A DNA stretch of 37,237 nt, taken from Lachnospiraceae bacterium (lineage in GTDB: Bacteria; Bacillota; Clostridia; Lachnospirales; Lachnospiraceae). Both the position numbers and the translations under genes were made by a program. Shown in pieces: positions 1 to 37,237 of this stretch. Location: assembly GCA_022510665.1 (NCBI GenBank), contig JAFLSZ010000005.1, forward strand, positions 19,325 to 56,561. The letters run 5' to 3'. Position 1 is the stretch's first letter. Each line of letters opens with the position of its first letter. Under the pieces are notes generated by a model. The model saw nothing but the letters and a program-made list of their open reading frames with translations, was not told the origin of the DNA and searched no databases.

Positions 1-93
1 CAGCGCAGGATCAGAGTATACGACTGTACCGCAATCTCCGAGGACGATGGACCGACTCTATCACTTCCATATGTAAGATCTGCTTTCTGTACC
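1..93 (+). CDS. Possible 3' end of an unidentified gene
   Basis: Frame 1 is open from the window edge to a TGA at 91-93. It gives about 30 residues that begin QRRIRVYDC and end VRSAFCT. The family is not recognisable. The minus strand here has no ORF with a ribosome binding site. This may be the tail of a gene that begins outside the window, or it may be chance. Low confidence. Confidence 0.2.
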
Positions 94-120
94 TGAAATT
101 TTGCCAAATACAAATTATGC

Positions 121-738
121 CTAGTCTACAGGTGTATAGTCTTTAATTATTTCCTTGATACGCTCCATCAAAAAAAACTTAGTCTGATAATCGATTCTTG
201 TAACCCCTATATCGTCGCCCATATCAATATCCCACACACCATCAGAACGCTCTTTGTAGCCAAATACCTGATCTGCAATCGTTATATGACCGTAATCTAT
301 ACTGTCATCGTAACTGCGCTCAGACGCTCCTTCGTAACCGAAGACAGTCATATCGCTATCGTCAGTGACAATAAGAATCCCATAATTCCACCCCTCATTT
401 AGTCCCAGAAGAACCTCTTTACCGGATGGGCTGGTTCCCATAAATCCAGCTTTAATCCACGCGTCAAGCTCATCATAATCCAGTGTTAATACCTGTTTCG
501 GGGCATCTGCTGATGTTTCTGGAGCCGGTGTCACCGATTGATTTCCGGCATCTGCTGATGTTTCTGGAGCCGGTGTCACCGATTGATTTCCGACATCACC
601 GGCAGCGCCAGTCCCAGTCTGGTTCTCTGTCCCCGGATTTGAAGTCGGGGAAGCTTCTGGCTCTGACGCGCCACATCCCGCTGTCATTGTTACCACCATC
701 AACGCTGCCAATACAATAGATACAAATTTGTTTTTCAT
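121..738 (-). CDS. Small hypothetical lipoprotein with a duplicated linker
   Basis: This is a predicted secreted lipoprotein of 205 residues. The start at 738 is chosen over the longer frame to 855 because an AGGGAG ribosome binding site precedes it and a signal peptide begins there. A hydrophobic stretch follows MKNKF and ends in a lipobox TAGC at about residue 22. Next comes a low-complexity Ser/Thr/Pro/Glu linker containing two identical 15-residue units (GNQSVTPAPETSADA), encoded by a perfect 45-bp tandem repeat. The C-terminal 120 residues form an acidic, Tyr-rich domain that I do not recognise. Lipidation and a location on the outer face of the membrane are inferred from the lipobox. 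The function is unknown. No gene is tightly linked downstream in the window. Confidence 0.75.
   Translation of the reverse strand: MKNKFVSIVLAALMVVTMTAGCGASEPEASPTSNPGTENQTGTGAAGDVGNQSVTPAPETSADAGNQSVTPAPETSADAPKQVLTLDYDELDAWIKAGFMGTSPSGKEVLLGLNEGWNYGILIVTDDSDMTVFGYEGASERSYDDSIDYGHITIADQVFGYKERSDGVWDIDMGDDIGVTRIDYQTKFFLMERIKEIIKDYTPVD
502..591. repeat. Perfect 2 x 45-bp tandem repeat
   Basis: Positions 502-546 and 547-591 are identical and in frame with the lipoprotein gene. They encode two copies of a 15-residue Pro/Thr/Ser-rich linker unit. Perfect identity suggests a recent slippage duplication or length-variable linker. Confidence 0.9.
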
Positions 739-977
739 TCTTATTTCTCCCTTCCTTTGCACACGCCATTTTGCATCGCAAGTCAAGGCGTGTGCGCAGC
801 ACAGACCTGCCAGTTGAAAAATTTTCAGCAGCAATTCATTATATGTCTGCAGCAATCCTACTCCTGTTATTCGCCAAAGGCCAACACATTCCTCCGCAAT
901 TGCTGCAAGACGTAGTATACAAGAACCACTATCGTTTCCATACCTTCCTCCTCAAGTTTTCCTCCTCAAGGGGCGTT
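739..977. other. Intergenic leader of the lipoprotein gene, with a 24-codon ORF
   Basis: This stretch lies upstream of the lipoprotein gene at 738 on the minus strand. It contains a direct repeat of TCCTCCTCAAG around 946-970, which reads as two tandem AGGAGG Shine-Dalgarno sequences on the minus strand. These sit just before an ATG at 941 that opens a 24-codon ORF (867-941, METIVVLVYYVLQQL...). I see no clear sigma-A promoter. The short ORF could be a leader peptide or chance. Confidence 0.35.
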
Positions 978-1012
978 ATAAGAAACCCCCGCAAGTCTTG
1001 AAACTTACGGGG
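978..1012 (-). terminator. Terminator of the GGGtGRT operon
   Basis: On the minus strand a 10-bp stem (one G-U pair) is formed by 1003-1012 and 986-995. It is followed by a U-rich tract (TTTCTTAT). It lies 26 bp past the stop codon of the GGGtGRT gene, so it is the likely end of that transcript. Confidence 0.7.
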
Positions 1013-1038
1013 CATCTCCATTTCTTTAATTCCTATTT

Positions 1039-2049
1039 TTAGAACTTCCCAGCCTCGGCTGCTTCCTGAATCGAAACCGCTACCGCTACCGTCATACCTA
1101 CCATCGGGTTGTTGCCGGCGCCGATTAAGCCCATCATTTCTACATGAGCCGGTACGGAAGAAGAACCTGCGAACTGCGCGTCGGAATGCATACGTCCGAG
1201 GGTATCGGTCATACCGTAGGAAGCCGGGCCTGCTGCCATGTTGTCCGGATGCAGCGTTCTGCCGGTACCGCCGCCGCTTGCTACGGAGAAGTACTTCTTG
1301 CCTGCTTCGTTTCTCTCCTTCTTATAGGTACCCGCTACCGGATGCTGGAATCTGGTCGGATTCGTGGAGTTACCGGTAATGGAAACGTCTACGTTCTCTT
1401 TCCACATAATCGCAACGCCTTCCGGAACACTGTTTGCACCGTAGCAGTTTACCTTTGCACGAAGTCCGTCGGAGTAAGCCTTACGGGAAACTTCCTTTAC
1501 CTCGTTGGTATACGGATCATACTCGGTTTCAACGAAAGTAAATCCGTTGATACGGGAGATAATCTGTGCCGCATCCTTTCCGAGACCGTTTAAGATAACA
1601 CGCAGAGGCTTCTGGCGAACTTTATTTGCCTTTTCCGCGATACCGATTGCGCCCTCTGCAGCCGCGAAGGACTCGTGACCTGCCAAAAAGCAGAAGCAGT
1701 CGGTGTCTTCCTCAAGGAGCATCTTGCCAAGGTTTCCGTGGCCGAGACCTACCTTACGGGTATCCGCAACGGAACCCGGAATACAGAATGCCTGTAAGCC
1801 CTCTCCGATTGCCGCAGCAGCGTCTGCAGCCTTCTTACAGCCCTTCTTGATTGCGATTGCCGCACCTACGGTATATGCCCAGCACGCGTTCTCAAAGCAG
1901 ATCGGCTGGATGCCCTTAATCTGATCGTACACGTTCAGACCGGCATCTTTTGTAATCTTCTCAGCTTCTTCAATAGAAGCAATTCCATAGCTGTTTAATA
2001 CAGCATTGATTTTGTCAATTCTTCTCTCATATGATTCAAACAAAGCCAT
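1039..2049 (-). CDS. GGGtGRT family protein
   Basis: The 336-residue product contains the signature SGGGTGRT followed by a long conserved C-terminal half (HSDAQFAGSSSVPAHVEMM, then GLIGAGNNPMVGM). This matches the family named GGGtGRT, which has no established biochemical role that I know of. There is no signal peptide or membrane segment, so a cytosolic protein is likely. The gene starts 32 bp after the stop of a NifU/IscU-like gene and shares its strand and terminator, so the two are probably co-transcribed. The pairing with an iron-sulfur scaffold-like protein suggests a role linked to metal clusters or redox chemistry. That is inference only. Family assignment is confident; function is unknown. 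Confidence 0.85.
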   Translation of the reverse strand: MALFESYERRIDKINAVLNSYGIASIEEAEKITKDAGLNVYDQIKGIQPICFENACWAYTVGAAIAIKKGCKKAADAAAAIGEGLQAFCIPGSVADTRKVGLGHGNLGKMLLEEDTDCFCFLAGHESFAAAEGAIGIAEKANKVRQKPLRVILNGLGKDAAQIISRINGFTFVETEYDPYTNEVKEVSRKAYSDGLRAKVNCYGANSVPEGVAIMWKENVDVSITGNSTNPTRFQHPVAGTYKKERNEAGKKYFSVASGGGTGRTLHPDNMAAGPASYGMTDTLGRMHSDAQFAGSSSVPAHVEMMGLIGAGNNPMVGMTVAVAVSIQEAAEAGKF

Positions 2050-2081
2050 GATATGTATCCTCCTGATTTATTTTGATTCGA

Positions 2082-2774
2082 TTATTCCTTTCTCGGGTCA
2101 ATAATCTTAACGGCATCTGCCACGCGGCCATACTGACCCTTTGCCTTCTCGTAAGCGGTGTTCGGATCGTCACCCTTCTTGATGAAATCCGTCATCTTAC
2201 CGAGACTTACAAACTGATAACCGATAATCTGGTCATCCGCATCAAGAGCGATACCGGTTACATAACCTTCTGCCATCTCTAAGTAACGCGGTCCCTTCTT
2301 TAAAGTACCATACATTGTACCCACCTGAGAACGAAGCCCCTTACCGAGGTCTTCAAGACCTGCACCAATCGGAAGACCATCCTCGGAAAATGCGCTTTGG
2401 GAACGGCCGTAAACAATCTGTAAGAACAGTTCTCTCATTGCAGTGTTGATTGCATCACAGACAAGGTCGGTATTTAATGCTTCCATTACCGTAAGGCCCG
2501 GTAAAATCTCGGCAGCCATAGCGGCGGAGTGGGTCATACCGGAACAGCCGATTGTCTCTACCAGCGCTTCCTGAATAATGCCATCCTTTACATTTAAGGT
2601 CAGCTTACATGCTCCCTGCTGCGGAGCACACCAACCGATACCGTGTGTCAAACCGGAAATATCCTTTACTTCCTTTACCTGTACCCACTTTGCCTCCTCC
2701 GGGATCGGGGCTGCACCGTGATGTACGCCCTGCGCTACCGGGCACATCGTCTCTACTTCATGTGAATAAATCAT
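2082..2774 (-). CDS. NifU/IscU-like iron-sulfur scaffold family protein
   Basis: The start at 2774 follows a GAAAGGAG ribosome binding site and gives 230 residues; the longer frame to 2816 lacks one. Cysteines sit at residues 11, 49, 56, 77 and 106. The segment VETIGCSGMTHSAAMAAE (72-89) resembles the IscU/NifU motif GCxAS...A around its conserved cysteine. IscU proteins assemble Fe-S clusters for transfer to apoproteins. Whether this divergent, longer member does so is not shown. It is the first gene of a two-gene unit with the GGGtGRT gene. No cysteine desulfurase or suf genes are nearby, which argues for a specialised role rather than housekeeping assembly. Confidence 0.75.
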   Translation of the reverse strand: MIYSHEVETMCPVAQGVHHGAAPIPEEAKWVQVKEVKDISGLTHGIGWCAPQQGACKLTLNVKDGIIQEALVETIGCSGMTHSAAMAAEILPGLTVMEALNTDLVCDAINTAMRELFLQIVYGRSQSAFSEDGLPIGAGLEDLGKGLRSQVGTMYGTLKKGPRYLEMAEGYVTGIALDADDQIIGYQFVSLGKMTDFIKKGDDPNTAYEKAKGQYGRVADAVKIIDPRKE

Positions 2775-2954
2775 GCCTAGACTCCTTTCAATCCATCTTG
2801 CAATATTAGTGAACACATCTTCGGCAAGAATGTGATATATTTAACAAAGCCATCCTCGCTTCTTCTGCGACCACTCTGATTCTATTTTCTCACAAAAATG
2901 CGATTTCGTCTACTCTTTTTTTGTCAAATTTTATGTTTTTCTTACTTTGCGGTG

Positions 2955-2983
2955 TTGCGGTGCTACCGCTCCTGTGCTACAAT
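2955..2983 (+). promoter_or_regulatory. Sigma-A promoter of the dCMP deaminase gene
   Basis: The -35 box TTGCGG (2955-2960) and -10 box TACAAT (2978-2983) are separated by 17 bp, with a TG one base upstream of the -10. It lies about 80 bp before the start codon at 3064. Confidence 0.55.
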
Positions 2984-3063
2984 AATAACAGGAACCCGAA
3001 AGGCAGAATATCTGCATATCAACCAGCCGACGGAGGATGAAACGTCAACGGAACGGAGGAACT

Positions 3064-3543
3064 ATGAAGAAACAGGATTATCTAAAATGGGACGAATATT
3101 TTATGGGAATCGCCATGCTCTCGGCGATGAGAAGCAAAGATCCGAACACCAGCGTCGGTGCCTGTATCGTCAGCACGGACAATAAAATTCTTTCCGTCGG
3201 TTATAACGGAATGCCGACAGGCTGCTCCGATGACGAGTATCCCTGGGAAAGGGAAGGCAACGTCCTCGAAACCAAATACTTTTATGTCTGCCATGCGGAA
3301 CTGAACGCGATTTTAAATTATACCGGCGTCAATATGCGCGGCGCCAGAATATACACTACGCTTTTCCCTTGTAATGAGTGCACGAAAGCCCTGATCCAGA
3401 CAGGTATCTCCGAAGTCATCTATCATTCGGACAAATATGCCGAAACCGACTCGGTAAAGGCATCCAAGCGGATGTTTGATTCCGCGGGTATTGTGTACCG
3501 CAAATATCAGCCGATTAACCGTCTGGTTACAATTTCGCTGTGA
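3064..3543 (+). CDS. Deoxycytidylate (dCMP) deaminase family protein
   Basis: dCMP deaminase converts dCMP to dUMP and so supplies the thymidylate synthase substrate. The 159-residue product carries the zinc site HAE (His77, Glu79 as proton shuttle) and PCNEC (Cys103, Cys106). The start at 3064 is preceded by GGAGG five bases upstream; the in-frame ATG at 3037 lacks a site. Length and motifs match the ComEB/dCMP deaminase family rather than the shorter cytidine deaminases. It is transcribed alone on the plus strand, with its own promoter and a terminator 30 bp downstream. A competence-linked ComEB role is possible but not supported by neighbours. Confidence 0.88.
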   Translation: MKKQDYLKWDEYFMGIAMLSAMRSKDPNTSVGACIVSTDNKILSVGYNGMPTGCSDDEYPWEREGNVLETKYFYVCHAELNAILNYTGVNMRGARIYTTLFPCNECTKALIQTGISEVIYHSDKYAETDSVKASKRMFDSAGIVYRKYQPINRLVTISL

Positions 3544-3572
3544 CTTTATAAAGCATCTGTCCAAGGAAAAGA

Positions 3573-3606
3573 GGCTGTCCGCGCTTAGTGCGACAGCCCC
3601 TTTTTT
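3573..3606. terminator. Terminator between convergent genes
   Basis: A 7-bp GC-rich stem (GGCTGTC 3573-3579, GACAGCC 3592-3598) is followed on the plus strand by CCTTTTTT. On the minus strand the stem is followed by CTTTTCC. It ends the dCMP deaminase transcript and may serve the convergent minus-strand operon as well. Confidence 0.85.
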
Positions 3607-3629
3607 GAAATTTTTTGTTCGTTTTCCCT

Positions 3630-3860
3630 CTATTCTTTGCTTAACTTTGCCGGATAATTCGGAAGTTTCCCGTCAATCGCAAAGATATCGTCATCCTCTA
3701 ACATCTTTTTTCCCATACAGATAATGCACTTGGTTTTGCCATAACCTCCGCAAAATCCGCAGATTTTATTTTTGTTCAGCGGATTTGCCTTCTCTCCAAA
3801 GCAAACCACACAAACCGAAACACCCTCACCACCACACTGAGGACATTTTTTCACTGCCAC
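3630..3860 (-). CDS. Small DnaJ-type cysteine-rich zinc-finger protein
   Basis: This 76-residue protein has four CxxC pairs spaced like the DnaJ central domain: CPQCGGEG, CVVCFGE, CGFCGGYG and CIICMGKK. They probably bind two zinc ions. There is no J domain or C-terminal substrate domain, and the tail of about 25 residues is unremarkable. The start is GTG at 3858-3860; a second GTG two codons later has better spacing to AGGTGG, so the true start could be 3854. It begins 33 bp after the purB stop and is likely the last gene of that transcript. The function is unknown; protein or nucleic acid binding through the zinc domain is inference. Confidence 0.7.
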   Translation of the reverse strand: MAVKKCPQCGGEGVSVCVVCFGEKANPLNKNKICGFCGGYGKTKCIICMGKKMLEDDDIFAIDGKLPNYPAKLSKE

Positions 3861-3893
3861 CCACCTGCCTTTCGCAATATAACAGCATTAAAA

Positions 3894-5327
3894 TTATACA
3901 TTAATTACCGCGCGCATTCCGAGCACTTCCTTATTCGCGTCCAGAATCGGAGCCACTACCTCATTGATAAACTCCTCTGTCTGCTCTTTCGCACAGCCTG
4001 TATAACGCTCCGGCTTCATTGCCTTTTGCAAATCTTCCAGACTCAGATTGAATGCCGGGTCTGCCGCAATCAATTCCAACAGGTTGTTTTCCATGCCTCG
4101 TTCTTTTATGTTTTTACCGGCTTCCATAGAAAGGGTACGAATTTTTTCATGCAGTTCCTGACGGTCCCCTCCCGCTTTCACTGCATCCATCATAATATTT
4201 TCCGTTGCCATAAACGGAAGTTCCGCCATAATGTGCTTTTCAATTACCTTCGGATAAACTACAAGCCCGTCCGCTACATTTAAGTATAAATCCAAAATGC
4301 CGTCCACTGCCAAAAATGCCTCCGGCACGGAAAGACGCTTGTTGGCGGAGTCGTCCAGCGTACGTTCAAACCACTGGGTCGCGCTGGTAATCGCAGGGTT
4401 AAGCACATCCGCCATAACATAACGGGACAGAGACGCAATGCGCTCGCTCCGCATCGGATTCCTTTTATATGCCATTGCGGAAGAACCTATCTGATTTTGT
4501 TCAAACGGCTCCTCGATTTCCTTTAAATGCTGCAGCAGACGGATGTCGTTGGAGAACTTATGCGCGCTTGCCGCAATTCCCGCAAGCACATTCACAACGC
4601 GGGTATCCATCTTTCTTGAATAGGTCTGTCCCGAAACAGGGAAGCAGGAAGCAAATCCCATCTTCGCCGCAATACGGTCTTCCAGTTCCTTAATCTTCTT
4701 CCGGTCGCCCTCGAATAATTCCAAAAAGCTCGCCTGCGTTCCGGTCGTACCCTTTGAACCAAGCAGACGCATGGATGCAATCATATGGTCCACATCTTCC
4801 AAATCAAGTAAAAGTTCCATAATCCAGAGCGTTGCCCGCTTTCCGACGGTCGTCGGCTGTGCCGGCTGGAAATGGGTAAACGCAAGGGTCGGAAGGGCAC
4901 GGTATTCCATCGCGAATCCGGAAAGCACGTTAATTACATTCAACAGTTTTTTCCGGACAAGTTTTAACCCTTCGGTCATTACAATAATATCCGTATTGTC
5001 ACCGACATAACAGGAAGTCGCTCCGAGATGGATAATCCCTTTCGCCGTCGGACACTGTACCCCATAAGCATACACATGGGACATTACGTCATGCCGCACT
5101 ACTTTCTCCCGTTCTTTCGCCACATCGTAATTGATATCTTCCGCGTGTTCTTTTAACTCCTCAATCTGCTCCTTTGTCACGGGAAGTCCTAACTCATGTT
5201 CTGCCTCCGCAAGCGCAATCCAAAGTCTCCGCCACGTCTTAAACTTCATATCCGGAGAAAATATATACTGCATCTCTTTACTTGCATAACGCTCCGACAA
5301 CGGGCTCACATATCTGTCCTCAGCCAT
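3894..5327 (-). CDS. purB: Adenylosuccinate lyase
   Basis: PurB cleaves SAICAR to AICAR and adenylosuccinate to AMP, releasing fumarate in both steps of purine synthesis. The 477-residue protein shows the fumarase/aspartase superfamily signature (GSSAMAYKRNPMRSE, near residue 290) and the upstream TTGTQASF and HLGATS segments. It is full length for the longer, eukaryote-like PurB type. It follows the GH30 gene by 39 bp and precedes the cysteine-rich gene by 33 bp on the same strand. No other pur biosynthesis genes are in the window, so it may serve the AMP branch alongside nearby nucleoside salvage genes. Confidence 0.93.
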   Translation of the reverse strand: MAEDRYVSPLSERYASKEMQYIFSPDMKFKTWRRLWIALAEAEHELGLPVTKEQIEELKEHAEDINYDVAKEREKVVRHDVMSHVYAYGVQCPTAKGIIHLGATSCYVGDNTDIIVMTEGLKLVRKKLLNVINVLSGFAMEYRALPTLAFTHFQPAQPTTVGKRATLWIMELLLDLEDVDHMIASMRLLGSKGTTGTQASFLELFEGDRKKIKELEDRIAAKMGFASCFPVSGQTYSRKMDTRVVNVLAGIAASAHKFSNDIRLLQHLKEIEEPFEQNQIGSSAMAYKRNPMRSERIASLSRYVMADVLNPAITSATQWFERTLDDSANKRLSVPEAFLAVDGILDLYLNVADGLVVYPKVIEKHIMAELPFMATENIMMDAVKAGGDRQELHEKIRTLSMEAGKNIKERGMENNLLELIAADPAFNLSLEDLQKAMKPERYTGCAKEQTEEFINEVVAPILDANKEVLGMRAVINV

Positions 5328-5366
5328 ATTATTTATCTGCCTTTCTGCCGTAAAAAACGACCCTTT

Positions 5367-6893
5367 TTATTCTAAATCAAGTACAATCGTTGTAATGCTC
5401 TCCGCCGGAAGTTTTACGGTATTTCCTGCCTGCAGCGCCCCGATATTCTCATACAGAACATTGTTGGAAGAATCATCTATTCCGAGTACCGACTGGTATA
5501 TCTCACTTCCCGTAATATAATACCCCTCTGCCGGAACCTGTAACGTCCGTTCTTTCTCTCCAAGGTTAATCACAACCAGCACTACTTTTTTCCCGTCTTC
5601 ACTTACATACGCGGAAGTCTTAAAATCCATTTTGTCTTCCACTTCAGCACCCACGCGGATATATCCCGGACGGATAAATTCGGAGAAATGACGCAGCGCG
5701 TAATAATCCGCGCAGAGAAGCCATCCGTCTTTGTTTACTTTCTTTCCGCTATCGATTCCGATTAACTCTCCGCTCTCAAAATCCCCGGCAGCATTCGGCC
5801 AGACCGCGCTCCAATATATATACGCGTTCATATCCGCCCATTCCATGGCATTGTTAATCAGCGCCGCCGTCTGAAGGCCGCGTCCGCGGAAAAACTCGGT
5901 CTGCCAGCGCGCGTATCCGTATTCGCCGAAATACTTCTCCATATCCATGAAATTCCAACGGAAAGAGTCATACCTTACCGTATTATTATCTTCATTCGAA
6001 TCACCGCCGACATACAAATGATAACCGATTCCGTAAATGCTTTCCGGTTTCGTATCAATAATTTCTCTTACATAACCGTACAGCTTTAACGGTTCACAGG
6101 TCATCGTTTCCGGCGCAATCATCTTAGGCGCTTCATCTCCAAACGCCTCCCGGAGCGCGTCATACACCGCCAGAAACGCTTTCGCGTAGGAAGCGTGTGT
6201 ACTGGTTTCCGTCTGTGCAAACTCACATCCGTCATAACTTGCCACAAAATCACACTCATTCTGTATGGAAACATAGTCAATCTTAATACCCCAGTCACGG
6301 TAGAACTGAACCGATTCTACCCACCACTGCGCATATTCCTCATACATATAGGTACCGTCTTCATGTTTTGCGAGCGAACCCCCTCCGTTGATGCTGTGAT
6401 TGGATTTCAGTCTCGCAGGCGGCGACCAGCAGGAAAGCAGTATCGTCGGCTCTTCACCGTACTTTGCCGCGCGTTCTACCGCTGCTTCATAAATACGAAC
6501 CATCGGACCGACGTTGCCTGCGACGCCTTCCACACTGTAAGCATATTCGTTTTTAAAACGAATGATTGACATCTTCGCGTCCGAAAACGCCGCATCCAAC
6601 AGCCCCGCAGTATTACCGGTCGTAAATACCTGATCCGAATACCATGTAAACGCACCTCCGAAGCCGTCTATTTTCTGATGTTTTTCATTCAAATCAAAAG
6701 TATATCGTAAATACTCTCCGTTCAAAGCGGTATCCCCCTCATCCGGCCCTGCCGTAATCTCCGGTGTCGGCGTCAGCGCACCGTCGGTAATTTCCGGTTC
6801 TTTTGTCGGTTCGTCCGTTCCTCCCGGCTGCTTTCCGCAGGCTGCGGTCAGCAACAGAAGCGAAATAAAAAACAAACTCCGTACCTTTTTCAT
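5367..6893 (-). CDS. GH30-family glycoside hydrolase, lipoprotein
   Basis: This is a predicted surface-anchored glycan hydrolase of 508 residues. The start at 6893 follows an AAGGAGG site and gives a signal peptide with lipobox TAAC (Cys19), then a Pro/Thr/Glu linker to about residue 58. The catalytic domain begins with the GH30 hallmark KIDGFGGAFTW. The likely acid/base is Glu213 in SIQNECDF and the likely nucleophile is Glu333 in WQTEFF. The SCWSPPARLKSN and YHLYVGG segments also fit. The pattern resembles the xylan-active branch of GH30, but substrate cannot be fixed by eye. A C-terminal beta-rich side domain completes the protein. It sits between hslO and purB with short gaps, an unusual place for a carbohydrate enzyme. 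Confidence 0.85.
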   Translation of the reverse strand: MKKVRSLFFISLLLLTAACGKQPGGTDEPTKEPEITDGALTPTPEITAGPDEGDTALNGEYLRYTFDLNEKHQKIDGFGGAFTWYSDQVFTTGNTAGLLDAAFSDAKMSIIRFKNEYAYSVEGVAGNVGPMVRIYEAAVERAAKYGEEPTILLSCWSPPARLKSNHSINGGGSLAKHEDGTYMYEEYAQWWVESVQFYRDWGIKIDYVSIQNECDFVASYDGCEFAQTETSTHASYAKAFLAVYDALREAFGDEAPKMIAPETMTCEPLKLYGYVREIIDTKPESIYGIGYHLYVGGDSNEDNNTVRYDSFRWNFMDMEKYFGEYGYARWQTEFFRGRGLQTAALINNAMEWADMNAYIYWSAVWPNAAGDFESGELIGIDSGKKVNKDGWLLCADYYALRHFSEFIRPGYIRVGAEVEDKMDFKTSAYVSEDGKKVVLVVINLGEKERTLQVPAEGYYITGSEIYQSVLGIDDSSNNVLYENIGALQAGNTVKLPAESITTIVLDLE

Positions 6894-6925
6894 TTTTCTT
6901 GTCCTCCTTCTTTGTCTTTTTACTT

Positions 6926-7813
6926 TCAACGGGCCTCTGCCCTTAACCTGCGCAGTTCGTCCACAGAAAAAGTATAACTGCCGTCACAGAACTGGCAGTT
7001 TGTCGTAATCGGCTCGCCGTCCGCAATCATCGCATCTAACTCTGCCCTGCCGATGCTGATTAACGCCTTTTCCACACGTTCTCTGGAACAGTTGCAATAG
7101 TAAGAAGCCGGTATCTTATCCAGCAGCTTTAAATCAAATCCCGTGAAAATATATTCTAAAATCTCCTCCGGCGTCATGCCCTCTTCTAACAAACCGGACA
7201 CGGCCGTCACCTCGGTTAACTTCTGCTCCAGATGGGAAATGACTTCCTCGGTCGCATTCGGCATCAACTGAATCATAAAACCGCCCGCCTGCGCCACGGT
7301 ATTGTCACGGTTCATCAGTACGCCGAGGGCAACCGATGACGGCACCTGCTCCGACGCCGCGAAATAATAAGTAAAGTCTTCCGCAATCTCGCCGGAAATC
7401 AGCTCCGTTTCACCGATATACGGTTCTTTCAGGCCCAAATCCTTAATCACCCTGAGAACTCCTTTTCCGACCGCACCGCCGACATCAAGCTTTCCTTCTT
7501 TGCTCGGCGGAAGCATTACCCCCGGATTCTGCACATACCCTTTCACCCGCGCCATAGAATCCGCGGTAACGGTCGCGGTTCCAAGCGGACCGTCCCCCAT
7601 AACCTGAACGGTCAGTAAATCCTTTCCGCCTTTCATCATACTTCCCATCATTGCCGCGCCGGTCAGCAAACGCCCTAACGCCGCCGTCGCTACCGGACTG
7701 GTGTTATGAATTGTTCTGGCCCTTTCTGTCAGATTCCTCGTTGTTGCGGCAAACACGCGAATCTGCCCGTCCGCGGCACTGCCGCGGACAATATAATCCT
7801 GCTTATTTTCCAT
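6926..7813 (-). CDS. hslO: Redox-regulated chaperone Hsp33
   Basis: Hsp33 is a cytosolic holdase. It is inactive when its four C-terminal cysteines bind zinc, and is activated by oxidative unfolding. The 295-residue protein has the N-terminal Hsp33 fold and the C-terminal zinc motif CNC (in SYYCNCSRERV) plus CQFC (in TTNCQFCDGSY). The start at 7813 follows AGGA and begins MENKQDYIVRG; the longer frame to 7849 would overlap cdd. It lies 7 bp downstream of cdd on the same strand, so it is co-transcribed with the salvage genes. Confidence 0.92.
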   Translation of the reverse strand: MENKQDYIVRGSAADGQIRVFAATTRNLTERARTIHNTSPVATAALGRLLTGAAMMGSMMKGGKDLLTVQVMGDGPLGTATVTADSMARVKGYVQNPGVMLPPSKEGKLDVGGAVGKGVLRVIKDLGLKEPYIGETELISGEIAEDFTYYFAASEQVPSSVALGVLMNRDNTVAQAGGFMIQLMPNATEEVISHLEQKLTEVTAVSGLLEEGMTPEEILEYIFTGFDLKLLDKIPASYYCNCSRERVEKALISIGRAELDAMIADGEPITTNCQFCDGSYTFSVDELRRLRAEAR

Positions 7814-7820
7814 AAAATCC

Positions 7821-8327
7821 TCACTGCAAATTCTTTCCCGAAAATCCAAACGGCAGCAGTTCTTCTAACGTATATATCATATAATCGTCTTCCGAACGCG
7901 CCAGAATTACCAAAAAAGACTTCGGGTCGCAAAACTCCGCCATTACCTGCCTGCAGACGCCGCACGGCGCACAATAATCTTTTAATACGTCACCTTTGCC
8001 GCCCACAACGGCAATCGCAAGAAACTCTTTTTTCCCTTCACTGACCGCTTTAAAAAATGCCGTGCGCTCCGCGCAGTTTGTCGGCGTATATGCCGCATTT
8101 TCGATATTGCAGCCACCGACAATTTCATTCTGCGCCGTTAAAAGCGCCGCTCCGACCCGAAAGCCGGAATACGGTACATATGCCTTGTTCCGGTATTCAC
8201 ATGCCGCACGAATCAGCTTCCGGCAGACCATATCGCTTAGCATATCCGGCAATTTTTTTGTAGAATCTTTTATTGCCGGTACTTTTTTTCCGTATGGCTG
8301 CAGCTTTGTGTTCTTTTCTTCCGCCAT
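7821..8327 (-). CDS. cdd: Cytidine deaminase with N-terminal extension
   Basis: The enzyme deaminates cytidine and deoxycytidine to uridine and deoxyuridine. Zinc ligands are visible in NCAER (Cys85, with Glu87 as proton shuttle) and PCGVC (Cys122, Cys125), and the core runs from about residue 33 to 160. At 168 residues it is longer than the usual 130-residue homotetrameric enzyme. The extra part is a Lys-rich N-terminal extension of about 30 residues, which could be a misplaced start, although no better start is evident. It lies between deoC and hslO in the deoD-deoC-cdd salvage run. Confidence 0.9.
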   Translation of the reverse strand: MAEEKNTKLQPYGKKVPAIKDSTKKLPDMLSDMVCRKLIRAACEYRNKAYVPYSGFRVGAALLTAQNEIVGGCNIENAAYTPTNCAERTAFFKAVSEGKKEFLAIAVVGGKGDVLKDYCAPCGVCRQVMAEFCDPKSFLVILARSEDDYMIYTLEELLPFGFSGKNLQ

Positions 8328-8396
8328 AAAAACACCTCCGTTTCAACCGTTTCCGTCCGCGGCTTTGCCTCTGTATCACCGCTTTCTAAACCTGTC

Positions 8397-9050
8397 TTAA
8401 GACTCTTTTTCTTTTATCAGCTTTACAATACGGCTTGTCCCGAGACGCGCTGCGCCAAGCTTTAGAAACTGCTCCGCATCCTCAAGGGAAGCGATTCCGC
8501 CTGCCGCTTTCATCTGCACCCCCTCGCCGATATGCTCCGAAAAAAGCTTAATATCCGCAAAGGTAGCACCCTCTTTTGAAAAGCCGGTAGAAGTCTTAAT
8601 GAACTCCGCTCCTGCCTGCGTTACTACACGGCACATCGCGATTTTTTCCTCCTCCGTCAGAAGGCAGGTCTCAATAATTACCTTTAACAGTCTGCCGCCG
8701 CAGGCTCCCTTAACCGCTTTTATTTCCTGCAATAAAGCGTCGTAATTTCCCTCCTTTACCCAGCCGAGGTTAATTACCATATCAATCTCGTCCGCGCCGT
8801 TTACGACGGCATCTTTTGTTTCAAATACCTTTACCGCCGTCGTATTATACCCGTTCGGGAATCCGATTACGGTACATACAGGCATTTTATCTCCCAAATA
8901 GTCCTTTGCCCTCTTTACATAAGACGGCGGGATACACACCGACGCCGTCCCATAAGTTACAGCATCATCACAAATCTGTTTTATTTCTTCCCACGTTGCC
9001 GTTTGTGCAAGCAGCGTATGGTCCACATACTTCACAGCTTTATACTCCAT
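8397..9050 (-). CDS. deoC: Deoxyribose-phosphate aldolase
   Basis: DeoC cleaves 2-deoxyribose-5-phosphate to glyceraldehyde-3-phosphate and acetaldehyde, the last step of deoxynucleoside catabolism. The 217-residue class I aldolase shows the Schiff-base lysine in FIKTSTGF (Lys152), a second lysine in LLKVIIE (Lys123), and Asp90 in EIDMVINLG. The start at 9050 ([14 protein letters not shown]) has GGAG six bases upstream; a TTG four codons earlier is the alternative. It begins 15 bp after deoD ends. No phosphopentomutase gene lies in the window. Confidence 0.94.
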
Positions 9051-9065
9051 AAAACGCTCCAATCC

Positions 9066-9776
9066 TTATGCCAGTTCCAATGCCACCTGCATCATATCGC
9101 GGAAACTTATCTGTCTTTCTTCGGCGGAAAGCGCCTCGCCGGTATACAGATGGTCCGAAATTGTCAGCATACAAAGCGCCTGCTTTCCGGCATACGCCGC
9201 ATTCAGATAAAGCGCCGCGGCTTCCATTTCCACACAGAGAATCCCCATCTCTTTCCAACGGTCGTTAAAGGTTTTGTCCGCATTATAAAACACATCCGAA
9301 GAAAGGATATTGCCTACCGCAACCGGAATATTTTTTGCTTCGGCGGCTTCCACCGCACGGCGCAGCAGAGCATAATCGGCCAACGGCGCAATCGTCCCCG
9401 GAAGGTTATACTGTGCCGCGTAATTACTGTTTGTCGAAGCGCCCATGCCGATAACCAAATCGCGCACCTTTACCTGATCGGAAATTCCTCCCGCGGAACC
9501 GATACGGATAATCCGGTCAACCCCATAAAAATTATATAATTCATAAGAGTAAATACCAATGGACGGCATTCCCATACCGCTTCCCATTACCGATACCCTT
9601 TTGCCCCGATACGTCCCCGTAAAACCTAACATATTGCGTACCGTATTAAAGCATGTCACATCCTCCAAATATGTGTCGGCAATAAACTTCGCCCGCAAAG
9701 GATCCCCCGGTAATAATACTGTCTTTGCGATTTCTCCCTCTTTTGCTGCGTTATGCGCGGTTGGTACTGCTGCCAT
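9066..9776 (-). CDS. deoD: DeoD-type purine nucleoside phosphorylase
   Basis: The enzyme splits purine (deoxy)ribonucleosides with phosphate to give the free base and (deoxy)ribose-1-phosphate. At 236 residues it is full length for the hexameric PNP/UP family. It shows the phosphate site GDPLRAK, the RIGSAGGI motif and the nucleoside-binding segment CVEMEAAALY, with a catalytic Asp in ISDHL. An AAAGGAG site precedes the start. It is the first gene of the salvage run: a sigma-A promoter lies 46-74 bp upstream, and deoC follows after 15 bp. Confidence 0.95.
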   Translation of the reverse strand: MAAVPTAHNAAKEGEIAKTVLLPGDPLRAKFIADTYLEDVTCFNTVRNMLGFTGTYRGKRVSVMGSGMGMPSIGIYSYELYNFYGVDRIIRIGSAGGISDQVKVRDLVIGMGASTNSNYAAQYNLPGTIAPLADYALLRRAVEAAEAKNIPVAVGNILSSDVFYNADKTFNDRWKEMGILCVEMEAAALYLNAAYAGKQALCMLTISDHLYTGEALSAEERQISFRDMMQVALELA

Positions 9777-9821
9777 TTTTTACTCCTTTCGGTTCAAATT
9801 ACTTTTTCTTCCATGTTGTTT

Positions 9822-9850
9822 AGTATATACTGATTCCAAAAGAAAGTCAA
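9822..9850 (-). promoter_or_regulatory. Sigma-A promoter of the deoD run
   Basis: On the minus strand, TTGACT (9845-9850) and TATACT (9822-9827) are separated by 17 bp. This sits 46 bp upstream of the deoD start. It probably drives deoD, deoC, cdd and hslO and, by read-through, the GH30 gene and purB. Confidence 0.75.
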
Positions 9851-9890
9851 GGATTTCACAAATGACGGCATCGTGCGGCGGATTTGGGCA

Positions 9891-9943
9891 TAAAAACACC
9901 TCCTAAATAGATTTTGCTTATTTACCATGTCTATTTAGGAGGT
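9891..9943 (-). terminator. Terminator-like hairpin after the sugar ABC operon
   Basis: A perfect 14-bp inverted repeat (9898-9911 and 9930-9943) with an 18-nt loop lies 45 bp past the last permease gene. On the minus strand it is followed by GTTTTTATG, so it fits a terminator. The 3' arm of the stem is AGGAGGT, a perfect Shine-Dalgarno sequence, and an ATG follows 6 nt later. That ATG opens only 11 codons. Confidence 0.65.
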
Positions 9944-9988
9944 ATCCTATCATTTTATATAGAGTTCCGCAGTCGTCCTTTTTATCTC

Positions 9989-10831
9989 CTAACCCTTAAC
10001 GGCTCCTACCGTCAGACCTTCTACAATCTGATTACTGAATATACAGTACACGATAACATTCGGCGCAATCGCGATAAGGATTGCCGCAAACATCTGTACA
10101 TAGTTTGTTTTGTACGGCCCCGCAAAGTAAGATAACGTTACCGGAAGCGTTTTCTTCATCTTGTCGGAAATAAATACCAACGCAAGAAGCAGCTCGTTCC
10201 AGTTTCCTACAAAGGTCATCAAACCCGTGACAAAAAGTCCTGTCTTGCTGAGCGGAAGCGCAATGGTAAAGAAGCACCGGTAAATATTACATCCGTCAAT
10301 ACAGGCGGCCTCAAACAGCTCGCCCGGCATGGAGCGGAAAAATCCTACCATAATATAAATTGTAATCGGCAGCGAGAACGTGATGTACGGTATAATTATG
10401 GAAATCAACGAATCTGTCATTTTGATTTTTGAAAACTGTACATACAGCGGTATTAATACACAGTGTACCGGAATCATCATTCCAACCAAAAAATATGTCA
10501 TCATCGCACCGGAAAACTTCCAGCGCATACGTCCGATTGCAAATGCCGCCATGGAACCAAACAACAAGCTGACTACCAGAGTAGCACTGCAGACAATTAC
10601 GGAATTTCTTAACGCTACACCAAGATATGCTTTTTCCCATGCCTCTTTAAAATTTTCCCAATGCAGCTCTTTTGGAATACCGAACGGGTCCAGCGTCAAC
10701 TCCGAATTTGTTTTTAAAGAAACTATAATAATCCACAAAAGCGGAGCAAGATAAACAACTACCAATACTATCAGGAAAATAAGAATCAAAACCTGACTTA
10801 CCTTTAACTTCTTTCTGTTTCCTTTCGCCAT
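9989..10831 (-). CDS. Carbohydrate ABC transporter permease, MalG type
   Basis: This is an inner membrane permease subunit of a CUT1-type sugar importer, 280 residues with about six membrane segments; the first spans roughly residues 12-33. The EAA loop for ATPase contact is visible as FEAACIDGCNIYRCFFTIALP near residues 183-203. It follows the MalF-type gene by 12 bp. No ATPase gene is present in the operon, so a shared MsmX-like ATPase encoded elsewhere is inferred. The sugar substrate cannot be read from the sequence. Confidence 0.9.
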   Translation of the reverse strand: MAKGNRKKLKVSQVLILIFLIVLVVVYLAPLLWIIIVSLKTNSELTLDPFGIPKELHWENFKEAWEKAYLGVALRNSVIVCSATLVVSLLFGSMAAFAIGRMRWKFSGAMMTYFLVGMMIPVHCVLIPLYVQFSKIKMTDSLISIIIPYITFSLPITIYIMVGFFRSMPGELFEAACIDGCNIYRCFFTIALPLSKTGLFVTGLMTFVGNWNELLLALVFISDKMKKTLPVTLSYFAGPYKTNYVQMFAAILIAIAPNVIVYCIFSNQIVEGLTVGAVKG

Positions 10832-10843
10832 TTTCCGTCCTCC

Positions 10844-11731
10844 TTACATCTCGTATTCTTCCACTTTGATGAAACGATTTACTAAGAACGTGGTGATCAG
10901 ACACATGCCGAGAAGCACCATGCCGATTGCACTGGCATATCCCATCTTACTGTAACGGAATCCCTGCTGGTATAAGTGCGTTGCCAGCACCTGTGTCCGG
11001 TTGGACGGCCCGCCTGTTGTCATATTAAAAATCAGGTCAAAGAACTTTAAGGAACCGATACAAGTCAGGGAAAGCGAAGTGGCTACCATCGGCTTAATCA
11101 GCGGAAGTGTAATATGCCAAAACGCTTTCGTCTTTCCGCAGCCGTCAATATATGCCGCTTCATAAAGAGACGGAGAAATTCCCGTAATCTGCGCCATGTA
11201 AAGCATCATTGTCTGTCCTACATACTGCCATGTCGCAACAAATCCTATCATCCACATCGGAAGAATGATAAAGCCTTTTATTTCCATCAGCCAGTTCGGT
11301 CCCTGAATTCCGATTTTCGCGAGCAGGTTATTGATACCGATTCTTGGATTGAAAATAAATGACCATAAAAGACCGAGCGCCGCCGAGGAAAGCACGGCCG
11401 GAAGATAATACACATTCTTAAAGAAGTTTCTTCCTTTTTTTATATTTGTCAAAAGAATTGCAATAAACAATCCGATTATCTGCTGAGTAACTGCGGAAAA
11501 CAGCATAAAGAAAATCGAATTCTTCAGTGCTATTTTCATAACGTCATCCTGCTTAAACAACTTAATATAATTTCCCAAACCAATAAAGTTTATCGTCTTC
11601 ATGCCGTCATAATCGCATAAAGAATAATAAATAACTAAACCTATCGGAAGCAAAAGAATCGCAGTAAATAAAATAAATGCAGGTGCAATAAAAATTATAA
11701 TTGCTTTTTTATCAGAAAAAATTTTGTTCAT
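10844..11731 (-). CDS. Carbohydrate ABC transporter permease, MalF type
   Basis: This is the partner permease, 295 residues from a start at 11731 (MNKIFSDKKA). That start has GGGGG about eight bases upstream; the longer frame to 11791 runs into the intercistronic hairpin. About six hydrophobic segments are present. The EAA loop YEAAYIDGCGKTKAFWHITLP sits in the C-terminal half. It resembles UgpA/LacF permeases. It lies between the binding protein gene and the MalG-type gene, separated from the former by 105 bp that hold a stem-loop. Confidence 0.9.
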   Translation of the reverse strand: MNKIFSDKKAIIIFIAPAFILFTAILLLPIGLVIYYSLCDYDGMKTINFIGLGNYIKLFKQDDVMKIALKNSIFFMLFSAVTQQIIGLFIAILLTNIKKGRNFFKNVYYLPAVLSSAALGLLWSFIFNPRIGINNLLAKIGIQGPNWLMEIKGFIILPMWMIGFVATWQYVGQTMMLYMAQITGISPSLYEAAYIDGCGKTKAFWHITLPLIKPMVATSLSLTCIGSLKFFDLIFNMTTGGPSNRTQVLATHLYQQGFRYSKMGYASAIGMVLLGMCLITTFLVNRFIKVEEYEM

Positions 11732-11770
11732 ATTAATTCCCCCTGTAACACTTTCCGAAACGCTTCCTTC

Positions 11771-11811
11771 AAAAATATACGGGACCGGCATCCACCAATC
11801 CCGTATATTTT
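11771..11811 (-). terminator. Intercistronic stem-loop in the ABC operon
   Basis: A perfect 13-bp inverted repeat (11772-11784 and 11799-11811, 14-nt loop) lies between the binding protein and permease genes. On the minus strand the stem is followed by five Ts. It looks like a partial terminator or mRNA-stabilising hairpin, as is common where a binding protein must be made in excess over permeases. Confidence 0.7.
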
Positions 11812-11836
11812 AAGTACACCTTACATTAAGAACTAC

Positions 11837-13078
11837 TTATTTCCAAATATTCTGTGTAAAGAAATCCTGAACCTTCTGAAGTCCTTGCTCTACGGTGCAG
11901 GCGCCAAGGAAAATATCTACCATAGCATCATCAAAGGTAGCACCGGCCTCCGTGCTAGGAAGAGACTCGTTATAGAATCCCAAAGTACCGGTAGCCTTAG
12001 AAAGAATATCCATTACATAAGTAAGCTGTGCCGGAGCCTTTGCCTTATCAAACGTAATGTTGGTTACCGGAATCTTTCCGCCTACTTCTGCAGTATACTT
12101 CTGAGCGGTCTCGTCGGTGAAATACTTCATAAGAGCGATACAAGCTTCTTCATGCTTCGTGGTAGCGCTCATGCAGAGGTTATCGGTCTTAACGATCATA
12201 CGGTTCGGGTCAGCGCCGCCTTCAATTGCCGGGAAGGAGAATACGCCGCACTTTGCTTCAAAATCCGGGTTTGCACCATTGATCTGACCGATTGCCCAGG
12301 AACCCTGAACCAACATAGCAGCCTCTCCGTTATAGAAAGCAGCGGTAGCCTGGTCATTGGAATCACCTGCAGCGGTGGACTGGAAATACTTAGAAAGCTC
12401 AACCAGCTTGTTTGCCGCGGTTACAAAGCTCTCACTCGTCCAGGCAATCTTGCCTGCATTTACGTCAGTCAGGTTATTCGGGCCGCCTGCTCTGTCACAA
12501 AGGTAGCCGGCAATCATGGATAAGCACCATGCGGTACCTGCGGAACAGGAAATCGGTGTATAGCCTGCATTCTGCAGCTTCTGGCAGGCATCAATGAGCT
12601 CCGTGAAAGTGGTCGGAACTGCTACGCCTGCATTAGCAAACATCTCCGTATTATAGAATACAAGAGCTGCCGCAAAGTTGGTCGGAACCGCATAAATCTT
12701 TCCGTCATAGGTGAGTCTTTCGAAAATACCGGCAGAGAAAGAATTATACCAATCCTTATCATTATTAAGGATAGAGGTAATATCTTTCGCAACACCGTTA
12801 TTAACGACATCCGTCAATCTCGGACCCGGGTCCATGATGAATACGTCAGGGGTCGTATTGGAACCAACCATAGCGTTAAACTTTGTGATGTACTCTTCAA
12901 GGTTTGTCGTAATCGGAGTTACCTTGTACTGTCCTTCGTAGTCCTTGTTGAAGCGTTCAATAACTTCTCTGTAACCGATGGTAATCAGGTCTTCGCTTGC
13001 ATCAAGGTCGTCCCAGAACATCCAGGTGATTTCCTCAACGTCTCCGTCCTTCTTGCTCAGTGAAACGAGGTCATCTTT
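11837..13078 (-). CDS. Sugar ABC transporter substrate-binding protein, 5'-truncated
   Basis: The mature part of an extracellular sugar-binding protein is present: EEITWMFWDD near the N-terminus, then the family 1 core and an intact C-terminus ending FTQNIWK. The signal peptide and lipobox are missing. Reading upstream, the frame passes through KDDLVSLSKKDG and then enters sequence that is exactly antisense to the start of the AraC gene at 13079. The open frame formally continues to an ATG at 13135, but those residues (MCIRFKSNGFL...) are antisense AraC and not a leader. As it stands the product could not be exported. The cause is either a deletion of the intergenic region plus roughly the first 30-60 codons, or a false assembly join. 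Confidence 0.85.
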   Translation of the reverse strand, partial: KDDLVSLSKKDGDVEEITWMFWDDLDASEDLITIGYREVIERFNKDYEGQYKVTPITTNLEEYITKFNAMVGSNTTPDVFIMDPGPRLTDVVNNGVAKDITSILNNDKDWYNSFSAGIFERLTYDGKIYAVPTNFAAALVFYNTEMFANAGVAVPTTFTELIDACQKLQNAGYTPISCSAGTAWCLSMIAGYLCDRAGGPNNLTDVNAGKIAWTSESFVTAANKLVELSKYFQSTAAGDSNDQATAAFYNGEAAMLVQGSWAIGQINGANPDFEAKCGVFSFPAIEGGADPNRMIVKTDNLCMSATTKHEEACIALMKYFTDETAQKYTAEVGGKIPVTNITFDKAKAPAQLTYVMDILSKATGTLGFYNESLPSTEAGATFDDAMVDIFLGACTVEQGLQKVQDFFTQNIWK

Positions 13079-13933
13079 ATGATTGAAAATTTGAACGGCA
13101 CACAGGAAACCGTTACTTTTAAACCTAATACACATCTTACATTATACGACAACTGCAAAACCGAGGACTATGTACTTCATTGGCATATACCGCTTGAAAT
13201 CATTATGCCGTTGACGAACGCTTACACGGTATATTGTAACGATAAAACCTTCGTGCTGCAGGAAGGGCATATTCTTATTATTAATTCGGGAACGCTCCAC
13301 CATATGCCCGCGCAGCCCGGACGCCGTATTATTTTTCAGGCGGATTTTTCGCTCTTGCGCAACCTGCGCGAACTAAACGCTTCGCTCGCGCTGATTTCCT
13401 ATGCCAAAGTTTTTACGCCGGAGAACTCTCCTGCCATTCACACGGAACTCCAGCAGATTCTCTTGGAAATCCGCGAAGAATACGGCAGCGACAGCCTCTT
13501 TTCCGAAGCCGCCGTTTATGCCAAACTTATCAATATGTTCGTACTGATTGGCAGAAACCACACGCTGAACAGTGAGATTTTCGACGTACAAAGCAGAACA
13601 CAAAAAGAATATGTGGAAAAATTTATGTATATCTGTCAATACATTGATTCCCACTGCACCGAGGAACTGTCAATCGAAGAAGCTGCCGCGCTCATCGGTT
13701 TCAGCAAATATCACTTTTCACGCCTGTTTAAACAGTTTACGAATACTTCTTTTTATAAATACCTGAGTCAAAAACGGATTTCCTATGCAGAAAATCTGCT
13801 GACCACTTCCAACATTACGGTTACAGATGTTGCGGCAAGTTCCGGTTTCCCAAGTGTTTCGGCCTTTATCCGCATGTTTAAAATTATCAAAGGCTGTACG
13901 CCGACCGAATTCCGCAGTATGTATGAATCCTGA
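13079..13933 (+). CDS. AraC-family transcriptional regulator
   Basis: The 284-residue regulator has an N-terminal cupin-like sensing domain (HWHIPLEIIMP, then SGTLHHMPAQ, residues about 30-85). A C-terminal double helix-turn-helix AraC domain spans about 185-284 (LSIEEAAALIGFSKYHFSRLFK and a second helix set ending GCTPTEFR). It is divergent from the sugar ABC operon and probably regulates it in response to the sugar. The N-terminus looks complete, but the DNA directly upstream is binding-protein coding sequence, so its natural promoter and operator seem to be missing. A GAGG eight bases before the ATG could act as a ribosome binding site by chance. Confidence 0.9.
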   Translation: MIENLNGTQETVTFKPNTHLTLYDNCKTEDYVLHWHIPLEIIMPLTNAYTVYCNDKTFVLQEGHILIINSGTLHHMPAQPGRRIIFQADFSLLRNLRELNASLALISYAKVFTPENSPAIHTELQQILLEIREEYGSDSLFSEAAVYAKLINMFVLIGRNHTLNSEIFDVQSRTQKEYVEKFMYICQYIDSHCTEELSIEEAAALIGFSKYHFSRLFKQFTNTSFYKYLSQKRISYAENLLTTSNITVTDVAASSGFPSVSAFIRMFKIIKGCTPTEFRSMYES

Positions 13934-13939
13934 CTTTAC

Positions 13940-13968
13940 TTGCCTTTTTTCATAAATTATGCTATATT
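13940..13968 (+). promoter_or_regulatory. Sigma-A promoter of the PH-domain gene
   Basis: TTGCCT (13940-13945) and TATATT (13963-13968) are 17 bp apart, with an extended -10 TG one base upstream of the -10. It lies 40 bp before the start at 14009. Confidence 0.7.
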
Positions 13969-14008
13969 AAACTCAATAAACTACCGAAACTTCCAAGGAG
14001 GAATTTAC

Positions 14009-14425
14009 ATGGCCGAAAAAACTTTACCGCTCGCGAACCAAAACGAACTTATCTGGAAGGACAGAAAACGAACCAAACTGTTTGCCCTGCCTTGGACCTT
14101 TACCGTTTATCGGCTGACAAAAGACCGTCTGTTAATTAAACACGGCTTTTTTACAACGCAGGAAGACGAAGTACGCCTCTACCGCATTCTGGATATTTCT
14201 TTAAGAAGAACCCTTATTCAGAAGCTGTTCGGCACCGGCAACATCGTCTGTCATTCCAGCGATAAAACTATGGGAGATTTTGAGATTATCAACGTGAAGC
14301 GCTCCAATGACGTAAAAAATATTCTTTCCGACCTCATTGAAAAGGAACGCATGGAAAAGCGCGTATCTAACCGCGAATTTATGAGTGACGGAGAATGCGA
14401 CTCCGATGACGTCGACACCGAGTAA
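14009..14425 (+). CDS. Small PH-domain (YdbS/YdbT-like) protein
   Basis: The 138-residue protein carries one bacterial PH-like domain: the segments FTVYRLTKDRLLIKHGFF and EVRLYRILDISLRRTL match the bPH2 pattern of YdbS/YdbT proteins. Those proteins have membrane segments, but this one has none, so it is a soluble single-domain version. The acidic C-terminus (GECDSDDVDTE) is low complexity. The start at 14009 follows AAGGAGG; a longer frame to 13940 would overlap the promoter. It is probably monocistronic. The function is unknown. Confidence 0.8.
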   Translation: MAEKTLPLANQNELIWKDRKRTKLFALPWTFTVYRLTKDRLLIKHGFFTTQEDEVRLYRILDISLRRTLIQKLFGTGNIVCHSSDKTMGDFEIINVKRSNDVKNILSDLIEKERMEKRVSNREFMSDGECDSDDVDTE

Positions 14426-14504
14426 ACGGCCCGCTTTTCTTACGAATCACGCATACTACTACATACGGCTTTTTGCCGCAGCAGATTGCACGCGGCAAAA
14501 TTCA

Positions 14505-14537
14505 AAGGCCCGGTTACCGTTCTTATGTAACCGGGCC
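14505..14537 (-). terminator. Hairpin overlapping the DUF1848 stop codon
   Basis: A perfect 11-bp GC-rich inverted repeat (14507-14517 and 14527-14537) has a 9-nt loop that contains the DUF1848 stop codon. On the minus strand it is followed by TTTGAATTTT, a weak U tract. It may also block plus-strand read-through from the PH-domain gene. A second 9-bp inverted repeat lies at 14471-14500. Confidence 0.55.
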
Positions 14538-15479
14538 CTCCCAGTCACAAAAACCGAGTTGAGTATCTTTCAATGACTTAACCTTTCTGTCCGTAATTTT
14601 ATCTTCCGGCCCGATATTCCCGCATAATAACGGGGCGTTCGGATCATACAGCTTTACGTTTTCTCTGACTTTTTCCTCATTAAAATTCGCATAGCAATAT
14701 TTACACCCGTTTAAACAGGTATTATATGTCCCTACTTCTATACTTTCAAAGCACCCGCACTCTTTTCTTTGATTTTTGTCTTTTTCGCCTCGCAATTTAC
14801 ACCCTATTATCTTTTCAATTAACTCCTTGTCTATGCAGCTGCCGTGACGGATACCAATATCCTCAAAATCAATCTGCTCCGCACAGGTATCAATAAGCAA
14901 ATGATATTTTGAAGCAATCCCGGTCATTTCCTTTGCCAGACCGGTCATTTCTTCTTTTGTCATTTCTTTCACTTCCAACCCGATTATATTTCGCTTTGTT
15001 TTCACATATAAATCCACAAAACTTATCACTACTTTTTCGGTATAGCCGGCAAGACGCGCCGCGATTTCCTCAAATGCTTTTAAATGGTACTCTGCGGAAT
15101 ATCTCCTGCTTATTATGACAGGGTCATATCGCCATATCACTTTTTCCTTTCCTATCTTATCGGACAACTCCTGAAATATGGAAATAAGTTTCTTTCTTTT
15201 ATCCGGAAGATTAGGCTCCATATCCTTCCCGTATCCGGTAAGCGTAAACTGGAAATAATAAGCATAATTCCGTAAATGCCCTAAGTATTTCATCATTTCT
15301 GCGGGATTCTTTGTCCAAAATACAATACAATCCACCACGTCGGGCGATAAATCTATTCTGCTGATTTGATGTGCATTCATAGGATTGCGCACATACAAAA
15401 ACCCCTCTTTTATTCTATTAATAAACCATTCCGAATAATAACTCGGTATATCGGTTCTTCTGCTTACACTTAATATCAT
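14523..15479 (-). CDS. DUF1848 family protein with a radical-SAM-like cysteine motif
   Basis: The 318-residue protein matches the DUF1848 family by its N-terminus (MILSVSRRTDIPSYYSEWF), the DCIVFWTKNP block and the RYDPVI block. Near the C-terminus lie Cys241 and Cys243, then CLNGCKYCYANF with Cys255, Cys259 and Cys262. This CX3CX2C spacing is that of radical SAM enzymes, so an Fe-S cluster and radical chemistry are plausible. The motif is at the C-terminus, not the usual N-terminus. It overlaps the rhomboid gene by four bases (ATGA), which implies translational coupling. The substrate is unknown. Confidence 0.85.
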   Translation of the reverse strand: MILSVSRRTDIPSYYSEWFINRIKEGFLYVRNPMNAHQISRIDLSPDVVDCIVFWTKNPAEMMKYLGHLRNYAYYFQFTLTGYGKDMEPNLPDKRKKLISIFQELSDKIGKEKVIWRYDPVIISRRYSAEYHLKAFEEIAARLAGYTEKVVISFVDLYVKTKRNIIGLEVKEMTKEEMTGLAKEMTGIASKYHLLIDTCAEQIDFEDIGIRHGSCIDKELIEKIIGCKLRGEKDKNQRKECGCFESIEVGTYNTCLNGCKYCYANFNEEKVRENVKLYDPNAPLLCGNIGPEDKITDRKVKSLKDTQLGFCDWEGPVT

Positions 15480-16072
15480 AACGAATTTTCCTTTTTCAGC
15501 AGCCCGTAACCCGCTCCCAGCGTAAAACTAATCGCGTGGACAGCCGTTGTAAGAGGAAAAATTAAATTACTTATTATAAAATAGCCAATGACATAATTCC
15601 TCTTCCTTACGGGCATATATTCCAAAAGCTTCTTCTTGCTTAACCTTACCCAAATCAGAAAAATGCCTATAACAGCAAATATCCCCAACGAGGCCCCTGC
15701 CATAGTCTCTTTCCTAAAAATCATACACCAGACCGCCGCCGAAATCATTATGCTCAAATGATATACGAGCAGATAGTTTATCGTTCCAAGTCTTTTCTCT
15801 ACAATATTACCCAAACACCACAAAGCAGAAAGATTAAAGCACAAATGCAGAATTCCTATGTGCAGATAACCGCATGAGACCAGTCTCCAAAACTGATGTT
15901 TAACAAAGATAAGTTCATACTGCGCCTGTCCGTAATCCAACAGATTGCCTCCGCCGGTAAGAAAAATCCAAAAACGATTTCCGCCGCCCATAATTACGTT
16001 TATTACAAATGCCAGTACACATAAGGAGATAATAATTGTGTTCCCCAATCCTCTTTCTTTTATAAATCTCAT
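15476..16072 (-). CDS. Rhomboid-family intramembrane serine protease
   Basis: The 198-residue membrane protein has about six hydrophobic segments. It has the rhomboid hallmark LHIGILHLCFN (His71, His76, Asn80), the catalytic serine in GASLG (Ser128) and the catalytic histidine in AVHAISF (His179). All expected residues are present, so an active protease that cuts membrane-embedded or membrane-proximal segments is likely. It follows barstar by 55 bp and overlaps DUF1848 by four bases. Its closeness to a lipoprotein barnase invites the idea that it releases membrane-bound proteins, but that is speculation. Confidence 0.85.
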   Translation of the reverse strand: MRFIKERGLGNTIIISLCVLAFVINVIMGGGNRFWIFLTGGGNLLDYGQAQYELIFVKHQFWRLVSCGYLHIGILHLCFNLSALWCLGNIVEKRLGTINYLLVYHLSIMISAAVWCMIFRKETMAGASLGIFAVIGIFLIWVRLSKKKLLEYMPVRKRNYVIGYFIISNLIFPLTTAVHAISFTLGAGYGLLKKENSL

Positions 16073-16127
16073 TGCGAATATCCCTCATTTATTCCGTTAT
16101 GGTCTTTGCTGTCTGCCGCATCTGTTT

Positions 16128-16430
16128 TTATTCCACGGTATCCTCGGTATCAGTATCCTCAGCCTCCCAAACTTCCAGACTCAGATTGGGATTTGTCCGG
16201 ACGGCTTCTTTCAGCACTTTCAGCACTTTTGCACCGTAGCCGCCTGTCCGGCAAAGCCTCCCCCTGCCTTTCAGTACAATGTTACACTCTCCCAGTTCTG
16301 TCAGGCAGTCAAACAGGGCATCCAGATTTTTTCCGTAATAATCCGGGAACTCAAACATCTGCGCGAGATACCGGTGCGCCTGTTCCCGTTGAAGCAGTTT
16401 TTCATAATTTAATACGACTTCTTTCACCAT
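16128..16430 (-). CDS. Barstar-family ribonuclease inhibitor
   Basis: Barstar binds barnase in the cytosol and blocks its active site. The 100-residue protein contains the interaction helix FPDYYGKNLDALFDCL, where Asp37 and Asp41 correspond to the barnase-binding Asp35 and Asp39 of Bacillus barstar. The Thr/Asp/Glu-rich tail is not conserved. Its start overlaps the end of the barnase gene by seven bases, with a GAGGTG site inside the barnase coding sequence, so synthesis of the inhibitor is coupled to the toxin. Confidence 0.92.
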   Translation of the reverse strand: MVKEVVLNYEKLLQREQAHRYLAQMFEFPDYYGKNLDALFDCLTELGECNIVLKGRGRLCRTGGYGAKVLKVLKEAVRTNPNLSLEVWEAEDTDTEDTVE

Positions 16431-16963
16431 ATCACCTCATACTCTTTCGTAACCGTTACTTCCGAAAAGGTCTCATAATGGTCCGATGTGTAAAAATACA
16501 GCCCGTCATCGGAGAAGACCAGGCGTCTGGAACCTCTGGAACCGTATCCGTTTGTGTCAATATCACATTCCGTATAATTTCTGCCCTCCGCTTCGGGAAG
16601 CAGCCCTTCCCGGTTGCCAAAGGAGTCTCCGCCGATGGCAGCGCCTTCCCGATATTTTTCCACGGAACCGCCTTCCCAGCCTAACTGTCTGGCCTCGCTT
16701 TTTGTAATATAGTTGGGCGGCAGCTCATCGTACACTTCCAGATACAGTACCACATTTGTCAAGTCATAATAATACTCTCCGTATACGGGAAGCTTGTCAT
16801 TCGTCACATCTTCCCGGAATTCCCCGTTCTCCGGGCTCTGCCCCTGTTCTTCCGATTCGTATCCCTGCGGATTTTCCGGCGCGGCATCCTCATATACGCC
16901 GCACGCCGCCATAATCAGCATTAACAGAACCAGAAAGATTCCCAACACGCGTCTCTTTTTCAT
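16424..16963 (-). CDS. Barnase-family ribonuclease, lipoprotein form
   Basis: This is an extracellular guanyl-preferring ribonuclease of 179 residues. The start at 16963 follows CGGAGGAG. A signal peptide ends in lipobox MAAC (Cys21), so the enzyme is probably membrane-anchored rather than released. An acidic linker runs to about residue 55. The barnase domain follows: PPNYITKSEARQLGW, IGGDSFGNREG, YTECDID and SDHYETF. Barnase catalytic residues Lys27, Glu73, Arg87 and His102 map to Lys88, Glu132, Arg147 and His162, so all are kept. Barstar overlaps its 3' end. Likely roles are RNA scavenging or contact-dependent antagonism; which one cannot be told from sequence. Confidence 0.9.
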   Translation of the reverse strand: MKKRRVLGIFLVLLMLIMAACGVYEDAAPENPQGYESEEQGQSPENGEFREDVTNDKLPVYGEYYYDLTNVVLYLEVYDELPPNYITKSEARQLGWEGGSVEKYREGAAIGGDSFGNREGLLPEAEGRNYTECDIDTNGYGSRGSRRLVFSDDGLYFYTSDHYETFSEVTVTKEYEVIW

Positions 16964-17047
16964 TGTTCTTCTCCTCCGGATTATCAAACTATTTGTTCTT
17001 TTGTTGTCCTTCCGACAGCAGGACTGCCTTCTCCGTAAATTGGGGCA

Positions 17048-17371
17048 CTATGACGCGTCCTTTTGCTCCTCTTTGATTTCCCAATGTATCAAAAACGTCA
17101 GTGCCGCCCGCAATATAATAATGCCGGCCACAATGGCAATTTCTTTCCACTGCCGCACTATCACGGTCCTCAGGATTTCGCTGCCAAGCTTAAACTCCAA
17201 TCCCATTGCCAGACCTTTTGCCAAATAAATTCTGGTATCCGCTTTTCGCGTAACGTATTTATACAGACTTACCAGACTGGTAATAATAATTACGATGACA
17301 CCGATATACTCAAAAAGCAAAATACCGACCTCTACGACATATTCTAAAATTTTATTAAGTATCTCTATCAT
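17048..17371 (-). CDS. DUF1622 family membrane protein
   Basis: The 107-residue protein has two or three hydrophobic segments (residues about 10-36 and 75-95) and the conserved central stretch RIYLAKGLAMGLEFKLGSEILRT typical of DUF1622. The start at 17371 follows AGAGGTG; a GTG three codons earlier is less likely. The function is unknown. It has a sigma-A promoter upstream, and the barnase gene starts 84 bp downstream on the same strand, so they may share a transcript. Confidence 0.82.
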   Translation of the reverse strand: MIEILNKILEYVVEVGILLFEYIGVIVIIITSLVSLYKYVTRKADTRIYLAKGLAMGLEFKLGSEILRTVIVRQWKEIAIVAGIIILRAALTFLIHWEIKEEQKDAS

Positions 17372-17404
17372 TTTTCTCACCTCTTTCCCGGGTTATCTGG
17401 TTTC

Positions 17405-17433
17405 ATTGTATATCAAATATCTTTCTTTGTCCA
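17405..17433 (-). promoter_or_regulatory. Sigma-A promoter of the DUF1622 gene
   Basis: On the minus strand TGGACA (17428-17433) and TACAAT (17405-17410) are 17 bp apart, 34 bp upstream of the DUF1622 start. It could also supply transcription to the barnase/barstar genes. Confidence 0.6.
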
Positions 17434-17512
17434 TAAAAATACCTTAAACGGCAATCTTTTATATCACTATAATTTCAGCATTTCGCGTACTCATATTAAA
17501 GATGTTAATTCT

Positions 17513-18061
17513 TTATGAGCACCAATCATTTCCGTCGACCGTCATCTCATATTTATACTCTATCCGTTCCTCATCGGAAGACCTGTTTTTTCTGCCGCCA
17601 TGGGTATCGGTTCTTTTCATGCCGATTTTTTCCATGACCTTATAAGAGCCTGTATTTTCGCTGTCGCAGTGGGCAAAAAAATGATGAATACCCAGTTCGT
17701 CCGACGCAAAGGCTACTAGCGCTTTTGCCGCTTCCGACGCAATCCCCTGTTTCCAGTATTGCTTATGAATAATCCAGCCAAGTTCTCCCGAACGGCCGTC
17801 TTCATCCAAATAAAGACTGACTGTCCCGATGTGCTTGTCCTCTATACAGATAGCAAACTCAAAAAATGCAGGCTTCTCCTTTTTCCATTCCTGTTCTGCA
17901 TTACGCAAAAACTCGAGGGTCTCGTCAAGTCCTTCATTCGGCAGATAAACCATATATTTCGTGTTCTCATAGTCGGAAGCGTATTCATGCACGGTATGCA
18001 GATACGTTACATCCAACGGACGCAGCACAAGCCGGTTTGTCCTGATTTCAAAAGATTCCAT
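17513..18061 (-). CDS. GNAT acetyltransferase, RimJ/RimL type
   Basis: The 182-residue protein begins ESFEIRTNRLVLRPL, typical of RimJ/RimL-like acetyltransferases. Its acetyl-CoA site is YWKQGIASEAAKAL, and the C-terminal ENTGSYKVMEKIGM block is also present. The start at 18061 follows GGGAG. Members acetylate protein N-termini, small molecules or antibiotics, and the substrate here is unknown. It is the last gene of a four-gene minus-strand group, 37 bp after the DUF6886-like gene. Confidence 0.88.
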   Translation of the reverse strand: MESFEIRTNRLVLRPLDVTYLHTVHEYASDYENTKYMVYLPNEGLDETLEFLRNAEQEWKKEKPAFFEFAICIEDKHIGTVSLYLDEDGRSGELGWIIHKQYWKQGIASEAAKALVAFASDELGIHHFFAHCDSENTGSYKVMEKIGMKRTDTHGGRKNRSSDEERIEYKYEMTVDGNDWCS

Positions 18062-18098
18062 GTATAGTTCTCCCGTCATTTTTCGTTATGTTTTTTAC

Positions 18099-18623
18099 TT
18101 AACGGGGACGCGGCTGCGCATTCCCCATTCGGCACAAAGACCAATTCAATGTTGAGACTTTCACTTCATCCGCTATATCCCATAGATTATCAACAACCCT
18201 GATTTCTACGTTTCTCTTTATTAATTCTGCAAATAAGTCATTTAACTGATATTTAGCTTTCGGTATCTGGGTCGTTTTTGACACATAATAACCGGCCACG
18301 TCATCTTGTAAAACAAAATCATCTACTTCAAACTCATACACATATAATACGGTATTTCTCATTCTATCAAACCACTTACTTTCAATTACAACCGTGTAAG
18401 AAGCGGTTTGAGAGGTAAAAAATCTTTTCCTGTCCGATTCCGTTGTATTTTTATTTAAATGATATGTAACCCTCGGGCAGTCCCTTGGCGTAAGAAAATT
18501 AGGAAGTTTTGCCTCTTCCAAGGCCCATACCAATCCGACCGTTTTATCCAAATCATTACGGAGCGGTAATCTCGGCTCAAATACCTGAATATTTTCTTCT
18601 TCGCTAACATGAAATAACCTCAT
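18099..18623 (-). CDS. DUF6886-like protein
   Basis: The 174-residue cytosolic protein opens MRLFHVSEE and has the blocks GLVWALEE, LPNFLTPRDCPRVTYHL and YVYEFEVDDF. I recall this pattern as DUF6886; the assignment is from memory of the motif. The N-terminal part has a flavour of ADP-ribosyltransferase-like folds (RLFHVSEE, then VWA...), but no catalytic set can be confirmed. It sits between a NUDIX hydrolase and a GNAT gene. Confidence 0.65.
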   Translation of the reverse strand: MRLFHVSEEENIQVFEPRLPLRNDLDKTVGLVWALEEAKLPNFLTPRDCPRVTYHLNKNTTESDRKRFFTSQTASYTVVIESKWFDRMRNTVLYVYEFEVDDFVLQDDVAGYYVSKTTQIPKAKYQLNDLFAELIKRNVEIRVVDNLWDIADEVKVSTLNWSLCRMGNAQPRPR

Positions 18624-18678
18624 GGCGCTGCCCCCCTCTGATATCTATTTTACTCTCCCGTCATTTCTTAAAATTCTT

Positions 18679-19173
18679 TCATTTCGGCAAACTCAACTCC
18701 GAGACGTATCTTTGCATTCTCTCAGTGACCAGTTCGTCGTTTTTCATGGATATTAATTCCTCTTTACTTACCCACTTGTATGCAACCGTTTCGCCGTCCT
18801 GTAACGTTATATCATTCTTGTTCCAATCCGTTACACAAAGGTACTCGATATAGTTTGATTTCGTCTTAGTGTCTGACTCTCTTCCGACCTCGCTAATATC
18901 TTTCGCGATAATTCCGGTTTCTTCCCTCAGCTCTCTCACGGCACATTCAAGAGGCACTTCTCCTTTCAAAGCGGAGCCTCCCGCTGTCGCTTCCCACATT
19001 CCTCCGTAATGTTTACGGAAATCTCTTTGCATGATAAGATACGAACCGTCTATATGCCGCACAATTACGTCACACACCAAATGAAACATTCCGTCAGGTA
19101 TTTTTTCACCCCTAATCAGAATAACACCCTCTATTTTATTAAACCCCGAGTCGTATGCATCCCAAAGCTCCAT
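18679..19173 (-). CDS. NUDIX hydrolase
   Basis: The 164-residue protein contains a complete Nudix box, residues 66-88, matching GX5EX7REUXEEXGU with the metal-binding REEtG core. NUDIX enzymes hydrolyse nucleoside diphosphates linked to other groups. The N-terminal segment WDAYDSGFNKI resembles the isopentenyl-diphosphate-isomerase-like or YfcD-like NUDIX group. The substrate is unknown. It lies 38 bp downstream of a GNAT gene and 55 bp upstream of the DUF6886-like gene. Confidence 0.9.
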   Translation of the reverse strand: MELWDAYDSGFNKIEGVILIRGEKIPDGMFHLVCDVIVRHIDGSYLIMQRDFRKHYGGMWEATAGGSALKGEVPLECAVRELREETGIIAKDISEVGRESDTKTKSNYIEYLCVTDWNKNDITLQDGETVAYKWVSKEELISMKNDELVTERMQRYVSELSLPK

Positions 19174-19211
19174 ACAATACCTCCCGCTGTTTTGAATAAC
19201 CTGATTTGTGT

Positions 19212-19775
19212 CTAAGGATTTTCACTGAAATAATCCTCTGCCAATAATCCGTATATGCAGGCATCGACGATTCCTTTGTTGCTCCAGTCTGCTTTTCTTA
19301 AAGTGCCTTCATATCTTAAACCGCATTTCTTCATTACCCTGCCGGAGTTCGGATTGTTCGGATCATGCTGTGATTCAATTCTCTTTACTTTTACTTCCTG
19401 AAAGAAAAACGGAATAATTGCCGAAAAAGCTTCGCTTGTATAGCCCTGCTTCCACCATCGGCTTCCGATACAATAGCCTATATGTACTTTCTCTGTTCTC
19501 TCATCCATGCCGACAACAGATATAGTTCCGATTGGTTCCCCGAGGTCCTTGGGTACAATCGCCCACTGGTAAAACGACTTATCGGCATAACCGTCAACCC
19601 ACTCTCTCATCACTCTTTCCGTTTCAGAAGTGCTGTGCATAGTAGTCCAGCGCAGAAATTCCGTAACTTTATCATCACTTTCCCAGTTACGAAAAGCGGC
19701 TTCTGTATCGCTCATAGAAAATTCTCTTAATATCAATCTAGGGGTTTCAATTCTGACAGTACCCTTATGTTCCAT
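19212..19775 (-). CDS. GNAT acetyltransferase, RimJ/RimL type
   Basis: The 187-residue protein starts with TVRIETPRLILREFSMSD, has the acetyl-CoA loop WWKQGYTSEAF and ends with the NPNSGRVMKKCGLRYEG block, all typical of RimJ/RimL-like acetyltransferases. A GAGGAG site precedes the ATG, and a TATAAT box (19792-19797, minus strand) lies close upstream with a poor -35. It is the first gene of the GNAT/NUDIX/DUF6886/GNAT group. The second GNAT at 17513-18061 shares the family but is not a close copy. The substrate is unknown. Confidence 0.88.
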   Translation of the reverse strand: MEHKGTVRIETPRLILREFSMSDTEAAFRNWESDDKVTEFLRWTTMHSTSETERVMREWVDGYADKSFYQWAIVPKDLGEPIGTISVVGMDERTEKVHIGYCIGSRWWKQGYTSEAFSAIIPFFFQEVKVKRIESQHDPNNPNSGRVMKKCGLRYEGTLRKADWSNKGIVDACIYGLLAEDYFSENP

Positions 19776-19829
19776 ATTCTTCGCTCCTCGTATTATATAG
19801 ATATAACCATTCTTTAACTTTTCTACAGG

Positions 19830-19901
19830 CTAGGCTATCGTATATATGCCAATATCAACGCCTTTTACATGAATGGTTTCCTTTATGAGTGGTTTTCCCA
19901 T
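19830..19901 (-). pseudogene. Truncated 5' end of a KilA-N-like gene
   Basis: An AAAGGAG ribosome binding site precedes an ATG at 19901 that opens only 23 codons (MGKPLIKETIHVKGVDIGIY plus TIA) before TAG. This resembles the N-terminus of RhuM/KilA-N domain proteins, which begin with a similar IxVxGxEIGI strand before a DYISLTDIA motif. The rest of the gene is absent. It has a near-perfect promoter (19957-19985). I read it as the head of a phage- or island-derived gene cut off by rearrangement. A genuine 23-residue peptide is the alternative. Confidence 0.5.
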
Positions 19902-19956
19902 CGGTATCTCCTTTATCACTTTCTTTAAATGTGATTTGGACAGTTCTATCACGATT

Positions 19957-19985
19957 ATTATACCTCATGACTGCGTCGCTTGCAA
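19957..19985 (-). promoter_or_regulatory. Orphan sigma-A promoter
   Basis: On the minus strand TTGCAA (19980-19985) and TATAAT (19957-19962) are separated by exactly 17 bp. It points at the truncated 23-codon ORF and may now drive the GNAT/NUDIX group downstream, since I see no terminator between them. Confidence 0.7.
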
Positions 19986-20143
19986 TACAGGATAACCTTC
20001 TTGAGTTTCCGTAGTTTTATCCACAATACAGTGTTCTTACTGGCATCTCCATGAACAACTTTCTAAAAATGCCAAAAAAATAAGGAACCTTAATCCTTTT
20101 TGATGTAAAATTAAAGGGAAAAATCAAAACGCCTCTTGCCTAC
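19986..20143. other. Non-coding AT-rich stretch
   Basis: I find no gene here in either direction. A weak minus-strand hairpin at 20079-20099 (AAGGA/TCCTT) followed by ATTTTTTT could end the tyrosine phosphatase transcript. The remaining sequence has stops in all frames. Confidence 0.4.
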
Positions 20144-20219
20144 GAAATCACTGATTTCCTTTGGGCTGGTCGTAAGACCCAAGTCCATCTAGGGTGGGGA
20201 AGTCCCCCGCCATTTTTTT
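20144..20219 (+). ncRNA. Putative structured RNA ending in a terminator
   Basis: Three hairpins follow one another on the plus strand. They are GAAATCA/TGATTTC (20144-20158), TTGGG/CCCAA with an inner GGTC/GACC option (20161-20182), and GGTGGGG/CCCCGCC (20193-20211) followed by a run of seven Ts. The last is a strong intrinsic terminator. No plus-strand gene precedes it, so it is either a small RNA or the right end of a decayed IS200/IS605-type element, whose ends carry such hairpins. No tnpB-like coding sequence is present to confirm the latter. Confidence 0.4.
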
Positions 20220-20440
20220 ACAAACGCAGCAGGGGTGACAAGATATTGAAAGAGCTTAGCATTTTTATAGATATTACATAATCACAATGGTTTTTCATAA
20301 CCAGCAGGAAGACATTCAACCCGCCATTTCAAAGCTGAATCAAGAACTTTCATACCTGAAACCGGATAACCTTTGCATACATACGGGTCCTATAGACTTA
20401 TACAATGCCTTCATAATTTTCAACTACAAACTCAAATTGT
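20220..20440 (+). other. Unassigned stretch with two short coding-like frames
   Basis: On the plus strand one frame reads KRSRGDKILKELSIFIDIT and stops. A shifted frame then reads from ATG 20287 through QQEDIQPAISKLNQELSYLK into the antisense of the phosphatase gene. Together they look like a frameshifted gene remnant, but I cannot name a family. Confidence 0.25.
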
Positions 20441-21121
20441 TTAATCCAATAACTTGCTTTTCAATTTATGTATTTCCATTTCAGAAATCCCTTTTAATAG
20501 CAAGTAATTTTCTATTGTTTCATACTTCTCTCTTATATATGTTATTACATTCTCCATGTATTCTGGTTTTACATACAACAAATAATTTGGAAGAGCAGCT
20601 TTTGCTATCTTTATCATTTCGTATAAATAAACATTTGATATTTCGTAATCTGCATATATATCAATATCCGATACTCCTGCCAATAGTAGCAATAATCCAG
20701 AAATCATTCCCGTTCTATCTTTACCCTCTTGGCAATGAAAAAGCACACCACCAGAAGAGTTTGCCATTGTTCCAAAAATATTAGCAATAGCTATATCATT
20801 CTCAATCATGTGATAATAATTTTCAATAATATCATTCTCCGAATTTATAGGTTTACTATTTATAGATAGAGGAAAGTTATAGCACATAAATCTTCTATCA
20901 GACACAAAAGCATTGGGGTTTGCATTTGCAATATTCTCGTTCCTTATGTCTATAATTGTTTTTATATTATTCTTAATCAAAAATTCCTTCACATCATCAG
21001 ATACCGCATGTGGACAATCACTACGAATAAATCTTAATGGTTTAATATAATTTCCGTTTATTGTTTGTGTATATCCCAAATCTCTTGCATTAAAAGTATT
21101 AACCCAATTATATCTTTGCAT
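20441..21121 (-). CDS. Tyrosine-protein phosphatase (Y_phosphatase3 type)
   Basis: The 226-residue protein opens NTFNARDLGYTQT, matching the family's RDLGG-type start. It has the P-loop HCQEGKDRTG (Cys130 nucleophile, Arg136), typical of bacterial tyrosine or dual-specificity phosphatases, some of which also hydrolyse phosphoinositides. The C-terminal half contains the usual helical segment. Codons are strongly AT-rich (many AAT, ATA and TAT), unlike the flanking rlmD and NUDIX genes, which suggests horizontal acquisition. The start has GTGAGG upstream. It lies 36 bp after the methyltransferase remnant. A terminator-like hairpin may lie downstream. Confidence 0.88.
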   Translation of the reverse strand: MQRYNWVNTFNARDLGYTQTINGNYIKPLRFIRSDCPHAVSDDVKEFLIKNNIKTIIDIRNENIANANPNAFVSDRRFMCYNFPLSINSKPINSENDIIENYYHMIENDIAIANIFGTMANSSGGVLFHCQEGKDRTGMISGLLLLLAGVSDIDIYADYEISNVYLYEMIKIAKAALPNYLLYVKPEYMENVITYIREKYETIENYLLLKGISEMEIHKLKSKLLD

Positions 21122-21157
21122 TGTACTATCCTCACAAATCGTATTTATGAATCTTTA

Positions 21158-21442
21158 CTACATCATACCAAAGAACTTAAATGCTTCAACTATCGCATAT
21201 TCCTTTTCGATAGGGCAAGTGGGCACCTTGTTTTTGCCACTACCAACATTATAGTTTATTCATTCCTTGATTCCAACCCTATCTTTGATTTGTCCAATAT
21301 AAAGAGACGACACCTTCATACCATACTTCTCAAAGATATATGCCTTAATCTCCTTATATGTGGCAATACCACCTCTACTATACTTCACCTTTGAACAATC
21401 TTCAATCTTCGCCTCGTCATATCGAAGATTGGAAACATCCAA
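21158..21442 (-). pseudogene. Remnant of an RlmD-type methyltransferase C-terminus
   Basis: Reading in one frame from 21442 gives LDVSNLRYDEAKIED, ATYKEIKAYIFEKYG, KVSSLYIGQIKDRVGIKE, then TGA (21260-21262). The same frame continues INYNVGSGKNKVPTCPIEKE and ends FKFFGMM, stop at 21158. This is the C-terminal extension found on many clostridial RlmD-type proteins, where the stop position normally holds Arg (GIxxRENYN). It lies directly after the rlmD stop, in another frame, with AT-rich codons unlike rlmD. It is either rlmD's own displaced tail or a piece of a foreign relative. Confidence 0.6.
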
Positions 21443-21471
21443 AGACAGATTTATGAAGTGGATTTCTTGAT

Positions 21472-22938
21472 TTATTTTTCCCGTCGTAACAAGACCACCG
21501 TCTCCACATGCTCCGTCATCGGAAACATGTCCACCGGCTGCGCCTGAACCAGCTTATATCCCTTCTCTTCCAAAAACTTTACGTCTCTCGCCAGTGTCGC
21601 CGGATCACAGGAAACGTAAACAAGGCGTTTTGGTTCCATTGAGGTTATCGTCTGCAAAAGCCTTTCGTCGCATCCTTTCCGCGGCGGGTCCACCACGATG
21701 ACGTCGGCGCGCATACTGCCGCCGCTTTCAAGGTATTTGGAAGGGACTACCGCTTCTGCGGCCCCCTCAAAAAATTCAACGTTGGCAATCCCGTTGCGGC
21801 GGGCGTTTTCTTTCGCGTCCTCAACGGCCTGCGGGACAATTTCCACACCGTATACCTGTTTTGCTTTTTCCGCGAGAAACAAAGAAATCGTACCGATGCC
21901 GCAGTATAAATCCCAAACGATTTCTTTTCCGGTTAATCCCGCAAATTCGAGAACCTTTTCGTACAGCACTTTTGTCTGTTTCGGATTCACCTGATAGAAA
22001 GAAAGCGGCGAAATCCGATAAGCTATTCCGCCGATATAATCCGTAATATAAGTATCTCCCCACACCGGGATAATCTCTTCTCCGAGAATCACATTCGTTT
22101 TCTCACGGTTGACGTTGATACACACCCCTTTTAGGGTCAATCCTGTCCCCGCGCCGTTTTTTTTGCCGGAAGGTTCTTGTGACGGTGACAACGCATCTCC
22201 AAAACTTTCTACCGCCGCTTTCAGGCGCGCTGCCAGCAATTCCGCCTCCGGCAGACGGTTTCCGTTAAGAATCAGGCAGACCAGCACTTCTCCGGTCACT
22301 GCGCCGACTCTTGTTAAAATATGGCGTACCAGTCCCGCATGGGCCGTCTCATCATACGGCGCAATATTATGCTGCTCCATATGGCGGCATACGGTTTCGC
22401 AAATCACTTCGTTGACCGGCGCCTGAATGGCGCAGCGGCCGCACGGAATCAGCGCATGGGTATGTCCCGCGTAAAATCCGGTTACGATTCTGCCGTTCTT
22501 GTCCTTCCCTACCGGAAACTGAGCCTTATTGCGGTATGCAAACGGCTCCTCCATACCAAGAATCGGAAGGAATTTTGCCTCGCCACGCGCTGAGCCGTCC
22601 TCAAACTCCACTCCCCCGATTCGCTCCAGGCACTCTTTTACCCTGCGGGCTTTCCAGTCCATCTGCGCCGTATAGCTCATCTGCTGCAGCTGACAGCCGC
22701 CGCACTTTCCCGCAACGGGGCACACCGGTTCCGCACGGTTCGGGGACGGAGCCAGACACTTCTCTATTTTGGCATAGCCGTAGGTTTTCTTTGCTTTTAA
22801 TACTTTTGCCTCAATTACATCGCCCACAACCGCGCCTTTTACAAACAAAGTGTATCCGTCCGCTTTGCCGATTCCCTCACCGCCGTTTCCGATATCCGTA
22901 ATTTCAAGTGTTACCAAATCATTCTTTTTCGGTGTCAT
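21472..22938 (-). CDS. rlmD: 23S rRNA (uracil-5-)-methyltransferase, RlmD/RumA family
   Basis: The enzyme methylates C5 of a uridine in 23S rRNA using SAM. The start at 22938 (MTPKKNDLVTLEI) follows AGGAAGG; the upstream frame to 23106 overlaps galE and an ATG at 22995 has a poor site. The 488-residue protein has an N-terminal TRAM domain (about 1-60), a likely 4Fe-4S motif (CPVAGKCGGC with a later CGRC), the SAM motif DLYCGIGTISL and the catalytic block VSCDPATLARD. It ends at HVETVVLLRREK, without the C-terminal extension seen in many relatives; that extension lies just downstream as a remnant. Confidence 0.9.
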   Translation of the reverse strand: MTPKKNDLVTLEITDIGNGGEGIGKADGYTLFVKGAVVGDVIEAKVLKAKKTYGYAKIEKCLAPSPNRAEPVCPVAGKCGGCQLQQMSYTAQMDWKARRVKECLERIGGVEFEDGSARGEAKFLPILGMEEPFAYRNKAQFPVGKDKNGRIVTGFYAGHTHALIPCGRCAIQAPVNEVICETVCRHMEQHNIAPYDETAHAGLVRHILTRVGAVTGEVLVCLILNGNRLPEAELLAARLKAAVESFGDALSPSQEPSGKKNGAGTGLTLKGVCINVNREKTNVILGEEIIPVWGDTYITDYIGGIAYRISPLSFYQVNPKQTKVLYEKVLEFAGLTGKEIVWDLYCGIGTISLFLAEKAKQVYGVEIVPQAVEDAKENARRNGIANVEFFEGAAEAVVPSKYLESGGSMRADVIVVDPPRKGCDERLLQTITSMEPKRLVYVSCDPATLARDVKFLEEKGYKLVQAQPVDMFPMTEHVETVVLLRREK

Positions 22939-22984
22939 ACTGCCCTTCCTAAAACTCCGGTTCTCTTCCGGCTTTACTTCCGTT

Positions 22985-23974
22985 TTATTTCTCATATCCG
23001 TTCGGATGCGTACTATGCCACTTCCACGCGGACGCGATAATCTGTTCCATGTCGGTATACTGCGGCTTCCAGCCGAGAATCGTTCTCGCCTTCTGGCTTG
23101 ACGCAATCAGAGTCGCAGGGTCTCCCGGACGCCTGTCCGCCGGTTCTTCCTTAATCGGAAGGCCGGTTGCACGCCTTGCCGCGTCAACAATTTCCCTTAC
23201 GCTGTATCCTTCGCCGCTGCCAAGGTTAAATACGTTGCTTTCGTTTCCCTTCATCAGATACTCCACCGCCAGCACATGGGCCTGTGCCAAATCCATTACA
23301 TGGATATAGTCGCGCACACAGGTTCCGTCTTTCGTGTCGTAATCCTGCCCGCAGATGCTTATGTGTTCCCTTTTTCCAAGCGGCACCTGTAAAATCAGCG
23401 GAATCAGGTGCGACTCCGGTGAATGTGCCTCACCGATTGCACCGCTTTCATGCGCGCCGCAGGCGTTAAAATAACGGAGTGCCACATACTTTAACCCATG
23501 CGCGCGGTCCGTCCACTTCATCATCTTTTCCATCGCAAGTTTTGTCTCACCGTAGGCATTAATCGGGGAAGTTTTGTCCTCCTCCGTAATCGGAATCCGC
23601 TCCGGCTCGCCGTAGGTTGCTGCCGTGGAAGAAAATACAATTTTCTTTACATCATGCGCAATCATGGACTCCAACAGCACTTTCGTGCCGCATACGTTGT
23701 TGTCGTAATATTTTAACGGATTCGTCATACTTTCCGCCACCAGCGAATTTGCCGCAAAATGAATTACCGCGTCAATCTTTTCTTTCTCAAAAACCGAATC
23801 GATAAACGCACGGTCTCTGATATCTCCCTGATAAAATCTTGCCTGCGGATGAACCGCTTCTCTGTGGCCGGTTTCCAGATTATCTGCCACAACCGTATCA
23901 ATACCTCTTGCTACCAGTTCATACACCATGTGGGAACCGATATATCCGGCTCCGCCCAATACTAAAATTGTCAT
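22985..23974 (-). CDS. galE: UDP-glucose 4-epimerase
   Basis: GalE interconverts UDP-galactose and UDP-glucose, feeding the Leloir pathway and cell-surface glycans. The 329-residue protein shows the NAD-binding GGAGYIGSH at the N-terminus, FSSTAATYG with the catalytic Ser/Thr, and the YxxxK motif in NAYGETK. The later segments [11 protein letters not shown] and [11 protein letters not shown] are typical. It starts 10 bp after the YhaM-like gene on the same strand, and rlmD begins 46 bp downstream of its stop. No other gal genes are in the window. Confidence 0.95.
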
Positions 23975-23984
23975 CGCAATCCCT

Positions 23985-24923
23985 CTACTTTCCTGTTTTT
24001 CTTATATTTGCCTCAAACATTTTCTGGAACCCGAGCCATCCTGTTTCTTCGGTTCCGTTTAACAATGCCGTAACGCCTTCAAGCTTTGCGTCCAGATTAT
24101 CCGCCATGCTAAGCGCCAGCGCCTCCGCAAGTTCCGGTTTTTTCGGCGAACCGTATTCCAGTTCTCCGTGATGCGATAAAATGCAGTGAAGCAGTTCGTT
24201 CTTTCGTTTTACCGTAAAGCCGCCCAGTTTATCCATGCGCTTGGAAAGCCAGTCCGCGCCGATGTAAATATGACCCAACAACTGCCCCGCGTCGGTATAA
24301 TCATTTTCCGGAAACCCTGAAATCTCCGAAAGTTTTCCTACGTCGTGAAACATTGCCGCCGTTAAAAGCAAGTCGCGGTCAAGTATCGGATAATTGTCCG
24401 CAAGGTACGCGCAGAGCCTTGTCACAGAAACCGTATGTTCCAAAAGGCCGCCTATAAAATTGTGGTGCATTGTCTTTGCGGCGGAATGCTTCGAAAACAT
24501 CTCCTTAAATTTAGGGTCTTCCTTAAAATAGCTTTCCGCGAGCAGCTTAAACTGGCTGTCTTTTAACGTCGCAATGTAGTCAAGCAGTTCCTGATACATT
24601 GCTCCTATATCTTTTTTTGTACAAGGCATAAAATCATCGATATCGTATTCTCCCTCGGAAAGCCTTCTTACTCTGCGGATATTTAACTGCAGGGTTCCCT
24701 GAAAGCTGACAACCTGCCCTTCCACACGGATATAGTCCATTACTTCAAAGTGCTCGATACCGGCATTTAATTCCCATACCTTGCCGTCCATTGTACCGGT
24801 CTTATCCTGTAACAAAAGGGAATAATAACTCTTTCCCGCCTTTGTCTGCAGTGTCTGTTTCTGTTTACAAAAATAATTTTCCGAAAAAATCTCCCCGTCC
24901 CGCAGTTCTTTTAAATATCTCAT
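23985..24923 (-). CDS. 3'-5' exoribonuclease, YhaM family
   Basis: YhaM-type enzymes degrade RNA and single-stranded DNA from the 3' end. The 312-residue protein has an N-terminal OB-fold (about 10-90, [19 protein letters not shown]) and an HD domain with metal ligands in [21 protein letters not shown] (His193, Asp194) and [10 protein letters not shown]. The start at 24923 follows GGAGGAG; the frame to 24965 is less likely. It lies between the HtrA-like gene and galE with short gaps, probably in one transcript. The family match is clear from domain order. Confidence 0.9.
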
Positions 24924-24993
24924 AACCTTGCTCCTCCGTCCTTTTTTACTCCCGTCTGCCGGCACACGTTTTGCCGTTTCTCTTCGCTCCCTT

Positions 24994-26388
24994 TTAGTGC
25001 ATGCGTTCCTCCGGGGTCAGATAAACAATCTGTTCGGTACGCACGCCTTTTATTTCCCTGCTGACCGTAATCCTGATATTTTTCCCCTTGGAAACACTGC
25101 TTACCGCCTCATAAAACTGCCTTACCTCCGTTATCGGAGTTTCTCCTGCCTGTGTAATGATGTCACCGGTCTTAATTCCGGCCGCCATTGCCGGAGAAGA
25201 CGGCAGCACGTCCGTTACATAAATTCCCTCCGGAAGGCTATACAGTTCCGTCATCACCTTTTCCACCGCTTCCAGACGCAGGCCGCAGTATACCCGCGGC
25301 ATATTATTCAGCGTATGCTCAATAATTTCCCGCATTCCGCTTACCATCGCCGCCGTAAAAACGCCCGTTTCTCCGCTATTCAGCGTATTGCTTACGATTC
25401 CGATAACTTCGCCGGACAGATTAAAAACAAATCCGTCGCCGGAAGCATATTGGGTAATGCCTGTGGTAAAATAAAGCACTTCGTCGTCAACTACCGGCAC
25501 CACACGGTTTACGCCGGTTGTCATTCCCAATTCCATCGCACCCGCGTGGCCGTTCGGGTTTCCGAGCACCATTACCGGAATCCCTGCCTCTACTTCATTG
25601 AACGTAAATTTTGCTTTCACCGGCAGACTTTCTTCCTCTACCCCGCTGACCGCGGACAGCCGTACCGCCAAAACCGCCAGACGATAATTTGTATCATAGG
25701 AAAAAATCGTACTTGAAAACCTCTCCCCGTTTGAAAACGTAATTTCAAACTTCGTAGCGCCCTCAATACTGTCTAGGTTCACCAAAAACAGCATATCGAC
25801 GCCGTTATCCGCTACATAAAGGCCGGAAGCGTTTTCTCTTGTTTCGTAAGCTTCCTCAAACCAGTCTACTCCCTCCGTAATCGCGGTAACCCGTACAAGC
25901 GATTTTTCCGATGTACGTGCCAGTTCGGATACGCTGGCGTAGATATTTAAAAAATCCTTTATCGTTTCTTTTTGTTCCGTTCCGTCCGCGGGGTCTCCTT
26001 CCGGATTTCTGCCAATCGTTACCGTAATCTGCGGCGTAATATCCGGCATCGTCGGTACGGCGCCTGTCGGCAGCGGCTCTGCGGACGCTGTCGGCGCCTT
26101 GGTAGGCATTGGAGTCGGGCTTTTGGTCGGCACAGCCTTCGGTGTCGGCGTCGTATCTCCGAAACCTACAATCCTCCGTCCATTTCCATCCAAACCCAGT
26201 TTATCTATCAATATACTGCCCGATATTACAAGCGAGGGGCCTGCAATTACGCCGAAAAGCAGTCCAAGACCAACGGTACGGCACAACGTCCTGCACCACT
26301 TTTTCCATTTATTTTTCTTTTTCGGCACAATCTGTTCCTGTATAACCTGATATTCTTTTTGCTGTACACCGTCCTTATTTTCATCCAT
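24994..26388 (-). CDS. HtrA-like PDZ protein with degenerate protease site
   Basis: The 464-residue protein is anchored by one membrane segment (about 37-61) and has a Pro/Thr-rich extracytoplasmic linker (80-120). A trypsin-like HtrA domain (about 160-360) and a PDZ domain (about 366-458) follow. Aligning by eye to HtrA, the NNHVVEGA histidine site reads NLDSIEGA (Asp206), the TDLAVL aspartate site reads YRLAVL (Arg236), and GNSGGPLFN reads ASGDGFVFN. All three triad positions appear altered, so it is probably an inactive pseudo-protease that senses or scaffolds. It starts 42 bp after the histidine kinase gene, suggesting a partner role in envelope signalling. Confidence 0.82.
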   Translation of the reverse strand: MDENKDGVQQKEYQVIQEQIVPKKKNKWKKWCRTLCRTVGLGLLFGVIAGPSLVISGSILIDKLGLDGNGRRIVGFGDTTPTPKAVPTKSPTPMPTKAPTASAEPLPTGAVPTMPDITPQITVTIGRNPEGDPADGTEQKETIKDFLNIYASVSELARTSEKSLVRVTAITEGVDWFEEAYETRENASGLYVADNGVDMLFLVNLDSIEGATKFEITFSNGERFSSTIFSYDTNYRLAVLAVRLSAVSGVEEESLPVKAKFTFNEVEAGIPVMVLGNPNGHAGAMELGMTTGVNRVVPVVDDEVLYFTTGITQYASGDGFVFNLSGEVIGIVSNTLNSGETGVFTAAMVSGMREIIEHTLNNMPRVYCGLRLEAVEKVMTELYSLPEGIYVTDVLPSSPAMAAGIKTGDIITQAGETPITEVRQFYEAVSSVSKGKNIRITVSREIKGVRTEQIVYLTPEERMH

Positions 26389-26430
26389 AGCGTAACCTCC
26401 TGAAACAAAAAACCGACTCTTTTTCTTTCG

Positions 26431-27855
26431 TTAGATTTCTTCGCTTATTACAAGGGGGAGCGTGAAAACAAATTCCGTTCCGACCCCTTCCGTACTAATT
26501 ACATTTATATTCTCTTTATGCGCGGTTATAATCTCTTTCACGATAGAAAGACCCAGCCCGGTTCCTTTTCTGTCTTTTCCGCGCGAGCTGTCGGACTTAT
26601 AAAAGCGGTCCCATATTTTTGACAAATCCTCTTTCGTGATACCAATACCGCCATCCTTTATCGATACCATTGCCTTTTTTCCTTTTTCCTCCACACTGAT
26701 TTGTATTTCCCCATACGAATGACTGAATTTAATGGCATTATCGACAAGATTATAAATAACCTGTTCAATTTTGCCCGGGTCGGCATATACAAAGGTTTCT
26801 TTTTCGGAGAAAAGAAGCTGTATCACCAGACGCTTCTTTTTACACATTCCCTCAAAGGTATTTACCAGTTTCTTTATTACATCATTAATATCAAACTCCG
26901 ATGCCTGCAGAGGTATTCCCTTCTGATCAAATGTATTCAGGGTCAAAAGGTTCGAGGTAAGCTTTGTCAGACGTTCTACCTCAAACAAAACAACATCAAG
27001 ATATTTTTCCTGCTGTTCCGGCGGAATCGTCCCGTCTTTTATGGCCTCCGCATATCCTTTAATCGAAGTGAGCGGCGAACGGAAATCGTGAGAAATATTC
27101 GAGATGATTTCCCTCTGGTACTCACTGAATCGATACATGGCGTCACCCATATAGTTTATAATATCGGCAAGTTCCCTGTACTCCCCTTTGGAGCGCACGG
27201 TAAACTTTTTCTCAAAATTCCATAAGGAATAGGCGCGTGCTGCGGAAATTGTCTTTTTCAAAGGAAGTACCATAAAACAATATATCACTATAAACACAAG
27301 CAGCACTACCAGCATTGCGGCCAGATAGTACAAATTCATATAATAGATATATGTACGGGCTTCCTGCATGACCGATTCCATCGTCACCAGCGTGCAGACA
27401 TAGCCTCTCACCATATACTGGTATGTAATCGGCACGACGACAACCAGCATCGGTTCCTCCATAGCTCCGCGGAAATACACATTCCGGTGAAAGGTTTCTG
27501 AAAGAAACTCTTCAAAATCCTCGTCCAGCTCCGAAAATTCAATTACCTTACCGTTAAGCGGCGCCGTATCTCCGACTACTTTTCCCCACGGCGCCGTAAT
27601 CCAGAGCCGCACATTCAAAAGCTCCGAAATCGGAGTTATATCTGTCATCAGTCTTGTAATGGTAATCCGATTAGTATAATATCTCTCTACATATCCGTCA
27701 ATAATCATATCGGTTTCTTCATACAGTCTCTGTTCCCGTTTCGCAAATACCTTTTCCTCTACCCGTTTCGCGTATACCGTATTCACAAGCAGAAATAAAA
27801 TAGCCGCAATAAACAGATACGAAACCGCCAGCTTCTTCTTTAGGCTTCCCCTCAT
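26431..27855 (-). CDS. Two-component sensor histidine kinase
   Basis: The 474-residue membrane kinase has TM1 (about 8-28), an extracytoplasmic sensor region of about 140 residues, TM2 (about 173-197), a HAMP linker, and a HisKA domain with phosphoacceptor His256 in ISNISHDFRSPLTS. The HATPase domain carries N (LVDNAIKF), G1 (DGGIGI) and G2 (GTGLGLSIV) boxes. The gene overlaps the response regulator by four bases, so they form a cognate pair. The sensed signal is unknown. The HtrA-like PDZ protein just downstream is a candidate modulator. Confidence 0.94.
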   Translation of the reverse strand: MRGSLKKKLAVSYLFIAAILFLLVNTVYAKRVEEKVFAKREQRLYEETDMIIDGYVERYYTNRITITRLMTDITPISELLNVRLWITAPWGKVVGDTAPLNGKVIEFSELDEDFEEFLSETFHRNVYFRGAMEEPMLVVVVPITYQYMVRGYVCTLVTMESVMQEARTYIYYMNLYYLAAMLVVLLVFIVIYCFMVLPLKKTISAARAYSLWNFEKKFTVRSKGEYRELADIINYMGDAMYRFSEYQREIISNISHDFRSPLTSIKGYAEAIKDGTIPPEQQEKYLDVVLFEVERLTKLTSNLLTLNTFDQKGIPLQASEFDINDVIKKLVNTFEGMCKKKRLVIQLLFSEKETFVYADPGKIEQVIYNLVDNAIKFSHSYGEIQISVEEKGKKAMVSIKDGGIGITKEDLSKIWDRFYKSDSSRGKDRKGTGLGLSIVKEIITAHKENINVISTEGVGTEFVFTLPLVISEEI

Positions 27856-28568
27856 ACTTTCTTTACCTCAAATTTGTAACCGATTCCCCAGACCGTCGCA
27901 ATACTCCAGTTCGCGCGGTCCTTTATCTTCTCACGCAGGCGCTTCACATGAACATCTACGGTTCTTGTGTCACCGATATATTCATAGCCCCAGATATGGT
28001 CAAGGAGCTGCTCTCTGGTAAACACCTGATTCGGATGGGACGCAAGGAAATACAAAAGCTCCAGCTCTTTCGGCGGCATTTCCACCTGTTGTCCCAGATA
28101 AGTAACCGCGTAATTTGTCTGGTTAATCAAAAGGTCCGTGTAGATTACGCACTCTCCCTGCTTCTCGTTCGGGAACATCTCTTTTTTCTCCGTCTCCGGA
28201 GTAAACCGGCGCAGTACCGCTTTTACTCTTGCCACCAGTTCCTTGGTGTCAAACGGCTTAATCATATAGTCGTCCGCTCCCAGTTCCAGACCTAAAACCT
28301 TATCGAAAACCTCTCCCTTTGCCGAAAGCATAATAATCGGCACCTTGGAATTTTTCCGGAACTCGCGGCAGACCTGATACCCGTCCATGCCCGGCAGCAT
28401 CAAATCCAGCAGTATTAAATCCGGCGCGTATTTTTCAAACTGTTTCAGAGCTTCCTCACCGTCCGGTACAATCAAGGTATCAAAACACTCTTTCATTAAA
28501 TACAGGGAAATCAATTCCGCGATGCTGGGATCGTCATCCACAATCATTATTCTCTGTTTTACAGCCAT
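27852..28568 (-). CDS. OmpR/PhoB-family response regulator
   Basis: The 238-residue regulator has a receiver domain with acidic pocket Asp11-13, phosphoacceptor Asp55 (LLDLMLPG), Ser82 and Lys104 (MIKPF). A C-terminal winged helix spans about 140-235 (ELELLYFLASHPNQVFTREQLL, then DVHVKRLREKI). It probably controls envelope genes, perhaps including the downstream htrA-like gene. It starts only 13 bp after the mutS2 stop and overlaps the kinase gene by four bases. Confidence 0.95.
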   Translation of the reverse strand: MAVKQRIMIVDDDPSIAELISLYLMKECFDTLIVPDGEEALKQFEKYAPDLILLDLMLPGMDGYQVCREFRKNSKVPIIMLSAKGEVFDKVLGLELGADDYMIKPFDTKELVARVKAVLRRFTPETEKKEMFPNEKQGECVIYTDLLINQTNYAVTYLGQQVEMPPKELELLYFLASHPNQVFTREQLLDHIWGYEYIGDTRTVDVHVKRLREKIKDRANWSIATVWGIGYKFEVKKV

Positions 28569-28581
28569 ATCCCCTTCTCCT

Positions 28582-30960
28582 TTAAAACTCTACAATGGTC
28601 ACTCCGTGGTCGCCTTCGCCGAATCCTCCGACCCGGTAGCTTTTTACATAGCGCAGACGCTTTAAATACTGATGCACCGCGTCCCGAAGCGCTCCCGTAC
28701 CGCGTCCGTGAATAATCGTTACCTGCGGCAGATGTGCCAGATACGCATCATCCAAATATTTTTCCAAAACCGGAAGCGCTTCGTCCACACGCATTCCGAT
28801 TAAGTTACACTCCGGGCTGATGTTCATGCTTTTGCTCATTTTTATCTTTCCGGTTTCCGTCCTTGCCTTCTTCTCCGGTTCCTTTTCAGGTTCCGCCGGT
28901 TCAATATCTTTCAGGCTTACCTGTGTCCGCAGTGCGCCTATTTGAACATACAGCTCTCCTTTGGCGTTCGGAAGCGTCGCAGCCGTTCCGATCAGGTTAA
29001 GACTTAATACATGTACCGTATCGCCTACTTTAATATCCTCCGCGGCAATCTGCCGGTTCTGTTTACTTTTTTTACGCTTTACCAAAAGAGAATTTTCTTT
29101 TTCTCCGAGCTTTTCGCGAAGCATGGCGCGTTCCCTCTCCATATCGCGTCCTTCTCCGCTTTTTTCCCATTTGTTAAACTTCTTTATCGCAGCGTCCGCG
29201 TAATCTTTCGCTTCCTGTAAAATATCTTTTGCCTGCTCGTTTGCCTCCCGCAAAACCCGTTCTTTCGCGGCGTCCAAACGCTCGTTTTTCTCGGCAAACT
29301 TTCTCTTTAACTCCTCTGCCTCGGCAAGACGCTTCGCGGTTTCTTCCGCCTCCCGCTCCGTCTCAATCCGTCTTTTTTCCAAATCCGCAATTACATCTTC
29401 AAAACTCTGGTCCTTTGCCCCGATAAAGCCTCTCGCGGTTTCGATAATCTGCTCGGAAAGCCCCAGTTTTTTCGAAATCGCAAACGCGTTGCTCTTTCCC
29501 GGAATACCAATGAGCAGCCGGTACGTCGGACGAAGCGTTTCTACGGAAAACTCACAAGACGCGTTGGATACCCCTTCGGTCGAAAGAGCAAACACTTTCA
29601 GCTCGCTGTAATGCGTGGTTGCCATCGTCCGTATTCCCTGACGGTGCAGATACGTTAAAATCGCCATCGCAAGCGCCGCGCCCTCTGTCGGGTCGGTTCC
29701 CGCTCCCAATTCGTCAAACAGCACAAGAGAATTTGCGTCCGCTTTTTCTAAAATGGACACCGTATTCGTCATGTGAGAAGAAAATGTACTAAGGCTCTGC
29801 TCAATGCTCTGTTCATCTCCGATATCGGCAAACACATCTTTGAACACCGCAAGCTCCGAACCGTCAAACGCCGGAATATGCAGTCCTGCCTGCCCCATTA
29901 AGGTAAACAGGCCCACCGTTTTTAAAGACACCGTTTTGCCGCCCGTATTCGGCCCCGTAATGATAAGCAGAGAAAACTCTCCGCCTAAATAAATGTCAAT
30001 CGGCACTACTTTATGCGCGTCAATCAGCGGATGCCGTCCCTTTTTGATATTGATATACCCCCGCTCGTTAAACTTCGGCTCCGTTGCTTTCATTGCCTTG
30101 GAAAGTGCCGCCCTCGCAAAAATAAAATCAAGCTCGGTCAGTGTCTGCATATTGTACGCGAGATTTTCCACATGTTCCGCCGCCTGAGCTGAAAGCTCCG
30201 CCAGTATTTTTTCTATTTCTATCTTTTCTTTTTCCGCCAGTTCCGCCAGTTCATTGTTAAGCTTTACAACCGCCATCGGCTCCATAAACACGGTAGAACC
30301 TTTGGAGGAACGGTCATGAATCATACCGGAAAACCGGCTTTGATACTCCTGCTTTACCGGCAGACAGTATCTGCCGTTGCGCATTGTAACCAGGGCGTCC
30401 TGAAACATCACCTGATTGTCCTGCGCGTTTACAATGGACGAAAGCTGCTCCTTTATTTTATCATTGACAACGCGCATCTGCCGACGCACCTGTTTTAAAC
30501 CCGCACTCGCATCGTCTGCGATTTCTTCTTCAGATAAAATACAGCGCTGAATCTCATTATTCAGCGCCACAAGCGGTTCAAGCAAAGAAAACCGCTCGGA
30601 AAGCGAATCCGTAAGTTCTTCCTGCCCGCCGGTTCCGTACTGCTTTACCCGCAGCGTTGCGGTCAGCACCGAACTGATTTTTAACAACTCCACCTCCAAT
30701 AAAGAAGAACCCACCTCCAAAAGTTTAACCGCACCCTTGATATCCGGAAGCCCGTGAAACGAAAGCCCTCCTTTTTGGAATATCCTCGCAAGCGCGTCGG
30801 AAGTCTCTTTCTGTAAAGACAGAATTTTAGAAAGCTCCGTCTGCGGCTTTAACTCCGCACACAGCTTTCTGCCGGGTTCGGAACCCGCAAACTGCTGCAG
30901 ACGTTCCGTAATTTTACCGTACTCCAAAGTACGCAGCGCTTTTTCATTTATATTAGCCAT
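28582..30960 (-). CDS. mutS2: MutS2 endonuclease / ribosome rescue ATPase
   Basis: The 792-residue protein has the MutS-like core and clamp region and an ATPase with Walker A GPNTGGKT and the DELGAGTDPTEG block. A long charged coiled coil (about 510-630) and a C-terminal Smr nuclease domain (VTIIHGRGTGALRDAV) follow. In Bacillus the protein is linked to suppression of recombination and to splitting collided ribosomes. The start at 30960 follows AGAGG. It lies 51 bp after trmL, and the response regulator starts 13 bp downstream, so all may be co-transcribed. Confidence 0.95.
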   Translation of the reverse strand: MANINEKALRTLEYGKITERLQQFAGSEPGRKLCAELKPQTELSKILSLQKETSDALARIFQKGGLSFHGLPDIKGAVKLLEVGSSLLEVELLKISSVLTATLRVKQYGTGGQEELTDSLSERFSLLEPLVALNNEIQRCILSEEEIADDASAGLKQVRRQMRVVNDKIKEQLSSIVNAQDNQVMFQDALVTMRNGRYCLPVKQEYQSRFSGMIHDRSSKGSTVFMEPMAVVKLNNELAELAEKEKIEIEKILAELSAQAAEHVENLAYNMQTLTELDFIFARAALSKAMKATEPKFNERGYINIKKGRHPLIDAHKVVPIDIYLGGEFSLLIITGPNTGGKTVSLKTVGLFTLMGQAGLHIPAFDGSELAVFKDVFADIGDEQSIEQSLSTFSSHMTNTVSILEKADANSLVLFDELGAGTDPTEGAALAMAILTYLHRQGIRTMATTHYSELKVFALSTEGVSNASCEFSVETLRPTYRLLIGIPGKSNAFAISKKLGLSEQIIETARGFIGAKDQSFEDVIADLEKRRIETEREAEETAKRLAEAEELKRKFAEKNERLDAAKERVLREANEQAKDILQEAKDYADAAIKKFNKWEKSGEGRDMERERAMLREKLGEKENSLLVKRKKSKQNRQIAAEDIKVGDTVHVLSLNLIGTAATLPNAKGELYVQIGALRTQVSLKDIEPAEPEKEPEKKARTETGKIKMSKSMNISPECNLIGMRVDEALPVLEKYLDDAYLAHLPQVTIIHGRGTGALRDAVHQYLKRLRYVKSYRVGGFGEGDHGVTIVEF

Positions 30961-31011
30961 AATAAAATACCTCTTACCAAAACACAAAACAAAACTGCCT
31001 GCCGGTCAGTC

Positions 31012-31515
31012 TTAGTCAACCTCGCTCCAGCTGTGCCGGTGCAGTTCTCCTTTTGTCTGCATATGGGAAAATCCGTTCTGCCGCAGCGCTTCATAGGCAA
31101 CAACCGCCACGGAGTTGGAAAGGTTTAAAGAGCGGATTTTTTCCAGCATGGGAATCCGGATACAACGCTCCTTGTCCCTCATTAAAATCTCCTCCGGAAT
31201 ACCGGCGCTTTCCTTACCGAACATAAGATATGCTTCTTTTTCAAAGGATACTTCCGTATATAACTTCTGCCCTTTTGTCGTCGCCATGTAAGGTCTGGCA
31301 CCCGGATTTTTTAAAAGAAATTCTTCGTAATTTTTATATACATGAAGGTCTATTTCTTTCCAGTAATCCATTCCCGCACGCCGCACCGCTTTCTCCGAGA
31401 TATCAAACCCCAGCGGTTCAATTAAATGTAGCCTGCTTCCGGTTGCAACACAGGTACGTCCGATATTTCCCGTATTTGCCGGAATCTCCGGTTCCAACAA
31501 AACAATATTTAACAT
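31012..31515 (-). CDS. trmL: tRNA (cytidine(34)-2'-O)-methyltransferase
   Basis: TrmL methylates the 2'-OH of the wobble nucleotide in certain leucine tRNAs. The 167-residue SPOUT protein has the N-terminal EPEIPANTGNIGRTC, the central FGKESAGIPEEIL and the knot motif RSLNLSNSVAVVAYEALRQ, matching the family along its length. AAAGGAG precedes the start. The palindrome at 31572-31612 lies 57 bp upstream. I see no convincing separate promoter. Confidence 0.94.
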   Translation of the reverse strand: MLNIVLLEPEIPANTGNIGRTCVATGSRLHLIEPLGFDISEKAVRRAGMDYWKEIDLHVYKNYEEFLLKNPGARPYMATTKGQKLYTEVSFEKEAYLMFGKESAGIPEEILMRDKERCIRIPMLEKIRSLNLSNSVAVVAYEALRQNGFSHMQTKGELHRHSWSEVD

Positions 31516-31571
31516 AACATCTCCTTTTTTATTTAGTTCCTTTCCGCGAGCTGCGCATCCTGCCCGGAGAC

Positions 31572-31612
31572 TTTATATCATAGGAAATGCAGAGCATTTC
31601 CTATGATATAAA
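31572..31612. repeat. Perfect 19-bp-stem palindrome with 3-nt loop
   Basis: Positions 31572-31590 and 31594-31612 are exact reverse complements around the loop AGA. Neither strand has a following T tract, so it is not a standard intrinsic terminator. It sits just behind the cheX terminator, between cheX and trmL. It could be a dispersed palindromic repeat, an RNA processing site or a decayed miniature element. Confidence 0.85.
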
Positions 31613-31638
31613 CAAAAGGGTGAAGTTTATTCACCCTT
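31612..31638 (-). terminator. Terminator overlapping the cheX stop codon
   Basis: A perfect 9-bp stem (31616-31624 and 31630-31638) has the cheX stop codon in its 5-nt loop. On the minus strand it is followed by TTGTTT. It separates cheX from trmL. Confidence 0.8.
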
Positions 31639-32097
31639 AATTGACACATTAAGCTCGATTGATTTTCCGTCATGTATTGTCAACGGAATACCAACATTGG
31701 CCGCATAGCTTGTAGAAAATACTACATTACCGGAACACATCGTCGGAGGGGTAATATCTATACCGATACCCTTATTGGAAAATATCGTAGCGGCGTTGCC
31801 GAGAATCATATTTCCCAGTTCACAAATCGCGCTGGTAGAAATCTCATTCATTTCCGTCACCGGCATCATCATCATCTTAGAAGACACCTCGCAGGCAACT
31901 TCATTTCCAAACGCAATCATTACCTGTCCTTTCATTTCTCCGGTAACACCAATCATAATAATTAACGCGTTTTTTTCAAAGGTTACTTCCTTTTTTACCA
32001 AAGGTTTTCCTATCTTTGTCTCTATTCCAAAATCATGCAGCACACTTGTTGCCGCTGCCAAAAAAGGATTTATATACTCAACATTCAGTCCTGCCAT
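31627..32097 (-). CDS. cheX: CheX-family chemotaxis phosphatase
   Basis: CheX dephosphorylates CheY-P. The 156-residue protein shows the CheC/CheX/FliY phosphatase helix with the ExxN pair (ICELGNMILGN). The N-terminus NVEYINPFLAAATSVL and ITPPTMCSG complete the CheX pattern. No other chemotaxis or flagellar gene is in the window. It has its own promoter (32161-32189) and a terminator at its stop codon, so it is an independent unit between the sigH operon and trmL. It could serve chemotaxis or another response regulator. Confidence 0.88.
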   Translation of the reverse strand: MAGLNVEYINPFLAAATSVLHDFGIETKIGKPLVKKEVTFEKNALIIMIGVTGEMKGQVMIAFGNEVACEVSSKMMMMPVTEMNEISTSAICELGNMILGNAATIFSNKGIGIDITPPTMCSGNVVFSTSYAANVGIPLTIHDGKSIELNVSIKGE

Positions 32098-32160
32098 TTT
32101 GCATCATCCTCCATTTCAATCTTCTTTTTGGAGTCTCCTATATGACCTATCATGGCTTGT

Positions 32161-32189
32161 ATTGTATCACATTCTTGAACTTATTGCAA
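32161..32189 (-). promoter_or_regulatory. Sigma-A promoter of cheX inside the sigH 3' end
   Basis: On the minus strand TTGCAA (32184-32189) and TACAAT (32161-32166) are 17 bp apart. The -35 and spacer lie within the last codons of the sigma factor gene, and the start codon of cheX is 63 bp downstream. Confidence 0.7.
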
Positions 32190-32823
32190 GCACCGTTTTC
32201 AGCTTCTTTCGGATTCTCTGCAATGCGTTGTCAATTGACTTCGGTTCTTTCTCCATAAGCTCCGCGATTCTTTGATAAGGAAACCCCGCCGTATAATATG
32301 CCAGCACCTGCCGCTCCATATGACTAAGGCACGACACCACCTCTTCTTCAAGCTGAATACTGCGTTCCCTGTCAATCACAAAGTTCTCCGGGTTTTTCTG
32401 CCAATAATCAACCCCCTCATACTTTTTCGCGGAACTCCCCGGCTGTTCGGCATCTTCCGAACCGTCAACCAAATCAATGGACACATAATTGTTCAGCGGC
32501 TGATTTTTTTTTGTGTTGGAATACTTAATCGCCGTGTACATCTGTCTGCTTATACAGAGTCCGGCAAACGCCGAAAAGGATTCGTTCTTCTCCGGTTTAT
32601 ACTCGCAGATTGCCTTAAACAGCCCGATCATACCTTCCTGTATCAGATCTTCTTTGTCCGCACCGACCAGATACAGCGCCGTCGCTTTACTTCTCACCAT
32701 ATTTTTATAACGGTTGAGCATTTCCTCCATTGCCGCATTCTCGCCCTTTTGGCAGCGCAGAATCAATTCTTTTTCGGGTGTGGCAGAAATTTCGTTTTTC
32801 TGTTTTTTTTCGCTGTAACCCAT
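32167..32823 (-). CDS. sigH: RNA polymerase sigma factor, SigH (Spo0H) type
   Basis: The 218-residue sigma-70 family protein has region 2 (YKNMVRSKATALYLVGADKEDLIQEGMIGLFKAI) and region 4 (SHMERQVLAYYTAGFPYQRIAELM, then KSIDNALQRIRKKL). Sequence and position match SigH, which in Bacillus drives early sporulation and transition-state genes and is the last gene of the cysE-cysS-mrnC-rlmB-yacP-sigH cluster. It starts 11 bp after the yacP stop. The insertion between regions 2 and 4 is charged and variable. Confidence 0.9.
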   Translation of the reverse strand: MGYSEKKQKNEISATPEKELILRCQKGENAAMEEMLNRYKNMVRSKATALYLVGADKEDLIQEGMIGLFKAICEYKPEKNESFSAFAGLCISRQMYTAIKYSNTKKNQPLNNYVSIDLVDGSEDAEQPGSSAKKYEGVDYWQKNPENFVIDRERSIQLEEEVVSCLSHMERQVLAYYTAGFPYQRIAELMEKEPKSIDNALQRIRKKLKTVLAISSRM

Positions 32824-32834
32824 AGCCTTTCTCC

Positions 32835-33359
32835 TTACTCATCTTTACAGAGCCGCATCTTTTCCAGCATCTTTGCTGTTTCGGGCGGCAATGAATCCAA
32901 AAGGACATTCCGTTTTCCGGGCTTTGCCGTTTTCTTCTCCAAAGTTTCTCTCATTTCACGCTCCGCAAGTTCCATTTCATGCCGCAGTTCCTTTGCCGTC
33001 ATACGCGCCGCGCCGCCCGCGAGAATAATCATCTGCTCCAAACCGTCGCCGGTTGCCACCCGCAGATTATACTTTCCGCCCATCTGCCACGACACCGCCT
33101 CAATAAAGCTGTCGGCTGTCAGTGCCTCTCTGGTATAAACAATATCAATCCCGCCGTAATGCAGCACGCTTCCGGCACTCCCTTTTGCCTTATATCCGTC
33201 AAATACCAGAATGATGTCGTTTTTCCGGAACGCCTGATAATTTACAAGCATATCCGCAAGTTTTATCCGTGCGGCCTCCAGATCTTCTTCCGAAAGTCTG
33301 CGCAGCATGGGCCATGCGAATATAATATTGTATCCGTCCACCAACAGAATTTCCCTCAT
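32835..33359 (-). CDS. yacP: NYN-domain endoribonuclease, YacP/Rae1 type
   Basis: The 174-residue protein has the NYN/PIN-like fold: LLVDGYNIIFAWP at the N-terminus, DIILVFDGYKAKG and a later ATGDGLEQ with conserved acidic residues. In Bacillus the homologue Rae1 cuts mRNA in the ribosomal A site. It begins 70 bp after rlmB, a gap with a small GTCCGC/GCGGAC hairpin, and precedes sigH by 11 bp, as in the conserved cluster. Confidence 0.9.
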   Translation of the reverse strand: MREILLVDGYNIIFAWPMLRRLSEEDLEAARIKLADMLVNYQAFRKNDIILVFDGYKAKGSAGSVLHYGGIDIVYTREALTADSFIEAVSWQMGGKYNLRVATGDGLEQMIILAGGAARMTAKELRHEMELAEREMRETLEKKTAKPGKRNVLLDSLPPETAKMLEKMRLCKDE

Positions 33360-33429
33360 GCCGCGCCTCCTTTCTTCTATGGTTTGTCCGCCGCCGTCAC
33401 GCGGACATATTATGCACTATTCCCATACT

Positions 33430-34173
33430 TTATTTGTAGGAACGCTGACGCACGATTTCGTAAGCAAGTACGCCCGCTGCCACCGACGCGTTTAAAGAAT
33501 CGATTTCACCTTTCATCGGAATACTCGTGATAAAATCACACTTTTCCCGAACCAACCTGCTTACGCCTTCGCCCTCGTTCCCGATGACAATGCCGATTGG
33601 TCCGGTCAGATTCTGGCGGTACATCACTTCCCCGTCCATCGCCGCGCACACAAACCATAGCCCTTCTTTTTTCAGTTCCTCCATCGTCTGCACAAGGTTT
33701 GTCACCTTGGCTACCGGCGTATAATTCAATGCTCCGGCGCTGGTTTTCGCGACGGTCGCGGTAAGTCCTGCCGCACGCCTTTTCGGAATAATCACACCGT
33801 GGGCTCCCGCAAGATTCGCGGTACGAATAATTGCCCCCAGATTGTGCGGGTCCTCAATTCCGTCCAGCAGAATCAAAAACGGCGCTTCGCCTTTTTGCTT
33901 TGCAGCCTCAAGAAGGTCGGAAACTTCCGCGTATTCATAGGCCGCAGCATAAGCGATGACCCCCTGATGCTTTCCGGTCGCCGACAACTGATCCAGGCGC
34001 TCTTTTTTAACAAAAGACACTACGGCGTTCTGTTTTTTTGCCTCTTTTAAAAGGGTACTCATCGCTCCTTCTTTGTTCCCTTCCAGCACAAGCAGGCGGT
34101 CTATTGTTTTTCCGGCGCGAAAAGCTTCTAAAACCGCGTTTCTTCCCTCAATGGTCAATTCTTCGTATCGCAT
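33430..34173 (-). CDS. rlmB: 23S rRNA (guanosine-2'-O-)-methyltransferase, RlmB/TrmH family
   Basis: The 247-residue SPOUT methyltransferase has an N-terminal substrate-binding domain (EGRNAVLEAFRAGKTIDRLLV) and a catalytic knot (ILLDGIEDPHNLGAIIRTA, IGIVIGNEGEGVSRLV, IPMKGEIDSLNASVAAGV). It modifies 23S rRNA or tRNA; the exact target is inferred from the family. It overlaps the mrnC gene by 19 bases, so translation is coupled. Confidence 0.92.
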   Translation of the reverse strand: MRYEELTIEGRNAVLEAFRAGKTIDRLLVLEGNKEGAMSTLLKEAKKQNAVVSFVKKERLDQLSATGKHQGVIAYAAAYEYAEVSDLLEAAKQKGEAPFLILLDGIEDPHNLGAIIRTANLAGAHGVIIPKRRAAGLTATVAKTSAGALNYTPVAKVTNLVQTMEELKKEGLWFVCAAMDGEVMYRQNLTGPIGIVIGNEGEGVSRLVREKCDFITSIPMKGEIDSLNASVAAGVLAYEIVRQRSYK

Positions 34174-34613
34174 AAATGTTCTTCCTCCGTTATTCCGGTC
34201 TTTGCCATCAAAAGCATCCGCTCCGTTTGTCCCGTCAGATACCAGTAACCGAACAAAGCCTCAAACCCTGTTGCCACCCTGTAATCCCCGATGGTGGCGT
34301 TTTTCGCACTGGTATAAGACTTTGCGTTCCGCCCGCGGCGAAATACCGACAATTCTTCTTCGGTCAGCAGTTCCTTTATCCGGTAATAAGCATTCTTTTG
34401 TGCCTCAGCCTTTACCAGCCTGCTGGCATGTTTATGCAGCACATTCACCGGCGCATTTCCCCGTTCTACCAAAACGGTACGGATAATCATTTCATATACC
34501 GCGTCTCCGATATACGCAAGCGTAAGCGGAGAATACGTCTTAATATCCTGCTCCGTCAGGGAAAATACTTCACATATCCGGTCTTTCATTTCGGGATTTA
34601 TACCAGTTCCCAT
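34155..34613 (-). CDS. mrnC: Mini-ribonuclease III
   Basis: Mini-III matures 23S rRNA ends. The 152-residue protein is a stand-alone RNase III domain (YSPLTLAYIGDAVYEMIIR with the catalytic Asp/Glu, then RGRNAK and YRVATGFEALFGYWYL) without a dsRNA-binding domain, as in the family. The start at 34613 has AGGGG upstream and overlaps cysS by 16 bases; an internal ATG at 34589 has no site. The 3' end overlaps rlmB by 19 bases. Confidence 0.93.
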   Translation of the reverse strand: MGTGINPEMKDRICEVFSLTEQDIKTYSPLTLAYIGDAVYEMIIRTVLVERGNAPVNVLHKHASRLVKAEAQKNAYYRIKELLTEEELSVFRRGRNAKSYTSAKNATIGDYRVATGFEALFGYWYLTGQTERMLLMAKTGITEEEHLCDTKN

Positions 34614-36022
34614 ACAACCCCTTCTCTCGTATCCTTAATCGCGACACCCCTCGCAAGCAGTTCGTCGCGGATAGCATCCGCTTTCGCAAAATCCTTTGCC
34701 TTTTTTGCTTCCTTACGTTCTTCGATTTTTGCCAGGATAAACGCGGTCAGTTCTTCATCCGCACCGTTCTTTCCGCCGTCTGAATTTTCTTCCCCTTCTG
34801 CAAGACTCAGGCCTAATACTTCGTCCATTTCCTGTATCAGGGCAAGTTTCGTCGCGTCGTTCATATCATCCTTTAATACATCATACACCACCGTAAGGGC
34901 GCTGGACGTATTAATATCATTTGCAAGCGCCTCCAAAAACTTCCCGCGGTACATTTCCTTTTTCTCCGCGTCTGTTTCCCCGTCCGTTTTTAACGCCGCC
35001 ACTCTTCTTACCAGCTTCTGATACGCCGCTGCCACCTGGTCAAGTACCTCATAAGAAAATTCAAGCGGCTTACGGTAGTGGGACTGTAAACAGAACATAC
35101 GGTAAACCAGCGGATTGTAACCCTTTTCCTCCAACAGCGAAACCGTTAAGAAGTCGCCGTTTGACTTACTCATCTTGCCGGAACGGTCGTTCAGATGATG
35201 AACATGGAACCAGTAGTTACACCATTTATGCCCCAGATATGCTTCACTCTGCGCAATTTCATTGGTGTGGTGCGGAAAAATATTGTCCACGCCGCCGCAG
35301 TGAATATCCATATTTTCGCCAAGGTGTTTCATGGAAATACCGGAACACTCAATATGCCAGCCCGGATAACCGATTCCCCACGGACTTTCCCACTTCAATT
35401 CCTGCGCGTCAAACTTGGACTTGGTAAACCAAAGTACAAAATCACTTTTATTCTTCTTATTTTCATCCTGTTCCACATCATCACGCACGCCCACCAAAAG
35501 TTCCTTTTCACTCTGACTGGAAAATACATAATAATCCTCTAACTTAGAAGTATCAAAATAGACGTTGCCGCCCGCCACATAGGCGTATCCTTTCTCCAAC
35601 AGCACCTCTACGATATGGATAAAATCGGAAATGCAGTTGGTTGCGGGCTCTACCACATCCGGGGTCTTGATATTTAATTTTTTACAATCCGAAAAGAACG
35701 CGTCCGTATAGAACTTCGCAATCTCCATTACGCTCTTATTTTCACGCTTCGCGCCCTTTAACATCTTGTCTTCTCCGGTGTCCGTATCGCCGGAAAGATG
35801 TCCCACATCCGTAATATTCATCACACGCTTTACGTCATAACCCGCAAAGCGCAGTGATTTCTCCAGAACGTCTTCCATAATATAACTGCGCAGATTTCCG
35901 ATATGCGCAAAATGATATACGGTCGGACCGCAGGTATACATCTTTACCTTTCCGTCCTCATTCGGTACAAACGGTTCTACTTTTCTTGTCAATGTGTTAA
36001 ATAACTGAAACTTGTTTTCCAT
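34598..36022 (-). CDS. cysS: Cysteine--tRNA ligase
   Basis: CysRS charges tRNA-Cys. The 474-residue class I synthetase shows CGPTVYHFAHIGN at the N-terminus (zinc Cys and HIGH-like motif), the zinc ligands in WHIECSG and HHTNEIAQ, KMSKSNGD, and the C-terminal anticodon-binding helical region. It is 34 bp after cysE and under the same T-box leader, so both rise when uncharged tRNA-Cys accumulates. Confidence 0.96.
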   Translation of the reverse strand: MENKFQLFNTLTRKVEPFVPNEDGKVKMYTCGPTVYHFAHIGNLRSYIMEDVLEKSLRFAGYDVKRVMNITDVGHLSGDTDTGEDKMLKGAKRENKSVMEIAKFYTDAFFSDCKKLNIKTPDVVEPATNCISDFIHIVEVLLEKGYAYVAGGNVYFDTSKLEDYYVFSSQSEKELLVGVRDDVEQDENKKNKSDFVLWFTKSKFDAQELKWESPWGIGYPGWHIECSGISMKHLGENMDIHCGGVDNIFPHHTNEIAQSEAYLGHKWCNYWFHVHHLNDRSGKMSKSNGDFLTVSLLEEKGYNPLVYRMFCLQSHYRKPLEFSYEVLDQVAAAYQKLVRRVAALKTDGETDAEKKEMYRGKFLEALANDINTSSALTVVYDVLKDDMNDATKLALIQEMDEVLGLSLAEGEENSDGGKNGADEELTAFILAKIEERKEAKKAKDFAKADAIRDELLARGVAIKDTREGVVWELV

Positions 36023-36056
36023 GTCGTACTCCTTTTGCTTTGCTGTTTCGTATTTT

Positions 36057-36713
36057 TTATTTGTTCTCCGCTTCGGCAGAAAGCTTTTTTATCTGTTCTT
36101 TTAACTTTATAATTTCCTGCTGTAAGCGGTCAATTTCCATCATAACAGGGTTCGGCAGATGTACCTGATCCAAATCCTCCCGCGGTACACGTTTATTGTC
36201 CCGCTTTACGACGATACCCGGCACGCCCACTACCGTGGAATTTGGCGGTACTTCTTTTAATACCACGGAGCCCGCTCCGATTTTAGAGTTTTCTCCCACG
36301 GTAAAGGAACCCAATACCTTTGCCCCGGCGCTAATCATAACATTATCGCCAATCGTCGGATGGCGCTTTCCCTGTTCTTTGCCGGTTCCTCCCAAAGTTA
36401 CTCCCTGATAGAGCGTTACATTGTCGCCGATGACCGTCGTTTCTCCGATGACTACGCCGTGCCCGTGGTCAATAAACAGCCCTTTTCCGATTTGTGCGCC
36501 CGGATGAATCTCGATTCCGGTTTTTCTCGCAGTCCGCTGGGAATACCAGCGCGCCAGAAAATAATGTTTTTTCAGATATAATTTATGCGCCAGACGATGT
36601 CTTAAAATCGCCCGGAAACTTGGATACAGAAACACTTCCCATGAGGTTTTAATCGCCGCATCCCGTTCTTTTATCACTTGCATTTCTTCCCTGATATACT
36701 GAATAAAACCCAT
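36057..36713 (-). CDS. cysE: Serine O-acetyltransferase
   Basis: CysE makes O-acetylserine from serine and acetyl-CoA, the first committed step of cysteine synthesis. The 218-residue protein has an N-terminal helical region and left-handed beta-helix hexapeptide repeats. The catalytic block is GLFIDHGHGVVIGET, and the TLGGTGKEQGKRHP loop is also present. The start at 36713 follows AAAGGAGG. A T-box riboswitch lies directly upstream. The C-terminal tail is a short coiled-coil-like helix. Confidence 0.94.
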   Translation of the reverse strand: MGFIQYIREEMQVIKERDAAIKTSWEVFLYPSFRAILRHRLAHKLYLKKHYFLARWYSQRTARKTGIEIHPGAQIGKGLFIDHGHGVVIGETTVIGDNVTLYQGVTLGGTGKEQGKRHPTIGDNVMISAGAKVLGSFTVGENSKIGAGSVVLKEVPPNSTVVGVPGIVVKRDNKRVPREDLDQVHLPNPVMMEIDRLQQEIIKLKEQIKKLSAEAENK

Positions 36714-36737
36714 AGAAACCTCCTTTATAAGATATGA

Positions 36738-37001
36738 AATAAAAAACACCGCTTCTTACGAAGAGGTGTCATAATACACGGTTCCACTCAACTTTTACAG
36801 GCACCTGCGCGGCATACGCGGTATTCCTGTTCTCTTTGCATGCTAACGGCTGCCGCCGTACAAGGCTACCCGCGTTATGCGCTCGCCCGTCCGCTCCGAA
36901 ATGCACTTCGCCAAATATGCCTGCCGGAACCGCTTTCAGCCGATGACGCTTCCTCTCTGATGCCGCACCTTTTGGTTACTCTTTTCTTCACTGCGTTTAC
37001 T
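36738..37001 (-). promoter_or_regulatory. T-box riboswitch, probably Cys-specific
   Basis: The minus-strand leader contains the T-box core GAGTGGAACCGTG (around 36774-36786). It is followed by a terminator stem (about 36746-36769) with one mismatch and a run of six Ts (36741-36746). Near the 5' end an AGAGAGGAAGCG element (AG bulge) follows AAAGGTGCGGC, where TGC is the likely cysteine specifier codon. It senses uncharged tRNA-Cys and, when bound, prevents termination before cysE-cysS. The specifier assignment is by eye and context. Confidence 0.9.
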
Positions 37002-37007
37002 CTCTCT

Positions 37008-37037
37008 ATTATATGCAAAAAAAGCGGGATTTGTCAA
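37008..37037 (-). promoter_or_regulatory. Consensus sigma-A promoter of the cysE operon
   Basis: On the minus strand a perfect TTGACA (37032-37037) and perfect TATAAT (37008-37013) are 18 bp apart. Transcription should begin near 37001, at the 5' end of the T-box leader. Confidence 0.88.
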
Positions 37038-37237
37038 TTATTTTTCTTCTCGAGTTTCCGCATTTTTTAATTGCTTTAAAAAGTTCCGTAGATTGCACGC
37101 TGTCTTATTTTTGCATGCGCAGCGCTGCACCGGACTTCCTCCAAGAGCCGTTAAGCCGCTCGGGTACGTCCTCGCGTCTAATCGGCTCTAAGAGGTGATT
37201 CCGGCTTCGCTAAAAACGCGCTCCTTCGGACAAATAC
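37038..37237. other. Region with a GC-rich inverted repeat at the window edge
   Basis: No gene is supported here. AGAGCCG (37144-37150) and CGGCTCT (37183-37189) can pair around a 32-nt loop, but no T tract follows. Short minus-strand frames at the edge (one ending SEAGITS before TAG) could be a gene tail. The region upstream of a T-box operon often holds the end of gltX in this gene order, but I do not recognise it here. Confidence 0.25.

Follow-up and report, generated by a model that had tools for sequence, protein, structure and literature searches.

The window, i.e. the whole stretch of 37,237 nucleotides of Lachnospiraceae DNA analysed here, contains a block of about 4.1 kb (9850-13939, the ends being approximate) that comprises a terminator and the genes malG, malF, a sugar-binding protein (SBP) and araC, located between deoD (9066-9776) and a bPH_2 gene (14009-14425). 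Two permeases with BPD_transp_1 domains are encoded on the minus strand, MalG-type at 9989-10831 and MalF-type at 10844-11734. On the same strand lies a CUT1-type SBP (11837-13048; Pfam SBP_bac_1, 136.7 bits) of which only the mature part is present, lacking signal peptide and linker. A full-length AraC-family regulator (13079-13933, plus strand; HTH_18, 75.7 bits; AraC_binding, 25.3 bits) adjoins the SBP gene in the opposite direction, as in a divergent pair. The block thus encodes a family 1 SBP and two MalF/MalG-type proteins in a row in one operon, as in a CUT1 importer. CUT1 importers of Gram-positive bacteria require an exported SBP; the export signal is absent in the window and present in relatives, and the shared control region with operator repeats that belongs to the divergent pair is also missing. 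No further copies of the SBP were found in the genome.

An intrinsic terminator on the minus strand follows malG (9888-9946), with a 17-bp stem and then a GUUUUUAU tail; the region 9990-9860 folds at -36.3 kcal/mol with z = -3.64. The inverted repeat is long (ACCTCCTAAATAGA ... TCTATTTAGGAGGT) and a T run follows it; by folding this is a strong terminator.

The SBP frame on the minus strand and the AraC gene on the plus strand adjoin with no intergenic DNA between them. The SBP frame opens with KDDLVSLSKKDGDVEEITW, abutting the antisense of the AraC ATG at 13079. It remains open up to an ATG at 13135, but solely by way of antisense AraC codons (MCIRFKSNGFLCAVQIFNH), and this extension contains neither a signal peptide nor a lipobox. 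From about residue 11 onward the SBP shares 61-74% identity with full-length relatives, the homology beginning at residues 11-16 (13048 and below). On the other side, a Shine-Dalgarno-like GAGG at 13067-13070 (plus strand), recognized from its position and from comparison with the AraC leaders of relatives, lies at the correct spacing 8 nt before the AraC ATG. The leaders in relatives are mostly AT-rich with a Shine-Dalgarno sequence at the end, and their ribosome-binding sites are similar (e.g. GCGAGGTTATAATC-ATG in L033 and ATCGAGGTCACCTG-ATG in L070). The GAGG is therefore probably the ribosome-binding site of AraC, retained with a few bases of its leader, and the peptide KDDLVSL is probably the antisense of that leader and not part of the SBP. 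Given the position of the GAGG and the end of the SBP homology near 13048, the junction most likely lies within about 13043-13067. A preliminary description had the SBP frame running into the antisense of the AraC start with no intergenic region, and the sequence confirms this; its placement of the join at the start codon itself is displaced by the leader bases that are probably retained.

A scan of a collection of species representatives yielded 80 loci with SBPs 61-74% identical to that of the window. AraC lies divergently upstream in 66 of these, within the distance analysed or, in L065, farther off, and these regulators align with the AraC of the window from residue 1 to 281-284 with 42-59% identity. 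Between the AraC ATG and the counterpart of residue 1 of the window SBP, 65 loci have 355-605 bp and L065 has 1732 bp, compared with 0 in the window, a difference far beyond chance. In 15 further loci, partly overlapping in species, the distance is 357-467 bp. A lipoprotein or Sec signal stands ahead of the conserved EITWMFWDDL start in the relatives. None of the 66 loci or the 15 further ones shares the junction of the window, the nearest SBP being only about 74% identical. In the comparison with relatives that had been proposed, all 66 loci have a signal peptide and an interval of at least 355 bp. The earlier reading of the locus, as a real deletion or an assembly error, is upheld to the extent that a signal peptide and several hundred bp of regulatory DNA are missing and that no relative has the same junction.

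The type of signal is not uniform in this SBP family. A lipobox with a long linker is found in some members, and in others a plain Sec-type signal that ends immediately ahead of the conserved domain (L053, L057, L060-L064 and others). This suggests that the proteins are anchored differently.

The intervals of the relatives contain a conserved repeat. At least one AGCAATWWTT site is present in 71 of 74 divergent AraC-SBP intervals, which come from Lachnospiraceae and related genomes (loci L033-L121, e.g. L098, L101 and L111, some genomes being represented twice). The 74 intervals contain 145 sites compared with 2.7 expected from shuffles, and the coding DNA that flanks them (150 kb) has no site at all. 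Sites on the same strand are most often 21 bp apart, i.e. two helical turns, a distance that suits the paired half-sites to which regulators of the AraC type bind. The repeat is thus a putative conserved operator of this AraC group. As a candidate operator for a widespread group of regulators it has more value than the junction.

No AGCAATWWTT site is found at 11700-14100 of the window, even when one mismatch is allowed. A search for the tandem operator elsewhere in the genome gave matches only with three mismatches, fewer than the reversed control. A simple promoter scan of 11700-14100 found two sites compared with 3.5 expected by shuffling; neither strand has one near the junction, and none would serve the SBP or AraC genes. 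The absence of a signal peptide and of a promoter for either gene, as first described, is therefore borne out by the N-terminal frame and by the scan. It had also been stated that a divergent pair needs an operator region, and nearly all relatives do have operator-like repeats in their longer gap. The suggestion that the regulator has been rewired finds no support, since no promoter for AraC was found and no exact or one-mismatch operator remains.

In eight sister species of the genus the orthologous site can be compared, and all of them lack the block. Their deoD and bPH_2 genes are directly adjacent, 205-289 bp apart; the gap contains conserved promoter sequences, and the same sequences flank the block in the window. 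The SBP-AraC gene pair was found in no sister genome compared. Since the sisters agree, insertion of the block in the lineage of the window is favoured over loss in the sisters. In either case the block is accessory and non-essential, and it was possibly acquired. At the far end of the block a promoter-like site for bPH_2 (13940-13968, plus strand), identified by the promoter scan and by its match to the promoter region of the sisters, begins 6 bp after the AraC stop codon. Given this proximity, co-transcription of AraC and bPH_2 is possible.

The remaining proteins are well preserved. At near-invariant columns the SBP deviates at 8 of 156 positions (rank 4 of 81, the median being 2), the changes being mostly mild, and AraC deviates at 3 of 60. 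With no stop codons and with conservation close to that of the relatives, the coding sequences show no clear decay. The codon usage of the block is like that of the neighbouring genes, with nothing foreign about it. In the absence of clear protein decay, and with codon usage as in the neighbours, the loss is either recent or an assembly error.

We consider it rather probable that the interval was lost by a recent local deletion that is real in the organism. The SBP and AraC genes are natural neighbours, so the join reflects loss within a locus rather than the fusion of unrelated ones. The window contains no gap letters, and a contig without them normally requires, with short-read assemblers, reads that cross the join. 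These three points together favour a deletion truly present in the sampled population, and the lack of stop codons and the near-normal conservation fit a recent event. It is a little surprising that both AraC coding ends are cleanly preserved, which is odd for a neutral deletion.

Intact coding sequences are expected equally from an assembly artefact, in which an ordinary AT-rich interval with signal peptide and operators was dropped or collapsed through a repeat, gap closing or a mixture of strains. We regard this as a substantial possibility, though not the preferred one. The draft genome is fragmented (136 contigs, 86% completeness), and the DNA missing here would be AT-rich and would carry short repeats at 21-bp intervals. 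Against an artefact, besides the lack of gap letters, other AT-rich intergenic stretches beside the block (GC 28-29%) are present, and there is no direct repeat of 10 bp or longer around the join; the latter is a weak point, as a collapsed repeat would leave one copy. There is no second copy of the junction flanks in the genome. We looked for the missing piece elsewhere in the genome, and the junction DNA and the signal-peptide region of a relative matched only the window locus and weak signal-peptide-like sequences; a lost stretch of some 400 bp could hardly be expected to form a contig of its own, so its absence says little. The single match to TAGCAATAATT in the genome has no SBP or AraC gene beside it. 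Codon usage gives no support for a piece of foreign contig, though it would not distinguish genomes of the same family. A viral collection gave no match, and a search of the literature on assembly deletions found nothing.

It is very unlikely that the junction is an evolved functional arrangement, in which a short SBP with a cytosolic role is made from a cryptic minus-strand start within araC, or AraC is controlled differently. Both frames are open and conserved, and a TATAAT hexamer on the minus strand (13146-13141) lies a few nucleotides upstream of the ATG at 13135. However, the hexamer is the antisense of AraC codons and has no -35 element, and the scan finds no promoter there. The arrangement occurs in no relative and the new N terminus has no signal, at odds with the general need of such importers in Gram-positive bacteria for export. 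Less probable still, to the point of being speculative, is that the deletion was selected because a cytosolic sugar-binding protein, whose gene overlaps its regulator in antisense, creates a new sugar-sensing or self-limiting circuit.

The block is an accessory AraC-regulated oligosaccharide importer of ordinary Lachnospiraceae type, probably for xylo-oligosaccharides. In the preferred reading, a real deletion of about 350-600 bp would have begun in the SBP linker and ended shortly before the ribosome-binding site of AraC, taking with it the start codon, signal peptide and linker of the SBP, the promoters of the two divergent genes and the operator repeats for AraC. The SBP, both permeases and AraC would then be transcriptionally silent or nearly so, AraC being expressed at most by chance, and any SBP that was made would stay in the cytosol, leaving the importer non-working. 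Lacking signal peptide, promoters and operator, the importer most likely does nothing, so that silencing of transport, as originally suggested, is the likeliest consequence. Predictions of sugar use from the gene content of this genome should not treat it as functional. As an observation the finding is real; its biology is ordinary. The locus provides a simple test case, by read mapping, for deletions in draft genomes.

The probable ligand is indicated by known systems. Several relatives have genes for GH3 enzymes, most similar to the xylosidase Xyl3A, after the importer, and in one case a GH43 beta-xylosidase precedes it (few loci were inspected, and the NCBIfam scores are below the curated cut-offs). 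The best PDB match of the window SBP is the oligosaccharide-binding SBP 4g68 (residues 7-404), which is distant at 137.7 bits and which we take to be a xylo-oligosaccharide binder. Together the neighbours and this match make xylo-oligosaccharides the likely ligand. The window has a GH30 xylanase-like gene at 5367-6929, and no GH3 or GH43 enzymes beside the importer. Lachnospiraceae loci with AraC, SBP and two permease genes and a Xyl3A-like GH3 or GH43 beta-xylosidase, such as that of Kineothrix alysoides (L039), have the same gene order and a divergent AraC. The SBPs of K. alysoides and Clostridium sp. KNHs205 (L033) are 71-73% identical to that of the window and their AraC proteins 54-59%. 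Loci of this type have 500-600 bp with a signal peptide and operator repeats, whereas the window has none of these and no adjacent GH3 or GH43 gene. By gene order the window also resembles the mixed-linkage beta-glucan locus of Blautia producta, in which an AraC gene is followed by SBP and transporter genes and deletion of the SBP slows growth on the glucan (PMC10318527); its glycosidases are different ones, GH16 and GH94.
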